In this document: positions 1 through 64,000 of the stretch, piece by piece | How positions within the stretch are numbered: the stretch's first letter is position 1 | Layout of the letters: each line of letters opens with the position of its first letter | Assembly (NCBI GenBank): GCA_021797355.1 | Contig: JAJZZX010000003.1 | Span: 62,001-126,000, forward strand | Length of the DNA stretch: 64,000 bases | Source: Thermoplasmata archaeon | Lineage (GTDB): Archaea; Thermoplasmatota; Thermoplasmata; Thermoplasmatales; Thermoplasmataceae | Direction of reading: 5' to 3' | Translations under genes and position numbers: made by a program | Notes under the pieces: model-generated | Seen by the model: only the letters and a program-made list of their open reading frames with translations | The model's database searches: none | What the model was told of the DNA's origin: nothing

Positions 1-90
1 GGACATGCAAGGTCCGTGTGATACTGGTGGTACCAAATTTGCCCCTTTAATATGCAGGATTGATGGAAACGGATAATATTAAACCTGATG

Positions 91-100
91 AAATATTATA
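91..100 (+). promoter_or_regulatory. TATA box of the SDR gene
   Basis: AAATATTATA is centred about 26 bases before the ATG at 121, the spacing expected for a leaderless archaeal transcript. A second AT-rich box at 73-82 would instead fit the ATG at 106. Confidence 0.4.
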
Positions 101-120
101 GAATCATGGCAGAGAATGGT

Positions 121-924
121 ATGAATCTGAGGCAGGCCGGCATATCTTTGGACCTCTCAGGGAAGGTTGCCCTCGTAACCGGTTCAAGTTCAGGGCTGGG
201 AATGTCAATAGCCAGATATTTTGCAAAGGCAGGCGCAAAGGTTGCTGTGCACTATCACTCTGAGAAAGACCAGGCGGAGCAGCTCGTCAGGGAAATTATC
301 AGCAATGGGGGAGTCGCGTCAGCATTCGGAGGGGACGTATCAAGCCTTAGCGATGTGGAAAGCATCTTCAGGCAGATAGACCAGAAATTAGGGCCGGTAG
401 ACGTGCTGGTCAACAATGCAGGCATAGATGGAAAAAGGGCTCTCTGCGGCGAGGACAACCCTGAGGACTGGCAGAAGGTAATTGCCATAAATCTAGTAGG
501 GCCTTATTACTGCTCCAGGGAGGCTGTTAAGAGAATGAAGTCCAGGAGGAGCGGTGTCATTATAAATATAACCTCAGTGCATGAATTTATACCTTGGGCA
601 GGCTATTCTGCCTACGGAAGCGCAAAGGCGGGGCTTTCCATGTTCACCAAGACACTTGCGCAGGAACTTGCTGAGTTCGGCGTCAGGGTTGTAGCCATTG
701 CACCGGGAGCCATAAAGACTCCAATAAACAGGGACGTGTGGAGCAATCCTGAATCCCTTAAGGATCTTCTGGATAAAATTGCAATGCCCAGGCTAGGGGA
801 GCCAGAAGACATAGGTAAGGCCGCAGTGTTCCTAGCCAGCGATCTTGCCTCCTACATAACAGGGGTGACAATTTCCGTGGACGGAGGAATGCTCATATAT
901 CCTGCATTCAAGCATGGGGGATGA
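121..924 (+). CDS. SDR-family glucose/aldohexose 1-dehydrogenase
   Basis: This is a classical short-chain dehydrogenase that probably oxidises an aldohexose to its lactone with NAD(P), the first step of an Entner-Doudoroff-type sugar pathway. The N-terminal TGSSSGLG dinucleotide loop, the NNAG strand motif and the catalytic Y-x-x-x-K (YGSAK, bases 613-627) are all present. The end of the protein (VDGGM followed by Y-P-A-F) and the SVHEFIPW segment resemble Bacillus-type glucose 1-dehydrogenases. Thermoplasma also has a mannose-preferring SDR aldohexose dehydrogenase, so the exact sugar is open. In-frame ATGs lie at 88, 106 and 121. The last is chosen because it sits about 26 bases after an AATATTATA box and gives a normal family length (267 residues). 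Confidence 0.85.
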   Translation: MNLRQAGISLDLSGKVALVTGSSSGLGMSIARYFAKAGAKVAVHYHSEKDQAEQLVREIISNGGVASAFGGDVSSLSDVESIFRQIDQKLGPVDVLVNNAGIDGKRALCGEDNPEDWQKVIAINLVGPYYCSREAVKRMKSRRSGVIINITSVHEFIPWAGYSAYGSAKAGLSMFTKTLAQELAEFGVRVVAIAPGAIKTPINRDVWSNPESLKDLLDKIAMPRLGEPEDIGKAAVFLASDLASYITGVTISVDGGMLIYPAFKHGG

Positions 925-1147
925 AAAATTCCATAGTATTTGGCACTAGTTTTCCCTGCAATTTGCATTAATTCCCATGAGGTTGCAGCAAAGGGCATTC
1001 ATACCTTTAAATCCATTTGAGGCCGAACGAATAGCCACGGTTGATCTGCGCTTAAAGCAAAGCTAAAAAAAGGCAGATTGCCCATCTGTCAGCAGTTATA
1101 ATAAATATTTTATGGAATATTTTTATAGCAATATTACATGATAGCGT

Positions 1148-2131
1148 ATGGTTCAACTGAAGAAGAACCAGATCGCAAGCATTACCGCGTATTTACTGAG
1201 CATACTTGACCTCCTTTTAATTCCTCAAGCCATTAATATAGGAATAATTTCCATTTACGAAGGCATAGCTATTACAGTTATTGTTTCCATAGCAGTCTCC
1301 TTTATTATGGTCTATTCAAATAAAAATATCTCGAGCAGAAAGACAAGAGCGAAATTCTTTGCCATTTTTGCTTCCATCATATTTACTTTCCTTGCTTCAA
1401 TTATTATGGTAATGTCAGTAAATAAGCCACTTGTCAGAGTTGCCTTTCTCGCCCCAGTCACCATTCTGATTTTCCTGCCTATGCTGTATTTGTACCATAA
1501 GATGTCGCAGCCGGCCCCAACAATTGGATTGGAATACAGCCCGGAATATACTGAACGGCTGGCGAAACTGCTTGGGCTGGACAAGAAGCCGGATCATGAT
1601 GTCTGGATATCCAGCAATCCACGGATGAGAGCCTATGCGGATGCATCATTAGGCAGAGACTGGAGGTTGTTCGTCAATGGGCGAAACTTTTCAGATCTCA
1701 CATCTGAACAGCAGGATATTGCAATGCTGACTTCGTATTTCTCAAGAGAAACCAATTCCTCTTTCAGGCTAGTTGTTAAGGCATCCATACTTGTCGCATT
1801 ATATGTGGACCTGCTACTATCAGGAACCATCATCCAGTTTTTTTCGGCATTGATCATTCCCTCCCTGGCAATGGTTATTGTGGGTTTTGCAGGTATTGTT
1901 TCGTTTCCATTCCAGCTATCATATCTTCTTGGAAGATCGCATGAAAAAGTTGACAGGATGGTGCTATCCAAAGTCAGGAACAGTGATGAGATAGGTTCTT
2001 ACCTTCGCAAGAGCTCACAACTCTTAGCACCAATGAGGCCCATGTCGCAAAGGTCTTACCAGAGGTACATGACCAGGTTGAACAAGATGACGGAAAAGAG
2101 GATCTCAAAGCTTCTGAAAAGCGAACATTGA
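1148..2131 (+). CDS. Membrane protein resembling an inactivated M48 (HtpX-like) peptidase
   Basis: A 327-residue integral membrane protein with about four hydrophobic helices in the N-terminal 115 residues and two more near residues 210-260. Between them is a soluble stretch (roughly residues 130-200) whose layout recalls HtpX/M48 peptidases: N-x-x-A-Y-A, then a strand ending in V-N-G, then D-L-T-S-E-Q-Q. Where an active enzyme would carry HExxH the sequence reads MLTSYFSRE, so no zinc ligands are visible. After the later helices, EKVDRMVL resembles the family's E-x-x-A-D segment with key residues changed. The similarity is judged by eye. If correct, this is a pseudo-peptidase; otherwise it is simply an unknown membrane protein. 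The gene is monocistronic, with TATA-like sequence about 25 bases before the ATG. Confidence 0.6.
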   Translation: MVQLKKNQIASITAYLLSILDLLLIPQAINIGIISIYEGIAITVIVSIAVSFIMVYSNKNISSRKTRAKFFAIFASIIFTFLASIIMVMSVNKPLVRVAFLAPVTILIFLPMLYLYHKMSQPAPTIGLEYSPEYTERLAKLLGLDKKPDHDVWISSNPRMRAYADASLGRDWRLFVNGRNFSDLTSEQQDIAMLTSYFSRETNSSFRLVVKASILVALYVDLLLSGTIIQFFSALIIPSLAMVIVGFAGIVSFPFQLSYLLGRSHEKVDRMVLSKVRNSDEIGSYLRKSSQLLAPMRPMSQRSYQRYMTRLNKMTEKRISKLLKSEH

Positions 2132-2230
2132 AGACCATAATGCTCCATGCTTTACGGGTACCAGTCAAGAGCAGCCTAAATAACCATGGCTCCTACGAAA
2201 ATTTATAGTACCCTTTGACACATGTGATCA

Positions 2231-2291
2231 TGCCATTGTCGGACCTCGTATCAGACCATGAACTTCCACTATCACCTCTCCGACAATGGCA
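2231..2291. repeat. Perfect 13-bp inverted repeat, 35-bp spacer
   Basis: The left arm tgccattgtcgga (2231-2243) is the exact reverse complement of the right arm tccgacaatggca (2279-2291). The loop is too long for a simple intrinsic terminator and no T run follows. It could be the footprint of a small mobile element, a structured 3' untranslated region or a binding site. Confidence 0.6.
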
Positions 2292-2780
2292 ATAATACAA
2301 AAATTTTGCCACTGTTGAGGCAATAATTTCCATAAGCAGCGTCGGTTAGGTCTCCAGCCAATAACAAAATAAAGCCGAGAGCGCTGGCAATTTTTGATCA
2401 GCATACATGGAAGGCATTAAACTGTGTGACGGGTAGATATTCAAAATGTGCACAGTGGCAACTTCGTTATTTACAGTATAACAGTACAGTGGCCATAATT
2501 TTAATGCAAAATCAGACAATAAGGAGAATCCAATCATAAACTCATTGCCATGATTGCTGGCAGAACGCACAAAATCGGACATTTAGTCGGACCTAGCTAT
2601 TAATTCAATATTTCCATGCCAATCTTTTTTGCGAGAAGTGCAAAACAATCCCATATGACCGATCGGTATTGAAATTATTCCCGGAACTGTTCAATGCCTT
2701 GGATAGAGGATCATTCCAGCAGGTCTGCAGATGATACTGAAGCAAAGCTGGATTTCATGCACAGAAGGAACTGGATCCAA

Positions 2781-2790
2781 AATGTTTATC
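2781..2790 (+). promoter_or_regulatory. TATA box deciding the esterase start
   Basis: AATGTTTATC is centred about 27 bases before the ATG at 2814. This supports a leaderless transcript and the shorter protein, rather than the upstream in-frame ATG at 2694. Confidence 0.4.
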
Positions 2791-2813
2791 TGTTTCAAAA
2801 TGTAATTCCAGTC

Positions 2814-3758
2814 ATGCCAGCTGATCCAGACATTCTAAATCTGATGAGGCTGATGCAGGCAGCAAAGATGCCTGATCTCACAGATTCAAGCCTGCCAGAG
2901 TTCAGGAGGCTGATGGAAAACTCGGGGCTTCCCAGAAAGACAGAAAAGGTGAAAACTGTCCAGGACTTGAATCTTGAATTTCATGATCGCACTGTAAGGG
3001 CAAGATTGTATGTCCCTTCTGATTCTGGCGAAGGCATCATTCTATATTTTCATGGGGGAGGTTTCGTCTTCGGAAGCATTGAAACACACGATGACCTTTG
3101 CCGGATGGCCGCCAACAGTTCAGGTGCAAGGGTGCTTTCAGTAGATTACAGGCTCGCTCCCGAAAACAGATTTCCTGCCGCATTGGATGATGCTTATGAC
3201 TCCCTGCTCTGGGTCCGGGACAATGCAGATGAACTGGGGATCGACGAAAATAGGATCGCAGTTGCAGGCGATAGTGCAGGCGGAAACATATCGGCATCAC
3301 TCTGTTTAAGGGCTAGAGATTCGAAAATGAAACTTCCAGCCCTTCAGGTGCTGTTTTATCCATCGGTTGGAAGAAGCGAATCCACGGCATCCATGCAGGA
3401 GTACTCTGAGAATTATTACCTGACCAGGGAAATGATGCAATATTTTGGCAAATCATACCTCAATTCACCATCTGATATCCTGAATCCGTATTTCTCGGTC
3501 ATTTCCCATAATGATCATTCTGGACTTCCTGAGGCAATTATTGTAACTGCAGAGTATGATCCACTCAGAGATGAGGGGGAAGCATATCTGGCTAAGCTGC
3601 TAAAAGCTGGAGTAAGGGCAACCGGAATCCGGGCAAAGGGCATGATCCATGGTTTTGCCACATTCTTTTCAATCAGCCGATCTGCGGAAAATATCACCAG
3701 AATGGTATGGTCACTTGCTGGGGATATTCTTTCTTCAGTAAATATGCAGGGCCTTTAA
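2814..3758 (+). CDS. HSL-family carboxylesterase/lipase (alpha/beta hydrolase)
   Basis: A cytoplasmic esterase of the hormone-sensitive-lipase family, hydrolysing short to medium acyl esters. The oxyanion-hole motif HGGGFVFGS starts at residue 80, the nucleophile elbow GDSAGGN places the catalytic serine at residue 154, and the triad is completed by D249 (in EYDPLRDE) and H279 (in MIHGF). The reading frame is open back to an ATG at 2694. Family members normally begin with a short M-P-x-D-P segment, which is what the ATG at 2814 gives (314 residues, the usual length), and a TATA-like box precedes it. The physiological substrate cannot be told from the sequence. Confidence 0.9.
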   Translation: MPADPDILNLMRLMQAAKMPDLTDSSLPEFRRLMENSGLPRKTEKVKTVQDLNLEFHDRTVRARLYVPSDSGEGIILYFHGGGFVFGSIETHDDLCRMAANSSGARVLSVDYRLAPENRFPAALDDAYDSLLWVRDNADELGIDENRIAVAGDSAGGNISASLCLRARDSKMKLPALQVLFYPSVGRSESTASMQEYSENYYLTREMMQYFGKSYLNSPSDILNPYFSVISHNDHSGLPEAIIVTAEYDPLRDEGEAYLAKLLKAGVRATGIRAKGMIHGFATFFSISRSAENITRMVWSLAGDILSSVNMQGL

Positions 3759-3774
3759 GAAATTTGGAATGCAG

Positions 3775-3784
3775 ACATTTATCA
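3775..3784 (+). promoter_or_regulatory. TATA box of the glpA-like/coxG-like operon
   Basis: ACATTTATCA lies about 27 bases before the ATG at 3807, the leaderless arrangement seen repeatedly in this window. Confidence 0.35.
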
Positions 3785-3806
3785 CCATCTCTGCAATTTT
3801 CACCTC

Positions 3807-5072
3807 ATGAAGGAGCGGGTAGCGGTAATAGGTGGGGGCATATCGGGGCTATTCAGCGCCCTCTATCTTGCTCAGGCGGGTTTTGATACCCACCTATATG
3901 AGAGAAAAACTATCGCAGCCGAAACATCGGATAATTTTCACGGAATGATACACAGTGGGGCAAGATATGCAGTGAATGATCAAGTGTCAGCCAGGGAATG
4001 CATATCGGAGAACAGGAAGCTGCATTCAATTGCGGCAAGTTTTCTGGATAATACTGGAGGATATTTCCTGGGATTTACCGATAGAGAGGCAGAATTTGGA
4101 GATCTCCTGCTCAAGGGTTGTGCCGCAGCCGGGATCCCTGCAAGGGAAGAGGACACGGAAATGGTGATCAGGGCGGAACCTCATCTGAATCATGCCCTGA
4201 AGAGGGCCGTAAGCGTGCCCGATAAGGTCGTTCACGCCTTTGAATTTGCGGCTGCAGTTTCTGCGGAAGCTAAAATGCTGGGTGCAAAGTTTCATTTTAG
4301 AACAGATGTGGTTACTGTTGATCTAAAGTCAGGCACCATAACAGGAATCACTGAATCAAGAAATGGAAATGTGGAGAAGGAAAGCTTTGATGCAGTGGTC
4401 AATGCTACGGGGCCATTTGCTTCAGGCCTAATGGCAAGGAGCGGCATGACCGGATCTGAGATGATGCCCTCAGTTGGATCAATGCTTGTATACGAGGGAA
4501 GGTATAACAACGCCGTCCTGAACAGGATGAGGATGCCTTCTGACGGTGACATAGTTGTGCCCTATGGTGGCTCATCAGTTCTCGGAACCATCGCCACAGT
4601 TGTTGAGGATCCAGAGAACTACAAAATAGAGGAAGAGGATATCAACATGATGAGAGATGAGGGATCAGTGATGATACCCACACTGTCAGATGCCCGGATA
4701 AGGTACATGTATTCATCTGTGCGTCCTCTCATGGCTGAAGAAGGAAAAGATTCACGGTCAGCATCCAGGAGTTTCCAGGTGGTCCACATGAAGGATTCCG
4801 GCGCAGAGGGTCTCTTCACGTTAACCGGGGGCAAGTACACGACAGGCAGGCTTATTGGTGAGGAGGCTGCAAGGGCAGTCTCACGTCATTTTGGAACAGA
4901 ATTCAATCCCATCGATCCGGATTTGGACACTGCTTTCCAGAGATTCCAGGCGGCCGGGCTTGTGAGGGATCGGGACATCCTGGACATTGCACTGGCAAGA
5001 ATGGGGAGCATGGACAGGGATAGGATAATGCCAGCCATTGCTGCAGCCATTGCAGCCTCAGTTGGTGATTGA
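3807..5072 (+). CDS. FAD-dependent glycerol-3-phosphate dehydrogenase (GlpA-like)
   Basis: This flavoprotein of the D-amino-acid-oxidase fold most likely oxidises sn-glycerol 3-phosphate to dihydroxyacetone phosphate. The N-terminal FAD motif VIGGGISG covers residues 7-14. The segment HGMIHSGARYA matches the H-S-G-A-R region of anaerobic GlpA enzymes, and TGGKYTTGRLIGEEAA near residue 340 is the conserved C-terminal FAD-contact segment. At 421 residues it lacks the iron-sulfur BFD-like extension of bacterial GlpA, and no glpB or glpC gene is adjacent. Its stop codon directly abuts the ATG of the CoxG-like gene, so the two are certainly co-transcribed. The exact substrate is inferred from family similarity; another 2-hydroxyacid is possible. 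Confidence 0.85.
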   Translation: MKERVAVIGGGISGLFSALYLAQAGFDTHLYERKTIAAETSDNFHGMIHSGARYAVNDQVSARECISENRKLHSIAASFLDNTGGYFLGFTDREAEFGDLLLKGCAAAGIPAREEDTEMVIRAEPHLNHALKRAVSVPDKVVHAFEFAAAVSAEAKMLGAKFHFRTDVVTVDLKSGTITGITESRNGNVEKESFDAVVNATGPFASGLMARSGMTGSEMMPSVGSMLVYEGRYNNAVLNRMRMPSDGDIVVPYGGSSVLGTIATVVEDPENYKIEEEDINMMRDEGSVMIPTLSDARIRYMYSSVRPLMAEEGKDSRSASRSFQVVHMKDSGAEGLFTLTGGKYTTGRLIGEEAARAVSRHFGTEFNPIDPDLDTAFQRFQAAGLVRDRDILDIALARMGSMDRDRIMPAIAAAIAASVGD

Positions 5073-5519
5073 ATGGAGTTTTCAGGAAGCATAGAGAGCC
5101 GCAGAAACGTGGCGGAAACGTCGTCGATCCTTCGTGACTTTTCAAAGGTGTCAAGATGCCTCCCCGGCCTGGAATCCTACGATGAGGAAGAAGGGGAATA
5201 TGCGGCCAGAATAAGGCTGGATATCAGCGAGATGGGAAACTCCTACTTGTCTACGCTGAGCGGGCGCATAAAGGCGATATATGAGAACTCTCCTGAGGAT
5301 GTTATTTCCATATCGGCCTCAGGACGTGTGGCAGGTTCATCGCTAAGGATTAGGCTGACAGTTAATCTTTCGCAGAAGGTTGGGGGCTCAGTAGCTGCAT
5401 GGACAGCCAGCGTGGACTTCGGCATTTTAATGCGCATAATGGGCGAAAAGAGCCTAATGGCTGTTGCCCAGTCCAACATAGATGCAATAATGTCGTGCAT
5501 AACCAAACTACTTAATTGA
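5073..5519 (+). CDS. CoxG-like SRPBCC-domain protein
   Basis: A 148-residue protein of the CoxG/SRPBCC (START-like) fold. The hallmark is the early segment C-L-P-G-L-E-S around residues 29-35, matching the C-I-P-G motif of CoxG, followed by alternating strands and a C-terminal amphipathic helix. CoxG proteins help recruit carbon monoxide dehydrogenase to the membrane, but no CO dehydrogenase genes are nearby. The gene starts on the base after the stop of the GlpA-like dehydrogenase. A role as partner or membrane recruiter of that flavoprotein is therefore plausible but inferred. It lacks the C-terminal hydrophobic helix seen in some CoxG proteins. Confidence 0.75.
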   Translation: MEFSGSIESRRNVAETSSILRDFSKVSRCLPGLESYDEEEGEYAARIRLDISEMGNSYLSTLSGRIKAIYENSPEDVISISASGRVAGSSLRIRLTVNLSQKVGGSVAAWTASVDFGILMRIMGEKSLMAVAQSNIDAIMSCITKLLN

Positions 5520-5560
5520 GCCATTTTAAGCACTGAGAATCAGCCTAGAGGATGGATAAC

Positions 5561-5950
5561 CTATTGCGAATATATCTCCATTTCAATCTTCATTCTTTTC
5601 TCAAAGTCATTCAATAGTTTCTCCATGCTTGCCCTTAGGGATTCGACCCTGGACTCGACCAGCCTTTTTATGTCCGGCAAATCACTGGAATAGAAGTGGG
5701 CGACTCTACCTCCCCGGTCCAGGGAATCCATTTCCTTGTATACCAGGCCGGCCGATATGATCTTCTGGAGGCACCTGAAGACCGTGCTCCTGTCACGCCC
5801 CACCCGCTGGGCAAGATCATCAAGGGTGATTCCAGGGCGAGCTGCCACAGTATAAAACAGCCTGGCTTCTAGATCGTTCAGGTCAAAGAAGCAACAAAGC
5901 AAATCAGAGCATCTTGCAGATGATTTTGTCAGGGACATGAGAGAAGTCAT
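5561..5950 (-). CDS. TrmB-like winged-helix transcriptional regulator (short)
   Basis: A 129-residue DNA-binding protein. After a cysteine-rich N-terminus (C14, C19, C20) it has a winged helix: LDDLAQRVGRDRSTVFRCLQ is helix-turn-helix 2-3 and the following GLVYKEMDS is the wing. The C-terminal third is a charged amphipathic helix suitable for dimerisation (residues about 85-125). There is no sugar-binding domain, unlike full-length TrmB. It converges with the CoxG-like gene and is transcribed away from thioredoxin, so the two promoters are back to back. With three exposed cysteines beside trx/trxB, redox sensing is a possible but unproven role. A TATA-like box lies about 25 bases before the ATG. 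Confidence 0.8.
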   Translation of the reverse strand: MTSLMSLTKSSARCSDLLCCFFDLNDLEARLFYTVAARPGITLDDLAQRVGRDRSTVFRCLQKIISAGLVYKEMDSLDRGGRVAHFYSSDLPDIKRLVESRVESLRASMEKLLNDFEKRMKIEMEIYSQ

Positions 5951-6074
5951 GAACTTGTATTGCTTTCACCTATATCGATATTGCGCTAAAATGGCAATTT
6001 CGAGAAATAGTTAAATACGAGAAAACAATTCATTAAATTGGCTTCCCGTGAGATACCAGGGAAGTACACATGAC

Positions 6075-6080
6075 GGTGAT
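6075..6080 (+). promoter_or_regulatory. Shine-Dalgarno site deciding the thioredoxin start
   Basis: GGTGAT is complementary to the archaeal anti-Shine-Dalgarno core and sits three bases before the ATG at 6084. It favours that start over the upstream in-frame codon at 6048. Confidence 0.5.
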
Positions 6081-6083
6081 TGT

Positions 6084-6500
6084 ATGGAGAATGACAACAT
6101 AGATAAGATAAGGGAGAAAATGCTTCGAGAAATGATGACAGGCAATACAGGTCCACAGAATAATGTGCAGGCAAACGGTAGACCAGTGGTCCTTACGGAC
6201 CGGACTTTCACATCGGAAATATCGAAGCACGACCTCATGGTTGTTGATTTCTGGGCTCCATGGTGTGGCCCGTGCCAGTATGTTTCCCCCATTGTGGAGG
6301 AATTGGCCAGGGACTACGCAGGCAAGGTAGCCTTCGGCAAGCTGAATGTTGACGACAACCCCATGGTTGCGACCCAGTTCCGCATAATGAGCATACCGAC
6401 AATCATGTTCTTCAAGAAGGGAAAGGTTGTTGATATGCAGATAGGTGCAGTGCCCAAGCAGTTCCTTGACCAGAAAATAAGAAAGCATATAGCACAGTAA
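6084..6500 (+). CDS. trx: Thioredoxin
   Basis: A 138-residue thioredoxin that reduces protein disulfides in the cytosol. The active site W-C-G-P-C has cysteines at residues 61 and 64, the buried aspartate region (VVDFWAPWC) precedes it, and the cis-proline segment S-I-P-T follows at about residue 105. About 35 extra residues precede the core domain, charged and probably disordered. The next gene, 16 bases downstream, encodes a thioredoxin reductase-like flavoprotein, so the pair probably forms one redox relay and one operon. An in-frame start at 6048 is possible but lacks the Shine-Dalgarno support found at 6084. Confidence 0.93.
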   Translation: MENDNIDKIREKMLREMMTGNTGPQNNVQANGRPVVLTDRTFTSEISKHDLMVVDFWAPWCGPCQYVSPIVEELARDYAGKVAFGKLNVDDNPMVATQFRIMSIPTIMFFKKGKVVDMQIGAVPKQFLDQKIRKHIAQ

Positions 6501-6516
6501 ACCGGCGTGAGCCTCA

Positions 6517-7500
6517 ATGACCGAAGAAAGCTACGACGTGATTGTAATCGGGGCAGCTTCCGCAGGGCTGACATCTGCCCTTTATCTCGCCAGGCAGGCT
6601 CTGAAAGTCCTTGTGATTTCTAAGGACATAGGGGGCCAGGCTTTGCTCACTGATGACATACAGAACTATCCGGGCTTTATGAAGATAAGCGGCTTTGAAC
6701 TCATGAACAAATTCCAGGAACAGGCTGCCGCATATGGAGCTGAATTTGAGTACGATGAGGTCACCCACGTTGAGAAGAAAGACGATGGCAGCTTCAAGGT
6801 AAGGACAACGTTGAAGGAGTTCCATTCAATGTCCCTCATACTTGCCTTCGGGAAAACGCCGAGGAACCTTAACGTCCCCGGAGAGGAACTGCTACGTGGG
6901 CGTGGGGTCTCATACTGCGCAGTCTGTGACGGCCCGCTTTTCAAGAAATCAGACATTGCAGTAGTCGGAATCGGTGAACACGTCCTGCAGGCAGCAGTAT
7001 ATCTTTCAGGGCTGGCTTCAACACTTCATGTGATATACCGGGGCTCAAGGATACCTGAGGATGATGAGCTCTATTCACAGCTTAAGAAGAGGGACAACGT
7101 TAGATTCTACTTTAACTCAACTGTACGGGAGATCAAGGGGGAAATATCGGTTGATTCCATCATTGTATCAGGGAATGCGCCAGGTAGCCATGAGGAAGAG
7201 ATACCGGTTAGAGGCCTTTTTATTGAGATGGGGTACATTGCAAAGACTGATTTTGTTAAGGACCTGGTGGAGCTTAACAAGAATAAGGAGATAATAACTG
7301 ACAAGCTCGGCAGGACTTCCACAGAGGGTGTGTTTGCAGCTGGTGATGTAACCGACATGCCATATAAGCAGGCAGTCATATCGGCAGGACAGGGAGCAAC
7401 CGCTGCTCTGTCAGCATACAATTATATCCAGGCTAGGCTTGGAAGGGCGGCCGTCAGCACAGACTGGAAGTCGGTCAAGATACGGGTTCCTGAACCCTGA
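6517..7500 (+). CDS. trxB: Thioredoxin reductase-like flavoprotein lacking the NADPH arginine cluster
   Basis: A low-molecular-weight thioredoxin reductase of 327 residues. It has an N-terminal FAD Rossmann motif (VIGAASAGL, with alanine where the second glycine is usual), the redox pair CAVC (C134, C137), and the C-terminal FAD motif VFAAGDVTD. The pyridine-nucleotide domain is unusual: the glycine-rich loop reads GIGEHV, and the H-R-R-x-x-x-R motif that grips the 2'-phosphate of NADPH is replaced by IYRGSRIP (R175, R178). The characterised Thermoplasma acidophilum enzyme also lacks these residues and does not use NADPH or NADH, so this protein may likewise take electrons from another donor. 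It lies 16 bases after trx. Confidence 0.9.
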   Translation: MTEESYDVIVIGAASAGLTSALYLARQALKVLVISKDIGGQALLTDDIQNYPGFMKISGFELMNKFQEQAAAYGAEFEYDEVTHVEKKDDGSFKVRTTLKEFHSMSLILAFGKTPRNLNVPGEELLRGRGVSYCAVCDGPLFKKSDIAVVGIGEHVLQAAVYLSGLASTLHVIYRGSRIPEDDELYSQLKKRDNVRFYFNSTVREIKGEISVDSIIVSGNAPGSHEEEIPVRGLFIEMGYIAKTDFVKDLVELNKNKEIITDKLGRTSTEGVFAAGDVTDMPYKQAVISAGQGATAALSAYNYIQARLGRAAVSTDWKSVKIRVPEP

Positions 7501-7593
7501 CTGAGCCGAAATTTCCATGCAGCCCCCATTGACAATCTAGATTAACATTATTTATAATACTGACAGCATTTGCAGATCACTGAGGATAGTAAT

Positions 7594-8865
7594 TTGACCC
7601 AGGCAAAAGGCACGGATCGCTGGAATTCATCCACCGGCGCATCGGACCCCATGCGGAAGCTGCCGCAGGGGAATGAGGTAATTTCTGACAGGGAAAATGC
7701 TGATGCACCAGTTGGAGCAAGGGAGCTCAGGATAGTTGCAGCGCTGGAAAGTTCATTTGTTGAGCCTGGGCGTTACCATATACATATAATAAAGAGCAGG
7801 GAAATGTCAAATGCCAGATCATTCTACGTCAAGGTTGCCAGAATACTCAGGCTTCACGGCTACAATGTGAGGTCGATAACTGAAATGGACCTGAAGAAGG
7901 CATCCCTTGACGGCTATAATGAAAAGACCACAGTACTTGTAATGGAGGAGGACCTCTTCAGCAAAGATGGGGGATACAGGAGCCTGGAAGCAGTCCTAGG
8001 GGAACCCGTTTTCAATAATATTGGCAAGTTGAATCTTCTTCTTGTCCTAAGTGAAGCCTCATACAGCATGCTTGCTCCCGGCATAGGCGTTCTTGGCAGC
8101 AAGAATGCGGCCTCCACCCGGTCAACACTTCTGGAAAGGGCACCTGTTTCATACAGGAATTATGCGTCATACGGCATATTCCTTCTGGCCCTATCATTTC
8201 TGGTTGGCTCTGTATCGAATATACTCCCCCAGTCCCTGATGACAGCTGCCCAGCTATCCCTATACCTTACTGCCAGCGAGATAGCCATGGTTGTTCTCAC
8301 CCTAGCCGGAATGGCTCTTGTAGTCATAGCCTATGGAAACAGGTCAGCACCTCTCAGGAAGGGAGTGATAATTTCAATTGCATTTTTTATCACGCTGTTT
8401 GCCTTCGCAATTTTTGGCCCTCTATACGGAAATCTCACTGGTTATATAGATAGCAATTTCTTCCTCCTGCTTGTGGTAAACATAGCACTGCTGTCCATGT
8501 TCATAGCGAAATTCCCACTTATGATTTCAGGATCGGGAAACAAGCCGGCTTATATCCTGTCAGTGGCTGGCGGAATATTGTTGAGCTTATTCATAATGTT
8601 CAATTATTCCTTCATCAGCGTATTTAACACAATTAATCCGGGAGGGCCGGTAATTGGAATTGCACACCTTATTGCGGGAATCAGGGTCCTGGTTTCAGGT
8701 ATTGATCTTGTACTGAAATCCTCAGGCTTTCCTGCCTTTGGGCTGCTGTCCATGCAGAATCCATCCATATCGTTCATGGACCCTCTTTTTTACGTGCCCT
8801 TTGCCGGCAACATGTTAATATTCGTATCGTACGTCATCGCGTTCAGACACCTGAGGCAGGAATAG
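7594..8865 (+). CDS. Polytopic membrane protein with a cytosolic N-terminal domain, unknown function
   Basis: About 423 residues. The first 200 or so form a soluble alpha/beta domain with no motif I recognise. About seven hydrophobic helices follow, from near residue 210 to the end. The start is uncertain. The frame opens with TTG at 7570, but the TTATAATA box at 7551-7558 would put the transcript start near 7580, which favours the TTG at 7594 preceded by GAGG. An ATG at 7651 is a third option. The gene stands alone between trxB and gamma-glutamyltransferase on the same strand. I do not recognise the family. Confidence 0.7.
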   Translation: MTQAKGTDRWNSSTGASDPMRKLPQGNEVISDRENADAPVGARELRIVAALESSFVEPGRYHIHIIKSREMSNARSFYVKVARILRLHGYNVRSITEMDLKKASLDGYNEKTTVLVMEEDLFSKDGGYRSLEAVLGEPVFNNIGKLNLLLVLSEASYSMLAPGIGVLGSKNAASTRSTLLERAPVSYRNYASYGIFLLALSFLVGSVSNILPQSLMTAAQLSLYLTASEIAMVVLTLAGMALVVIAYGNRSAPLRKGVIISIAFFITLFAFAIFGPLYGNLTGYIDSNFFLLLVVNIALLSMFIAKFPLMISGSGNKPAYILSVAGGILLSLFIMFNYSFISVFNTINPGGPVIGIAHLIAGIRVLVSGIDLVLKSSGFPAFGLLSMQNPSISFMDPLFYVPFAGNMLIFVSYVIAFRHLRQE

Positions 8866-8931
8866 ATACTTCTTTTATGAAGGCTGTCAATATTCAAGTT
8901 TCCTTTAATAGTAGTAAACAGATGGGGATTA

Positions 8932-10497
8932 ATGCTTACCAGGCCAAATGCAATGTCAACAAAGGGAGTGGTTGCCTCTTCCAGCACACAGGCTTCAATT
9001 GTAGGTGCCCGTATATTGAGATCGGGTGGAAACGTAGTTGACGCAGCAATTGCAACAAGCGCAGTTCTAGCCGTAACTCAAAACAATCTCTGCGGACTGG
9101 GCGGGGACATGTTTGCACTGGTCAGGATCAATGGAAAGGGTATCAGTGACTATAATGCAAGCGGCAGAGCCGGAAAGTTTGCAGTGCCTGACCTTTACCT
9201 CAAACAGGGACACACATCCATCCCTCCCCGGGGAGAACTTTCCGCCATAACAGTTCCAGGGCTCGTCAGCGGATGGAAAAAGCTCCACAGTGATTACGGA
9301 TCAATGGAAATTCGGGACCTTTTGGCGCCTGCCATTGATCTGGCAAGAAATGGGTTCCCTGTGACACAGAACTATTCAGAATCCATACGGGTTTCAGCCA
9401 GATACCTGTCAGAGTATAACTGGTCCCAAATATTCATGCCGGCAGGTCAGATCCCAGAGCCAGGGGACATATTCAGGCAGGCAGACCTGGCATCCACAAT
9501 GGAAACACTTGCAGCTGAGGGGCTTGATACATTCTACAAAGGCTATCTTAATGACAGGATAATGAAAGGGCTGCAGAAGCACAATACCCTCATATCCCCG
9601 GATGACTTTGCTAGGCACAGCGTAACTGTGGGGAATCCTATTTTCACTGACTACCTTGGAACAAGGGTTTATGAGACATCACCAAACAGCCAGGGTGCCG
9701 CTGCACTAGTATGGTTGAACATTCTTGAGGAGATTTCCAGCGAGGGAAGGGTGTTACCAGAGGATATGATTCGCGCCGGCCTGATCGCATATGAGGAGAG
9801 GGCAAGATGGATCACCGATCCTGAAACGCTGAAGATGCCAGGCAGGATCATAACAAAGGAATATGCTTCAGAACTGCTTTCCAGAAATCCGGAGGGAGAC
9901 AGGGGAAGAGAGAATCGTGATGGTGGCGATACAACCTATTTCACAGTGGCTGATTCCGAAGGAAATGCGGTGTCAATGATTCAGAGCAACTACATGGGTT
10001 TCGGATCGGGCATTGTGCCTGATGGCACAGGTTTCGTTATGCAGAACAGGGGTTGCTATTTTTCTCTGAATCCGGATCACCACAATGCCCTCAAACCTGG
10101 AAAGAGGACTTTCCACACTCTTTGCGCCGCAATGGTTGAAAAAGATGGAAGCTTGCTGCACAGCTTCGGAACCATGGGGGGAGACATACAGCCGCAGATT
10201 CACATACAGCTGATCCAGATGCTTGTCAAAGACGGATACGATCCCCAGAGGGCCCTTGATGCGCCAAGATGGGCAATTCCTTTTTCAATTTATGAAAAGC
10301 CGGCTCAACTTATTCATGAGTCAGCGCTTGATCAGGGTTTCCTTAATGGCATTGGCAATATCATTAAAGTTAAGAGAATTGAGGGGTACTCGTCACAGTT
10401 CGGCCATGCACAGGCCATTTCACTTCTAGGGAACGGTGTTGTCATGGGAGGCGCTGATCCGCGTGGGGATGGAATTGCTCTTCCTGTTGTACCCTAG
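8932..10497 (+). CDS. ggt: Gamma-glutamyltransferase
   Basis: An N-terminal-nucleophile hydrolase of 521 residues that cleaves or transfers the gamma-glutamyl group of glutathione-like compounds. It is made as one chain and self-cleaves before a threonine. The predicted site is GGD-TT with the nucleophile at T334 (base 9931). Family segments are easy to see: G-G-N-V-V-D-A-A near residue 33, L-C-G-L-G-G-D-M near residue 54 and the late F-G-T-M-G-G-D oxyanion region. No signal peptide is visible, so the enzyme is probably cytoplasmic. Archaea of this group are not known to rely on glutathione, so the natural gamma-glutamyl substrate is unclear. It converges with the radical SAM gene. Confidence 0.92.
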   Translation: MLTRPNAMSTKGVVASSSTQASIVGARILRSGGNVVDAAIATSAVLAVTQNNLCGLGGDMFALVRINGKGISDYNASGRAGKFAVPDLYLKQGHTSIPPRGELSAITVPGLVSGWKKLHSDYGSMEIRDLLAPAIDLARNGFPVTQNYSESIRVSARYLSEYNWSQIFMPAGQIPEPGDIFRQADLASTMETLAAEGLDTFYKGYLNDRIMKGLQKHNTLISPDDFARHSVTVGNPIFTDYLGTRVYETSPNSQGAAALVWLNILEEISSEGRVLPEDMIRAGLIAYEERARWITDPETLKMPGRIITKEYASELLSRNPEGDRGRENRDGGDTTYFTVADSEGNAVSMIQSNYMGFGSGIVPDGTGFVMQNRGCYFSLNPDHHNALKPGKRTFHTLCAAMVEKDGSLLHSFGTMGGDIQPQIHIQLIQMLVKDGYDPQRALDAPRWAIPFSIYEKPAQLIHESALDQGFLNGIGNIIKVKRIEGYSSQFGHAQAISLLGNGVVMGGADPRGDGIALPVVP

Positions 10498-10612
10498 ATG
10501 AATCTTCCCGATTCTCAACACTCATCTTCCTCATGGACAGGAACGATCTTAACATAAGCACCACAGCAATTACAGCCAGGACAATACCAAGCTTTCTCTT
10601 TCCCTTTTCCAC
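10442..10612 (-). CDS. Possible small single-helix membrane protein
   Basis: This short frame on the minus strand lies mostly between the convergent ggt and radical SAM genes. From a GTG at 10612 it gives 56 residues: a lysine-rich segment, one strongly hydrophobic helix (LGIVLAVIAVVLML), then a basic and polar tail. A good GGAGGTG site lies inside the end of the radical SAM gene, but it is properly spaced only for an ATT at 10651, so the start is unresolved. Its last 56 bases are antisense to the ggt 3' end. It may be a partner or substrate peptide of the radical SAM protein, or merely a fortuitous frame. Confidence 0.35.
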   Translation of the reverse strand: MEKGKRKLGIVLAVIAVVLMLRSFLSMRKMSVENREDSSRVQQEEQFHPHADQRLP

Positions 10613-10635
10613 TGGTGCCGGCTGTATGGCGCAGT

Positions 10636-11772
10636 CTATTGTTGGCGTAATGCCACCTCCTTCAGGGAGGCCGGCACATATGTGCAGGCCGGATCCGGTG
10701 CGAATGGGTCCCCAGTAGATGCATATGACCTGGCTCTTGATCCACCGCAAGAGGCAAGAAATTCACACCTGCCACATTTCCCTGAAATCCTGCCGGAGGA
10801 CCTCGGATCAAGGAAATCAACACTTCTTCCAATTATGTCCCTTAGGCTATTTTCCCTTATGTTTCCCAGCGGTACGTTGAATAGTCCAGATGGATGAACC
10901 TCACCATTGTGACCAATGAACAGAGTTCCATGGAATGAATGCCTGGCTTCCCATGTCTTCTGTTTCGCTGTCTCCACGACTGGCACACCAAGCATGGACA
11001 CTGTCATCTCAGTAAGCCGTCTATAGAGTGATCCCGAGCCAATTGAGGCGTCTCTTTCCGCAATATTCCCGATTACCCTGAATACAGGAGATTCCACTGT
11101 CCTAACATTGAACCCATAACCCCTGAGATAATGCAACCAAAGGTTGATCTGCATATATTCGTCCGGCGTTACGTCCTCGACGGTCATCCCCCTTCCTGTC
11201 TTTATAAGGAAAAACACCTCCCAGGTCGTTATGCCGGCATCCTTAAGAAGTGCCGCAATGTACGGGAGTTCCTCGATGTTCCTCCTGAATACTGTTGTAT
11301 TGACCTGGGTCTTCAGCCCGATCTTCTTTGCCTGAAGGATGAGATTAAGGGTCAGATCAAAGCTACCCGGTATCCTTCTGAGCCAGTCATGGCTTCCATG
11401 ATCAGTCCCATCTAGACTCAGCGAGATTGACCTCGCACCATTTCTGGCGAGGAATTTCATGAATTCCTCAGTGAGGAGGGGAGACCCTGCTGGACTTGCC
11501 GAGAACTTAAGTCCAAGGTTTCTGGTGTATTCAATAATCTCCCTGATATCAGGTCTCAGCAGGAAATTTCCGCCCGTTATGACAATTTCAGGCGGAGAGG
11601 GGCTGATTTCCCTGATCTGCTTAAGGACGCCCTTGATCTCGGCCGTGCTTAGCTCATCTGGCGACGAGATGCTCTGGGATTCAGCACGGCAGTGCCTGCA
11701 GGAGTAATCGCATGCCTTCGTGGTTTCGATAAATACTAGAGAGGGAACGTATGAATCATGTTCGTTCTGCAT
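10636..11772 (-). CDS. Radical SAM/SPASM protein (NirJ/AhbD-like family)
   Basis: A 378-residue radical SAM enzyme. The 4Fe-4S motif is CDYSCRHC (C21, C25, C28). The SAM-contact GG-like segment (VITGGNFLL) and a C-terminal SPASM-type cluster domain (CGRC, SCGGSRARSYA, TGDPFAPDPAC) follow. The pattern PSGLFNVPLGNIRENSL and the SRARSYA-x-TGDP end are typical of the heme d1/alternative heme biosynthesis group of radical SAM proteins, which also contains uncharacterised members thought to modify peptides. No other heme or siroheme genes are near, so the substrate is open. The ATG at 11772 is preferred over the GTG at 11811, because family proteins begin just before the cluster motif. Confidence 0.85.
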   Translation of the reverse strand: MQNEHDSYVPSLVFIETTKACDYSCRHCRAESQSISSPDELSTAEIKGVLKQIREISPSPPEIVITGGNFLLRPDIREIIEYTRNLGLKFSASPAGSPLLTEEFMKFLARNGARSISLSLDGTDHGSHDWLRRIPGSFDLTLNLILQAKKIGLKTQVNTTVFRRNIEELPYIAALLKDAGITTWEVFFLIKTGRGMTVEDVTPDEYMQINLWLHYLRGYGFNVRTVESPVFRVIGNIAERDASIGSGSLYRRLTEMTVSMLGVPVVETAKQKTWEARHSFHGTLFIGHNGEVHPSGLFNVPLGNIRENSLRDIIGRSVDFLDPRSSGRISGKCGRCEFLASCGGSRARSYASTGDPFAPDPACTYVPASLKEVALRQQ

Positions 11773-11969
11773 TATCTCAAATAAAAGTTTCAAGACTATT
11801 AATCTGTACACCCTTATATGTTAAGATAACCTGCAGGTAATTCCTTTCAGTATTTCGGTCTTATGCAGCAGAAACTGGATATTTGTATAAGCCTTGAATA
11901 ATTGAGACACTGAAAATTGCCTGCAAATTCTCTTCATGAAACACGGGTGTTGCAAACAGCAAAAGATTG

Positions 11970-11979
11970 AAAATATATG
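11970..11979 (+). promoter_or_regulatory. TATA box of the 55-residue ORF
   Basis: AAAATATATG lies about 35-40 bases before the ATG at 12014 and about 25 before 12000. This rules out the GTG at 11996 as start and supports 12014. Confidence 0.4.
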
Positions 11980-12013
11980 ATCACTAATGTAGGCTGTGGG
12001 AATTGACTGCAAT

Positions 12014-12181
12014 ATGCTTGGAACTGTTACAGTTTATCTGAAGGACGGAACAAAGGTTGAGATAGATCACGAGAGGACAGTGGACATATGCAATTCCGCC
12101 ATGGAAAATGGCAAGAGCATGGACCAGGTCATAAAAGAGAAGCTTTACCCTGACCTCAAGCTCATGCGGCTCAACTTCTGA
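12014..12181 (+). CDS. Small conserved-looking protein of 55 residues, unknown
   Basis: A compact acidic/basic protein: two short beta strands (GTVTVYLKDGTKVEI) followed by an amphipathic helix and a short tail. It has its own TATA box and the reading frame is clean. An alternative GTG start at 11996 would lie upstream of the predicted transcript start. I recognise no family. The strand-strand-helix layout suggests a small folded domain rather than a leader peptide. Confidence 0.6.
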   Translation: MLGTVTVYLKDGTKVEIDHERTVDICNSAMENGKSMDQVIKEKLYPDLKLMRLNF

Positions 12182-12225
12182 AAACATTTGTCATACCTCT
12201 TTTATCCGAGTAATACGGAAAAGGC

Positions 12226-12239
12226 AAAATTATATCTTA
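12226..12239 (+). promoter_or_regulatory. TATA box of the GT2-like gene
   Basis: AAAATTATATCTTA is centred about 25 bases before the ATG at 12258, so the transcript is probably leaderless. Confidence 0.45.
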
Positions 12240-12257
12240 AATCAAGCTTGGGTATTC

Positions 12258-13253
12258 ATGGACGATGCCATAGAATCACTTCTGGAAAAGAAGGGCGAAA
12301 CTTTCCAGAAATTGGAAAAGAACACAGGCATCAGTTTCATAGCATTTGCTGACAGAATAAGCGGAAGAATCTATGATTCTATCAAGAGCATTGATCTGAT
12401 AGGTGACGAAATAGGCGCTGGTTACGAGATTATCCTTTCAGGTTATGCCCCAGGCCATGATTCAACAAGCACGATGAAAAGGATACGGAGGGAGATACCA
12501 GAACTCCAGGTGGTCAGCACCAGCGAGAAAATAGAAGGCATGGCAAGGGACATTTCATTCCGCAACAGTTCAGGAAAATACCTTGTTCCATTCAGCCCTG
12601 AACTGGTCTATCCCGTTGAGTATGCTGACATACTTCACTCGTTCATGAAGTTCAAGATCAAGAGGCTGTTCTTCTCTGAGCTGCCCATGCTGCACAGAGA
12701 TCTTATATCCGATGTTGGGGGATGGAGACCACTCAGGAATGGTAGTGATCTTGACCTGTTCTCCAGGATGGCTGTAAATTATGGCATACTCGCATGCCCA
12801 ACTAACATGATGTGGAAGGACCGCATCACTGTCAAGGATGTGATGGGGTTGAGATATCCGGAAAACATGACAGGCCTGTCGGCATCTGAAAGGTACCTTC
12901 TGACAAGGGACCTCATCATAGCTTGCAATCATTCCTTCAGCGATATCAGGGAATTTACAAGGATCAGGAAGGAGTATGATGGGGAAGGCTCAATGACACT
13001 CATGCTCCTTGCGTTTCTTGGCTCTCGCCTTTCCGATATAAAGCCTGTTTCATATAACCGGAACAATCTTGTGGTTGTGATGGAGTCGCTGCTCGAATCG
13101 TTGGTGCTGAAAGAATACCTGAAGGTCGACGGAATGGAGGATAGGGTCTATCTCCAGATCGACAGGGCACACATGGAATTCCTGAACCTGCGTAGCAGAA
13201 TGTTCAAGGACATGAAGGCTTCCCTTTCATACTTTCTCAGGGACCAGATTTAA
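12258..13253 (+). CDS. Glycosyltransferase family 2-like protein
   Basis: A 331-residue protein with GT-A fold features. The N-terminal nucleotide-sugar-type domain includes IILSGYAPG, and a D-V-G-G-W-R-P then S-D-L-D-L-F-S-R-M segment (about residues 151-171) corresponds to the G-G-F...E-D-x-D-L-x-x-R region of GT2 enzymes. The usual central D-x-D is not obvious: the position reads LVPFSPELVYP. The enzyme may therefore be divergent or inactive. No transmembrane helices are seen. It is a single gene with its own TATA box, just upstream of a large glycosylatable surface protein; that link is only positional. Confidence 0.65.
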   Translation: MDDAIESLLEKKGETFQKLEKNTGISFIAFADRISGRIYDSIKSIDLIGDEIGAGYEIILSGYAPGHDSTSTMKRIRREIPELQVVSTSEKIEGMARDISFRNSSGKYLVPFSPELVYPVEYADILHSFMKFKIKRLFFSELPMLHRDLISDVGGWRPLRNGSDLDLFSRMAVNYGILACPTNMMWKDRITVKDVMGLRYPENMTGLSASERYLLTRDLIIACNHSFSDIREFTRIRKEYDGEGSMTLMLLAFLGSRLSDIKPVSYNRNNLVVVMESLLESLVLKEYLKVDGMEDRVYLQIDRAHMEFLNLRSRMFKDMKASLSYFLRDQI

Positions 13254-13379
13254 ACTTCAGGCAGATTCCTTGATTGCTGGGGCCTGAACAGTAAACACCT
13301 GTGCGCTACAATATCACGTACTGTGCGCTCTCCCAATCACCATTTTTTTATGATCATAAGTGCATAACCGTCGCGACAT

Positions 13380-15884
13380 ATGCCCAATAAATGTAAGAAA
13401 GACCCAATCTTAATTATCATAATGCTGGCATTATTGGTATCAGCGGGATTGCCACTCCATTGGGATTATTCTGGAGACATGACAAGATCCGGTCCCATGA
13501 AATATGCAGCAGAATCCCCAGATCAGGGTGCAACATTGCAGCCATCTGTCTACGTCATTGTTGGCAACGTGACAGTAGATCCAGGAAATACGCTCCGATT
13601 CATTGGAAACAGTGTTGAGGCTTATTCAACCACTGCCAGGCATGTTTCCATCACGGTAGGGGGATCCCTGATCCTCGAAAATTCATCGGTGTCAATAATG
13701 AATGCTTCAGGCAATTCAGTGGTCTCCATAGCAATAAACATAATTTCGGGAGGGTCACTTTTCCTTTATAATTCGTCATTTCGTTTCAATGGGTCCGTAA
13801 CGGGAATCGGATCATCAATAACATATGAGAATTCCACCATCGCCACGCCACCGTCCGGTTCATCAGAGTGGCCAGGGTCTGCCCGTTGGCTGTCGCAGTA
13901 TTACAATGATAGCAGGATTCAAATTTACAACAGCACCATTAACGGCCTGTACAACCAGACCAGTCAAATCCTGTTCAAAGCGGCAAATGCATACATGAGC
14001 GATCCATTCTTTGCCAGGAACGGCACGATTGCCTTCTCCCCTCCCGTTGATAACATGGGCACAGATTCCTTTGTCACCGGGATCAATCTGAGTGTTTCAT
14101 TTTTCGGAAATTACAACGGCACAGGAGGGAACCTAAGTATATTTTTCAACGGGAGCAGCATAGCAACGCAGCACCTTTTATTTGAGGGCAATTCACCCGA
14201 GGTGTTTTACCTGCACATTAACCTTTCTGCTGATCCCAGGCCGGTGGAGTGGTTCGGAAACAGCTCCAACTTCTATGCCACGCTTCAGGAATCTGTTGAT
14301 GGCCCAATTGAGATAACAAATATTACTGCTGAACTGAAATCAAACGACACGGAAGCAGTGCTAGGAGAAGAGGCATATGGAATGATCGTGGACAACTCAT
14401 CAATGAGTGTAGTTAACAGTTCCTTTGGATATAATCTGGAGCCTCTTCGTATTCATGGCTTTCCCAATTTTATGAGCCGCCACATGTCAGCATACAATTC
14501 AACTATTGTGCTGGACGATACTGGACTGGGAAATGACAACTACATGGGAGGAACAGCTTTCCAGCTCAATGATTCCCGAATATTCATTTACCGAAGCTTC
14601 CGCATCAGCCCAATGGACAATGGCTCATTCATCAGGAATTTCAGGTTTTCAGTTGCACCTCAAATAGCTATGCCTGCGAATGAAACTCAGTGGAAAGGCC
14701 AATCATATCCTCAGGACAAAATAGATGGCAGCAATCTTACTGTACTTTCAGGGGTACTGTCAAACTTAAGTTATTCTTATACGGGCGATTATGGGCTCAG
14801 CTGGGAAGGCTCCAGCGAAATGATCTCAACGAAGCCATACCCATTCATCACAACAGGACAGAAAGCTATTGCCATTCAGGCACTGGCCCCTGAGATTCTG
14901 GTGAACAGGCTTGGTTCTTACGCAAACAGCACCTTTGCAACTGTCAATCTCACTTATTCTGTTATGGCAATTCAAGGCGAGGTTTTCAGCGGAAACTTTA
15001 CAATCGTTGCATTATCCCCAGCAGGCAGCATATTAAACCGAACCGGTTTCAGCATAGGAAACTCTTCTGGAACATTCTCAAGGCAAATCATGATGGGCGG
15101 TCAGTGGAGCCAGGGGGATATCATAAGCGTCATTTTTGATTCAGGACAGCCCTATTGCATCCCAGGCAATTCCATCGGCTCAGTTTCTATGGTATACCAA
15201 CAGTCAAACCATTCTTTTTCCCGGGAATACCAAATTATGGTATATTCTAGTGGAATTTCAGGCAGCCTTGCTTGGAAGCTCCATGCTGGCAACAGATCAT
15301 TCTGGATTTCTGGGCCTCTAACTAGCATTGCTATACAGGGGTATCCCTCAAATTTTTCAGCAACATCACCAGCAGGATATGATTCATCACTTGTATTCCG
15401 TGCTGGGTCAGGCACAAACGGCACGCTATACGCCAATTTCACAGCAATAGAATATGAGGTATCGTTCGTCCATGAAAGCCTTAAATCTAACATATCCTGG
15501 ACGCTGCTCATTTCAGGAAAGGAATTCACAACGTCATCTTCAATCATTATGGTCAACCTTACCCCTGGTGAACATATGTTTCTAATTCTTGTCCCAGGCA
15601 GCGCTTCATCAAACTTGTCACACGGTTTCCTGAATGTCACCAGCAATTCAACAGTATTCTTCAGAGTATGGCTCAAGACTGCATGGTATAGTGGCCTTGA
15701 GGCATACCTGCACTCGCTTCCCATATATATCATGTCAGTGGCTTCGGCTGCAATTGCTGCAATTGGCATAAGATACAGGAGGATGCACTCATGGCAACTT
15801 TGCAGAACATGCGGGATCTCTGTGGAGAGGGGCGTGAAACAATGCCAGTCATGTTTGAAGAGGGATGGCGGCGGGAAGTATTAA
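13380..15884 (+). CDS. Large secreted, membrane-anchored surface protein with C-terminal cytosolic zinc ribbon
   Basis: An 834-residue protein with an N-terminal signal sequence (IIIMLALLVSAGLPL), then about 750 extracellular residues rich in N-x-S/T glycosylation sites and short repeated strands of the kind seen in beta-helix proteins (NSS, YNSS and ENST repeats between residues 90 and 200). One transmembrane helix near residue 785 (LPIYIMSVASAAIAAIGI) is followed by a basic stop-transfer RYRRM. The last residues form a CxxC...CxxC zinc ribbon (CRTCG and CQSC), which the topology places inside the cell. A surface or S-layer-associated protein is likely; its task is unknown. The end overlaps the upstream frame of the next ORF, but not that gene's real start. 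Confidence 0.8.
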   Translation: MPNKCKKDPILIIIMLALLVSAGLPLHWDYSGDMTRSGPMKYAAESPDQGATLQPSVYVIVGNVTVDPGNTLRFIGNSVEAYSTTARHVSITVGGSLILENSSVSIMNASGNSVVSIAINIISGGSLFLYNSSFRFNGSVTGIGSSITYENSTIATPPSGSSEWPGSARWLSQYYNDSRIQIYNSTINGLYNQTSQILFKAANAYMSDPFFARNGTIAFSPPVDNMGTDSFVTGINLSVSFFGNYNGTGGNLSIFFNGSSIATQHLLFEGNSPEVFYLHINLSADPRPVEWFGNSSNFYATLQESVDGPIEITNITAELKSNDTEAVLGEEAYGMIVDNSSMSVVNSSFGYNLEPLRIHGFPNFMSRHMSAYNSTIVLDDTGLGNDNYMGGTAFQLNDSRIFIYRSFRISPMDNGSFIRNFRFSVAPQIAMPANETQWKGQSYPQDKIDGSNLTVLSGVLSNLSYSYTGDYGLSWEGSSEMISTKPYPFITTGQKAIAIQALAPEILVNRLGSYANSTFATVNLTYSVMAIQGEVFSGNFTIVALSPAGSILNRTGFSIGNSSGTFSRQIMMGGQWSQGDIISVIFDSGQPYCIPGNSIGSVSMVYQQSNHSFSREYQIMVYSSGISGSLAWKLHAGNRSFWISGPLTSIAIQGYPSNFSATSPAGYDSSLVFRAGSGTNGTLYANFTAIEYEVSFVHESLKSNISWTLLISGKEFTTSSSIIMVNLTPGEHMFLILVPGSASSNLSHGFLNVTSNSTVFFRVWLKTAWYSGLEAYLHSLPIYIMSVASAAIAAIGIRYRRMHSWQLCRTCGISVERGVKQCQSCLKRDGGGKY

Positions 15885-15907
15885 ACCACGCTAGACATGA
15901 TGGCACC

Positions 15908-16219
15908 ATGATAATTGCAGATGTGACATTTTACCCAATTGGCAAAGGCGTATCAGCTGGAGACATAATAAGGGGGGCAGTCAATGTGCTCTGCAGCAAC
16001 GCGATCGGGTGTTACCCCAATAGTATGGCAACAGTACTGGAGGCCCAATCAATCGACGAGATATTCTCCAGCATAAAGAAGGCAGAGCAATACATTATTG
16101 ATAGCGGGTTCCAGAGGGTAGAGACTATCATTAAGATTGATCACCGCACTGACAAGGAGAACAGCGTAGTGCACAAGCTTCAGAGGATAGGCACTGACAC
16201 CCATGTCAAAGAACAGTAA
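15908..16219 (+). CDS. MTH1187/YkoF-type thiamine-binding protein
   Basis: A 103-residue protein of the MTH1187/DUF77 family, ferredoxin-like dimers that bind thiamine or related compounds. The signature start MIIADVTFYPIGKG is followed by a helix, a strand with P-N-S-M-A-T-V-L-E and a closing helix-strand with ETIIKIDHRTD. The frame is open upstream to 15791, but that part overlaps the zinc-ribbon end of the previous gene and does not match the family, so the ATG at 15908 is used. It overlaps the next gene by 17 bases, indicating co-transcription with the GmhB-like phosphatase. Confidence 0.85.
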   Translation: MIIADVTFYPIGKGVSAGDIIRGAVNVLCSNAIGCYPNSMATVLEAQSIDEIFSSIKKAEQYIIDSGFQRVETIIKIDHRTDKENSVVHKLQRIGTDTHVKEQ

Positions 16220-16661
16220 AAGGCCCGCACTGTTCATAGACAGGGATGGCACAATAAATAGGGACTGTCCTTATTGCCATGAAGTGTCAGACCTGTTCAT
16301 CTATGAGGATGCAGTAACCTTGATACGGGACTATGCGGAACGCGGTTTCCTCATAATAGTTGTTACGAACCAGTCAGGCGTAGGGCGTGGCCTTTTCACG
16401 GTGCAGGATCTGGAGAAGTTCAACACAGCCATGAAGGAGAAGATAAGGGAGCTTGGTGGCAGGATAGACGACATATATTACTGCCCGCACCTGCCGGAAA
16501 GTGGCTGTTCATGCAGGAAACCGGCCACGGGCATGATAATGCAGGCGGTTTCAGATCATGATATAGACCTAAGCAGATCAGTAGTTGCAGGGGACAGGGA
16601 CGATATTGACGGTGAATTGGCCCGAAGGCTTGGCATCCCGTTCATACTCGTAAGGCATTGA
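16203..16661 (+). CDS. gmhB: HAD phosphatase, GmhB-like (heptose 1,7-bisphosphate phosphatase family)
   Basis: A 152-residue HAD-superfamily phosphatase. The nucleophile motif is DRDGT (D13, D15), motif II is VTNQSG, and the C-x-H...C-x-C zinc loop typical of GmhB reads CPHLPESGCSC around residues 98-108. Motif IV is GDRDDID. In bacteria GmhB removes the 1- or 7-phosphate of D-glycero-D-manno-heptose bisphosphate during nucleotide-heptose synthesis; some family members act on histidinol phosphate instead. A GmhA-like isomerase lies at 43.6 kb, which strengthens the heptose reading. The start overlaps the thiamine-binding-type gene. Confidence 0.8.
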   Translation: MSKNSKRPALFIDRDGTINRDCPYCHEVSDLFIYEDAVTLIRDYAERGFLIIVVTNQSGVGRGLFTVQDLEKFNTAMKEKIRELGGRIDDIYYCPHLPESGCSCRKPATGMIMQAVSDHDIDLSRSVVAGDRDDIDGELARRLGIPFILVRH

Positions 16662-16753
16662 AGCACATTTTCCGGAACAAAACGTATCCGCCGTTTAATC
16701 AGCCATAGAAGGTGAAATTAGTATGGGATTGTCATGATGTTTTACAGATAAAG

Positions 16754-16766
16754 CATTAATATCTAA
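16754..16766 (+). promoter_or_regulatory. TATA box of the MFS/MarR operon
   Basis: ATTAATATCTAAA lies about 25-28 bases before the ATG at 16787. No clear MarR-type palindrome was seen overlapping it. Confidence 0.35.
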
Positions 16767-16786
16767 ATGTAATTTTTGTCAACATT

Positions 16787-18583
16787 ATGGTTCAGTATAA
16801 ATGGGTTGCACTCTCCAACACCACGCTTGGGGTACTGATGGCAACAATAAATGGAACCATCACCCTGATATCTCTGCCCGCTATCTTCAGGGGAATCCAG
16901 CTGGACCCTTTCGCTCCAGGCTCGTTCATATACCTGCTCTGGATCCTGATGGGCTTCAACATTGTTACCGCTGTACTTCTTGTAACATTTGGTAGGCTCT
17001 CTGACATCTTTGGAAGGGTGCGTCTTTTCAATGTTGGCTTTGCCATATTTACCTTTGGTTCAGTAATGCTCTACCTCACTCCAGGGTCAGGCGATGCTGC
17101 CGCACAGTACCTTGTAGCCTTCAGAATAGTGCAGGGGGTTGGGGCGTCATTCCTGTTCTCAAACAGTTCAGCAATTATTACGGACGCTTTTCCGGTCAGT
17201 GAAAGGGGAAAGGCTCTCGGCATCAACCAGGTGGCTGCTCTTGGGGGCTCTTTTATAGGCTTAATACTTGGAGGGATACTGTCAGTCATAAACTGGAGGT
17301 ATGTTTTCCTTGTGAGCGTTCCGGTAGGGCTGCTTGGAACAGTCTGGAGCATGATCAAGCTCAAGGATACAGCTCTAAAGGAAGAGGGACAGAAGATTGA
17401 CTATGTTGGAAACATTGTTTTTGGTTCTGGTCTCACAGTTCTGCTGATTGCTATAACCTATGGGCTCCTTCCCTATGGAAGCAGCAATACTGGCTGGTCA
17501 AATCCACTGGTTGTGGCAGGTCTCATCGCTGGCTTCATTCTTCTGTTGGTCTTTCCGTTCGTGGAGAGATATGTCAAACAGCCAATGTTCAAGCTGAAAC
17601 TGTTCCGTAACAGGGCATTTGCAGCTGGAAATTTTGCATCACTGCTTTCTGCCGTTGGGAGAGGGGGTGTGATGCTCATGCTCGTCATACTTCTTCAGGG
17701 AATATGGCTTCCACTTCATGGATACTCATATGCCTCAACACCATTCTGGGCAGGAATATTCATGCTCCCCATGACCGCTGGCTTCATGATCATGGGCCCT
17801 CTGTCAGGAGCGATTTCAGACAGGCACGGTGCCAGGGTCTTGGCCACTGGTGGAATGGTCATCGTGGGGGTAGCTTTTCTGGTTCTCAGCCTCTTCCCCT
17901 ATGACTTCAACTACATGGAATTCGGCATAACTCTCTTTGTAATGGGCATGGGCAACGGCATGTTTGCTGCCCCAAACACAGCGGCCATCATGAATTCGGT
18001 TCCGGCAGAATCCAGGGGGGCTGCATCCGGAATGATGACTACCTTGCGAAATGCCGGGCAAACAGCTAGCATGGGTATGTTCTTCACCATAGTAATAATA
18101 GCCCTATCATCAGGACTGGGCTCATCGTTCGCATCGGCACTCTCCGGCATAGGCGTGTCAAATGCATCCCTCTATGGTTCTGCCCTTGGAAAGGTCCCAC
18201 CCACAATAGCAATTTTTTCCGCATTCCTTGGGGAAAACCCCATGGCAACAATCATAGCCGGCCTTCCAGCTTCCATGCAATCAGGGCTTGCACCATATAT
18301 GGCTACCATAACGGGCAAGACATGGTTTCCAATGGCTCTTGCACCAGCGTTCATGGGGGCGCTGAGGGACGCCTTCTATGTGGGAATGGCACTATCCTTT
18401 GTGGCGGCTGCCGTTTCCCTGCTCAGGGGGAAAAGATATGTTGACAAGGGGGCCACCTATGTGGCGGATATCGGTGCCAAGCCGGAATCTACTCTGGAAG
18501 CAAGCAAATCTGCCCATGAAGGGCCGGGAGAGGGGATATCAGGCAAACCAGGATTCAATCCGTCCACAAACTTGAGGAGATGA
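16787..18583 (+). CDS. MFS multidrug-type transporter, DHA2 (14-helix) family
   Basis: A 598-residue major facilitator protein with about 14 transmembrane helices, the size and layout of EmrB/QacA-type drug/proton antiporters. The loop 2-3 motif reads [13 protein letters not shown] and the motif-C-like stretch [21 protein letters not shown] occurs in helix 5. An extended extracellular loop lies between the last helices (around residues 440-510), and the tail is hydrophilic. The downstream MarR gene starts 4 bases after the stop, the standard arrangement for an efflux pump and its regulator. Substrates cannot be predicted. Confidence 0.9.
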
Positions 18584-18587
18584 AACT

Positions 18588-19070
18588 ATGGAAGAAGATG
18601 CTAGGAAAGCAAGTCTGGAAATATGGACACTGATTACGTCCATCAACAAGATATGGTCAAGGCAGGCAGAAAGGAGGCTGGTAGAAAATGGTCTCTCCAT
18701 CATGGAGTTCAGGATTCTCAAAACCCTTAACAGGGATGGGCCGCAGCCCATGATAAAGCTTGCAGAAGCCAACATGATAACGCAGGGATGGGTAACAAAT
18801 ATAGTGGACAAGCTTGAGGAGAAGGGGCTTGTCCACAGGGTCCGAAGCCAGTCTGACAGAAGGGTCATAAATATAATTACAACAGAGAAGGGAAGGGAAT
18901 TCTACAATACCATCAAGGAGCTGCATGAAGCTTTTATCATCAGTACAATGAACTTTATGTCCGAGAAGGATAGGGAAGACCTTAAGTGCGTACTGGCGAG
19001 GATGGAGAAACAGCTCAGGGAGACATTTGGCCAGCAGATTGTAGAACTTTCTGCCGAGCAGAAATCGTAA
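18588..19070 (+). CDS. MarR-family transcriptional regulator
   Basis: A 160-residue winged-helix protein of the MarR family. The recognition region (MIKLAEANMITQGWVTNIVDKLEEKGLV) is followed by the wing RVRSQSDRRVINIITTEKG, whose D-R-R is the conserved wing-tip motif. The flanking helices form the dimerisation domain. A strong Shine-Dalgarno GAGGAGATG precedes the ATG, and the gene is coupled to the MFS transporter. It probably controls that transporter in response to a small ligand. Confidence 0.9.
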   Translation: MEEDARKASLEIWTLITSINKIWSRQAERRLVENGLSIMEFRILKTLNRDGPQPMIKLAEANMITQGWVTNIVDKLEEKGLVHRVRSQSDRRVINIITTEKGREFYNTIKELHEAFIISTMNFMSEKDREDLKCVLARMEKQLRETFGQQIVELSAEQKS

Positions 19071-19137
19071 TGGTCCCAAGCCTTTCCATTCCCTGGCCAT
19101 AGGGAGAATTTAAGCATCTGTTTGCCTTAGCCTTAAA

Positions 19138-20694
19138 GTGTTTGCCCAGAGGTCGCCCATCATCATCATACAGAACGTTGCAAGCGCACTTATGGGATTC
19201 GTGGGGCTCTTCTTTATCCTGCGTTACATAGGAACTCTGGACTGGGGTTTTGTAGCATTTGGAATTGGCTTCGTTGGTATATTCTCGCTTATAGGCGACC
19301 TTGGCTATTCGACTGCCCACACAATAAAGATTTCCCATGGTGAGGATATAGCAGCCTGCAATGCTACATTTCTGACCATAAAGGCTTCACTTTCATTGCT
19401 TTTTGCGGTTCTAGTGGTTGGGGCACTAGAATTCTGGGTTCATGTTCTGCATCGCGGATTCCAATCGCCAGTGGAGTACTGGATTATCCTCTCTCTGATA
19501 CCCTATTTCATCTTCCAGAACATGGTTGGATTTACGACGTCATACTTCAGGGCCACTCTCAAGTCTGTTAGGACAGCCCTCCCCCCACTCATAGAGGCAG
19601 TGTTCCGCAATTCAGTCTTCATTGGGATTGCGGTCATAATAAGATTCCACTCGGGAATATCTGGATATTACGATGCACTGTACCTCTCTACAACATACAG
19701 CATATCGTATTCGCTGTACTTTGCATTTTCCATTGCGCTGGGAAGGCCCTGGCAGATATCAAAGCCTTCACGAAAGCTTTTCATGGAATACACTGCCATT
19801 GCGCTGCCACTGATGCTTGTCACCTCGGTTGGCACAATAAGCGGGAACATAGACAAGGTAGTTATCCAGCTGTTCTGGCATGCATATGCCACAGGAGCAT
19901 TCTATACAAGCCAAACAATAGCAGCGATTGTCACAACGCTCAGCGGTTCAATGTCAACATTCTTTGTCCCCCTCCTCATAAAATACCAGAAGCTTGAGGG
20001 GAAGGAGGCACACAACAGGTCAATTCATGAATTTGAGCGGCTGATCTCACTCTACACCCTTCCGGTTGTTATACCAATGTCAATGCTGGCATTATTCATA
20101 ATGAATATCTTCACAGCGGCATATATATCATACAGCCTGATGCTTTCCCTCCTTTCTTGGAGGGCCTACTTCAGCGCCATAAATACGCCATATTCATCAA
20201 GCATCGTTAGCAGGTCCAGGACAGGCACCGTTGCAATAATAGATACATCTCTTGTGCTGCTGAATATAGCGTTGATACTGGTGCTGGTTCCTCCAAGCAT
20301 ATTCGGCTTCAGCAGGATATCGCTAGGTGCATTCGGGGCTGCATACGCAATGCTCGCCGGTGGCGTCATTTCAGCAACAGTCTACAGGATTGTGGTGATC
20401 AGGATGGAAGGGATTACCCCAAACTTTGCCATATTCAGGCAGGTCATTCCGGCAGCTGCACAGGCTGCATTCATAATAGCAGTAACCAAGATGATCGTGC
20501 CGAAGGACATACTTGTTCTGGCACCTCTTGTTCTGGCATCAATGCTGCTATATTTCGCTGTAGCGATGATCATCAGGGAAACCTCATGGGGGGAACTGAA
20601 AAACATAATTGCAAACTTCAGTCCAGTTGCAATTAGGAAGAGATTTTCAGAAGAGAATTCAGAGAGTGATGAAAAAATAACTGGTTCAGGATGA
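19138..20694 (+). CDS. Wzx-like polysaccharide flippase (MATE/MVF superfamily)
   Basis: A 518-residue protein with about 14 transmembrane helices that probably flips a lipid-linked oligosaccharide across the membrane. It resembles O-antigen/teichoic-acid export proteins: an early helix pair with FVGLFFILRYIGTLDWGFVAF, then F-S-L-I-G-D-L-G-Y near residue 60, and the long internal duplication typical of the superfamily. The start is GTG, about 27 bases after a GAATTTAAG box. The last 9 bases overlap the 3' end of the convergent MFS gene. It fits with the GT2, GmhA/B and methyltransferase genes of the window, although these are kilobases away. Confidence 0.8.
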   Translation: MFAQRSPIIIIQNVASALMGFVGLFFILRYIGTLDWGFVAFGIGFVGIFSLIGDLGYSTAHTIKISHGEDIAACNATFLTIKASLSLLFAVLVVGALEFWVHVLHRGFQSPVEYWIILSLIPYFIFQNMVGFTTSYFRATLKSVRTALPPLIEAVFRNSVFIGIAVIIRFHSGISGYYDALYLSTTYSISYSLYFAFSIALGRPWQISKPSRKLFMEYTAIALPLMLVTSVGTISGNIDKVVIQLFWHAYATGAFYTSQTIAAIVTTLSGSMSTFFVPLLIKYQKLEGKEAHNRSIHEFERLISLYTLPVVIPMSMLALFIMNIFTAAYISYSLMLSLLSWRAYFSAINTPYSSSIVSRSRTGTVAIIDTSLVLLNIALILVLVPPSIFGFSRISLGAFGAAYAMLAGGVISATVYRIVVIRMEGITPNFAIFRQVIPAAAQAAFIIAVTKMIVPKDILVLAPLVLASMLLYFAVAMIIRETSWGELKNIIANFSPVAIRKRFSEENSESDEKITGSG

Positions 20695-22011
20695 ATCATA
20701 GGCGTCGGGTTTGGCCTTCTTCTCGCTTAGCCCATTTATATCTGAAGTGTACCCAAATATTTCCCGGAATATGAATATGCTTGCGAATAGCCCGGCAGCA
20801 GGTGCTGCAACAACGAGAAGCGTTGCCCACCCCAGTCCCGCTGAATCAATGATTGAAGGAAAAAGGAAGGTAGTGATGAACGCAGGAATAGTTGCTGCAA
20901 AATTTGCAAGGCCCGTGATTCGCCCTTTGAGGGCAGGATCGGCAACAAGGGACTGCGAGGTCAGAATGGGCTGGCTATTCCAGTGGTTTCCCCAGACAAA
21001 AAGCACAATGAAGAGTGGCACAAGGTAGTATATCTGAAAGATCAGAGCCAATCCGGAGCCGACTATGGCAGCCATTGTGATGGCATATCCCCTATAGCTC
21101 AGTTTTTTCAGCCCTATTCTGGAAACAATCAGAGGGCCCAGGTATCCCGCCGGGATTCCCACGGAATATACTGCGAGTATAATCAGCCTGCTGCCAATCT
21201 CCCCTGAAATATCCATGCTCGTTATAATAAGGGGGATGAAGAACGCAAAGGTTCCAACTTCAATGGTGCTTGCTGCGCCTGATATCCAGGAGAATGTGCT
21301 TGTCCTCCTTAGGACTGGGTCACTCGAAATATCCTTAAATATAGATCTTAAACCAGAATGAATGCCAGGCCTATGCAACCTGGAAGCTTCCCATTCAGTT
21401 GATTCTGCCATCCGGTAAACAATAGCAAGTGCAACGGAAGCGGGAATTATGGAGATAAGAACTGAAATTTTCCATACCAGGGCCTGAGAAACCCCAATGA
21501 AGATGAGGAGGAGCACGGCAAGATTTATCGATACAATGGCAAGGCTGGCCATCAGAGTGTTCTTGGTTCCAGTGATTTCGCGCTTTCCAGGCGGGAGGCT
21601 CTCCATAAGATAGGCATATCCATTGGCCAGGTCAGAACCTACAGGTATGCCCGCAATGAATCTAACCACAATGAACATGGTAACATTGGCAGACAATGCC
21701 GTCAGAAGTGCGGAGAAAATGAAGAGAATCATGTTCCCTGCAAAGACGCGCTTTCTGCCAAATCTGTCAGTAAGCCATCCGCCCAGCAAGGAACCAAGCG
21801 AAGACCCAGCAATAATTGCTCCCGTTGCAGTACCAAGAAGATAGGAATTCAGCGAGAAGGACTTCTCAATGAAGAGTGACAGCATGGGAACGGAGAAGTA
21901 GTTCCATTCGTCCACGAAAATGGAAAGCAGTATTAGGGGGCCGGCATTATTCCATTGCCTAACAGGGGGCAACCTCTTCGTTTCCATGGACGATAGACCC
22001 TCAGTGATCAT
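20686..22011 (-). CDS. MFS transporter (sugar-porter/metabolite type)
   Basis: A 441-residue, 12-helix major facilitator. The loop 2-3 signature GGWLTDRFGRKRVF is clear and the V-x-R-F-I-x-G-I-P-V-G-S-D segment in helix 4 matches sugar-porter and MHS-type carriers. It is transcribed away from the TrmB regulator, with only about 165 bases between the two starts. A carbohydrate-related substrate is therefore possible but unproven. The ATG at 22011 lies about 25 bases after ATTTATGATAA on the minus strand, so the transcript may be leaderless. Confidence 0.85.
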   Translation of the reverse strand: MITEGLSSMETKRLPPVRQWNNAGPLILLSIFVDEWNYFSVPMLSLFIEKSFSLNSYLLGTATGAIIAGSSLGSLLGGWLTDRFGRKRVFAGNMILFIFSALLTALSANVTMFIVVRFIAGIPVGSDLANGYAYLMESLPPGKREITGTKNTLMASLAIVSINLAVLLLIFIGVSQALVWKISVLISIIPASVALAIVYRMAESTEWEASRLHRPGIHSGLRSIFKDISSDPVLRRTSTFSWISGAASTIEVGTFAFFIPLIITSMDISGEIGSRLIILAVYSVGIPAGYLGPLIVSRIGLKKLSYRGYAITMAAIVGSGLALIFQIYYLVPLFIVLFVWGNHWNSQPILTSQSLVADPALKGRITGLANFAATIPAFITTFLFPSIIDSAGLGWATLLVVAAPAAGLFASIFIFREIFGYTSDINGLSEKKAKPDAYDSS

Positions 22012-22175
22012 TTCCTTTCCGTATCAATTTATCATAAATGTGGATTTTGATAGGTGCAATGGCATGTTCATGGAAAATTATGAGATCATAAATCATGATC
22101 CATCCGTGTCAACAGTAAGTACATGCTGTCAATTCCATTGGCAGGTATTAAATTATTATCCCGTATTGCCTATTT

Positions 22176-23192
22176 ATGGCTGAAGATGTTTTCGAAAATC
22201 TTAAGAAATTTGGATTGACATCTTACGAAATTAAGGCTTACAGGGCATTGCTTCTGAACGGGCCAATGACCCCTATGGAAACAGTTTCAGTTGCGGGAAT
22301 ACCACAGCCAAGGATATACGATGTCCTTCAAAGCCTTCTCAGTGAAGGACTCATAGAGGTAAGTCCCGGAAAGAAGAAAATATACAGGGCTAAAGACGTT
22401 AAATCAGCTTTTAGCAGCAAGCTCGCCGAGATGTCAATAGACCTTGAAAGAATATCAAAGGAGGCGTCGAGGCGGAGCAAAACAAAGGAGGGAAAGAATC
22501 CGCTGATCTGGATGGTCCAGTCGGAGAGCAAGATTAGAGCTGAGATGAGGAGAATGATTGACCAGTCTGCAGATGAACTCATATTGTCACTCAAGTATGA
22601 GCTCCTTCACAGATTGAGAAAGAATATCAGGGCCGCACTGGACCGTGGAGTTTTAGTAGTAATCGTTGTCTTTCCTGACACAAATCCGGAAGATATCAGC
22701 GATCTGCAGGCCGCTGCCATAAAACAGAGAAAAGGTTTTGCTTCTGAAGTTATAATTTCAGACAGGACCTCCTCAATTATAAAAATCGATAACGGAAATT
22801 ATGACCAGAATTATGCAATTGCAATTGAGGAGGACGAGATAATACACATTACCAGCTACTATTTTTACCACACAATATGGACTCCAAGCATTAATGTGAG
22901 GGAATTGCCGATCCGTTCACCACTCAGGGTCAGAACAAGCTGGCTAGCCTGTGAAATACTTGACAGGCAACTTCAGTCTGGCAGCCAGGTTATCAAGGGA
23001 ACTGTTTATGGCAGAATGAAGGGAAAGGAAGTTAGCATCACCGGAAATATCACAAGGGTGGAAATTGAGCCTGGATATAAACACACATTTTATATCTCCA
23101 GGAACAAGGCTGAATATTCAGTGGGAGGAAAGTCAGCAAGAATTGAGGACATTGCAATGACTTCAGTACATCTGAGACTAAATACTACTTGA
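22176..23192 (+). CDS. trmB: TrmB-family sugar-sensing transcriptional regulator
   Basis: A full-length TrmB-type regulator of 338 residues. The N-terminal winged helix (SYEIKAYRALLLNGPMTP then IPQPRIYDVLQSLLSEGLI) binds DNA, a charged coiled-coil linker spans about residues 80-105, and the C-terminal two-thirds match the TrmB sugar-binding region (PLIWMVQSESKIRAEMRRM then a beta-rich end). In Thermococcales TrmB represses the maltose/trehalose transporter and is released by sugars. Here it sits directly upstream of two glycosidases and near a Mal-type transporter, making it the obvious regulator of that locus. TTAAATTATT about 25 bases before the ATG suggests a leaderless transcript. Confidence 0.9.
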   Translation: MAEDVFENLKKFGLTSYEIKAYRALLLNGPMTPMETVSVAGIPQPRIYDVLQSLLSEGLIEVSPGKKKIYRAKDVKSAFSSKLAEMSIDLERISKEASRRSKTKEGKNPLIWMVQSESKIRAEMRRMIDQSADELILSLKYELLHRLRKNIRAALDRGVLVVIVVFPDTNPEDISDLQAAAIKQRKGFASEVIISDRTSSIIKIDNGNYDQNYAIAIEEDEIIHITSYYFYHTIWTPSINVRELPIRSPLRVRTSWLACEILDRQLQSGSQVIKGTVYGRMKGKEVSITGNITRVEIEPGYKHTFYISRNKAEYSVGGKSARIEDIAMTSVHLRLNTT

Positions 23193-23388
23193 AGTATGAT
23201 TATTTTAAAGAATATGACAAATAAATTGTATACTGCATATTTTTTCACAGAAAGCACATTAGATAGCCTTTAACTTTGTTTGTAAAGATGAAAAACTAAT
23301 AAATATTACATTCTATAAAAAAATAGGGATAAATCGGAAAATTCTCATTTCTACAGAAAAAATATATGCTTCAGAGATATGTAATTCT

Positions 23389-25284
23389 GTGTTGATAAAA
23401 ATCTATGAATCCAGAAATTACTATAGGGTCAAGATTGGATCTTACGATCCTGTCATAAAATTCTCATCCCCGGGCGAGGCAGAGATTGATTCTGGTTCCC
23501 TAGGGAACATAGCCGGCAACATGGAGGTATCTCTGGCAAAGGACAGCATCAACATACAGTTTGATCTGGATCCATCTTCCCACGTCCTTGGATTGGGCGA
23601 AAGAGCATTCGGCATTGACAGGAAGCGGAAGAAATTGATTTCTGTAAACAAGGATCCTGGAGGCTATGTCAGGGGTGTCGATCCAATATACCTTCCACTG
23701 CCATTTTTCCTTCAGTTGACTGACGGAGCATGCCTTGGTGTATTCGTAAACCATCCGGGAAAGGTTCTTTTTGATTTTGGGGTGGAGACGTACAACAAAT
23801 CAACCGTGACCGTATTCGATTCAGGATGCGAGGTCTTCATATTCAAGTCATCGAGCATTAAGGATGTTGTTAGATCATTCATTGAGCTGACTGGCAAGCC
23901 TTTCCTACCACCATACTGGAGCATTGGACATGCAATTTCAAGATATACATACTATCCGGCAAGCTCAGTTCTGGAAATTATAGAGAAGTACCAGAAGTTT
24001 GTGCCAGTTGAGGCAGTGTATCTTGATATCCACTATATGGACAGATACAAACTTTTTACCTGGGATCCAGCCAAATTCGGCAACGGCAGGGAGTTTGTGG
24101 AAAAAGTCCATGACAGGGGTACAAAGGTCATCCCAATAATTGATCCTAGCATCAAATCTGACCAGAGTTATTCGCTTTTTGTTGAGGGCATGGGAAATTA
24201 TATTGAAACACCAAACTCAGATATCTATCATGGAAAAATGTGGCCTGGAGACTCGGTATTTCTTGATTTCTTAAACGAGAAATCAAGGGATCTTTGGAAG
24301 AAATATGTAACTGAGTTCCATAAAACAGGAGTCGATGGCATCTGGCTCGACATGAATGAGCCTACCATACTGTCCGAGGATCATCTGTTGGACGCAAATG
24401 CTATACATCACCTGGACGACGGTTCTCCCATAATCCATGAAAAGGTCAGGAATGCCTATCCATACTTCCAGGCAAAGGCCACATTCGAGGCCTTGAGTTC
24501 AGTCAGCAAAGAGCCGTTCGTTCTTTCAAGATCGGGTTATGCCGGTATACAGAAATACGCAGCTGTCTGGACGGGGGATAACAAATCAAGCTGGGATGAC
24601 GTAAAGCTCCAGATTTCGGTCGTAACCAGCCTATCCATTTCTGGCGTTACAGTTGTAGGGTGTGATCTTGGCGGATTTTTTTCCGACAGCGATCCGGAAA
24701 TGCTGGCAGCCTATTACAGGATGGCGCTTTTCTTTCCGCTGTACCGCAACCACAAGACCATTAACGGGAACGATCAGGAAGTGTTCCTTATGCCTTCTAA
24801 ATTCAGGGATGACATAATGGCATCAGTGAAACTCAGGTACGACTTCATGGACTACATCTACTCAATCCTGTATAATTCACACAGTGAGGGGGTGCCAGCT
24901 GTAGTGCCCCTGCCGTATGAATTTCCCCTGGATGGTGATTCTTATTACGCTGAAGACGAATACATGCTTGGACCAGGGTTGCTGTATGCACCTCAGATAT
25001 ATCAGTGCAGGGAGGAAAGGGAAGTATATCTTCCGGAAGGCAACTGGCTTGAATTCTGGTCCAGAAAAGTTATCAAGGGCTCCGCATATTATCGAACGAA
25101 GGAAAAATTCCCAGTATATATCAGAGAGAATTCGTGCGTTGTTTACAGGAAGAAAATAATAGTTTTTGGGAAAGGCAAATTTACCCTTTATATTTCAGGC
25201 CAAGTGGTTACAGTGGATTCCGACGGCGCACACGTTGAAGTTACTCCACGGGTGGATGGTTACACTGCTGAGGTCTACTCTTGA
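23389..25284 (+). CDS. Alpha-glucosidase, glycoside hydrolase family 31
   Basis: A GH31 enzyme of 631 residues that releases glucose from the non-reducing end of maltooligosaccharides. The nucleophile motif is WLDMNEP (D321) and the acid/base is in WTGDN (D397). The substrate-binding stretch YLDIHYMDRYKLFTWD lies upstream. The C-terminal beta domains follow the barrel. No signal peptide is present, so it acts in the cytoplasm on imported sugar. The start is GTG at 23389, about 25 bases after AATATATG, with no Shine-Dalgarno site. It is followed 12 bases later by the GH13 gene, forming an operon. Confidence 0.95.
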   Translation: MLIKIYESRNYYRVKIGSYDPVIKFSSPGEAEIDSGSLGNIAGNMEVSLAKDSINIQFDLDPSSHVLGLGERAFGIDRKRKKLISVNKDPGGYVRGVDPIYLPLPFFLQLTDGACLGVFVNHPGKVLFDFGVETYNKSTVTVFDSGCEVFIFKSSSIKDVVRSFIELTGKPFLPPYWSIGHAISRYTYYPASSVLEIIEKYQKFVPVEAVYLDIHYMDRYKLFTWDPAKFGNGREFVEKVHDRGTKVIPIIDPSIKSDQSYSLFVEGMGNYIETPNSDIYHGKMWPGDSVFLDFLNEKSRDLWKKYVTEFHKTGVDGIWLDMNEPTILSEDHLLDANAIHHLDDGSPIIHEKVRNAYPYFQAKATFEALSSVSKEPFVLSRSGYAGIQKYAAVWTGDNKSSWDDVKLQISVVTSLSISGVTVVGCDLGGFFSDSDPEMLAAYYRMALFFPLYRNHKTINGNDQEVFLMPSKFRDDIMASVKLRYDFMDYIYSILYNSHSEGVPAVVPLPYEFPLDGDSYYAEDEYMLGPGLLYAPQIYQCREEREVYLPEGNWLEFWSRKVIKGSAYYRTKEKFPVYIRENSCVVYRKKIIVFGKGKFTLYISGQVVTVDSDGAHVEVTPRVDGYTAEVYS

Positions 25285-25296
25285 TGGATATACAGC

Positions 25297-27174
25297 ATGA
25301 TCAGTGAAGTGGATTTAGGTTATTTGCACAGGGTATCATTCTCTGTTAAATTTTTGCCTGGAGACAATAACTGCTACTTAAGCGGTACTTTCAACTGTTT
25401 TGGAGACGGAAGCATCCAGATGGAACTTCGCGATGGGAACTGGGTGGCCACACTTGACCTCTTACCAGGGAAATACAGGTACTATTTCGAAATAAACCAG
25501 TACTGCAAAGTAGACCACAACAGGGAAATCATTAGAAAGCCCATGGAACTGATGCTGAAGCAGACTGGAATTTATCACGATCCTGGAGACAGCAGGCTGT
25601 CAACTTCGCTGCCCGGCATTAAGGTGCTCAGGTGCATCACGGAACCTGCAATATGTGATTTGAAGCTTGTTACTGGCAGCAACAGCACAATAAGACCGGA
25701 AGTTACTGCCAGAATGGAGACTCACAACGTCTTCGAATTCATTATCCAGGAATGCAATAGCTATTATTTTACATCAGAAGACTCCCGGCTGAAGGCCGGC
25801 CCGTTCCATTGTGAATCCGGAGAGCCTGAAACATCGGGTTCAAACATAATCTATCAGGTATTTCCTGATAGATTTTCCAGATCCGGTCCTGCAGGCAATT
25901 TTGCCCCATGGGACTCAATACCAGATTCAAGGTCCTTATTTGGAGGGAATATCAGGGGCATAATTGAAAAGCTGCCATATATTAAGGGCTTGGGTGTCGA
26001 TCACTTATATCTCAATCCATTCTTCACTTCACAGAGCAACCATAGGTACGACGTCGATGATTATTTCCAGGTGGACCCAGTCCTGGGAACCAACACTGAT
26101 CTCATTGATCTTGGCAAAGAATTGAGTAAGAAGGGGATGCATTTCATTATTGACATGGTGTTCAACCACACGTCAGTGTTCTTTCCTGTCTTCAGAAGAA
26201 GCATTGATGATGGCGACAAGACAGCGAGGGAATGGTACTGTTTCATTGATGGCCAAAGCTTGAACTGTTCTGGAAATGCTAGCAAGAGCCTTACTGATGC
26301 CCGTGCACTTTCCTACCAGTGTTTCAAAGAATTTCCGCGTATGCCCAAGCTTAATCATGGAAACGAGGAGGTGCGAAAACTGATGCTAAGGGTGATGGAA
26401 TACTATTCTGAAATCTTGCCGTTGTCTTACATGCGATATGATGTGGCAGATTCAATCGATCTTGGTGCAATGAGATCGGTACTAGGGCATTTCAGGAAAG
26501 AATATCCGAAAATCGGGCACATCGCGGAAATATGGTGCGATCCAGATATTTTTACTCGTGACGGCCTTTACGATAGCGCCATAAACTTTCCACTGAGGCA
26601 GATCATCATTGATCTTGTCAGGGGGAAGATTGGCTCCAGAAAATTCAATTATGAACTGGTGAAGATGAGATCTCACGCTCCTCAATCTGCTCTCAAGAAA
26701 ATGATGAACATAGTTGGGAATCATGATACTGAAAGAGTCAGCACTTTACTTGGTAATAAGGAAGCAGCCCTGCTCTCTTATGCTCTGCTATTCATGTTTG
26801 ACGGAATGCCCACAATATATTATGGAGACGAGACCGGGCTCGTGGGCGGAAGAGACCCAGACTGCAGGAGAACCATGCCATGGGACAATTTGGATCTAGA
26901 TCTTATTGAAGAGTTCAGGAAACTTGCAGATATAAGAAAAAAGTATGATGTGATGAGGAATGGCTATGTAAAGCTGGCAAGAAGAAAGTCAGGTATCTTC
27001 GAACTCACCAAAGTGAACGGAAAGGAATCAATGACGATGCGATTTTCAATTTCGGAAGGAGAAATCCATCTGAACAGAATAAAGCATGTATTGGCACACA
27101 ATGTTTTGGAAATTGGGAATAGTGTTATATTCTCCAAATATTCCTTTTCGATAGAGGTTAAGGCATGCACATGA
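25297..27174 (+). CDS. GH13 cyclomaltodextrinase/neopullulanase-type glycosidase
   Basis: A 625-residue GH13 enzyme with an N-terminal starch-binding-like beta domain (GTFNCFGDGS...WVATLDLLPGKYRYYFE, residues about 28-70). The catalytic barrel shows IYQVFPDRF, then DMVFNHTS, the nucleophile in MRYDVADS (D382), the acid/base in IAEIWCD (E411) and the stabiliser in VGNHDTER (D477). This set fits the GH13_20 group, which hydrolyses cyclodextrins, pullulan and maltooligosaccharides. No signal peptide is present, so it works with the adjacent GH31 enzyme on internalised sugars. Its stop lies 3 bases from the convergent malK stop. Confidence 0.92.
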   Translation: MISEVDLGYLHRVSFSVKFLPGDNNCYLSGTFNCFGDGSIQMELRDGNWVATLDLLPGKYRYYFEINQYCKVDHNREIIRKPMELMLKQTGIYHDPGDSRLSTSLPGIKVLRCITEPAICDLKLVTGSNSTIRPEVTARMETHNVFEFIIQECNSYYFTSEDSRLKAGPFHCESGEPETSGSNIIYQVFPDRFSRSGPAGNFAPWDSIPDSRSLFGGNIRGIIEKLPYIKGLGVDHLYLNPFFTSQSNHRYDVDDYFQVDPVLGTNTDLIDLGKELSKKGMHFIIDMVFNHTSVFFPVFRRSIDDGDKTAREWYCFIDGQSLNCSGNASKSLTDARALSYQCFKEFPRMPKLNHGNEEVRKLMLRVMEYYSEILPLSYMRYDVADSIDLGAMRSVLGHFRKEYPKIGHIAEIWCDPDIFTRDGLYDSAINFPLRQIIIDLVRGKIGSRKFNYELVKMRSHAPQSALKKMMNIVGNHDTERVSTLLGNKEAALLSYALLFMFDGMPTIYYGDETGLVGGRDPDCRRTMPWDNLDLDLIEEFRKLADIRKKYDVMRNGYVKLARRKSGIFELTKVNGKESMTMRFSISEGEIHLNRIKHVLAHNVLEIGNSVIFSKYSFSIEVKACT

Positions 27175-27177
27175 CAA

Positions 27178-28287
27178 TCATTGAAGGGCGCCAATCCTGT
27201 TCTTCCTTGATCCTGGCTTATAAATGAGCTTCCCTGTATCCGGGTCAAACAGCATCAGCTTGCTCAAGTCAGGCACCAACCTGCTGGATTGCCCCAATGA
27301 AAGCTGTGAACCGACAACATCCTGCCTTATGAGGTCCAGGCCATCCGGTGTCTTGAAGTATTCATATATGCTTTTTCCTATATTCTGTGTAACAACCAAC
27401 CGCGCCTCTATGCCAGACTGTCCCAAGGAAAGATCCTCAGGTCTAAAGCCAACCTTGACCTCAATTTCTTGGCTGTCTCCAAGGTCAATATCAGCCATGG
27501 GAAATGATGCACCTGAAACTTGCAGAATTACCTCTCCGTTTCGAGAAATGAGCTTTCCATTGAGCATGTTCATTGGAGGATCGCCAACGAACGTAGCAAC
27601 AAAGGTATTTTCAGGAAGATTATAGAGATCCAGCGGTGGGCCAATCTGTACTACAACACCGCCGTTCATTAAGCATGCCCTGTCGGCAAGTGTGGTTGCC
27701 TCCACCTGGTCATGCGTAACGTAAACTGTAGTGGTGTTGAACTCCTTCTGGAGCCTCTTTAGCTCAACCCTCATCTGCGTCCTGAGCTTTGCATCAAGAT
27801 TGCTGAGAGGTTCATCCATAAGGAAAAGAGCTGGTTCCCGCACCAGTGCCCTTCCCAGCGCGACTCTCTGCCTCTGCCCGCCAGATATTTCCCCAGGTTT
27901 CCTATCCAGAAGATCGCTAATGCCAAGAAGCTTTGCAACCTCTTCAGTCTTGGCATCCCTGTCTTTCTTGGACATCTTGGTGATCTTTAGCGGGAACTGT
28001 ATGTTATCCCTCACGGTCATAAAAGGGTACAGGGCATAGTTCTGAAATACCATTGCTATGTTTCTCAGTCTTGGAGGGAAGTCTGTTATCTCCCTTTCAT
28101 TCAGAAAAATGTGTCCTGAATCCACAGACTCTAGTCCAGCTATCATTCTTAGGGTAGTAGTCTTGCCGCAGCCGCTAGGGCCCAGAATAACAAAGAATTC
28201 ACCGTCGTCAACCTCGAGATTCACGTCAAATACGCCTTTATGACCCCCAAAATCCCTGTTGACGTTTTGAAGCACTAGTTTAGACAT
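27178..28287 (-). CDS. malK: Maltose-type ABC transporter ATPase MalK
   Basis: A 369-residue ATPase of the carbohydrate CUT1 family that energises the MalFG permease. Walker A is GPSGCGKTT (residues 36-44), the signature is ISGGQRQRVALGRAL, and Walker B LFLMDEP and the switch histidine VTHDQ follow. The C-terminal 130 residues form the OB-type regulatory domain (PEDLSLG). The ATG at 28287 is used rather than the GTG at 28296. Although adjacent to malG, it has its own TATA box with an abutting operator (28339-28361), so it is separately transcribed and probably under the same repressor as malE. Confidence 0.95.
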   Translation of the reverse strand: MSKLVLQNVNRDFGGHKGVFDVNLEVDDGEFFVILGPSGCGKTTTLRMIAGLESVDSGHIFLNEREITDFPPRLRNIAMVFQNYALYPFMTVRDNIQFPLKITKMSKKDRDAKTEEVAKLLGISDLLDRKPGEISGGQRQRVALGRALVREPALFLMDEPLSNLDAKLRTQMRVELKRLQKEFNTTTVYVTHDQVEATTLADRACLMNGGVVVQIGPPLDLYNLPENTFVATFVGDPPMNMLNGKLISRNGEVILQVSGASFPMADIDLGDSQEIEVKVGFRPEDLSLGQSGIEARLVVTQNIGKSIYEYFKTPDGLDLIRQDVVGSQLSLGQSSRLVPDLSKLMLFDPDTGKLIYKPGSRKNRIGALQ

Positions 28288-28338
28288 ATAAATCACTACT
28301 GCATGATCTCCTAATTATATTTGTGTTTCGAAAATATC

Positions 28339-28361
28339 ACTATTGCAAGTAGTATATATTG
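28339..28361 (-). promoter_or_regulatory. malK promoter with putative TrmB operator
   Basis: The quasi-palindrome ACTATTGCAAGTAGT (28339-28353, plus-strand reading) has outer arms ACTA/TAGT around TTGCAA. On the minus strand an AATATATA TATA box (28354-28361) abuts it on the upstream side, so a bound repressor would block the step between TATA recognition and transcript start. A motif matching 12 of 15 bases has the same arrangement at malE. Confidence 0.6.
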
Positions 28362-28425
28362 AGATATTATTAATATAAAATATAAGTTGTAAATAAAATG
28401 ATTGGGAAATTAGGCCGCAACGAGT

Positions 28426-29343
28426 TCACTTGTACGTGGAAAGGCTGAATCCGGACACCAGATATTTCTGAAAGACGAAGAACAGTATGAATATGGGAAT
28501 GCCCATGAGTACAGAGAAAGCTGCGTATGTTCCATAGTTAATGACAATTGTTCCCTGGGAGACATAGTACATGCCTATTGCTAGGGTGTACAGCCCCTTG
28601 GAGGTTATGAACTGGCCTGCAAGAGCATAGTCTGTGTAAGGTCCCATGAAAGCAATAACTGCAGCAAACACTATGACCGGTCTGGCCATTGGTATTAGAA
28701 TCCTGAAAAGGGCTGAATTCCTGCTAAGCCCATCCATCTGTGCTGCTTCCTCATAATCTTTTGGTATATTGTCAACATAATTCTTGATCAGGTATGAAGA
28801 ATAGATGACAGCACCGGCAGAATATGGTATGATAAGGCCTATGTAGGTATCAAGAAGGTGAAATTCCGAGAACATAAAGTAGAATGGTATTACCATCATT
28901 GTGAATGGGAACAGTGACAGAATGAGGAGCATATAGAGAAGGGCCCTTTTTGCAGGAATTCTGAACCGTGAGAGGGCAAGGCCAGACGAAATGGAAAGTG
29001 CAACCCCTATGACGGTTGAACTTGCAGTGAGGATGAGCGTGTTCTTCATCCAAAGGAGGAAGGGGTGATGGAAAAGTATGCTGTAGTAATTAGCCAAACT
29101 GAGCCTCGCACTTGGCAGGAGATCAGCAAGAGTAGCATTTGCCAGCGATCCTATGCTGTTTAGGGAGGTAATAACAACATAATATATTGGAAAAATTGCA
29201 AATAGGGCAAATACAATCAAAACTATATGTGATATAATTCTCTTTAGGAGCCTAAGTCTCTTGAAGTGTGTATTCATTCTGAATATGTCTTGTTCCTCTG
29301 TGAATGTTTTCTTTCCGCTTTTTACAATGTTGCTGTTTTCCAT
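28426..29343 (-). CDS. malG: Maltose-type ABC permease MalG
   Basis: A 305-residue inner-membrane permease subunit with about six helices after a 35-residue cytosolic N-terminus. The EAA loop contacting MalK reads EEAAQMDGLSRNSALFRILIPMARP, the standard E-A-A-x-x-D-G...G...P consensus. It starts 9 bases after the malF stop with a GAGGCGGG ribosome site and belongs to the malE-malF-malG operon. Confidence 0.95.
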   Translation of the reverse strand: MENSNIVKSGKKTFTEEQDIFRMNTHFKRLRLLKRIISHIVLIVFALFAIFPIYYVVITSLNSIGSLANATLADLLPSARLSLANYYSILFHHPFLLWMKNTLILTASSTVIGVALSISSGLALSRFRIPAKRALLYMLLILSLFPFTMMVIPFYFMFSEFHLLDTYIGLIIPYSAGAVIYSSYLIKNYVDNIPKDYEEAAQMDGLSRNSALFRILIPMARPVIVFAAVIAFMGPYTDYALAGQFITSKGLYTLAIGMYYVSQGTIVINYGTYAAFSVLMGIPIFILFFVFQKYLVSGFSLSTYK

Positions 29344-29352
29344 AATCCCGCC

Positions 29353-30249
29353 TCAATACAATATTGACATCATCTTCGTATAGTGGTTGGAAACAATCAC
29401 GAATACGAGCAGTATTAGTATGGATATGACAGCGTAAGCAGCCCCGAGAGCATAGTTAGAATAGGAAAATGCCTGAAGATAGGAATAGGTAATTAGGATT
29501 TGCGTTGATATTCCCGGACCCCCGCCTGTAAGGAGAAAAGGAACGTAGAAGTTGTTCCAGGTGAAAATGAAGCCAAAGATGGTGATAAATGCGATCTGCC
29601 TCTTGAGAAGAGGCACGGTTATCTTTGTCAAGGTACTCAGTGAGCCGTATCCGTCCATTTCCGCAGCTTCATAAAGCTCATGCGGTATGCTCTGTACCGC
29701 AGAGGTATATACGTAAGTGTAGTAGGGGAAAGAAAGCCAGAAATTAACCAGGATAAGTGACAGCATTGCATAGTGAGGGGAAGTCAGCCAGTCTAAGCTT
29801 CTGAGTCCAATGGCATTGAGAATCTCGTTGATCACGCCTCCATTATAGGCCAGCATGTTGGACCAGATCAGGATGGTTATGAAGGCTGGAAATGCCCAGG
29901 GAAAAAGGTAGACAGTCCTGTAGAAATACTTACCCCTCAGCTTCTTCTGATTCATTATCATTGCAAGGGCAAATCCTGCGGGAACCATTACAGCTGTACT
30001 TCCAACGCTCCATATCACTGTGTTCAGGATTACTGTCCTCAAATCGGAACTTGCAAATATATACGCATAGTTGGCAAGCCCCACAAAACCGTATCTAAAA
30101 AAATGCAGTGAATTGAAGTCTGTAAAGGAGAAATATATGCTCTCAAAAATCGGGTAGAAGTCAAGCACAGCTAGTACCACAATAACCGGGAGCACATACA
30201 ATAATCCTCGAAATTCCAGGCTACTTTTCTTTCTGTTGTCCATTAACAT
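29353..30249 (-). CDS. malF: Maltose-type ABC permease MalF
   Basis: A permease subunit of about 298 residues with six hydrophobic helices and the EAA loop YEAAEMDGYGSLSTLTKITVPLL. It lacks the long periplasmic P2 loop of E. coli MalF, as usual outside enterobacteria. Three start codons (GTG 30252, ATG 30249, ATG 30243) are close together; GTGAT just before the last could be its ribosome site. It is the second gene of the operon, about 30 bases after malE. Confidence 0.95.
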   Translation of the reverse strand: MLMDNRKKSSLEFRGLLYVLPVIVVLAVLDFYPIFESIYFSFTDFNSLHFFRYGFVGLANYAYIFASSDLRTVILNTVIWSVGSTAVMVPAGFALAMIMNQKKLRGKYFYRTVYLFPWAFPAFITILIWSNMLAYNGGVINEILNAIGLRSLDWLTSPHYAMLSLILVNFWLSFPYYTYVYTSAVQSIPHELYEAAEMDGYGSLSTLTKITVPLLKRQIAFITIFGFIFTWNNFYVPFLLTGGGPGISTQILITYSYLQAFSYSNYALGAAYAVISILILLVFVIVSNHYTKMMSILY

Positions 30250-30282
30250 CACAACGTTTAAAATTAAAAATATGGGATATGA

Positions 30283-31773
30283 TTAATTTTTCTTCTTCCT
30301 GGAAACATAGAAGTATGAGCCCACTCCAGCAACTATCACCACTGCAGCTATGACACCACCCACAAGGTACCAGTTGATGGGTGCCGCAGGAGTAGCGGAA
30401 ACTTCCTGTATCTCGGTAAGTACAGCTTTCTGGAATGCATTCATGACAGCAGAAACATTGTTTGTGCCGTTATCATAGAGGTTGCCGACATAGGTGTGGA
30501 AGTTAGGCCAGTAGTAGTTCATGTTCACGAAACCTGGCTGTGGCTGTGTATGCTGTTCCTGTGCCAGCCAACCGCCAATCAGGGGATCATTGTTTGTGTG
30601 GTTCGTTATGTAGTTCCCAGCAGCTATCAGCGAGGGAAAATCTCCTGCCTTATCAAAAAGGTTGATCTGTGCCGTAAGATTTGTTTCCATTTCTATGAAT
30701 TTAAGTGACGCCCATATCTGTGAACTTGTTATTCCCGAGGCTGCAGGTGATGATATGAAGTAGCCAACCGATCCCCAGATGGGCTGCGGCCAGTATCCAG
30801 TGGCATTATCGAAAGGAAGAGCGGTGACATTCAGATTGCTACCAAGATACTGTTCGTATAGTGACTGGTCCCATGGACCATCGATCATGAATGCCGAATC
30901 ATTGGCTTCGAACATGTTCTCCTGTTGCGTCATTGTAGTGAGTCCTGTGGGGCTCACGTGGTACCTGTATGTAAGGTTGTACAGGAATGAGATGGCACTG
31001 ATATCGGCGGATGAGTTCAGTACTGGCATTTCGCTTGCATTGAAGATTTCACCGCCAAAAGCCGGGAACCATGCTGCAGACCTGTAGCCACTGTCCGTGC
31101 CGAGTCCGTATACTAGACCCCATACAGTTGGAGAGGACGGGTTAGGGTTCAGAGTCTTGTTATCTGTTACGTTTATTGCGTCCTGTATCATCTGGTAAAC
31201 GTTCTTTGGGGGGGTCTTGATATATTTCATGTTATAGTAAAGCCCAACCCCGTTAGTGTTTACCGGAATTCCATAAAGTGCTCCATTGGAACTCCAAGCC
31301 GCAATCGTCCCCTTGGTGAAGCTGTTAATGTAGGATGAATTAAGGTAGGGTGTAAGATTCAACACGGTACCGCTGGCGTAAAGTGCACCTGCATTATCAC
31401 TTGTATCCCTGTATACGTCAGGGGCCTTGCCTGCATGCGCGGCACTTACATATGTCGTGGAGGCAATACCAACTGCAGGGCTGTCATCAACAGTGACATT
31501 GGGGTAAACGCTTTCGAAATAGGCCAGCGTTTGGTTAAACACTTCCTGCTCTCCGCCAGGTGATCCCGATCCCCAGACAGTTATTGTCACAGAGTTCGAA
31601 GACGAGGCAGGCACACTGTTACCCACGATGCTAATGGGGTGATCATACAGTGCAACAAATCCTCCCATTATGAAAAGAGCGGCCACCATAAGTACACCAA
31701 AAATCACAGTGTTCTTATGTCTTGATTCAGGTTTGAAATCTCTATTATTCGGTTTCTTGCTTAAACCGTCCAT
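30283..31773 (-). CDS. malE: Maltose-type extracellular solute-binding protein with helices at both ends
   Basis: A 496-residue family-1 solute-binding protein that captures maltooligosaccharide-like sugars outside the cell. The N-terminal helix (VIFGVLMVAALFIMGGFVALY) is followed by a Ser-rich linker and the binding domain beginning VTITVWGSGSPGGEQ; several N-x-S/T sites suggest glycosylation. A second hydrophobic helix at the extreme C-terminus (WYLVGGVIAAVVIVAGVGSYFYVSRKKKN in part) is followed by a K-rich tail. No lipobox cysteine is present. It may be anchored at both ends unless the first helix is removed. It is the first gene of the operon. The ATG at 31773 is preferred over the TTG at 31782. 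Confidence 0.92.
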   Translation of the reverse strand: MDGLSKKPNNRDFKPESRHKNTVIFGVLMVAALFIMGGFVALYDHPISIVGNSVPASSSNSVTITVWGSGSPGGEQEVFNQTLAYFESVYPNVTVDDSPAVGIASTTYVSAAHAGKAPDVYRDTSDNAGALYASGTVLNLTPYLNSSYINSFTKGTIAAWSSNGALYGIPVNTNGVGLYYNMKYIKTPPKNVYQMIQDAINVTDNKTLNPNPSSPTVWGLVYGLGTDSGYRSAAWFPAFGGEIFNASEMPVLNSSADISAISFLYNLTYRYHVSPTGLTTMTQQENMFEANDSAFMIDGPWDQSLYEQYLGSNLNVTALPFDNATGYWPQPIWGSVGYFISSPAASGITSSQIWASLKFIEMETNLTAQINLFDKAGDFPSLIAAGNYITNHTNNDPLIGGWLAQEQHTQPQPGFVNMNYYWPNFHTYVGNLYDNGTNNVSAVMNAFQKAVLTEIQEVSATPAAPINWYLVGGVIAAVVIVAGVGSYFYVSRKKKN

Positions 31774-31823
31774 AATACTCAAGACTCAATTATAATACAA
31801 TAAGATAAACTTTTTGATTTCAT

Positions 31824-31846
31824 ACTATTTTGAGTAGTGTATTAAT
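31824..31846 (-). promoter_or_regulatory. malE promoter with putative TrmB operator
   Basis: ACTATTTTGAGTAGT (31824-31838, plus-strand reading) has the same outer arms ACTA/TAGT as the malK site. On the minus strand the TTAATACA box (about 31839-31846) abuts it, with the transcript start expected about 40 bases upstream of the malE ATG. Confidence 0.6.
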
Positions 31847-32015
31847 AATGATAGAATTATAAGGTGCTAGTCATACCCCAGAGGATATTTCTGAACTACC
31901 TGTCAGTGGTCTGCATGAGCTTTGGCCATTCTCATCACGATAAAAGGCTAATCAGTTTTCTTTGCCTTGCGCTTGTCTGGAGTAGAATTGCGAATCTTAT
32001 GTGGGGTTATTCAAG

Positions 32016-33257
32016 ATGAACTTCCTGTATGGATATCTGAAGCCAAGTTCCGATGTTGTTGAATCTACAGAGAAATTATCAGTTTCAGACGGAGTATTCT
32101 GGGCAGTCTACACTTCAATGACAACGACTTTTGTTGTCCCACTCTCGCTGATCCTGCTGGGTTCTTCGGCACCAATTGGATATATTGTTGGCCTGCCAGT
32201 TTTGCTTGTCCCTCTTGCGCAGCATACAGCCATAAGAATAGCACAAAGGACCAGCGACCTGAAGAAGCTTACCATAAGAATTACATTTTTCGACCGGCTG
32301 TTGTGGCTCCCAGTTATTTTTCTTGTTTTTGTGAATGGCTACATTCTGAAATTTACCCTCCTGCTATTTTTCCTCTCAATGAGGACTTATTTTGCTTCCC
32401 TGTCAAGCACTACTTGGACCCTTTGGGTCCCTTCCGTTGTTCCCGAATCCCACAGATCCATCTACTTTGCAAAGAGAAACGCCGCAATGAAGTTCTTTTC
32501 ACTTGTCGGATATGCAGTTGCCCTGGGGATATTCCTTAGGATACCCGGCAAAACCCTCAGTATTGTGGTGGTATTCCTGGTTGGAACCCTAATTTTTTCA
32601 AACTTGTCACTGTTCATTATGTCTAGGATCCCCAGTTACACGCTTGGAAAAGACGAAAGAGTTGCGTCTAGTTCAATAAAATCAGAATTTAAGATATTCC
32701 TGGTCTTTTCTGCCTTATGGTATTTTGGGTCAAGTTCACTATCTCCCTTCTTTCAGCTTTATATTGTCTCTGGGCGGTTTCTGGCAGCATCCCAAACATT
32801 TTACACAATGGTATTTCTGGTGTTGGGCACAGTATCGTTAGCGACTCAGATGATCTGGGGAAGATACTCAGCCAGAAGCGGTCATCTCCGAACTATACTT
32901 TTGAGCTCATTGTTCCTCATTGCCGGAACATTAACTATAGAAGCGGCAAGAATTCCAATGGAAGTTATGCTTCCGGCAGTCCTAATTGGTGCTGGGCAGT
33001 CAGGAACCTCCCTTTCTATCTTTAATGAAATGATCGGCAGAGCATATTCCTCCAAGATTAGATCGGTATCTTCATACAATCTGGTACAGTCCGTGTTTAG
33101 CTCGCTGGGACCAATAGTATCAAATTTCATATACTTTGTGTCACCATCATCCCTGATGCCAGTATTCCTGCTTTCATCAGCATGCATTGCTGTTTCTCTA
33201 ATCCTGCTGTACACATTTCGAGAAAGAAGAAAACCAGGTAGTCAAGCAGTTTCGTGA
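32016..33257 (+). CDS. MFS-type membrane protein, function unknown
   Basis: About 413 residues with 11-12 transmembrane helices. The segment WTLWVPSVVPESHRSIYFAKRNAAM resembles the region after helix 4 in a group of MFS proteins with V-P-x-x-x-R-G-x-Y-F-x-x-R. It is transcribed divergently from malE. A sugar-related substrate is possible from the neighbourhood, but there is no sequence proof. Starts at GTG 32001 and ATG 32016 are both possible; the ATG is taken. The region is AT-rich compared with the neighbouring genes. Confidence 0.75.
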   Translation: MNFLYGYLKPSSDVVESTEKLSVSDGVFWAVYTSMTTTFVVPLSLILLGSSAPIGYIVGLPVLLVPLAQHTAIRIAQRTSDLKKLTIRITFFDRLLWLPVIFLVFVNGYILKFTLLLFFLSMRTYFASLSSTTWTLWVPSVVPESHRSIYFAKRNAAMKFFSLVGYAVALGIFLRIPGKTLSIVVVFLVGTLIFSNLSLFIMSRIPSYTLGKDERVASSSIKSEFKIFLVFSALWYFGSSSLSPFFQLYIVSGRFLAASQTFYTMVFLVLGTVSLATQMIWGRYSARSGHLRTILLSSLFLIAGTLTIEAARIPMEVMLPAVLIGAGQSGTSLSIFNEMIGRAYSSKIRSVSSYNLVQSVFSSLGPIVSNFIYFVSPSSLMPVFLLSSACIAVSLILLYTFRERRKPGSQAVS

Positions 33258-33410
33258 TCGATCTTGACAAGCAGGATAGTCATGCATTTTACACAAAAGG
33301 ACGTTCTGCTCTTGAAGTTAAGATGCTCATTTGTCTGCGTGGCCCATCTCGGCGATGGTAACACAGAAATCTGAAAAGGTTAATACTACTTCACTAATAT
33401 AGAAATAAGT

Positions 33411-34073
33411 ATGCCAATATATGAAGTCGACGAACATGAACTCATGAAGGAGGACTGTGTTCTCAAGGAAGGAGAGGCAGAGATTCAGGATGGCACGCTC
33501 TACCTCACAGATAAGAGAATCATATACGAAATAAAAGGCAAGAGAGGCTTCATACGTGCTGTACCTCCGAAGATCTACATGGATGTCAGATTATACAATC
33601 TCAAAAATGTATCTTCTGCCGTTCCCAAACTTAAGGTATTCACGAAGAAATATCTTACCGTTGAGTTTGAGCAGGACGGGCAGGAAAAGCGTTATGAGTT
33701 CGCACTAAAGGATCCATCAAAGTGGGACGACGAGATAAAGAGATGGATAAGCGATGCCAGAAAGCACAGGGAGGAAGAAGAGAGGCGGAAAAGTGAGGAG
33801 CAGCACAGGAAAGAGGTTGAGATGGCTAACGCTAGATCAACAAAACAGAATATAGGCATGGCATACTTTGGAACAACCGCACAGAATAGACAGCCATCTG
33901 CTCCAATGCACGTTGAAAATGAGGCTGGCGAATCTGAGGTTATTGAGCAATCGCCGGCACTGGATCAGATGAAGAGTGTGCCGCTTCTATGCGAGTATTG
34001 CGGCCATGAATTGGACCCGTCAATGAAATACTGCCCTAACTGCGGTAAGAAGGTAAACAGCAAGAAGAAGTGA
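33411..34073 (+). CDS. PH/GRAM-like domain protein with C-terminal zinc ribbon
   Basis: A 220-residue cytosolic protein in three parts. Residues 1-115 form a beta-rich PH/GRAM-like domain (LKEGEAEIQDGTLYLTDKRIIYE is the typical opening). Residues 115-145 are a highly charged helix (HREEEERRKSEEQHRKE in part). A zinc ribbon ends the chain (CEYCG and CPNCG). Such proteins are common but uncharacterised in archaea and probably bind membranes or partner proteins. A TATA-like GGTTAATAC lies about 27 bases before the ATG. The NfeD-like gene follows 5 bases after the stop, so they form one operon. Confidence 0.75.
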   Translation: MPIYEVDEHELMKEDCVLKEGEAEIQDGTLYLTDKRIIYEIKGKRGFIRAVPPKIYMDVRLYNLKNVSSAVPKLKVFTKKYLTVEFEQDGQEKRYEFALKDPSKWDDEIKRWISDARKHREEEERRKSEEQHRKEVEMANARSTKQNIGMAYFGTTAQNRQPSAPMHVENEAGESEVIEQSPALDQMKSVPLLCEYCGHELDPSMKYCPNCGKKVNSKKK

Positions 34074-34078
34074 GGTAA

Positions 34079-34396
34079 ATGGTGACAGAATCAACACTAG
34101 TTCTATATGTTCTCATATTCTTCATAATTGGGTTCGCCCTTGGTGCCTGGATCACAAGACTTCTTCTCCGCTACCCATTCGGCAGGAAACCGCTTACTGG
34201 GGCAAGCTCGATGATAGGGTCCCGGGGGACAGTTTCAGCGGTTTCACCAAACTATCTTGAGGTGAAGGTAAATTCCCAGTTCTGGCGTGCAGAAAATATC
34301 GGCGAGGGTCAGCTGAAGGTTGGAGACCAGATAATAGTAAAGAACGTGAACAACCTGACACTTCTAATAGAAAAGATAGCAGACCAAAAATCATAA
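34079..34396 (+). CDS. Short NfeD-like membrane protein
   Basis: A 105-residue protein with one or two N-terminal hydrophobic helices (LVLYVLIFFIIGFALGAWIT) and an OB-fold C-terminal domain: MIGSRGTVSAVSPNYLEVKVNSQFWRA is the typical NfeD strand order, closing with VGDQIIVKNVNNLTLLI. Short NfeD proteins usually accompany a stomatin/SPFH protein, but none is adjacent here. It is co-transcribed with the PH-like zinc-ribbon protein. Confidence 0.8.
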   Translation: MVTESTLVLYVLIFFIIGFALGAWITRLLLRYPFGRKPLTGASSMIGSRGTVSAVSPNYLEVKVNSQFWRAENIGEGQLKVGDQIIVKNVNNLTLLIEKIADQKS

Positions 34397-34400
34397 GCTG

Positions 34401-35069
34401 TCAATATATCTTGTTAAGAACTGAATTTCTGAGATATTCGAGAACCTCCATTTCATGCTGCCACATACTTCTTCTGGCCAAATTCTGGTCTCCAGAGAGA
34501 ACTGCATTTATAACCTTCTCATGTTCCTCAATCTCAACCTCTCTCCTGTCGAAGCTGCTGAACAGCGTTGTCCTTACGACCTTCAGCTTTAGGCGAATAT
34601 TTCTTGTATACTCAACAATATAGCGATTTCCGCTGGCAGCTGCTATCATTCCGTGAATTTTCCCATTTAAGTCAGCGAGAACCAGGGGATCGGGGTTCTC
34701 CTGAGAACTTACTTTTCTTATCAATTTCAGGGTCTCCTTTAAATCTTCCCGGATGGAATCAGTCAGCCTTGCAGCGGCCATTGCTGCAGCTTCTGCTTCC
34801 AGAATGGCCCTTACCTCGTAAAGCTCCACAATTTCCTCCTCATCAAGATATACAACATTGTAGAAACGACCATTCCTGAATATCAGGCCCTCAGTCTCCA
34901 GCTGAAGCAGAGCTTCCCTTATTGGAGTCTTGCTCATGTTAAGGCTCTTCGCCAATAAGTCCGGGCTTATGGACTGTCCCGCCCTGTATTTTCCGTTCAT
35001 GATCCCGTCAAAAATATATTTGTAAGCGGTCTCCGTGAGCGTAAGTTTTTCCCTGTCTTCTACTGTCAT
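34401..35069 (-). CDS. GntR-family regulator, FadR/FCD subfamily
   Basis: A 222-residue repressor. The N-terminal GntR winged helix shows AYKYIFDGIMNGKYRAGQ and KSLNMSKTPIREALLQLETEGLI. The C-terminal helical FCD ligand domain has the metal-binding pattern with D and H residues (DLNGKIHGMI and the later EEHEKVINAVLSGD). GntR/FCD proteins respond to organic acids or sugar acids. No obvious catabolic target gene is adjacent; the DUF2079 gene starts nearly 2 kb away and ends just upstream. Confidence 0.9.
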   Translation of the reverse strand: MTVEDREKLTLTETAYKYIFDGIMNGKYRAGQSISPDLLAKSLNMSKTPIREALLQLETEGLIFRNGRFYNVVYLDEEEIVELYEVRAILEAEAAAMAAARLTDSIREDLKETLKLIRKVSSQENPDPLVLADLNGKIHGMIAAASGNRYIVEYTRNIRLKLKVVRTTLFSSFDRREVEIEEHEKVINAVLSGDQNLARRSMWQHEMEVLEYLRNSVLNKIY

Positions 35070-35164
35070 GCTGAATGGTTATCATTACACATTAAAAAAC
35101 ATTTTAGTGCATTGTTTTAAAAATGTCCACCACTTATTGCGGAATCCCGACAAAGCGACAGGCA

Positions 35165-37042
35165 TTAAGGGCTGGTTTGCAACACCGATACGGATACGTT
35201 TGATGACAAAGAGCCAGGCTGATAGTATCCCACATTGTATGAGAATATGGGTACCGGGCCACCTGCCGATTCCAGGCTATACATGAAGATTGTTGAACCG
35301 TTCAGGGACATGGTTTCAGATGGAGAAGTGAAATTGAGATAATGTTCCGGGGAATAGTTGCTGTATCGCCAGCCCACTGACACAAACAGCGGTTCAAAAC
35401 CATTGCCCCGGTCTCCATTTACCGCAACCGCTAGGCTTGAATTGCCGCCGGGGATAAACGAATCGTTGTTGTATATGAGTCCGGGCCTGGACCAAGATAT
35501 GTTGCCTGACTGCTTCAATAGGGTACCTGAGAATAGTGGAAGCCAGGCTGGTTCGTATTTGACAGGCGGCTCTGCATAGCCTTTCTTCAGGATCATAATG
35601 CCATCTTCGGAGGCATAAATTCCATATTTTTGGCTCGAGAGGAAGCTTCTGACGTAATATGCCATGTTGTCATGATAGTTATTGGTAAAATATGTTGTGT
35701 AAAATGCACGGTTGTACGGATCTACAAATACATATTCAGGCAAATTCCCTGATGATATGTTAATCATGTATGGAAGGGACCAGTTGTACCTGCTTGTCAT
35801 CTGTGCCATATTATTCTGTATCAGTATCCTGGAACCCTCAGGAATGAGGGAGATCATTTGCGAGATATTGGAATCATAAGGGTGTACCTGTATTAAATTA
35901 TCCGTGTAGTAATTGCCGTGCTGCCCGGTCAGGTTGTATTCGAAGCCGACTGGTAAATTTGGGTTGAGAAGACCGTTTCCTGCAGGGGTGAAAAGCAGTG
36001 CCAGAACAAGATTTACTGCAAGAATTGAATAGGCTATCCCAGCAACCTCCTTGGAAAGGTTCCTCACTTTTCCAATTTTTATGCCCTTGATTCTCTGCAG
36101 CCCAATAACAAGAGAATAGAAAATAATCGGGGAGGTGAGTGCAGGATACTGGTAGTACATAGTGCTGACATATGGGGTATACTGATTTGCTAGTGCAAAT
36201 GCAGCATAAGGTATCATTAGCAAAAGGGCATCCGGCGCAAAGAAGCTAATGAACAACACAGGAAGGAACATCCAGAAGAAGAACTGTTCCCTGTAAGTGA
36301 GAGGGGAATTCTGCGAAAATGGGGCCGGTACTGTTATGGAGCCGGAAGCGTATGTTACGAAATAGGAATAGCCATAATAGGCTACAACAATGGAGAAAAT
36401 TGCAAGTCCTGATGCAATTAGTGCAATGCCGAGATAATTTCCACCCATTCTCTCTCCTTTGCGGCGGCGGTCATCAACAAGGATGAAAATCCCAAAGAAG
36501 AGCATTATTAAGGGAGCCATGAAGTCTGTCAGCCCGGCAAGCAGTGCAGTGGCAAACGCCCATCTGCTGTGCCCTGATTCCCTGGAATATATTGAAAGCA
36601 ATATAAATGTAGGGAAGAGTGCCATAAAGTGGAAGTCAAACCAGTAAACGCCGCCAAGAGGATAAAACAGAAGGTAAGAGAGCGATAAAGCAGCTGCAAT
36701 GTGCCGGCTCCCCATTCTAATCCTTGAAATAAAATAAAGAGGCAGAGAACCAGCCGCAAGCCAGAACGCCTGAAAATACTCAAGGGATGGAGGATACGGA
36801 TGTATCCCGTATATTATGCCCATTGGTATATATATTAATTTATTAGGAACCAGATTAGCCAATGTTATGCCGCTTCCATGAAGCACACCGTAAAGCAGTT
36901 GCGAACTTACGCCAAGATCAAAGACATAAGAATTGAAAGAGATATATCTAAGGTACGCATAGACAGAGTAGATTGTGCCGTAAATTATAACTGCGACACT
37001 TATGAGGACCGGAAACCAGTCCCTACTATCATCATGGTTCAA
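35165..37042 (-). CDS. DUF2079 polytopic membrane protein (GT-C-like)
   Basis: A 625-residue membrane protein with about nine to eleven helices in the first 340 residues and a C-terminal extracellular domain rich in N-x-S/T sites. The early Y-V-F-D-L-G-V-S-S-Q segment is the hallmark of DUF2079 proteins, whose topology resembles lipid-sugar-dependent GT-C glycosyltransferases. A role in adding sugars to surface lipids or proteins is inferred. The start is TTG at 37042; no better codon exists, and an AT-rich box lies about 25 bases upstream. Confidence 0.75.
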   Translation of the reverse strand: MNHDDSRDWFPVLISVAVIIYGTIYSVYAYLRYISFNSYVFDLGVSSQLLYGVLHGSGITLANLVPNKLIYIPMGIIYGIHPYPPSLEYFQAFWLAAGSLPLYFISRIRMGSRHIAAALSLSYLLFYPLGGVYWFDFHFMALFPTFILLSIYSRESGHSRWAFATALLAGLTDFMAPLIMLFFGIFILVDDRRRKGERMGGNYLGIALIASGLAIFSIVVAYYGYSYFVTYASGSITVPAPFSQNSPLTYREQFFFWMFLPVLFISFFAPDALLLMIPYAAFALANQYTPYVSTMYYQYPALTSPIIFYSLVIGLQRIKGIKIGKVRNLSKEVAGIAYSILAVNLVLALLFTPAGNGLLNPNLPVGFEYNLTGQHGNYYTDNLIQVHPYDSNISQMISLIPEGSRILIQNNMAQMTSRYNWSLPYMINISSGNLPEYVFVDPYNRAFYTTYFTNNYHDNMAYYVRSFLSSQKYGIYASEDGIMILKKGYAEPPVKYEPAWLPLFSGTLLKQSGNISWSRPGLIYNNDSFIPGGNSSLAVAVNGDRGNGFEPLFVSVGWRYSNYSPEHYLNFTSPSETMSLNGSTIFMYSLESAGGPVPIFSYNVGYYQPGSLSSNVSVSVLQTSP

Positions 37043-37352
37043 CTAGGGATAATAATAATCATAGAATAAAGAAGTTGCCTGATTCCAATGAATGCGAATG
37101 CACGAGAAAGCTGCAACTTACAAAGTGAAAGGGATGGCGGAAAGCATGAGTTGTGTCGGCTATATGTCCTGATGTAAATCTCGCCATCAGGATGGCACTA
37201 TCTTACAGCAAGGCCTTCATCAAAAAGAACGCCGCGCTGCAACCGGCTTCTGAGACATGCGAAAGCAAAGTTAATTTTTCAGGCGGTTTTACAAATTCTA
37301 CATACTTTTCTACACGTGAAGGGCATTCATTGGCGCCGTAGAATCGCAACTA
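37043..37352. other. Intergenic stretch without a convincing gene
   Basis: About 310 bases lie between the 5' end of the DUF2079 gene and the 3' end of the GT2 gene. A plus-strand frame at 37153-37341 (62 residues, two cysteines) has no Shine-Dalgarno site and no recognisable domain, so it is not called. The stretch must hold the DUF2079 promoter, an AT-rich segment around 37055-37070. Confidence 0.4.
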
Positions 37353-38348
37353 TCATGATCCGGAATCCTGATCTTTCCAGCCAAGTATGAAGCCCCTTGA
37401 ATAAGCAAGAAGATTTGCCAAAATTTTTCTATGCCCGGAACCAAGAAGAATAAGGCCTATAGTTACCTGTGAGACCCATAACATGAAATGCCATGAAAGG
37501 ACAGGGTTCCAAAACCTGATACCAGGATGAAGCCTTCGCATAAGTATCACCCAGTCCCGTGATTCAAATAGAGACCTCTCTAAATCTTGGGTTGCGTGCT
37601 CTGCCCAGTAACCAAGAGTGCCAGGTACCACCACGTCATGGTAAAATCTTGCCCTGGTTGATGCAAATGTTCCATATCCTCTGGCCTTGATTCTCTGGCA
37701 AAGATCGCAGGAGTTGTTGATTCTAAATTCTGCGTCAAAGCCTCCAATTTCCTCAAGGACAGAACGCCTTACCATGAATGCATTTGGGAGGGCATCAGCT
37801 TCAATCAAGTCCGTGGTGGGTGGTGCATCTTCTATAGTATTCCTGCCGATCAGAGACATTCTCCATTTACCCGGCTTCAGTACAGGCGAGTAAACCCAGA
37901 TCATCCTCTTGTTGTGGTAATAAGATACTGAGGGCATTACTGCACCCACGGAAGGATTGTTATTCATTATATGGACAAGATGCTTCAGGGAGGCACCATT
38001 GACAACATTATCATCATCAACGAACAGGATAAGATCAGACGTGCACTCGTGCCAGCCCATATTTTTAGCGCTGGTTATGAAAACTCTCTTCTCCGGGGCA
38101 ATAAGAGTAAGTCTAGTTCCCAAGCAAAGTCCTGAGATATCTGGAAGTGGCCTTGAATCCACAACGACCACAAATTTCCCAACCATGTCAATTGCAGTAT
38201 CTTCTGAACAAAAAGACTGAATGAGCTGGATAAGACTGTTGTTGCGGCCATGCGAAACCACGACAACATCGAAAGCGTTTGAGGCTGGAACGGACTGGTC
38301 GGATTCAGGAATTTTACTTCCAGCGGTTATAATAAGCTCCTTCACCAA
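37353..38348 (-). CDS. Glycosyltransferase family 2
   Basis: A 331-residue GT2 enzyme. The GT-A start is FDVVVVSHGRNNSLIQLI, the metal-binding motif is VDDDN (in LILFVDDDNVV), and the acceptor region reads IGGFDAEF followed by DLCQRIKARGYG. A hydrophobic helix near the C-terminus (MLWVSQVTIGLILLG) would tether it to the inner membrane face. It transfers a nucleotide-activated sugar in surface-glycan assembly. The start is TTG (38348) or the adjacent GTG. It is divergent from the 38.4-40.5 kb operon. Confidence 0.9.
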   Translation of the reverse strand: MVKELIITAGSKIPESDQSVPASNAFDVVVVSHGRNNSLIQLIQSFCSEDTAIDMVGKFVVVVDSRPLPDISGLCLGTRLTLIAPEKRVFITSAKNMGWHECTSDLILFVDDDNVVNGASLKHLVHIMNNNPSVGAVMPSVSYYHNKRMIWVYSPVLKPGKWRMSLIGRNTIEDAPPTTDLIEADALPNAFMVRRSVLEEIGGFDAEFRINNSCDLCQRIKARGYGTFASTRARFYHDVVVPGTLGYWAEHATQDLERSLFESRDWVILMRRLHPGIRFWNPVLSWHFMLWVSQVTIGLILLGSGHRKILANLLAYSRGFILGWKDQDSGS

Positions 38349-38403
38349 TTAGATAAATGGTAGTGATTAATAAATTAGCATGGCATTATTTTGAATAGGA
38401 AAT

Positions 38404-38420
38404 CTTTTATATTTATATTT
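38404..38420 (+). promoter_or_regulatory. Promoter of the 38.4-40.5 kb operon
   Basis: TTTTATATTTATATTT is centred about 24 bases before the ATG at 38436. It rules out the upstream TTG at 38391 and implies a leaderless first gene. Confidence 0.5.
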
Positions 38421-38435
38421 AGTAGTGATCGTATC

Positions 38436-38876
38436 ATGTCAACAAATAGCAATAAGGCAATTTATATCGTGGGCATTCTTTTGCTGGTTGATTTTCTCAT
38501 TACATTGGCAATCCTGTTCACCGATCATAATCTGCAAACTGATTTCGGGTCAGTAAAGCCATATTTTATCCACTGGTACGGGCTTCTTGTTACTGGAATA
38601 ATTGACGTAATTGGGGCAGCAGTTATTCTGGCTAGGCCCTCAAGGCAGACAGCAACTGTAGCTGCAGTGGGAACAATGCTTCTGGCTGTATTTCTGATAG
38701 CAGATATAGCCACGTACCACATGGTTGGGTTTAGCTCAGCATCCTCATTTGCGACTTATTTATTCGGCTTCTCGAAATATCCATCCTCCCTGTCATACAT
38801 ACCTGGCCTTTATGATGTCCTGTTTGTCTTTTACCTCATAACCTCTGGAGTTGCATTTGCTCTTCGTAACAGGTGA
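38436..38876 (+). CDS. Four-helix membrane protein, unknown
   Basis: A 146-residue integral membrane protein with about four hydrophobic helices and short loops. No cysteines and no known motif are seen; a histidine pair (F-I-H-W-Y, T-Y-H-M-V) occurs near the membrane. It is the first gene of an operon whose later members are linked by overlapping stop/Shine-Dalgarno sites. The frame opens at a TTG at 38391, but the TATA position favours the ATG at 38436. Confidence 0.7.
   Translation: MSTNSNKAIYIVGILLLVDFLITLAILFTDHNLQTDFGSVKPYFIHWYGLLVTGIIDVIGAAVILARPSRQTATVAAVGTMLLAVFLIADIATYHMVGFSSASSFATYLFGFSKYPSSLSYIPGLYDVLFVFYLITSGVAFALRNR
38871..38876 (+). promoter_or_regulatory. Shine-Dalgarno site of the 53-residue gene
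   Basis: AGGTGA, which contains the stop codon of the preceding gene, lies four bases before the ATG at 38881. It is the main evidence that this very short frame is translated. Confidence 0.6.
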
Positions 38877-38880
38877 ACGC

Positions 38881-39042
38881 ATGCTTCATGAAAGAATGCT
38901 TGCAAGCGAGGATCATGGGCTGAAAGGCATCACGCCATATCCCTCGAAGAGAATAACAGGAAGTGCCTGCAAAAGGGCTGAATTCATGATTACTGCTCTA
39001 AGGAACCGACAGAGATTCGTAGATAATTACATCAAGCTATGA
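38881..39042 (+). CDS. Small basic protein of 53 residues, unknown
   Basis: A short helical, arginine/lysine-rich protein with one cysteine. Translation is supported on both sides: an AGGTGA ribosome site overlaps the previous stop, and its own stop codon overlaps the GAGGTG site of the following nucleotidyltransferase gene. The C-terminal half (KRAEFMITALRNRQRF) is a likely amphipathic helix. Position beside a small nucleotidyltransferase invites comparison with two-component nucleotidyltransferase modules, but no motif of a known antitoxin or HEPN partner is visible. Confidence 0.6.
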   Translation: MLHERMLASEDHGLKGITPYPSKRITGSACKRAEFMITALRNRQRFVDNYIKL

Positions 39043-39046
39043 GGTG
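39041..39046 (+). promoter_or_regulatory. Shine-Dalgarno site deciding the nucleotidyltransferase start
   Basis: GAGGTG, overlapping the stop of the 53-residue gene, is six bases before the ATG at 39053. It decides for that start rather than the in-frame GTG at 39044. Confidence 0.6.
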
Positions 39047-39052
39047 TGCGGA

Positions 39053-39697
39053 ATGGCGGGCTTTCTCCAATCAGATGTCAACATTTACAAGTTGGAGAAG
39101 ATAGCTGCCGCAAGGGATTTCATTTCAAAACTTCCCAAGAAATACATAGCTTTCGCCGGGATTTCTGGCTCCGTCTCCTACGATCCCCTGCCTGAAGACG
39201 ACATTGACATATTCATAATAAGCAGGAAAAATCAACTCTGGCTGCTCCTCATATATGCGTTCCTTGCCAGAAGGAGACTGGGCAATCAAGACATCTGCAT
39301 TTCATTGTGCATGGACACTGAATTTGCACACAATTTCTTTACGCCTTCAATGGACGGGCTTCAGAAGCAGGATGCACATCATGTGATCCCCGTATCAGGA
39401 AAGGAGTATTTCAGTGAAATTCTCAGGAGAATGGAAGACTCACGCAAATCACCACCCATGGGAAAGTATGCTTCGGACGATGCGACAGGCTTTTCCAGGC
39501 ATCCTAAGAGCATTGTGAATCTTGTCGCGTACATTCTGCTTGCATCCTATCTGAATGTCAAGGGTCTCATCTTCAACCACAGGATGAATGCCCGGGGCAC
39601 ATCAGATCATTGCTATACTGTGAGGGCGGGCACCCATCATTTCTACCTCGACACCCAGAAATATGCAAGGCTGCGAAGTGAGAACAGCAGTAGGTGA
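39053..39697 (+). CDS. Nucleotidyltransferase-fold protein
   Basis: A 214-residue protein with a pol-beta-type nucleotidyltransferase core. GISGSVSYDPLPEDDIDIFII contains the G-S motif and the D-x-D metal ligands (DDIDI), and a third acidic residue is available in SLCMDTE. The second half is helical, with a hydrophobic stretch (VNLVAYILLASYL). The transferred nucleotide and acceptor are unknown. Its neighbours are a 53-residue protein upstream and a glycosyltransferase downstream, both translationally coupled, so a role in modifying a surface glycan or a small partner protein is possible. Confidence 0.75.
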   Translation: MAGFLQSDVNIYKLEKIAAARDFISKLPKKYIAFAGISGSVSYDPLPEDDIDIFIISRKNQLWLLLIYAFLARRRLGNQDICISLCMDTEFAHNFFTPSMDGLQKQDAHHVIPVSGKEYFSEILRRMEDSRKSPPMGKYASDDATGFSRHPKSIVNLVAYILLASYLNVKGLIFNHRMNARGTSDHCYTVRAGTHHFYLDTQKYARLRSENSSR

Positions 39698-39698
39698 T
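39692..39698 (+). promoter_or_regulatory. Shine-Dalgarno site deciding the downstream GT start
   Basis: AGGTGAT, overlapping the nucleotidyltransferase stop, is three bases before the ATG at 39702. This excludes the longer frame from 39663. Confidence 0.6.
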
Positions 39699-39701
39699 CG
39701 A

Positions 39702-40547
39702 ATGGTAACTAAGAGCGCTCTGTTTTTCACCTTTTCATCCGCTGAAGATCTGCATTACTCCCTGCTAAAGGCAGGCGAGAAAAAATTTGATGAGGTAATC
39801 CTGGCGGTCGGCGGGCTCTCTGAACATGATCGGTACATCACTTATGAAGGAGAAATGGTAAAGCTCCTGTATGAGGATTCAAAAATGGGAAAAAGCAGGT
39901 CTTATAACCGTGCAATAGGGAACTCGAGTTCAGAGCTTACCTTCCTGATTTCTGGAGATACGAGGTTTGAGGGCCACGTCATCGATGATATGGTGGAGTG
40001 CCTCGGAAACAGCTTTGGCATGGCAATACCGAGGGTAGTTCCCATTGCAGGAAATACGCTGGCAGGGATCGTTGCTCAGGCCATGTGGGAATTCCATGAT
40101 ACGCACATGGCGTTTAATGAATCACGCGGACTCTTCTTCTGCGGGGGTGAGTTCCAGGTTCTGCGTTCACGATATATTATCAAGGATGACAAAATAGTGA
40201 ATGATGATGAGTATCTTTGCAACCTGACATTCAAAAGCGGAGCAGGCATAAGATACTGCAGGGATGTCGTTATTAATAATTTCATGCCAGACAGTTTTGC
40301 AAAACTCATGCGGCAGAGAATCAGGGTTAACTTTGGACATTTACAGTCCAGAAAAATTATGGGAAGGCACTCCTCATTTACGCTTTCAGCACTTGATTTG
40401 CCAAGGAGTGTCCGCATCCTTTTGAGATTCAGGAAGGAACACCCTGGTAAGCTCATGATACTGTGCCTTGCATTGGTAGTAGAGTTGTTTTCAATATTTT
40501 CCGCCGTGGTCCTTATGAAAATTGGAAAAGACTTCAGTGTCTGGTAA
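39702..40547 (+). CDS. Glycosyltransferase family 2-like protein with C-terminal helix
   Basis: A 281-residue protein of GT2 type. The donor-site region reads GKSRSYNRAIGNSSSELTFL followed by SGDTRFEG, where GDT stands in place of the usual D-x-D. The acceptor-side segment (FFCGGEFQVLRS then DDEYLCNLTFKSG) matches the E/D-D-x-x-L region of family 2. A C-terminal hydrophobic helix (MILCLALVVELFSIFSAVVL) anchors it to the membrane. It is the last gene of the 38.4-40.5 kb operon and converges with the methyltransferase cluster, 11 bases apart. Confidence 0.75.
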   Translation: MVTKSALFFTFSSAEDLHYSLLKAGEKKFDEVILAVGGLSEHDRYITYEGEMVKLLYEDSKMGKSRSYNRAIGNSSSELTFLISGDTRFEGHVIDDMVECLGNSFGMAIPRVVPIAGNTLAGIVAQAMWEFHDTHMAFNESRGLFFCGGEFQVLRSRYIIKDDKIVNDDEYLCNLTFKSGAGIRYCRDVVINNFMPDSFAKLMRQRIRVNFGHLQSRKIMGRHSSFTLSALDLPRSVRILLRFRKEHPGKLMILCLALVVELFSIFSAVVLMKIGKDFSVW

Positions 40548-40558
40548 TAGGGGAATGT

Positions 40559-41647
40559 TCAGGTGAACTCATTGCCGCCGTATCGGGCTGCAAAACATGT
40601 GTATTCGCAGAATCTGCTAAAAAAACGCTTTCTGGAAAGCAGCTCGTCCATTTTATCCAATCCAGGAAATTTTGAAAGAATGGAGTTTGCTCTCTCAAAA
40701 TTGTAGGGGGGTTTCAACAGAGAGATGCCTCTAAACTCTAGGACCTCAAGGCCCAGATCCTTCACGAACTGTTCTGGGCTCCTGCAGAAGACATGCATGG
40801 GATACCTGCTGCTCTCTGGGTCCATGTTTCCATTTATCCGGTTCACAGCGTGAACCAAGTTCCCTGAAATTGCAGACATGATAAAATCCATTATTGATAA
40901 CCTGTTTAGAACTGTACCAACGAGTATTCCGCCGGGCTTCAGATTTCTTGCAAGCACAGCACGGATATCTTTCAAGGTCATGGTATCTAGGGCGCCAAAG
41001 GTGCTGAATATCAAATCATACTTTCCTTCAGTCTGGAAAATACCATAATCCCATAAGGCGAAACGCGATGCAGGGATTCCAGACAGGCTTGATGCTCTTT
41101 GCAGTGCCATTGGCGATACGTCAACACAGTGGTATTCTACATGAAGGCCAGGCAAATGCGCGTCTTTAAATTCCCCTGCATTGGAACAACCGATTTCCAG
41201 CACTGACATGCCAGGCTTCAGGAAGCTTGAGAGGAATCTCGCAGTCTTTTTCCTAAATTCAATCTGCAATCCATTTACGCCCAACTCATCAAGATACTTG
41301 CTTGCTATGTCATCATAAGCCAATCGAACGGCCTCAGCAAGGCCCACCTTGCCACTGTATGGGAAGATGCGGTATGCATTGCTCTCTTTCTCGGCAAAGT
41401 AATGCGCAACGTGCTCAGCGCCATATTTTCCGGTCATTAGGACAGCTGCTTGCTGGAATTCCAGGGGCAATGCCCTGTACAATTTTCCGTTTATGGTCAG
41501 AAAGGGGCATGTTTGTAAGATAGTTCTCCTAGGGCCGGTCAGTATGACAATATAGTCAGAGTCAAGTTTTGCATAGTTTACAGCAATTGATCTTGAAAAT
41601 GGGAAGGGCAACTGCAGACTGATTGTGTCAGATTCTTTCTGCAACAA
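40559..41647 (-). CDS. SAM-dependent methyltransferase (class I)
   Basis: A 362-residue protein. After about 130 residues of unknown N-terminal domain comes a Rossmann methyltransferase core: VLEIGCSNAGEF is motif I, followed by the acidic YHCVDVSPMAL and FSTFGALDTM. The start is TTG at 41647, preceded by GATGAGG and overlapping the upstream methyltransferase gene by 20 bases, so the two are coupled. Position in a glycan region suggests O- or N-methylation of sugars, or lipid modification, but the substrate is unknown. Confidence 0.8.
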   Translation of the reverse strand: MLQKESDTISLQLPFPFSRSIAVNYAKLDSDYIVILTGPRRTILQTCPFLTINGKLYRALPLEFQQAAVLMTGKYGAEHVAHYFAEKESNAYRIFPYSGKVGLAEAVRLAYDDIASKYLDELGVNGLQIEFRKKTARFLSSFLKPGMSVLEIGCSNAGEFKDAHLPGLHVEYHCVDVSPMALQRASSLSGIPASRFALWDYGIFQTEGKYDLIFSTFGALDTMTLKDIRAVLARNLKPGGILVGTVLNRLSIMDFIMSAISGNLVHAVNRINGNMDPESSRYPMHVFCRSPEQFVKDLGLEVLEFRGISLLKPPYNFERANSILSKFPGLDKMDELLSRKRFFSRFCEYTCFAARYGGNEFT

Positions 41648-42440
41648 TCAGAACCTCATCTCCCAGACAGTTTAACACAGGCAAACGCCCCATCAAGCGA
41701 TCAGCGAAGGATATGAGGCTGGAAAGGTGGCGCTGCGATAGCTTATCGGCCAGGTAAGGTGGGAAGAGAACAGCCAATCCCAGAGTTTCCCTGATCCTGA
41801 AGTTTTTTCCAAGGATTTTTCTAATTTCAAAGGATGAATAGTATCTGGAGGCTACCTTTTCACCGACTACCTCTACATTTACCTCATTTGCTTTCCTAGC
41901 TCTTACCGCCCTTCTCCCCCTTCCAGACATAGATATGATAGTTTCTCCAAAACATGAGGTATTCCTGAATGAAACAATGAAAAATGATCCGCGGTGCGTG
42001 ATCTTTAAGAGGCCATCAATAAGTTTTTCCATGTCCGGCTCGGTATTGATGAGGCCATTGAAGCTGTATACAATATCAAAAGTTTCACCGAGTTCGCCCA
42101 TTCGGCTGGCTGGAATTACATTGCTCTGGAACAAATGCCCAAGCCCATTTCTGGCTATCTTGTCCCTGGCAAATTCTGCCATGCCGCGGGCCACATCAAT
42201 TCCCGTCACGCGGTTTCCGGTTTCCTTGATGTATTTGAGAGCTTCTTCCCCCGTGCCGTGTCCTAGCTCAAGCACGCTCATTCCCGGCCTGGAATATTTG
42301 AGCAAAGTTCTGATCTCAACACTTCTTATACTTCTGTTGACAAAATTTGCCTGAATCTTCCAATCGTAAATTACAGCAGCCCTGCTGAAGACATCATCAA
42401 TGTGTTGGTAATAGCCTTCAAGATCATGGGCAGTTGGCAT
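41628..42440 (-). CDS. SAM-dependent methyltransferase (class I)
   Basis: A 270-residue methyltransferase with a classical core: VLELGHGTGEEAL (motif I), VTGIDVARGMAEFA (motif II) and FDIVYSFNGLINTEPD (motif IV). A basic insert (SGRGRRAVRARKANE) lies in the C-terminal half. The start at ATG 42440 is about 25 bases after a TTAATATG box, so it probably heads the two-gene unit with the methyltransferase that overlaps its end. The substrate is unknown. Confidence 0.85.
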   Translation of the reverse strand: MPTAHDLEGYYQHIDDVFSRAAVIYDWKIQANFVNRSIRSVEIRTLLKYSRPGMSVLELGHGTGEEALKYIKETGNRVTGIDVARGMAEFARDKIARNGLGHLFQSNVIPASRMGELGETFDIVYSFNGLINTEPDMEKLIDGLLKITHRGSFFIVSFRNTSCFGETIISMSGRGRRAVRARKANEVNVEVVGEKVASRYYSSFEIRKILGKNFRIRETLGLAVLFPPYLADKLSQRHLSSLISFADRLMGRLPVLNCLGDEVLIVAERI

Positions 42441-42572
42441 CACATATGAATAATGATCCTGGCATATTAACCATGCTGATCGATCTCATGCGTTTCACCG
42501 TAGCTCTTAGGGCTTTCATCTACTGAAACGGAAATTGCATATATGTAGGTCGAGCTGACGAATTGATCAACA

Positions 42573-43502
42573 TCAGGCACTCGGCATGCCGATCCTGAAA
42601 TCAATTATTCCCTCACGCAGTGGAAAGCTATGCCCTGTTGTGCAGGTGGCCTTATAGCCAGACAACCTGATATCTGTTCTGCAAATGGGGCATGCCAAGA
42701 TATCTTCAAGGTCTTCGTGCTCGCCTGACTCAATTGAGCCTGATTTGCTGAATACCATGTAGGAATTGGGAAACAGATACCTGGATATCTTTTTACCGAA
42801 TACGGCATTCTCGGCCCTTCTTGAAATATTGGATACGATGGCGCCGTGCCGGGATGCTGAATCAGAAATGCCTCCATGGTAATGTGCTATTATGTACCGC
42901 AGATCCATAGACCTGGCCGTCCTAATGATGTGTCCGTACCTGTAGAAATAAATTCTTCTATTCGGCGGGCTGTTCCCGGCCATGACGGTTTTGCCGGAAA
43001 GTGGGTTGAATCCAATCCCCATGAGATTTGTCCCTAAGATCCTGTTAATAATGAAGGATAACAGTATTGCAGCATTGTCCCCTGAATTAAAGCTCAAGAT
43101 GGCATAACCTCCAGGCACTAGGCAACGGCTGAATTCAGAAATATATATTTCTGGAGTACTTAGGTGGTGAAGTACCCGGATTGATGTTATAAGATTCAGT
43201 GAACCATCCTTCAGGGGGAGTTTTCCAATATCGGCAAGTATGAAATATCTGTTACTTTCTCCAAGATAATATTTCTCCTTTGCCCGCCTCAGGTTGCTGA
43301 GAGAATAGTCCAAAAATATGACCCTGTCCGATCTTTCGCAAATGATCTCAGACAGCCTTCCATAGCCACAACCGGCATCCAGAGCCCATCGGTTGTGTTT
43401 TGGCACAGATCTTTCCAGGACAGAGAGCTCGAATTCTGTTCCATATGGATCATTTATCGTAAAATCCGGATCTTCGTAGTCGGGTATGCTGCCGCCATCC
43501 AT
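42573..43502 (-). CDS. SAM-dependent methyltransferase with Trm112-like zinc tail
   Basis: A 309-residue protein. The N-terminal class I methyltransferase domain (WALDAGCGYGRLSE motif I; DYSLSNLRRAKE; SIRVLHHL) is followed by about 45 residues resembling a Trm112/YcaR zinc-binding unit: ILACPICRTDIRL, then CTTGHSF and FPLREGIIDF. Fusion of a Trm112-like unit to the methyltransferase itself recalls rRNA methyltransferase RlmA-type and glycan-pathway proteins that carry such a tail. The gene is on the same strand as the two methyltransferases downstream but separated by 130 bases. Confidence 0.8.
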   Translation of the reverse strand: MDGGSIPDYEDPDFTINDPYGTEFELSVLERSVPKHNRWALDAGCGYGRLSEIICERSDRVIFLDYSLSNLRRAKEKYYLGESNRYFILADIGKLPLKDGSLNLITSIRVLHHLSTPEIYISEFSRCLVPGGYAILSFNSGDNAAILLSFIINRILGTNLMGIGFNPLSGKTVMAGNSPPNRRIYFYRYGHIIRTARSMDLRYIIAHYHGGISDSASRHGAIVSNISRRAENAVFGKKISRYLFPNSYMVFSKSGSIESGEHEDLEDILACPICRTDIRLSGYKATCTTGHSFPLREGIIDFRIGMPSA

Positions 43503-43553
43503 TATAAATCATAGTAACGGCAATGCCGTATAGAATGTTTTTCAATTGTTACG

Positions 43554-43565
43554 CTAAATATAAAA
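43554..43565 (+). promoter_or_regulatory. TATA box of gmhA
   Basis: CTAAATATAAAA is centred about 29 bases before the ATG at 43589; the transcript is probably leaderless or nearly so. Confidence 0.4.
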
Positions 43566-43588
43566 TGGAAGCCAGACATGCTATGTAG

Positions 43589-44158
43589 ATGTACACAGAA
43601 GCAACCCTCGAGGATTATGTCAGGATGGGAATGGATGCAAGAAGCAAGATAGATTGCAACCAGATAAGATCACTTGCAGCGCGAATCTCAGATTCAATAA
43701 GGAGGGGTGGAAAACTTGTTGCCTTTGGAAACGGGGGATCTGCAGCTGACGCACAGCATTTTGTTGCGGAACTGACAGGGCATTTTTCAAGAGAGAGAGA
43801 CCCGCTTCCGGCAATCTGCCTTAACACCAACGTATCTGGACTTACCGCAATATCCAACGACTACAGTTATGATGAGGTCTTTTCCAGGCAGGTTAAAGCT
43901 CTGGTGGGCAGCAATGATGTCGTAATTGGAATTACAACATCTGGTAATTCACGAAATGTCATAAACGGAGTGATGGAAGCTGCCAAGATAGGATCATATA
44001 CTGTTGCAATGACCGGCAGGAACGGTGGTAAAATCAGGCAGGTGGCAAGCGAGACCTTGGCAGCCCCATCTGATGATACCCCCATAGTTCAGGAGGTTCA
44101 CATAGCAATGATACACATGATCTGCCTTGAAATCGATAGAATTCTTGCAAAAAAGTGA
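43589..44158 (+). CDS. gmhA: Sedoheptulose-7-phosphate isomerase (GmhA-like SIS protein)
   Basis: A 189-residue SIS-domain protein with strong GmhA features: FGNGGSAADAQHFVAELTGHF, then CLNTNVSGLTAISNDYSYDEVF, TSGNSRNV and a C-terminal QEVHIAMIHMICLEI that supplies active-site histidine and glutamate. GmhA turns sedoheptulose 7-phosphate into D-glycero-D-manno-heptose 7-phosphate, the first step to nucleotide-activated heptose. With the GmhB-like phosphatase at 16.2 kb this implies heptose-containing surface glycans. It has its own promoter and is divergent from the methyltransferase cluster. Confidence 0.9.
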   Translation: MYTEATLEDYVRMGMDARSKIDCNQIRSLAARISDSIRRGGKLVAFGNGGSAADAQHFVAELTGHFSRERDPLPAICLNTNVSGLTAISNDYSYDEVFSRQVKALVGSNDVVIGITTSGNSRNVINGVMEAAKIGSYTVAMTGRNGGKIRQVASETLAAPSDDTPIVQEVHIAMIHMICLEIDRILAKK

Positions 44159-44174
44159 GGAAAATATCTGAAAA

Positions 44175-44450
44175 TTAGAATAATCCTTTCTTGTAGATGG
44201 TCTTTGCCTCAAATGCCTGTATATCCCATGTTGGGCCAAGCGACTGGGCAACCTCCATGAGGTGGTTGAGGGAATCAGCATCCCACTTGCATACAGCCAT
44301 GTTCTTTCCCTGTGCCAGATCTATGCCAAGAAGCTTAAGGCCGGCGGGGAGCTTCTTCTCCTTTGCCATTGATGTTACTTTGTTGGCGAATTCCATTACC
44401 TTATCCTTCTGCTCATCTTTCCAGCTGTGAACAACTACTATTTCTGGCAT
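44175..44450 (-). CDS. Small DUF3303-like protein, unknown function
   Basis: A 91-residue protein with a strand-helix-strand-strand-helix layout of dimeric ferredoxin-like proteins: EIVVVHSWKDEQ, a helix, LKLLGIDLAQGKNMAVCKWDADS, a helix and a final strand. One cysteine (in AVCKW) is present. The family match is tentative. It converges with gmhA, 16 bases apart, and has AT-rich promoter sequence upstream on the minus strand. Confidence 0.65.
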   Translation of the reverse strand: MPEIVVVHSWKDEQKDKVMEFANKVTSMAKEKKLPAGLKLLGIDLAQGKNMAVCKWDADSLNHLMEVAQSLGPTWDIQAFEAKTIYKKGLF

Positions 44451-44599
44451 GATTATATATTTGAGCAGGGTATTTAACCATTATTATTTATTCGCGTCAG
44501 TAATTTTAGCTCATGACTAGCATTCACAAAATATAACAACATTCTTTGCCATGCAAGATTGTGAATCATCATAATTTCTTATTCAATGACGGCGTGCTG

Positions 44600-45271
44600 A
44601 TGCTTAGGCGGCTCTTTACCCTAATCTTCGTTTTGGAGCTTGGGATATTCATTGCCGTCTCGCTCCTGAACATACACGATCAGGAGCTTCTGAATGCATT
44701 TAAAAGTGAACAACAGTCAATAACTTCACAGGGGCTTTTCTCAATGATAATCAGCATATTTCCCCACAATTTAATGGTGGCAACCATAGAGTTTATCCCA
44801 GTTATAGGACAGATATTCTTCATAATATCCTCTGTCGATACTGCCCTCATAATAGCAATAGAGGGGAGCAGCCTGCATACATCAGGTTTCTTTGTATTTC
44901 TTAGTCTGGCAATACTTCCGCACACATGGCTTGAATTGCCCTCATATGCCGTCGCCACCAGCACAAGCATCTATTTGTTATATCTTCTGAAAAGGCGTGG
45001 CAGCGTCCTCAGGAGCAACATAACTAAGGTGCTTTTCATGTATCTGTTTGTGGTGCTGGAACTTGCTGTTGCAGGTGTATTCGAATCTACTGAGATTTAT
45101 TTCTCTAGAATATATCCTGCACCAGATAATGTCTTATACCCCCTGCTACTGTGGATCGGGGCGGTTCCTGCACTCTATGGTCTATACAGGCTATACAGGA
45201 AAATTGACAAAAATGAGTATCCAAGAAAGGAACAGCTGCCAGAAGGTGTCCAGGAATTTCAGGGCCAGTGA
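44600..45271 (+). CDS. SpoIIM-like (DUF95) membrane protein
   Basis: A 223-residue protein with five to six helices. The segment FPHNLMVATIEFIPVIGQIFF and the later L-P-H-T-W-L-E-L-P-S correspond to conserved motifs of the stage II sporulation protein M/DUF95 family, which in archaea has no sporulation role and an unknown function, perhaps membrane remodelling. The frame opens at TTG 44546. The ATG at 44600 or the GTG at 44594 are more likely, as they begin just before the first helix. Confidence 0.75.
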   Translation: MLRRLFTLIFVLELGIFIAVSLLNIHDQELLNAFKSEQQSITSQGLFSMIISIFPHNLMVATIEFIPVIGQIFFIISSVDTALIIAIEGSSLHTSGFFVFLSLAILPHTWLELPSYAVATSTSIYLLYLLKRRGSVLRSNITKVLFMYLFVVLELAVAGVFESTEIYFSRIYPAPDNVLYPLLLWIGAVPALYGLYRLYRKIDKNEYPRKEQLPEGVQEFQGQ

Positions 45272-45453
45272 TCTCTGCCCGTTTCTTACAGTTGTGCTGT
45301 CATAGTTCCCTGTTCATTAAGCCTGCCGTAAATACGCATCCATGTAATCGTGTTGCTATGAATGTAATATGGGGTTGATACTGGTAGGTATGTCGACTTC
45401 TATCTTTTCATGTTCATGAAAAGATTGATTTGATCTCACCCATATGGCAGCAG

Positions 45454-46758
45454 ATGACCCTCTACGGGATGGATCGGGGAATGTGGCTACAGGTCATGGG
45501 AGGTTACGCTGGATGGTTAATGGACGGATACACTACCATCGCATATGCGCTTGTTGCAGTTACCGTATCTACAGTTTTCTTTCCTGCCTCAATTGGGATT
45601 TACGGCCTCATTGCAACCTTCGGGGGCCTTGCCGTGGCAGAACTGTCGAGGCCAATAGGATCCATCATCCTTGGCAATTTCCTTGGGGACCGACTTGGCA
45701 GGAAAAGTATGCTTACCATTACAATCGTGGGATTTTCAGCTTTCTCTTCACTGAAGGGGCTGCTTCCAACCTATGACACCATAGGTATAGCCGCTCCCAT
45801 CATCCTGTATTTGCTGTTATTCATGGAGGGCCTCTTTGCTGGGGCTGAATACGGAGGCGGCACAGCACTTGCTATGGAAAGTGTTCCGGCAGACAAGAGA
45901 TCGCCCATAGGCGCTTTCGTGCAGAGTGGCTACGGTACAGGCTACTTCATAGTCTCATTCGTTTTTGCAGCTCTGTTCAGCTATTATGGTAAGAACGGTT
46001 TTGCCATAACCGGATGGCGTGTGCTCTTCTTCACAACAGCAGTCCCGGGACTACTGACAGTGATTATCAGATTTTCCACACGGGAAACACAAGTATTCAG
46101 CGAGATTAAGAGGGAGGAGCATACTGCACGTCAGCCAGCAGTGAGCCTGATCAGGGAGGGCGGAAGGCCGCTAATCCTGGCCCTTATCCTTACCAGCGGC
46201 CTCCTATTCATAAATTCCATTACATTCAGCTTTTATCCCACACTGTTCATTCTCTTGCACAGCGCCATAAGCGGCACACTCATAGGTGAATACAATGGGT
46301 ATATCAATCTCGTCTCACTCTTTGGAGTATGGATTGGTGGGCTGATTGGCATAATTATCGTTGGGCGGCGCAGATCAATGCTCTTATACACCATGATATT
46401 CATAATACTTACATTCCCATTTGCATATCTAGCATTCCATGGATCGGCAGTGCAGGACCTGATCATTTTCAGCGCCCAGGCATTCTTTGAAGCAATGATA
46501 TTTTCCACTCTCCCAGCTTTCTTATCTGAGACCTTCAGCACAAAATTCCGAACAACTGGGGTAGGCTTTGCTTATAACGGGGGAGGAATTCTTGCAGGAT
46601 TCGCAATAAGCATTGTTCTTTATACATCAACATTTACCAAGAGCCTCTACACAGCATGGACCGTATGGTTCTTCATCGCCGAAGCAATGATGGTAGCTGG
46701 GCTCGCACTGTCGGCAGAAACGTACCATGGAAGAGAGGAGGATTCCATCAGGCAATGA
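45454..46758 (+). CDS. MFS transporter, metabolite:H+ symporter (MHS) type
   Basis: About 434 residues and 12 helices. GYAGWLMDGY in helix 1, LGDRLGRKSML in loop 2-3, EYGGGTALAMESVPADKR in helix 4-5 and FSTRETQVF before the central loop are typical of the MHS group, which imports organic acids, betaine or proline with protons. An upstream TTG at 45430 is possible; the ATG at 45454 is preferred because it gives the usual short N-terminus. It is a single gene, followed by an HTH_10 regulator. The substrate is unknown. Confidence 0.88.
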   Translation: MTLYGMDRGMWLQVMGGYAGWLMDGYTTIAYALVAVTVSTVFFPASIGIYGLIATFGGLAVAELSRPIGSIILGNFLGDRLGRKSMLTITIVGFSAFSSLKGLLPTYDTIGIAAPIILYLLLFMEGLFAGAEYGGGTALAMESVPADKRSPIGAFVQSGYGTGYFIVSFVFAALFSYYGKNGFAITGWRVLFFTTAVPGLLTVIIRFSTRETQVFSEIKREEHTARQPAVSLIREGGRPLILALILTSGLLFINSITFSFYPTLFILLHSAISGTLIGEYNGYINLVSLFGVWIGGLIGIIIVGRRRSMLLYTMIFIILTFPFAYLAFHGSAVQDLIIFSAQAFFEAMIFSTLPAFLSETFSTKFRTTGVGFAYNGGGILAGFAISIVLYTSTFTKSLYTAWTVWFFIAEAMMVAGLALSAETYHGREEDSIRQ

Positions 46759-46951
46759 CTGTGATCCTTCGCACTTGATGCCTGTGCACTGCATAAAAAT
46801 GGCTAATGGCGTCTTAACACCAGGGCTGAAATATATTAATTGTCAACTGATTGAGCGAGTATTGACCTTTGTGCGAGAAATATCAAATAAATTAAATAAT
46901 ATCTAACTCACTAAGAAATATTGAACTTTTGTATGAAGTTTATGATAAAGG

Positions 46952-46961
46952 CTTAAATATT
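46952..46961 (+). promoter_or_regulatory. TATA box of the HTH_10 regulator
   Basis: CTTAAATATT is about 25 bases before the ATG at 46981, implying a leaderless transcript and excluding the GTG at 46972. Confidence 0.4.
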
Positions 46962-46980
46962 AGATTGATGTGTGCTGCCA

Positions 46981-47661
46981 ATGGTCAATATATATTCTGT
47001 GTCTATTACGCAGCATGACTGTCCCCATACTTTTGTAACATCCAGGATACCAGGACTTACCATTTTCATAATGAATACCATGGATTCAGGCAGGAAATAC
47101 CAGAAAACACTTAGCATATTCTACGCAAAATCATCAGCTGAGCTTCAGGAAACTGTGAAGCTGATGCAGAATTACGAGGGCTTGCGGGATCTGGAGGTAC
47201 TTGGCATGGGTTCAAACACAATGTCACTTCTGTATAGCTTTCCCAAGACTTCAGCCTACAGGTGGGTCAGCGGGGTTGGATTCAGGATGCATCCAATAGT
47301 GGTCAGGAACGGTGAGGAAAAATGGTTTTTTGTTTCCCAGAAACAGCAGAAGGTAAGCCAGATAGAAAGGGATCTCTCTGACGGCAACACCAGCATTCTC
47401 CATGCCAGAAAATTGACCACAGCCAATTTCATTAATGAGTATTCAAGCCTCTTTTCCGATGTCTGGAAAATTCGTCTTGAAACACTGGCGGGAGAAGGCG
47501 TTGTGAACCTGCTTATGCAGGCCCTGAACTTTGGTTTTTATGACTGGCCCAGGAAGTCATCACTTTCAGAATTAAGCCAGACTGTAAAGCTGCCCCGATC
47601 TACTCTGACATACAGGCTCAGGAAGATTGAAAAAATAATCATTCAGGATATAGGCAAATAG
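46981..47661 (+). CDS. Bacterioopsin-activator-type (HTH_10) transcriptional regulator
   Basis: A 226-residue archaeal regulator. The C-terminal HTH_10 domain is clear: ALNFGFYDWPRKSSLSELSQ then LPRSTLTYRLRKIEKII, matching the G-Y-Y-D-x-P-R signature. The N-terminal 160 residues form an effector-like domain with no obvious ligand motif. It lies about 130 bases upstream of the oligopeptide ABC operon and reads in the same direction, so it may control that operon or the MHS carrier upstream. Both targets are inferred from position. Confidence 0.88.
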   Translation: MVNIYSVSITQHDCPHTFVTSRIPGLTIFIMNTMDSGRKYQKTLSIFYAKSSAELQETVKLMQNYEGLRDLEVLGMGSNTMSLLYSFPKTSAYRWVSGVGFRMHPIVVRNGEEKWFFVSQKQQKVSQIERDLSDGNTSILHARKLTTANFINEYSSLFSDVWKIRLETLAGEGVVNLLMQALNFGFYDWPRKSSLSELSQTVKLPRSTLTYRLRKIEKIIIQDIGK

Positions 47662-47761
47662 TAAACAACTACATTATAATTGAAGATCATTATTAAACAG
47701 TGATTGACTGAATCTAACATGCGATATATGGATAATTGACAGCTTTCAAAAAATGTAGTAG

Positions 47762-47770
47762 TATATGCTT
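47762..47770 (+). promoter_or_regulatory. Promoter of the oligopeptide ABC operon
   Basis: TATATGCTT is centred about 23-25 bases before the ATG at 47788. The adjoining TGTAGTAG upstream of it resembles half of the mal operator, but has no second arm. Confidence 0.4.
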
Positions 47771-47787
47771 AATTATCAGCAACTCCG

Positions 47788-49395
47788 ATGGCAAGCAAAC
47801 TAGTTTACGTCGTAGCAGTCATAGTTGTGATTGTAGTTGTGGTTGCCGGACTGGGAGTTGGCTTGCATCTTTTTAAGCCTACAAGCTCCTCCAGCACATC
47901 CGGCAATACACTCGTGATAGCAAGCTCAGCCACCCCTTCATCCATAGATCCGGCGGTGGCGTTTGATTCGTACTCCGTATTATTTGATGACCAGATCTAC
48001 CAGACACTGGTTGGTTACGGGACAACAACTCTCAATGGCCAGACAGTTGGATCATTGAATCCTGTTCCAGAACTGGCAACAAGCTGGGTAATCAACAACA
48101 CAACTGGTGCAATAACATTCAATCTCAGGCAGAACGTGACATTCGCCAATGGCGACCCATTCAACGCAACAGCTGTAAAGTTTACCCTTGATAGAGTCAT
48201 ACAAATGAAGCAGGGTGCAGATTTCCACGTGTTCAGCTTTTTGAACGAAAGCGGCATTCACATTCTCAGCCCATACCAGATTGAGGTAGTACCATCATCT
48301 CCATACCCATGGTTCCTGAACCTTTTCCAGCTCTGGGTTACTGATATTGTTGATCCTGCATATGTCAATGCCCATGGCGGCGTACAGAATGGATCAGTCA
48401 ATACATTCATGGCGGATCATGCAATGGGAACTGGCCCATACGAGCTGTCAAACTACTCTGCCTCAACAATAACTCTAACTGCAAATCCCAATTACTGGGG
48501 AACAAAGCCAAATGTGACAAAACTCATCTTCGAAGTGGTGCCTGACCCATCAACACAGCAGGCCCTGCTAGAGAAGGGGTCAGTAAACCTGGCCTTGAAT
48601 ATCCCACTTTCGGAGATGTCTACCCTGCAAACATACAGCAATGTTAAGGTAAAAGCTGGCCCAACCTCTTCGGAATATTATGTCGGACTTGACGAAAACA
48701 CAACACCGTTCCAGAACCTTGATGTCAGGAAGGCCATTGAATATGCAGTAAACACAACAGCAATAACGAATTATTCAACATTTGGCTACGGCCTCCCAAT
48801 TAAGAGTGTCATAGCGCCAACAATAGAATCGTATTTCCCTGCCTTCGCCAACTATACATACAATATTACCGAGGCAAAGCACTACCTGAGCCTGGCTGGC
48901 TACAGCAACGGATTTAATGCAAAGTTCTACTACACTTCTGGCGATCCAATAGGCACAGCTGTTGCCACAATACTGCAGAGCGAGCTCGCCAAGATAAATG
49001 TAAATCTGACGCTGGTGCCTCTTGAATCGGCTACATTCGATGATGAGGCCGGCTCTGGGACATGGCAGATGTTCTATGAAGGATGGGTAAACCTTCTGGC
49101 AACGCCTGATGACGGAATGAGACCCCTGTTTAATGCAGCTTACCAGGGGATTTACGGAAACTACAATTTCTTCAACAATACAACTGTCAGCAAGGATCTA
49201 ATACAGGCTGGAAAGATTTACAACCAGACACAGAGGGACGCACTTTACCACCAGGTACAGAGCATCCTAGCACAGCAGGCAGTGGAGGTACCATTATTCA
49301 ACCTTGAGAATGTCCTGCCAATGACAACAAATGTCCACAATCTCTACATCTATCCAACATTTGATATCTATTTCGGACAGGTAACCATGGGTTGA
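47788..49395 (+). CDS. Oligopeptide ABC transporter substrate-binding protein (family 5)
   Basis: A 535-residue DppA/OppA-type binding protein. An N-terminal uncleaved-looking helix (LVYVVAVIVVIVVVVAGLGV) and a Ser/Thr-rich linker anchor it; no lipobox cysteine is present. The family signature is visible in TSWVINNTTGAITFNLRQNVTFANGDPFNATAVKF (in parts), the T-G-P-Y-E-L stretch and DVRKAIEYAVN. Many N-x-S/T sites suggest glycosylation. It is the first gene of a complete transport operon that ends at 53466. Confidence 0.93.
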   Translation: MASKLVYVVAVIVVIVVVVAGLGVGLHLFKPTSSSSTSGNTLVIASSATPSSIDPAVAFDSYSVLFDDQIYQTLVGYGTTTLNGQTVGSLNPVPELATSWVINNTTGAITFNLRQNVTFANGDPFNATAVKFTLDRVIQMKQGADFHVFSFLNESGIHILSPYQIEVVPSSPYPWFLNLFQLWVTDIVDPAYVNAHGGVQNGSVNTFMADHAMGTGPYELSNYSASTITLTANPNYWGTKPNVTKLIFEVVPDPSTQQALLEKGSVNLALNIPLSEMSTLQTYSNVKVKAGPTSSEYYVGLDENTTPFQNLDVRKAIEYAVNTTAITNYSTFGYGLPIKSVIAPTIESYFPAFANYTYNITEAKHYLSLAGYSNGFNAKFYYTSGDPIGTAVATILQSELAKINVNLTLVPLESATFDDEAGSGTWQMFYEGWVNLLATPDDGMRPLFNAAYQGIYGNYNFFNNTTVSKDLIQAGKIYNQTQRDALYHQVQSILAQQAVEVPLFNLENVLPMTTNVHNLYIYPTFDIYFGQVTMG

Positions 49396-49399
49396 TAAC

Positions 49400-50416
49400 A
49401 TGGGAGGCACCTCCAAATTTTTAATTTTAAGAACTATTTCTCTCATTCCTACAATTTTTGGCGTAATTCTTGTTACTTTTATACTCTCAAGGATCGTTCC
49501 AGGAAATCCGGCCCTCATACTAATTGGGCCAGAAGTAAACGGTACCGAACTCAAGGTCCTTGAGGCAGAGCTAGGTTTGAACAAGCCTCTTTACGTTCAG
49601 TTCTTCATTTATCTCTGGCAGCTGCTCCACTTCAATCTTGGCTATTCATATCTGCTTGGCCAGTCAGTTAATTATGAGGTGGCACTCAGGTTTCCCGCCA
49701 GCCTTGAACTTGGATTGGCATCCATGGTATTGTCCCTGCCCATTGCTGTCATCACCGGTGTATATGCTGCGCTACGTGCCAATAAGGCTGGGGATCATGC
49801 CAGCAGGGTACTGTCTCTGTTGGGCATTTCAATGCCAGTTTTCTGGATTGAGATAGTGATGATACTAATATTCTATACCTATCTTGGCGTGGCGCCTGCT
49901 CCCTTTGGCCAGCTGAGTGCAAATCTTACACCACCTGCCAGGATAACCGGAATGGAGATTCTGGACAGCCTTCTGGAGCTGAATTTTGTTGACTTCTTCA
50001 ACGCAACATGGCACATCATACTTCCGGCTGTTGGACTTTCACTGGCAAGCATTGCCACTCTGTCCCGTGTTATCAGATCAAGCATGCTTGACGTCCTCAA
50101 CAGGGATTTCATGCGCACTTCGGTGGCCATAGGGCTTCCGAAAAAGATAATAGTAAACAAATACGCACTCCGCAACGCCCTTCTGCCTGGCATCACAGTG
50201 GCGGCTATTCAGGCAGGGGCCATAATCAGCGGTGTTGTGCTGACCGAAACAGTTTTTTCGTGGCAAGGTCTTGGATTGTTTGCAGTTCAGGCAATAGATC
50301 AGCTCGATTACCCCAGTGTCATGGCTGTAGTGCTCATCTCCGGTCTCCTATTTGCTTTCTTCAATTTTCTTGCTGATATAATCTACGCATGGGTTGATCC
50401 AAGGGTGAGGCTCTAG
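49400..50416 (+). CDS. Oligopeptide ABC permease DppB-type
   Basis: A 338-residue permease with six helices. The N-terminus LRTISLIPTIFGVILVTFILSRIVPGNPA is typical of DppB/OppB, and the EAA-like loop with RTSVAIGLPKKIIVNKYALRNALLPG contacts the ATPase. The gene starts 5 bases after the binding-protein stop. Confidence 0.95.
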   Translation: MGGTSKFLILRTISLIPTIFGVILVTFILSRIVPGNPALILIGPEVNGTELKVLEAELGLNKPLYVQFFIYLWQLLHFNLGYSYLLGQSVNYEVALRFPASLELGLASMVLSLPIAVITGVYAALRANKAGDHASRVLSLLGISMPVFWIEIVMILIFYTYLGVAPAPFGQLSANLTPPARITGMEILDSLLELNFVDFFNATWHIILPAVGLSLASIATLSRVIRSSMLDVLNRDFMRTSVAIGLPKKIIVNKYALRNALLPGITVAAIQAGAIISGVVLTETVFSWQGLGLFAVQAIDQLDYPSVMAVVLISGLLFAFFNFLADIIYAWVDPRVRL

Positions 50417-51307
50417 ATGTTCAGCGAATCCATTCCATTCATGAACACAAAGGGCAGCCACCAGAGGAGCCAATTCATGGAGGCCGTCAGGCTCTATTTC
50501 AGGAATCCAACAGGTATTGTTGCAGTGGCCGTTCTCATGGTTTATGTTTTCATCGCAGTTTTCGGTCCTAGACTCTCGCCTTACAACCCGCTTGCACTGA
50601 ACCTGCCGGATAGACTCCAGCCACCCTCTCTTGCCCACCTCTTTGGAACGGACGGATACGGCCGTGATGTCTTTTCCCGCGTATTGTATGCAATAAGGCT
50701 TGACATGTCTCTGGCTTTTCTAGCTGTAAGTATCGGCTATGTCCTTGGAGTATTTCTGGGCCTCCTTGCCGGATACATGGGAAAGATAACAGATCATGGG
50801 ATAATGCGGGTTATGGATATCCTGCTCTCCTTCCCTTCCATACTGTTTGCCATAGCGGTCGCCATTGCCATAGGTGCTGGATTCTGGACCGTCATAATAG
50901 CAGTATCAATACTTTCAGTTCCCGGCTTTGCCAGGGTGGCGAGGAGCGCTGTCCTGTCCACAAAGAATGATCTATACATTCTTGCTGCTATTTCACAGGG
51001 GGCATCCAGATGGCACATTATGTTCAGGCATATACTTCCAGTGGCGATTACGCCAACAATAATTCTCTACGCACTTGGCCTGGGAAATGCAATCATAGTT
51101 GCGGCCAGCTTGAGTTTCCTTGGTGTAGGTATACCGCCCCCCACTCCTGAGCTTGGAGCCATGATAACCGATGGTCTCCAGTACGTAATTTCCGGACAGT
51201 GGTGGATTTCCATATTTCCTGGACTCTTTATAGTCTTCATCGTGGTGGCATTCAACATGATGGGTGACACAATACGTGAGGTAACAGATGTTACATTGAG
51301 GCGATAA
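50417..51307 (+). CDS. Oligopeptide ABC permease DppC-type
   Basis: A 296-residue permease subunit. The conserved LFGTDGYGRDVFSRVLYAIRLDMSLAF, the EAA loop (LAAISQGASRWHIMFRHILPVAI) and SFLGVGIPPPTPELGAMI are all hallmarks of DppC/OppC. The ATG follows immediately after the dppB stop, with GGTGAGG six bases upstream. Confidence 0.95.
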   Translation: MFSESIPFMNTKGSHQRSQFMEAVRLYFRNPTGIVAVAVLMVYVFIAVFGPRLSPYNPLALNLPDRLQPPSLAHLFGTDGYGRDVFSRVLYAIRLDMSLAFLAVSIGYVLGVFLGLLAGYMGKITDHGIMRVMDILLSFPSILFAIAVAIAIGAGFWTVIIAVSILSVPGFARVARSAVLSTKNDLYILAAISQGASRWHIMFRHILPVAITPTIILYALGLGNAIIVAASLSFLGVGIPPPTPELGAMITDGLQYVISGQWWISIFPGLFIVFIVVAFNMMGDTIREVTDVTLRR

Positions 51308-51309
51308 CT

Positions 51310-53466
51310 ATGGAAACAGGAATAAATTATGATGATTACGTGCTCTATGTAGATGACCTGTCACTGGAATATACTGTTGGCCAGAAAAGGGTCTACGCGT
51401 TGTCACACATAACCTTTGGCATAAGGGAGAATGAAAGCATAGGCATCGTCGGGGAGAGCGGCTGCGGTAAATCCACCTTGGCGATGGCTATTTCTCACAT
51501 CTTGCCCCAGAACACTGTTGTCACTTCTGGGAAAGTTTACTTCAGGGGAGAGGTTATTGTCGATTCAAGCAGGGGAGCGTCATTCACGCTGCGCTCAAGC
51601 CGCAAGGCGGACAAGATAGAGGAAAGCCTCAAGATGGTGCGCTGGAAGGGCATATCAATTGTCTTTCAGGGGGCACTTGATTCCCTCAACCCCCTGTTCA
51701 CTGTAGGGGAGCAGATGTCTGATATATTTGTCTACAGGGAGAATATGGAAAAGCCCATGGCTGAGGAGAAGGCAAAAGAGCTTCTCAAGTCTGTCGGGCT
51801 GGACGAATGGGTATATGGAGCCTTTCCCCACCAGCTCAGTGGCGGTATGAAGCAGAGAGTCATAATCGCCATGGCAATTTCGCTCCATCCATCCTTAGTG
51901 ATAGCAGATGAGCCAACAACCTCACTGGACGTCATAACGCAATACAGGATAATTGAGGAACTCAGGAAGCTCAGGGACAAATACAGCGTATCGATCATGA
52001 GCATATCCCACGATGTTGCAATGGTTTCCAACCTTTCAGACAGGATAATGGTGATGTACGCAGGAAGAATAGTTGAAAAACTTCCTGGAATTGATTTTTC
52101 CAAGGCCCAGCACCCGTATACAAATCTTCTGGTAAATTCAATCCCAAAGATTACTGAAGACATAGCTCATCTTGAACCAATCACAGGGGCCCCGCCAGGG
52201 CTAACAGAAAAAATTATTGGATGCCCTTTCTATGAAAGATGCAACTTCAGTGCTGAAATATGCAGGGAAGAAGGCTCAGAAATCCTGAAGAGACTCTCAG
52301 GTAGCCACGAGGTGGCCTGTGCTGTCCTACCATATAGGGATAACACTGCAAAGCTGCGGGAAAAGCCTGCAGACCCTATCAGGATAGTAAAGGCGGTAAG
52401 GCAGAACCCAGTAATAGTCACAAGGGCTCTGTCAAAGTCTTTCAGCAAAAGAGTGGGCCTGAGAATCAGGGACAGAGGAAAGAGCAATATTGTGAATGCA
52501 GTTGTGGACGCAAACATTGTGGTTAACCAGGGCGAATCGGTTGCACTTGTTGGAGAAACAGGAAGTGGAAAGACTACTATCAGCAGGATGATTGGACTAC
52601 TGGAGCCGCCTTCAGGAGGGAAGGTGACCATTATGGGGATTGATGTGGACTATTCCAACAGGAAACAGATCCATGATCTCAGAAAAAGCGTGCAGACTAT
52701 ATTCCAGGATCCATTTCAGAGCATCAACCCCAGATACACCATATTCAGAGCCATAGCAGAGCCGGTTTTGATCAACAAGCTGGCAGAGAACTACAAGGAA
52801 CTGGAGGAAAAAGTGAGAAACGCTATGGAGGCGGCTGAATTAACACCCGTAGAGGATTACTTGTACAAATATCCGCACCAGCTCAGCGGTGGGCAGCGGC
52901 AGAGGGTATCAATAGCAAGAGCACTTGTAGTTGATCCAAAGATACTCATTGCTGATGAGCCCATATCCATGCTTGACGTTTCCCTTAGAGCCGGGATACT
53001 TAACCTCCTGAAGAAACTGAGGGATGAGAAAGGAGTGACCCTGTTTTACATAACACATGACATAGCATCGGCAAGGTACATAAGTGACAGAATTTATGTC
53101 ATGTACAAGGGTGACATCGTTGAAAGCGGTACCACAGAGGAAATAATAAAAAATCCGACACACCCATATACCATGGCACTTGTTCTCTCAAGCATAGGCG
53201 TCCGGGGCAATGTCTCGGAAACCCTTGGGGAAAATATTTTCAATCAGGATCAGGGAGATGCCCTGCCTCCATGCAAGTTTGCTACACGATGCTTTCTTGC
53301 TGAAGAAGTCTGTTTTCAGAAGGCACCTGAAAATGCGGAAACGGGAATCGGCCACCATGTCAGATGCCATTTTGCGCCGCAGCTAGGTAGCCTTATGAAG
53401 AATAATACAGCTGCATACGGCATCAATATGGAAAAGATAAGAAAGGAGCTGAGGAATTCTCCATAA
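51310..53466 (+). CDS. Fused oligopeptide ABC ATPase (DppD-DppF in one chain)
   Basis: A 718-residue protein containing both ATPases of the transporter. Half one has Walker A GESGCGKST (residues 48-56), signature LSGGMKQRV (from residue 176) and Walker B VIADEP. It ends with a cysteine-containing oligopeptide C-terminal domain (CPFYERC and VACAV). Half two has Walker A GETGSGKTT (415-423), signature LSGGQRQRV (from residue 525), LIADEP, and its own C-terminal domain (CKFATRC and VRCHF). DppD and DppF are usually separate genes. The fusion fixes a one-to-one heterodimer. It is the last gene of the operon. Confidence 0.95.
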   Translation: METGINYDDYVLYVDDLSLEYTVGQKRVYALSHITFGIRENESIGIVGESGCGKSTLAMAISHILPQNTVVTSGKVYFRGEVIVDSSRGASFTLRSSRKADKIEESLKMVRWKGISIVFQGALDSLNPLFTVGEQMSDIFVYRENMEKPMAEEKAKELLKSVGLDEWVYGAFPHQLSGGMKQRVIIAMAISLHPSLVIADEPTTSLDVITQYRIIEELRKLRDKYSVSIMSISHDVAMVSNLSDRIMVMYAGRIVEKLPGIDFSKAQHPYTNLLVNSIPKITEDIAHLEPITGAPPGLTEKIIGCPFYERCNFSAEICREEGSEILKRLSGSHEVACAVLPYRDNTAKLREKPADPIRIVKAVRQNPVIVTRALSKSFSKRVGLRIRDRGKSNIVNAVVDANIVVNQGESVALVGETGSGKTTISRMIGLLEPPSGGKVTIMGIDVDYSNRKQIHDLRKSVQTIFQDPFQSINPRYTIFRAIAEPVLINKLAENYKELEEKVRNAMEAAELTPVEDYLYKYPHQLSGGQRQRVSIARALVVDPKILIADEPISMLDVSLRAGILNLLKKLRDEKGVTLFYITHDIASARYISDRIYVMYKGDIVESGTTEEIIKNPTHPYTMALVLSSIGVRGNVSETLGENIFNQDQGDALPPCKFATRCFLAEEVCFQKAPENAETGIGHHVRCHFAPQLGSLMKNNTAAYGINMEKIRKELRNSP

Positions 53467-53491
53467 TGGCACCGGCCTGGCATTTGAAGTT

Positions 53492-53512
53492 AGGGCGTTA
53501 GCTCAAGGGGTA
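53492..53512 (+). other. tRNA 5'-half-like fragment
   Basis: AGGGCGT-TA-GCTC-AAGGGGTA has the layout of a tRNA 5' end: seven-base acceptor strand, T8-A9, GCTC D-stem and a D-loop with GG and TA. The matching GAGC, anticodon arm, T-loop and 3' acceptor strand (ACGCCCT) are missing downstream. It may be a tRNA-gene remnant at the edge of a mobile island, or chance similarity overlapping a terminator. Confidence 0.3.
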
Positions 53513-53530
53513 TATTTTCCCGACTTTTTT
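53507..53530 (+). terminator. Possible terminator of the oligopeptide operon
   Basis: GGGG...CCC can form a weak stem, followed by a run of six T residues about 60 bases after the stop of the fused ATPase. T runs alone terminate archaeal transcription. Confidence 0.35.
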
Positions 53531-53705
53531 CTATGTTATGGAAAATGCCAGTAAAATTGTAGAACTATAAACATTGAACTTGCAATATGAAATGTTTACG
53601 CGTACTCTGCCATTTCCTTATGCTTGAGTTACAGTAAGTTGCCTCTGCTTTCAGAGTCTCTCGCTGTAGCCCATTCCGCTTATGTTTTCGATAGTATCGC
53701 TAATT

Positions 53706-54173
53706 TTGTGTAAGAGAAACTAGCACTATCCTAGATCATGAGAGAAGTTTCATGAAAAGATGAAAGGATGCCCCCAGGAGCGACCCAGGAGGCAATAAAC
53801 AATGGAAGAACTTGGTAAAAAGATATCTGAGATTGTAAGATTCACAGAGAAGGAGTTCATGGAATCTCTCATGAAAGGAGAGATTCAGACATTCATTGAG
53901 GAAAACAGGAGATCGAGAAATGGATACTACGACAGGGACATAGGCACAAGACATGGGAAAATAGATGGTATCAGGCTTCCAAGGAGCCGCAACAATGAAT
54001 TCCAGTCAGCCTTATTCGAACCATATCAGTGCAATATCGGAATAGACGATCTTGTTATCTCCATGTATTCAAAGGGAATATCAACAAGGAAGATAGCGGA
54101 GATCCTTGAGCAAATATTTCACAGTAGGTACAGGATGAAATGTTCCATAAGAGGTATACTTAAATTTACACAA
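53706..54173 (+). mobile_element. Internally deleted IS256-like element
   Basis: The element is bounded by TTGTGTAA (53706-53713) and its reverse complement TTACACAA (54166-54173). It holds the 5' part of an IS256-type transposase gene fused to the right-end sequence. The DDE catalytic part has been lost, so it cannot move by itself. The left 130 bases and the right 40 bases recur in the shorter copy at 54488-54670. Confidence 0.65.
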
Positions 54174-54224
54174 CTTTTGGTACGTTATGACACAGTACGA
54201 ACAATTTCATATAAAATGAGTTAA
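53802..54224 (+). pseudogene. IS256-family transposase, N-terminal fragment
   Basis: The first 110 or so residues match the start of IS256/Mutator-type transposases: N-G-Y-Y-D-R-D-I, a V/L-P-R-S-R-N-N-E-F stretch, FEPYQ, then MYSKGISTRKIAEIL. The remaining part of a roughly 400-residue enzyme, including the catalytic DDE triad, is gone. From about residue 115 the frame simply reads through the right end of the element (ILKFTQLLVRY). A GGAGG site and ATG at the 5' end are intact, so a truncated peptide might still be made. Confidence 0.75.
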
Positions 54225-54454
54225 ACGATCTGTTCATCCCATTCAACTGTTACTTTTATTTTTCTAGGGATTTTATCCCCTTTATGTGCATGTCTGTTCA
54301 GATATATCAATATGGTACCTTCAGCATCCTTATATCCCTTATATTTTAAACTGTATGCAGTTGGGTCATACAATATCTTCTCACATTCTACTTCAAATTT
54401 CATTGATGTTTCATTAATTGTGAACCTATTAATCTTCTCCCCGATGTAATCCAT
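54221..54454 (-). CDS. Orphan small protein between two IS remnants, unknown
   Basis: A 77-residue frame on the minus strand with balanced, protein-like composition: several predicted strands (RFTINETSMKFEVECEKILY, then GTILIYLN and KIKVTVEWDEQIV). It has an ATTTAAATG box about 25 bases before the ATG, as expected for a leaderless gene. The DNA is clearly richer in A and T than the neighbouring operons. It is flanked on both sides by related IS ends and may have been carried in with them. No family is recognised. Confidence 0.5.
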   Translation of the reverse strand: MDYIGEKINRFTINETSMKFEVECEKILYDPTAYSLKYKGYKDAEGTILIYLNRHAHKGDKIPRKIKVTVEWDEQIV

Positions 54455-54487
54455 GCTTTTTACTCGAATCTCATTTAAATCAACCTA

Positions 54488-54670
54488 TGTTTAGAGACTC
54501 AAGCACTCGCTTAGATCATGAGATAACTTTCAAGAATAAGAAAAGGATGTTTGCAGGAACGACCCAAGAGAGAAGAAAAAATGGAATAACCGGTTAAGAA
54601 TTTTTGCTATCGTAAGGTACAGTGAATGGGGCTTGAAATGTTCCGAAGAGGTATACTTAAATTTACACAA
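54488..54670 (+). mobile_element. MITE-like short derivative of the same IS256-like element
   Basis: About 183 bases. The left part (TTAGATCATGAGATAACTTTCA and the GGATG...CAGGAACGACCCA segment, each in shortened form) and the right part (AGAGGTATACTTAAATTTAC then ACAATTTTTGG) align with the copy at 53706-54173, but almost all the transposase gene is deleted. The right inverted repeat TTACACAA is intact (54663-54670); the left one has decayed. Confidence 0.6.
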
Positions 54671-54866
54671 TTTTTGGTACGCTATGTTTTCTTCCTTTCA
54701 ACGTCAGTAGGTAGTTTAACCGGGTAGCATTACTTCGAATATTTCCAGGCACATCTGTATTTGCTAGTGTATATAATAAACAAAGACTTTTGAATGATAA
54801 AAATTCCACTTGTCCGTTTCGATGTCGTGTCTCAATAATCCAGAAAAAAATTAGATGGGATTATGC
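54671..54866. other. AT-rich non-coding flank of the IS island
   Basis: No frame with a start site or recognisable domain is seen between the MITE-like copy and the 3' end of the aldo/keto reductase gene. Confidence 0.4.
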
Positions 54867-55904
54867 TCAATCCATTTCATCAAGATCTTCAAGCCTTTGC
54901 CTTCTCTGCTGATTTTCAGACCATAGATCATACGGATAAGTAACATAAAGCCTGCTGGCCTCGTTCAGTTCCTTCATATCCTCGCCTGATAATTTCCAGC
55001 CAAGACATCCAAGGTTATCCATAAGTTGCTCCATTGTCCTTACACCAAGTATGGGGGAGGTTACGCCTTTTCTTGAAAGGAGCCAGTTCAGAGCTACCTG
55101 TGAGTTAGTTTTTCCCACTTTCCTTGCCACCTTTGTCAGCTCATTCACAACCTTCCATGTGTAGTCGTTGTTATTCATTTCCCATGAAAACCTGGCTCCT
55201 GACTTGTATGAATCCCCTAGCCTTGTGCCTTCGGGGGGAGCTTTCATATCCTTGGAATACTTGCCGCTCAAAACTCCGCTCTTAAGTGGACTCCACGGCA
55301 GTACTGCAATATTTTCGTGAATCGCCATTGGAATTATTTCATTTTCCGTTGATCTGGAAAGGAGATTGTACTGAGGCTGAATGCTGACGAAGCTTTCCAA
55401 ACCCCGATCTTTGCTTACTCCAAGTGCTTTCTCAAATTGCCATGCCCTCAAATTGCTAGCGCCTATGTAACGTACGAGTCCTTTCTCAACAAGTGCATTG
55501 AGTGCCTCAAGCGTCTCCTCAAGTGGTGTCAGTGGATCCCATGCGTGAATTTGAAGAAGATCGATGTAATCCGTTCTAAGCCTTCTCATGCTTTCTTCCA
55601 CTGACTTCAGTATGTGTTTTCTTCCAAGGCCTACGGAATTTTTGGAATTGCCACTCTGGAATCTTACCTTTGTTGCGACTACAAAATCATCTCTGTCATG
55701 ATCGTGAAGCCAGTTTCCCAGAATCTCTTCTGATTTTCCTCCAGTATAGACATTGGCCGTATCAAAAAACATTCCTCCTTCTTCCACAAATCTATCCATT
55801 ATTTTCCTGGCATCAGATTCACTGGTCTGGCCGCCAAAAGTCATGGTGCCAAGACACAGTTCACTGATAAGTGTTCCCGTATTTCCAAGTTTTCTGTACT
55901 CCAT
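54867..55904 (-). CDS. Aldo/keto reductase
   Basis: A 345-residue AKR that reduces carbonyls with NAD(P)H. The tetrad is visible: D in MFFDTANVYTGGKSEEILG, Y in the same segment, K in VVATKVRF and H in LLQIHAWDP. The cofactor-binding end ILGVRTMEQLMDNL lies near residue 300. It is most like the YajO/Tas-type general AKRs, whose substrates vary. A single gene, it lies between the IS island and a 357-base intergenic region. Confidence 0.92.
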   Translation of the reverse strand: MEYRKLGNTGTLISELCLGTMTFGGQTSESDARKIMDRFVEEGGMFFDTANVYTGGKSEEILGNWLHDHDRDDFVVATKVRFQSGNSKNSVGLGRKHILKSVEESMRRLRTDYIDLLQIHAWDPLTPLEETLEALNALVEKGLVRYIGASNLRAWQFEKALGVSKDRGLESFVSIQPQYNLLSRSTENEIIPMAIHENIAVLPWSPLKSGVLSGKYSKDMKAPPEGTRLGDSYKSGARFSWEMNNNDYTWKVVNELTKVARKVGKTNSQVALNWLLSRKGVTSPILGVRTMEQLMDNLGCLGWKLSGEDMKELNEASRLYVTYPYDLWSENQQRRQRLEDLDEMD

Positions 55905-56261
55905 AATGTATGATACGGAAATAAGATAGAAGCGTTATGGTACTTTCACATTTGTTCGGGATTAATAATAGTGAAAGATTCACATTTATGCCGTCAACGT
56001 TTTTTACACATTGCGTTACACTAAACTGTAGAAAAGATGTCTAACAATATATGGAAAAAGATCTGGCAGTATCGTTTCCATTGAAGGATGATCGAGAAAG
56101 ACAGAGACTATTCCGTCATTGGCAAATTTAACAGGTTATGGCAAGGCGTATTAATACCAGCGAGATTGGCTTATTTTTCATTTGACATTTGGAGATAATA
56201 AGTTCTTTAAGATGTTCAATACAGGCAAAAAAGAACAAATTTCTGATACAAAGATGGGAGG
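55905..56261. other. Intergenic region upstream of the AKR gene
   Basis: About 357 AT-rich bases. It contains the inverted repeat CTTTCAC/GTGAAAG (55943-55949 and 55971-55977) just upstream of the AKR start. A 26-residue frame at 56051-56131 has no support beyond an ATG. No other gene or RNA was recognised. Confidence 0.4.
55943..55977. promoter_or_regulatory. Short inverted repeat upstream of the aldo/keto reductase
   Basis: The seven-base arms CTTTCAC and GTGAAAG are separated by 21 bases, about 40 bases upstream of the AKR ATG. It could be an operator; the arms are short enough to be chance. Confidence 0.25.
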
Positions 56262-57347
56262 CTAGAATATTCTTGCTGAGCTCTCAGTTCTCCGGACAAA
56301 CTCCCCGTAATCAATATTGACTCCTATTCCTGGACCCCTGTTTGGTGCGATGCTCCCGTCCTTCATGACAAAGGGATTCGTCACGATATCATGTTCAAAA
56401 TAGCGTGAGTTCGGCGCCGTGTCTCCGGGATAGTCAACATTAGGATTGCAGGCCATTGCAACATTGAAACTCCTGCCCACTCCAGTTTCTAGCATACCCC
56501 CAACCCAGACATGCCCACCATTTCTCCTGCAGATACTGGCAACCTCCATGGAATCCGTAAGGCCGCCAATTCGGCCAGGCTTTATATTGATCACTGAACA
56601 TGCCCCTATCTCCATGGCCTTCTGCGCCTTTTCAGGTGATGTTATGGATTCGTCAAGGCAGATTGGTGTGGATATTTCCTTAGCAAGCCTGGAATGGTAG
56701 ATCAGGTCATCAAAATTAAGGGGCTGCTCCAGGTACTGCAAGTTATACCTGTCAATGGACTTGATGAGCTCAATGTCATGGATGGAATAGCAGCTGTTGG
56801 CGTCCGCAGTCAGCACTATTTCAGGAAATCTATCCCTTACTGCCCCGAGGATCTCCTTTTCTTTCCCCTTTTCAATCTTGACCTTAATCCTCCTGTAGCC
56901 TGCATTAAGCGCATCCTCTATTCTCTTCTCCATCCTGGGAATGGAATCCATTCCAACTGAAAGGCCAACATCGATATGCTCCTTGGTTCCGCCCATGTAC
57001 TTGTGAAGGGGCATGCCTTTTGCCTTAGAGTGATAATCCCACAGAAGCATCTCAACTGCACCCCTGGCCATATTGTCCCCCTTTACCTTCTTTCCCATGG
57101 CGTTAAACTCTTGTGGAGACGGAAGTTCCTTGATCATTGGGGCAAAGACATCCCTGATTAGGTGAAGCGCTGTAGAGTTATCTTCATAACCATAATCAGG
57201 CCTGGTAGAAGTGACGCATTCAGAATATGCGGTTATGTCACCGTCCCGCAGCTCCAGTATCAGGGCATCCCTGGCATGTTCAGTTCCGAAGCTTGTGGTG
57301 AAGGGATACAGGAAAGGGATCCTGATGTTAAATATCCTGAGTTCCAT
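56262..57347 (-). CDS. Enolase-superfamily enzyme, OSBS/N-acylamino-acid racemase-like
   Basis: A 361-residue member of the muconate-lactonising subgroup. The catalytic lysine motif is KVKIEKG (K-x-K), the metal ligands lie in TADANSCY, YLEQPL and CLDESI, and the second catalytic lysine is in NIKPGRIGG. Such enzymes act as o-succinylbenzoate synthase, N-succinylamino-acid racemase or both. No other menaquinone genes are near. It starts 22 bases after the acyl-CoA dehydrogenase stop, in the same transcript. Confidence 0.85.
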   Translation of the reverse strand: MELRIFNIRIPFLYPFTTSFGTEHARDALILELRDGDITAYSECVTSTRPDYGYEDNSTALHLIRDVFAPMIKELPSPQEFNAMGKKVKGDNMARGAVEMLLWDYHSKAKGMPLHKYMGGTKEHIDVGLSVGMDSIPRMEKRIEDALNAGYRRIKVKIEKGKEKEILGAVRDRFPEIVLTADANSCYSIHDIELIKSIDRYNLQYLEQPLNFDDLIYHSRLAKEISTPICLDESITSPEKAQKAMEIGACSVINIKPGRIGGLTDSMEVASICRRNGGHVWVGGMLETGVGRSFNVAMACNPNVDYPGDTAPNSRYFEHDIVTNPFVMKDGSIAPNRGPGIGVNIDYGEFVRRTESSARIF

Positions 57348-57369
57348 GCTTCACAATATGTCTGCTGAC

Positions 57370-59028
57370 CTAATTAACTGTTTTTCCCTTTTTCCGGACA
57401 TCCATCCATTCCAACCAGTGGGCTGCTGATTCATAGGTACCGGGTTCCCTTAACTCCGGTTTGAAATGCTTCCAGTAGTAAATTTTGGCAACGTCCATGA
57501 TTCCACTGCTGCCGGCCTTGCTTGATACAGCATGCATTATTATTGCAGCAGACGTGAAGGACATCAAGTCTATTATGTCTCTGGCCCTGAATTCAGGATT
57601 GCTTGAGGCGATCATTTTCATTACCCGGTCAGTGGAGTCTTCCAGAAGTTCCCTTAATTTTCCTGCAAGCGCTTTGTCTGAAATATCATCTATAAGGGTT
57701 GACAGATAGTCGCGTATTGCAACCAAGGTATTCTTTCTGGAGAGGAGTTCAAGAAAATCCAGTGCCTGTATGTTTGTTGTACCTTCCCATATTGAGGTAA
57801 CCACAGCATCCCTGTGAAATTTTTCAACTGGGAATTCGTGAAGGAATCCTTTTCCTCCAAAGACCTCCATGGAATATCTGGTAACGTAATCGCTTGACCA
57901 GGCGGCGGTGTTCTTCGCCATATGTGAGAAAGCCCGGGCCAGATTGTATTCTCTGCCATATGGCGGCCTATCATTTGATGCTTCTGAGAAGAGATATGCC
58001 GCCACCACTGACAGGAAGGTGGAAGCTTCAACCTCAGCCTCCATTTCTACAAGATCTCTCTGCATTAACGTGTGGTCCGCAAGGGGTTTCCCGAAGGCCG
58101 TTCTTCTTCTTGCGTAAAGGTATGCTTCCCAGAGAGATTTCCGGGCTATCCCTGCCGCCGCAATTGCATCATCGATCCTTGAGACCGTGAGAATTTCAAG
58201 TGCAATATATATGCCAGTTTCCTGGCTTCCAAGCAAATATGCCTCTGAATCCAGCAGTTCAACCTCGCCGGTTGGAACAGCCACTGTCCCAAGCTTATCT
58301 TTCAGCCTCCTGATATTGTAATTCGCTGTTCCGTCTTCCCTTAAAGCAGGAACGAAGAAGACCCTGATCCCCCTTGCTCCCGCCGGAGATTCCTTCGTCC
58401 TTGCCGTTACAATGGCAGCATCTGCAATCCCGGCATTGCTGGCAAAATATTTGTCAGTTCCACTGATCCTCCATGTTTTCCCGTCATACTCGGCTTTGGT
58501 GGCATTTGATCCAAGATCGCTCCCTCCCTGAATCTCGGTATAATATGTTGCGCCATACCATGGATTGTCATCTCGAATAAACTTCTCCAGGTATCGTTCC
58601 ACAAGATCCTTGCTGCCATATTTATTCAGCGCATAGACTGTCTGCATTGTCAGGGTGATGGTGCAGAAAAGACCAGAATCTGATATTATGTAACCGGAAA
58701 GGAAGTGGGTCATAAGGCTCCCCGGCGGAATAGAGCTTCTGATAACGCCGAATTTCTGGAGCCTGTCAAGCAGCCTGCTATGTGATGGTGAAATCCATAC
58801 GCCGTTAACCCTGTTGTCCAGCACTCCCCACATAATAAGTTCAGGCTTTGCATAATGGTCAATGAACATGGCTTCCTCTATCATTTCGTTGGAAACAAAA
58901 CTGCCAAGGGATTCCAGTTGCTGATTCCCTTTCTGGTTGAGAAATCCCATCAAGTACTGGAGCGGCCTATCATTGGCAAAATAGTTAATACCCTTGCCAA
59001 GGTAAATCTCAGAGAAATCGAACCTCAT
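57370..59028 (-). CDS. AidB-like acyl-CoA dehydrogenase
   Basis: A 552-residue flavoprotein of the acyl-CoA dehydrogenase superfamily. The FAD/substrate region YYTEIQGGSDLGSN and the dehydrogenase core RRRTAFGKPLADH, followed by KGFLHEFPVEKFHRDA and SIWEGTTNIQALDFL, match the AidB branch, which carries extra N- and C-terminal segments. The glutamate of SIWEGTT is where acyl-CoA dehydrogenases place the catalytic base. Substrate is unknown. It is the first gene of a two-gene operon with the enolase-superfamily enzyme. A TTTAATA box lies about 25 bases before the ATG. Confidence 0.88.
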   Translation of the reverse strand: MRFDFSEIYLGKGINYFANDRPLQYLMGFLNQKGNQQLESLGSFVSNEMIEEAMFIDHYAKPELIMWGVLDNRVNGVWISPSHSRLLDRLQKFGVIRSSIPPGSLMTHFLSGYIISDSGLFCTITLTMQTVYALNKYGSKDLVERYLEKFIRDDNPWYGATYYTEIQGGSDLGSNATKAEYDGKTWRISGTDKYFASNAGIADAAIVTARTKESPAGARGIRVFFVPALREDGTANYNIRRLKDKLGTVAVPTGEVELLDSEAYLLGSQETGIYIALEILTVSRIDDAIAAAGIARKSLWEAYLYARRRTAFGKPLADHTLMQRDLVEMEAEVEASTFLSVVAAYLFSEASNDRPPYGREYNLARAFSHMAKNTAAWSSDYVTRYSMEVFGGKGFLHEFPVEKFHRDAVVTSIWEGTTNIQALDFLELLSRKNTLVAIRDYLSTLIDDISDKALAGKLRELLEDSTDRVMKMIASSNPEFRARDIIDLMSFTSAAIIMHAVSSKAGSSGIMDVAKIYYWKHFKPELREPGTYESAAHWLEWMDVRKKGKTVN

Positions 59029-59062
59029 GCATGGAAAAACAGCAAAGCAGTATTAAATTGAT

Positions 59063-60427
59063 TCAACTGCCTTTTCCCGCTTTTTCAACCTCAATCCTCA
59101 GCCCCTTCCACCTGACGGAGTAACCAGCCAGCTCAAGAGCAGTTGCCGGTTCAAAGCCCATGAAGTCCAGGTAGTCCACCATTGCCTGAGAATCCGGATA
59201 AAGTTCATCCAGGTGTATCTTTATGCTATCAGGCAGGGTGGATGGCCTTGTACCCTCTGCAGCACTTGCAATGGGAGTACGCTTTTCATCTGATACCTTC
59301 CCTGCCCCACTGCCCTTAAAACGGGGCTGGCCATAAACATGTTTCAGGTATTCCAGTATGGAACTGAAATCCGGCGAATCCTTGAAGCATCTGGCACCTG
59401 CAGGGCACCTGGAACCTTTATCAACGACGCAGAAAAGTTCTGCACTGAAACCACTCTCCCTGGCCATCTTAACTATTTGCCTGTCATCCTCGTAAAATAG
59501 TGGCCTTGTTATGAATACGGCAACGTCTGTGTCTAGTATCCTCGCTGAATAATCAGGGTACACAGTGTTGCCGAAACAGTTAATTGGGAAAGGGGGGCCA
59601 AAGCCGGCGGGATAACTTTCTTCAGTATTCCTGTGCCTGAAGTATTCCAGCGAGGCATCATCAATATGGTACGAATAATCACTCCTGTCCCCTTTCTGAC
59701 CAAGGCTTACCTTGGCATCCGCCTCCCAGCCATTGAGGCCGAAAAGGAAGCGTATGAGTGAGGCAAATCTTGAACCGTATCTTTCGGTGTGTTCCACGAC
59801 AGCCAGTGGGCCGGATACAGTTATGGAATTTGCTGACCCAACTGTTCTGGTTTCATGCAGCAGTCCCAAACTACGGACCTTCCTCAAAATAATGGGAAGA
59901 TTCTTCTCAGTAGTAATTGTAATGGAAGTTGACTTAAGCATAACAGTCTCTACCTGCTCAATGTTGAATCGGGCCGCAAGCTCTTCAGCAGTAATGGACG
60001 GTAGCGACGTTAGCACCTGCTCACTTTCCTTGTCAGCGTACATGGCGTTTTTGACATCATCCTGCGTTGTTCCCAGGCTTTCGGCCACTTTTTGAAGTAT
60101 GGAGTCCCGTTCCTCTGGCGAAACCGCTGGGAATCGAGCTGACCTGAATATCATGGACCTAACTTTTGAGGGTACCAGATATGAAGGCGGTTCCATGGAG
60201 GATATTCGGAACATGATCAGTGAGAGACCCCTCACTATCCTGGGGTTCTGCGATTTCAGCTCAAGCTCCTTCACTTTTTCTTCTATCTGTTCCCTATTCT
60301 GCCCCAGTGAGGACGCAAACAGATTGATCACTGAACTGCAGTAATCGCTGCCATCAGCAGTCAAAAACACTGACCTGACAGTGCCGTTCTTTCCCCTACG
60401 TACTGTCATCAGTTGAGCTGGGAACAC
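59063..60427 (-). CDS. bax1: Bax1-type nuclease (DUF790), partner of XPB
   Basis: A 454-residue protein of the DUF790 family. The Thermoplasma relative Bax1 is a structure-specific nuclease that binds the archaeal XPB helicase and is thought to act in nucleotide excision repair. The start FPAQLMTVRRGKNG and the region with RFASLIRFLFGLNGWEADA are typical. The nuclease part near residue 320 reads LDTDVAVFITRPLFYEDD. GTG at 60427 is chosen because GGAGGAG lies 5 bases upstream and family members begin this way; the frame is open to 60454. It overlaps the 3' end of the XPB gene, so they are translationally coupled. Confidence 0.9.
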   Translation of the reverse strand: MFPAQLMTVRRGKNGTVRSVFLTADGSDYCSSVINLFASSLGQNREQIEEKVKELELKSQNPRIVRGLSLIMFRISSMEPPSYLVPSKVRSMIFRSARFPAVSPEERDSILQKVAESLGTTQDDVKNAMYADKESEQVLTSLPSITAEELAARFNIEQVETVMLKSTSITITTEKNLPIILRKVRSLGLLHETRTVGSANSITVSGPLAVVEHTERYGSRFASLIRFLFGLNGWEADAKVSLGQKGDRSDYSYHIDDASLEYFRHRNTEESYPAGFGPPFPINCFGNTVYPDYSARILDTDVAVFITRPLFYEDDRQIVKMARESGFSAELFCVVDKGSRCPAGARCFKDSPDFSSILEYLKHVYGQPRFKGSGAGKVSDEKRTPIASAAEGTRPSTLPDSIKIHLDELYPDSQAMVDYLDFMGFEPATALELAGYSVRWKGLRIEVEKAGKGS

Positions 60428-61739
60428 CCTTTCTCCTCCTTCTTGATGTGCCATATTCAGAAGTGCCCTTTGCCACTACCTCATACATCACGGCATGCTT
60501 TCCGCTTGAGGGGCGAAGTATCCTTCCAAGCCTCTGCCTGAACTGCCTTGTACTTCCAGAACCGCTTAGCACAATGCCAACGGTGGCATCAGGAACATCT
60601 ATGCCCTCGTCAAGTACGCGGGATGTAGCCAGGGCATTGACCTCACCATTCCTGAACATCTCGAGGTAGGCTTTCCTTTCTGGCCCGGGTGTCATGTACG
60701 TGATGCAAGGTATGAGGAATTCCCTTGATATCATGTAGGCAGTTGCAGTATCCTCTGAGAAGATGATGGTCTTCTGTCCCCTGTGGCGGGATAGGACATA
60801 CCTGACGGTATCTATCTTGACCCTGGCATTGAAGGCTATCTCTCTTGCCTTCCTCCATGCCAGAAGTGCCTCCCTGCCCTCAGGGTTCCATGAGGAAAGG
60901 ATAAACTTCTCAAAGTCCCAGGGGCCCTTCATTGTTATCCTGTGCTTCCTGAGGTATCTCAGGAAGATAGACCTGTTCCGATCATATTCCTCCTCTTCCT
61001 CAGGTTCCAAGTCAACTGGAATTCTTATGATCTCATAATCCGAAAGGTATTCGGTCAGCTCTTCATATCCGAGCTCAAATATCTTTCCGCCCATCAATTC
61101 CTGGAGTTTTTCATGCAGCATGTCGACTCTTTCATATGTAGCAGTCAATCCCATTCTATAGGGTGCGGCATACATCCTGGCTATCTCAATATACCTTTCT
61201 GACGCCAGATGGTGAACTTCATCCACAAGAAGGAATCTGAATCTGTTGCCCAGGCCTTCTGCCATTAGGTAGGCTGAATCGTAAGTTATGACGGTGATAT
61301 CCCTTATGAGCTTCTCCCCACCACCCACCTGGCCAATTTCAACGCCAAAGGCTTCTGACAGCTTAGATCTCCACTGCTGGACAAGCTCTATGGTCGGGGC
61401 CACAACGAGTGTGCTGGAAGAAATGCGTGCAATTGCGCTTATTCCTATATGTGTTTTGCCTGCAGCAGTGGGAAGGACAATGACACCTGCAAAGCTGTTT
61501 GATTCCCACATCTCAAGGGCTTTCTTCTGGTATGGCCTGAGTTTCCCTTCATATCTGAATGATAGTTGCTCCTTCTGAAAAACGTCATCAACTGCATCGG
61601 GCAGGTCCTTCCTTATGGTTGAATACAGATATCCTTCTGCCCTGTATGCTCCGATTCTATTGTCCATCACAAAATATGGTGGAACCTTGGAATCTGGAGA
61701 ATCAAGCAATATGGTGCCTCTGCTGTAAGATATTCTCAA
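60396..61739 (-). CDS. xpb: XPB/Ssl2-type superfamily 2 DNA helicase
   Basis: A 447-residue helicase. The Q-motif region RPYQKKALEMW precedes Walker A (LPTAAGKTHIG, residues 89-99), DEVH box (LLVDEVHH, residues 171-178), TATYER as motif III and the C-terminal motifs V and VI (DEGIDVPDA, QRLGRILRPS). Archaeal XPB works with Bax1 to unwind and cut damaged DNA, and the Bax1 gene overlaps its end here. The start is TTG at 61739, about 25 bases after CTTATAAAATAG, so translation is probably leaderless. Confidence 0.93.
   Translation of the reverse strand: MRISYSRGTILLDSPDSKVPPYFVMDNRIGAYRAEGYLYSTIRKDLPDAVDDVFQKEQLSFRYEGKLRPYQKKALEMWESNSFAGVIVLPTAAGKTHIGISAIARISSSTLVVAPTIELVQQWRSKLSEAFGVEIGQVGGGEKLIRDITVITYDSAYLMAEGLGNRFRFLLVDEVHHLASERYIEIARMYAAPYRMGLTATYERVDMLHEKLQELMGGKIFELGYEELTEYLSDYEIIRIPVDLEPEEEEEYDRNRSIFLRYLRKHRITMKGPWDFEKFILSSWNPEGREALLAWRKAREIAFNARVKIDTVRYVLSRHRGQKTIIFSEDTATAYMISREFLIPCITYMTPGPERKAYLEMFRNGEVNALATSRVLDEGIDVPDATVGIVLSGSGSTRQFRQRLGRILRPSSGKHAVMYEVVAKGTSEYGTSRRRRKGVPSSTDDST
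60433..60441 (-). promoter_or_regulatory. Shine-Dalgarno site deciding the bax1 start
   Basis: AAGGAGGAG (minus strand), inside the end of the XPB gene, is five bases before the GTG at 60427. Confidence 0.6.
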
Positions 61740-61804
61740 TTTTTGCTGATCTGGAACTATTTTATAAGGTTATCAGCAGTTCAGCTCAGGGTAAGCAGTG
61801 ATGG

Positions 61805-62446
61805 TCACTTCACTGATTCCCTTTCCTGCCTGTATTTTCTTCTACCCAAATATCTGGCCAGGAATGACATCACTGCAAATACAACAAAAAGTGCAAACAT
61901 AAGTAGAACCGGCGCTCTTCTGTCAATTGCTGGAATCAACAGGAACACCAGGGAGAGGACTGCGAACAGAAGGGCCAGCTGCCTGTATTCCCTCTTGGCC
62001 GGATATCTTCCTGCGAAATAAGTGGGGACGGCCACTGGAGAAACGTATGGGGACAAAAAAGCAATGTAAATTATGAGAATCTCTCTGTTGAAATCACTCG
62101 TGGCAATCAGTGAGTTCCCTTTCCTGTATATTGTTCCAACCTCAAGGCTGCCACTACTTATCTTTACCATATCAGAATTGCCTCCTATGAAAGCCGATAA
62201 CTCGCCCATCCTGATTCCATAGGTCTGCCCGTCAAGATAAATGCTCAGCCCCCTTTTCTCCTCTCCAATTTCTGTGCCGTTCCGGTAAATTGAGAAGGTA
62301 CCAGAGCTCTTGCGCACAATACTGAAGTTATACTGCCCTGTTATTTCAATGGATGAAGTCCTGATTCCGCTCTGTGACCTTGATATATGTGCAATTTCCC
62401 TGTTATCATCATATATGATGCCATCGGCGTACCTTAATTCTCCCAT
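61805..62446 (-). CDS. Membrane protein with N-terminal beta domain, unknown
   Basis: A 213-residue protein. The first 125 residues are beta-rich and polar, with repeated G-x-x-Y-R-x-G-x elements (FSIYRNGTEIG, GTIYRKGNSL) reminiscent of LURP/tubby-like folds that sit at membranes. Three hydrophobic helices follow (about residues 125-145, 160-175 and 180-200), ending in a basic tail. No family was recognised with confidence. AT-rich sequence on the minus strand upstream provides a promoter. Confidence 0.6.
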   Translation of the reverse strand: MGELRYADGIIYDDNREIAHISRSQSGIRTSSIEITGQYNFSIVRKSSGTFSIYRNGTEIGEEKRGLSIYLDGQTYGIRMGELSAFIGGNSDMVKISSGSLEVGTIYRKGNSLIATSDFNREILIIYIAFLSPYVSPVAVPTYFAGRYPAKREYRQLALLFAVLSLVFLLIPAIDRRAPVLLMFALFVVFAVMSFLARYLGRRKYRQERESVK

Positions 62447-62519
62447 GATCTGAAATGGTAAATTGCCTCTATGGCTATATATTTATTTCTCACGAAAATG
62501 AAATATAACTAAGGAAATG

Positions 62520-63011
62520 TTATGGATGATAGAAAGGAAGAGTAAAAGCAAGCACTGCAATTAAAGCCATAAGTGCCAGTGTTATGAATGAAGCAACGTG
62601 AGTTATCCTGCGAATTTTTCTCACCTCATCCAGCTTCCCCTCCCTGGAGAGACGCACTATCTTTTTTCCATGGTAAAGGTTATTGGCGTACATCAGAACA
62701 AGCATTATTACAACCACTATTCCCTTTACCAGAAGAATCTTACCACCAGTTGTTGTGGTAAGGTCAGAGAGGGTAGGAAGGTATTCATATCCAAGGTAAA
62801 GGCCGGTGGTAATTAGTATGGCAACTGATATGTCAGTAGCCGTGCCAAAGATCCTGCCAATATTCCCCAGGATCTTGGTCCTCTCCTTCTCATCTGAAGT
62901 AATCCTGAAAGTAGCAGGCCAGACCACAATCCAAATGAAAAATGACCCGCCGATGAAGAAGAGTGCTGTGAATGCATGTATCCAGAGGATGATTAGGAAA
63001 GTTATGTTCAT
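62520..63011 (-). CDS. CopD-like four-helix membrane protein
   Basis: A 163-residue integral membrane protein with four helices. IILWIHAFTALFFIGGSFFIWIVVWP resembles the CopD/DUF2269 family, where helix 1 carries a conserved W-x-H-x-x-x-x-x-x-x-G-G pattern. Histidines in helix 1 and after helix 3 (NLYHGKK, THVAS) could hold copper or heme. CopD proteins take part in copper handling, but no cupredoxin is adjacent. Function is inferred from the fold pattern. Confidence 0.7.
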   Translation of the reverse strand: MNITFLIILWIHAFTALFFIGGSFFIWIVVWPATFRITSDEKERTKILGNIGRIFGTATDISVAILITTGLYLGYEYLPTLSDLTTTTGGKILLVKGIVVVIMLVLMYANNLYHGKKIVRLSREGKLDEVRKIRRITHVASFITLALMALIAVLAFTLPFYHP

Positions 63012-63347
63012 GGCCGAGTATCATTTTGGTGCCCATATTTTTTCTCATCCACAGAACACTTATGGTATCAGCATCGGGATTCTAAATGCTACCAAAGCCT
63101 GGAGCCTGCGATTTTCACATTTTTTATTAGCTTTTGTCTTCATGAGTCATACTCAGGACGATTCTCAGGGGAATAATTGTCGGGTTTTGAGGAAGCTGCT
63201 GTCCTGAACTCATCCTTCCTAAGGGGGATTTACTAAGGGAATCACCATTTTTCATGGCATATCAATTGGATTCATCCTACGGCTTAAGTCCTAGACTATC
63301 TGCTAATATGAGCGTAAATCATTAATCTTGACAAGGAATACCAGATC
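63012..63347. other. Intergenic region before the last two genes
   Basis: No supported gene is seen in about 335 bases. A plus-strand frame ending near 63207 is mostly antisense to the CopD-like gene. A TCATTAATC box near 63318-63327 probably drives the small gene at 63348. Confidence 0.4.
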
Positions 63348-63632
63348 ATGAAGCTTTACGATTGCAACAAGATTCACAGGATAACCATAATGTATCTGCC
63401 ATCTGGGCCTGGCCAGTATGCTGGCGATAAGATAAAGGTCCTGGCTCCGGAAGAATCAAGGGCTGTTTGCGAGGAGGCAAACAGCAGGGAGATATCAATT
63501 GAGAAGCTTCTCAAATCCAGAGAAAAAATTGAATCTGTCGTAATAAACCTTGTAGTCCCATTTCCTGAGCACGTGCCAAAATCTCCCGCTGTTCAGCAAA
63601 AGCATGAGGCAGACGCCGTTCCAGCTCAGTGA
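63348..63632 (+). CDS. Small protein of 94 residues, unknown
   Basis: The N-terminal 70 residues look folded: a strand (RITIMYLPSGPGQYAGDKIKVL), a helix (EESRAVCEEANSREISIEKLLK) and a strand (IESVVINLVVPFP), with a proline-rich disordered tail. Two cysteines, C6 and C42, are present. A TATA-like box lies about 25 bases before the ATG, so it is probably leaderless. It is on the same strand as the SIS-domain gene 64 bases downstream. I recognise no family. Confidence 0.55.
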   Translation: MKLYDCNKIHRITIMYLPSGPGQYAGDKIKVLAPEESRAVCEEANSREISIEKLLKSREKIESVVINLVVPFPEHVPKSPAVQQKHEADAVPAQ

Positions 63633-63696
63633 TGGGTGTCAATATTTCAGCAGATTTTTTGCAAATGGTTATTAACCATAAGTTTTTCAGAAGATC

Positions 63697-64000
63697 ATGA
63701 CAGATGATCTTCCAGAGATGAGATCAAGGCATCCATACGTCATGTATGATATGCTCAAATCCACTCCATCAGGCATAAAAAAGACCCTGGAAATAATGGA
63801 AAAGGCAGAAATACAGTTCAATGGCGACAGGCTTTACATGACAGGGAACGGCACGGCTTTTCACTCAGCAGTCATGGGGTCAGCCTTTCTCTCTGGAACA
63901 GACAGGCAATGGTACCCAGTGCAGGCATTTGAGCTTGAGAAATATCACAAACCTGCCGGTACTATAGCCGCTTTTTCTCACACTGGCAAGACAAGATCCA
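63697..64000 (+). CDS. SIS-domain sugar isomerase-like protein, 5' part only
   Basis: The gene runs off the window end; 101 codons are visible from the ATG at 63697. The sequence begins with a helical MTDDLPEMRSRHPYVMYDML, then a phosphosugar-binding SIS core: LYMTGNGTAFHSAVMGSAFL followed by AAFSHTGKT, corresponding to the S-T/S-G-x-T loop. This pattern matches the isomerase half of glucosamine-6-phosphate synthases and archaeal SIS relatives that lack the glutaminase half. The substrate is unknown. Confidence 0.75.
   Translation, partial: MTDDLPEMRSRHPYVMYDMLKSTPSGIKKTLEIMEKAEIQFNGDRLYMTGNGTAFHSAVMGSAFLSGTDRQWYPVQAFELEKYHKPAGTIAAFSHTGKTRS

Follow-up and report, generated by a model that had tools for sequence, protein, structure and literature searches.

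Conserved palindromes at the malE and malK promoters as candidate TrmB operators in Thermoplasmatales

In an uncultured relative of Thermoplasma, two copies of a 17-bp palindrome, one at the malE promoter and one at the malK promoter, point to a TrmB-controlled maltose/maltodextrin regulon in which one regulator would serve two transcription units, malEFG and malK, a reading to which we assign a probability of roughly three in four. In the proposed scheme, a TrmB dimer, encoded next door, would recognise TACTACT-N3-AGTAGTA-like palindromes at both promoters. Bound just upstream of the BRE/TATA elements, the sugar-free protein would hinder TFB/TBP and thus keep both promoters repressed, and maltose or maltodextrin, the presumed inducer, would release it.

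Two palindromes in the mal locus

The window, that is, the whole 64-kb stretch of DNA analysed, carries trmB, GH31 and GH13 genes on the plus strand, followed by malK, malG, malF and malE on the minus strand and then by a plus-strand MFS gene (Table 1). An earlier note had drawn attention to ACTATTGCAAGTAGT at 28339-28353 and ACTATTTTGAGTAGT at 31824-31838, and both strings are indeed present, identical at 12 of 15 positions and with perfect copies of the ACTA/TAGT arms described as common to them. Each 15-base string sits inside a longer 17-bp palindrome with the consensus TACTAYT-N3-ARTAGTA. When this consensus was searched with at most one mismatch, only the malE and malK sites were recovered from the whole 1.74-Mb genome. 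Since the two-mismatch matches elsewhere in the same genome lie mostly inside genes, we claim no wider regulon for it.

Table 1. Genes, candidate operators and predicted promoter elements of the mal locus (window coordinates)
Feature	Coordinates	Strand	Remarks
trmB, regulator, 338 aa	22176..23192	+	PF01978 and PF11495
Weak third copy, TACTACTTGAAGTATGA	23183..23199	+	overlaps 3' end of trmB; ~190 nt before GH31 gene; low confidence
GH31 glycosidase gene	23389..25284	+	PF01055; possible target of weak third copy
GH13 amylase-family gene	25297..27174	+	PF00128; follows GH31 gene
malK, ATPase	27178..28287	-	PF00005 and PF17912
malK BRE/TATA (predicted), ACACAAATATAATT	28313..28326	-	6.6 bits, regional best; 67th percentile
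malK operator (candidate), 17-bp palindrome	28338..28354	-	minus-strand sequence TACTACTTGCAATAGTG; ends 50 nt before malK ATG
malG, permease	28426..29343	-	PF00528
malF, permease	29353..30252	-	PF00528
malE, solute-binding protein	30283..31773	-	PF13416; ATG at 31773, TTG at 31782 also possible
malE BRE/TATA (predicted), CAAAAAGTTTATCT	31803..31816	-	9.1 bits; 93rd percentile of 153 promoters
malE operator (candidate), 17-bp palindrome	31823..31839	-	minus-strand sequence CACTACTCAAAATAGTA; conserved in relatives

Could such sites be chance palindromes in A/T-rich intergenic DNA? The arms alone would allow it: exact ACTA-N7-TAGT occurs twice in the window and at seven places in the genome, and with one mismatch it is equally common in the window and in shuffled sequence, so that ACTA-N7-TAGT by itself was rejected as too loose a motif. 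However, the full palindromes are unique in the genome, recur between genera and were recovered by a cross-genus matrix. In a first matrix, some of the training sites had been chosen by the same palindrome; the cross-genus matrix was trained on sites of the genera g6, g8, g11, g21, g28 and g30, with the nearest genera, g1, g12 and g16, left out. As a result, the malK site ranked first and the malE site second in the window, with scores of 16.4 and 16.2, followed by 9.2 for the next match. The same matrix placed a site in 12 of the 13 malE/malK promoters of g1, g12 and g16. Because random windows from mal loci themselves contain operators and were thus unsuitable as a null, we used column-permuted matrices, which scored a mean of 0.26 of the 13 promoters, and one in 1000 of which reached 12. 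Chance is thereby left as a very improbable explanation, and both sites are, judged from sequence, very likely genuine regulatory switches.

The weak third copy, TACTACTTGAAGTATGA, retains an exact TACTN3AGTA, with two mismatches to the 17-bp consensus and a matrix score of 8.5, and has same-place counterparts in L034 and L172. The earlier note, which had seen no full copy before the glycosidase genes, was incomplete with respect to this weak one.

Conservation and the candidate regulator

The mal loci of relatives were taken from the order plus named genomes; we take G110 to be Thermoplasma acidophilum, G027 to be T. volcanium and G015 to be Cuniculiplasma divulgatum. All 20 Thermoplasmatales genomes that possess both mal genes and a mal-linked TrmB orthologue, spanning nine genera, carry the palindrome at the malE and/or malK promoter; G011, in which trmB is split by frameshifts, is counted among them. 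In contrast, it was found at none of the mal loci of eight genomes without a TrmB orthologue, where the best score was 10.3. These eight (G034, G053, G057, G065, a Parvarchaeota bin, two Thermoproteus and one Sulfolobales genome) have only distant TrmB paralogues. The co-occurrence (20/20 versus 0/8) is strong, with the qualification that the relatives are not independent of one another and that most of the eight are distant. Searched for as the earlier note had proposed, across the whole genome and related mal loci, the motif is confined to the two mal sites at the one-mismatch level and is found, rather than missing, in orthologous mal promoters. Three genomes of g27 (L218, L219 and L220), which have no TrmB orthologue, encode a distant MalF within a 960-aa open frame. 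The Cuniculiplasma proteome paper held nothing decisive.

The gene at 22176 had been read as trmB, and the domain searches bear this out: an N-terminal winged helix (PF01978) and a C-terminal sugar-binding domain (PF11495) both exceed the cut-off. P. furiosus TrmB (3qph) is a relative of the protein, whose Y48, D49, G318 and E324 correspond to Y50, D51, G320 and E326 of the P. furiosus protein, all invariant in alignment A2; in P. furiosus TrmB, Y50 and D51 contact DNA, and G320 and E326 contact the sugar (TrmB review). The genome also encodes a second full-length TrmB family protein on contig C8 (L062:9683-17101), ~4 kb from another MalFGK-like transporter, and no high-scoring palindrome was found at that locus.

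This second gene is one reason to consider that the palindromes are bound by a different regulator, be it a paralogue of the adjacent TrmB or some other protein of the winged-helix type; another is that TrmB-like genes of ~255 aa adjoin similar sites at DsrC-like and AmiS/UreI-like genes in family f4. However, short TrmB-like paralogues are present also in the eight site-less genomes, whereas the palindromes track the mal-linked TrmB orthologue and the inner motif of their consensus matches the known TrmB site. Because of this tracking and this match, TrmB is the likely binder of both the malE and malK operators, and we consider another binder unlikely. The TrmB-type switch suggested at the outset is thus supported by the conserved orthologous sites, by their co-occurrence with the TrmB orthologue and by the match of the inner consensus arms to TACTN3AGTA.

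Promoter geometry and sign of control

We then consider malK as a separate unit. In most relatives having the site, the malK operator lies 45-59 nt before the ATG, close to the 50 nt of the window, and this spacing is kept where malK is inverted (g11 and g21), where an MFS gene separates malK (g28 and g30) and where malK is ~5 kb away (three g12 genomes). Since the spacing holds despite these rearrangements, malK probably has its own promoter; a predicted BRE/TATA accompanies the operator, and both persist in loci with an inverted or relocated malK. This agrees with the proposal that malK has its own regulated promoter despite following malG. No clear site was seen at malK in L171, L083 and L061, and the site is weak in g6 and in some g11 loci. 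Taken together, separate TrmB-controlled promoters for malEFG and malK are well supported as a reading of the conserved elements.

The BRE/TATA predictions come from an unsupervised motif built on 127 upstream regions of the clade, a BRE/TATA-like AAAAAAATTTATAA with the TATA ~30 nt before the ATG; because of this short distance, leaderless transcripts are probably common. The model puts a BRE/TATA 13-18 nt downstream of both window operators, with the malE TATA core beginning 13 nt past the operator. Counted from the first operator base, the TATA core starts at 30 bp for malE and at 33-35 bp for malK. The malE operator-BRE/TATA spacing is the same in four g12 malE promoters, being in G106 (L171) only the second-best match, and in the malK promoters of relatives the predicted BRE/TATA lies mostly 12-24 nt downstream of the operator. 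The earlier note had instead placed a TATA box directly abutting each site, which implied a repressor geometry with the operator between the TATA and the start site. A/T-rich strings do adjoin the operators on the far side, but they are not among the top BRE/TATA candidates of the model, which lie on the operator's other side, so that neither the abutting box nor the implied geometry is supported.

Other genera position the operator differently. The malE operators of g6 (Thermoplasma), g8, g11 and g21 lie over the start codon or the first codons of predicted leaderless genes, and g11 and g21 combine such a malE operator with an upstream malK operator. Over the genera, the operator-TATA offsets fall near +20, +30-33 and +40, and at -25 and -35 for malE of g6, g8, g11 and g21. 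The upstream offsets are in helical phase (Rayleigh p of 6e-5 to 9e-5 for 15 values, ~0.006 when collapsed to seven), a regularity that is suggestive, having been noticed post hoc in few independent cases.

With the BRE/TATA elements downstream of the operators, activation is the main rival to repression. TrmB might activate from upstream of the BRE/TATA through TFB or TBP, like MalR or upstream-bound TrmBL1. The downstream BRE/TATA in the window and in most malK promoters of relatives would suit this, as would the collapsed phasing and the glucoamylase operators of two relatives, at offsets of +32 and +34. Furthermore, TrmBL1 represses from downstream sites and mostly activates from upstream ones, as on two of three templates (PMC4706686). 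In P. furiosus, the site through which TrmB represses malE covers the BRE/TATA. Against activation, malE operators on the start codon, as in g6, g8, g11 and g21, could hardly activate; g11 and g21 mix both operator positions within one transporter regulon; and in g1 and g12 the core promoter of malE already ranks as strong by the model (73rd-100th percentile). The phasing, moreover, carries the limits given above. For these reasons we lean slightly towards repression, and activation appears possible and the weaker candidate. More tentatively still, the operators may have jumped between helical-turn steps (~20, 30 and 40 bp before the TATA) and the start codon, in which case the sign of control would have flipped between genera or, alternatively, repression by TrmB would run through TBP-TFB from either side in a phase-dependent manner.

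Relation to known systems and further sites

The published P. furiosus TrmB motif is TACTN3AGTA (PMC4158304), and the likeness to the Thermococcales TACT...AGTA arms pointed out earlier is borne out by the inner 11 bp of the cross-genus consensus, which match it. In this inner register the window malE and malK sites read TATTN3AGTA, with one mismatch each, and the exact motif occurs only in the weak third copy. As in the TM operon under P. furiosus/T. litoralis TrmB, the regulator combines DNA- and sugar-binding domains with conserved Y-D and G/E residues, and a palindrome stands at the malE promoter. The present site differs in that it spans 17 bp, with outer TAC/GTA arms conserved at least as well as the inner ones, in that malK has its own operator, and in that the predicted BRE/TATA elements come downstream of the operators, whereas the Thermococcales operator overlaps the BRE/TATA of malE.

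The outer arms, TACT-N9-AGTA, are spaced like the TACT-N8-GAGTA form of the Halobacterium TrmB VNG1451C site (TACT-N7-8-GAGTA), but VNG1451C is a global regulator of gluconeogenesis, and in the present palindromes the G preceding AGTA is not conserved. Upstream sites are also a feature of MalR, the TrmB family member that regulates malEFGK in Sulfolobus acidocaldarius; however, MalR activates, and it acts through a pair of ATAATACT repeats near -139 and -106, unlike the single palindrome near the BRE/TATA found here. TrmBL1/Tgr shares with the present system the occurrence of sites on both sides of promoters over its targets, whereas its TGM motif, TATCACN5GTGATA, is unlike ours in sequence.

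Among relatives, the palindrome also stands upstream of genes for GH57 amylopullulanase-like enzymes, glucoamylase, GH13 and GH31, with strong copies before glycosidase genes in several relatives, and these predicted targets would fit a maltodextrin regulon.

Several further sites were noted. After malG, a Thermoplasma locus (L167:11882-16807) encodes a giant GH57 protein (1641 aa, Glucodextran_C domain), and an operator covers the start codon of its gene. In three g12 genomes (L205:144, L208:4999 and L209:5026), an operator copy lies 83-99 bp upstream of a gene whose product, as identified in the L208 protein, has pyruvate:ferredoxin oxidoreductase domains. Two genomes with TrmB and without the mal transporter (L038:15191 and L039:15237) have a 15.3-bit site 46 bp before a gene of 787 aa; the gene of L038 was considered as a glycosidase and rejected, being pyruvate phosphate dikinase. 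The f4 family has near-perfect palindromes before its DsrC-like and AmiS/UreI-like genes (L200:1629 and 3353; L201:4034 and 6176; L202:5395), with a TATA just upstream of the palindrome and the TrmB-like gene adjoining.

A limited literature search found no TrmB regulon or operator described in Thermoplasmatales, so that a claim of novelty would be a weak one. For this order, the analysis yields a predicted TrmB regulon, with its operator, that can be put to the test. The 17-bp consensus, with inner arms at the Thermococcales spacing and outer arms at the Halobacterium spacing, may reconcile the two published motifs, and the natural variety of operator positions near the BRE/TATA offers a promoter set for asking how an archaeal regulator represses or activates.
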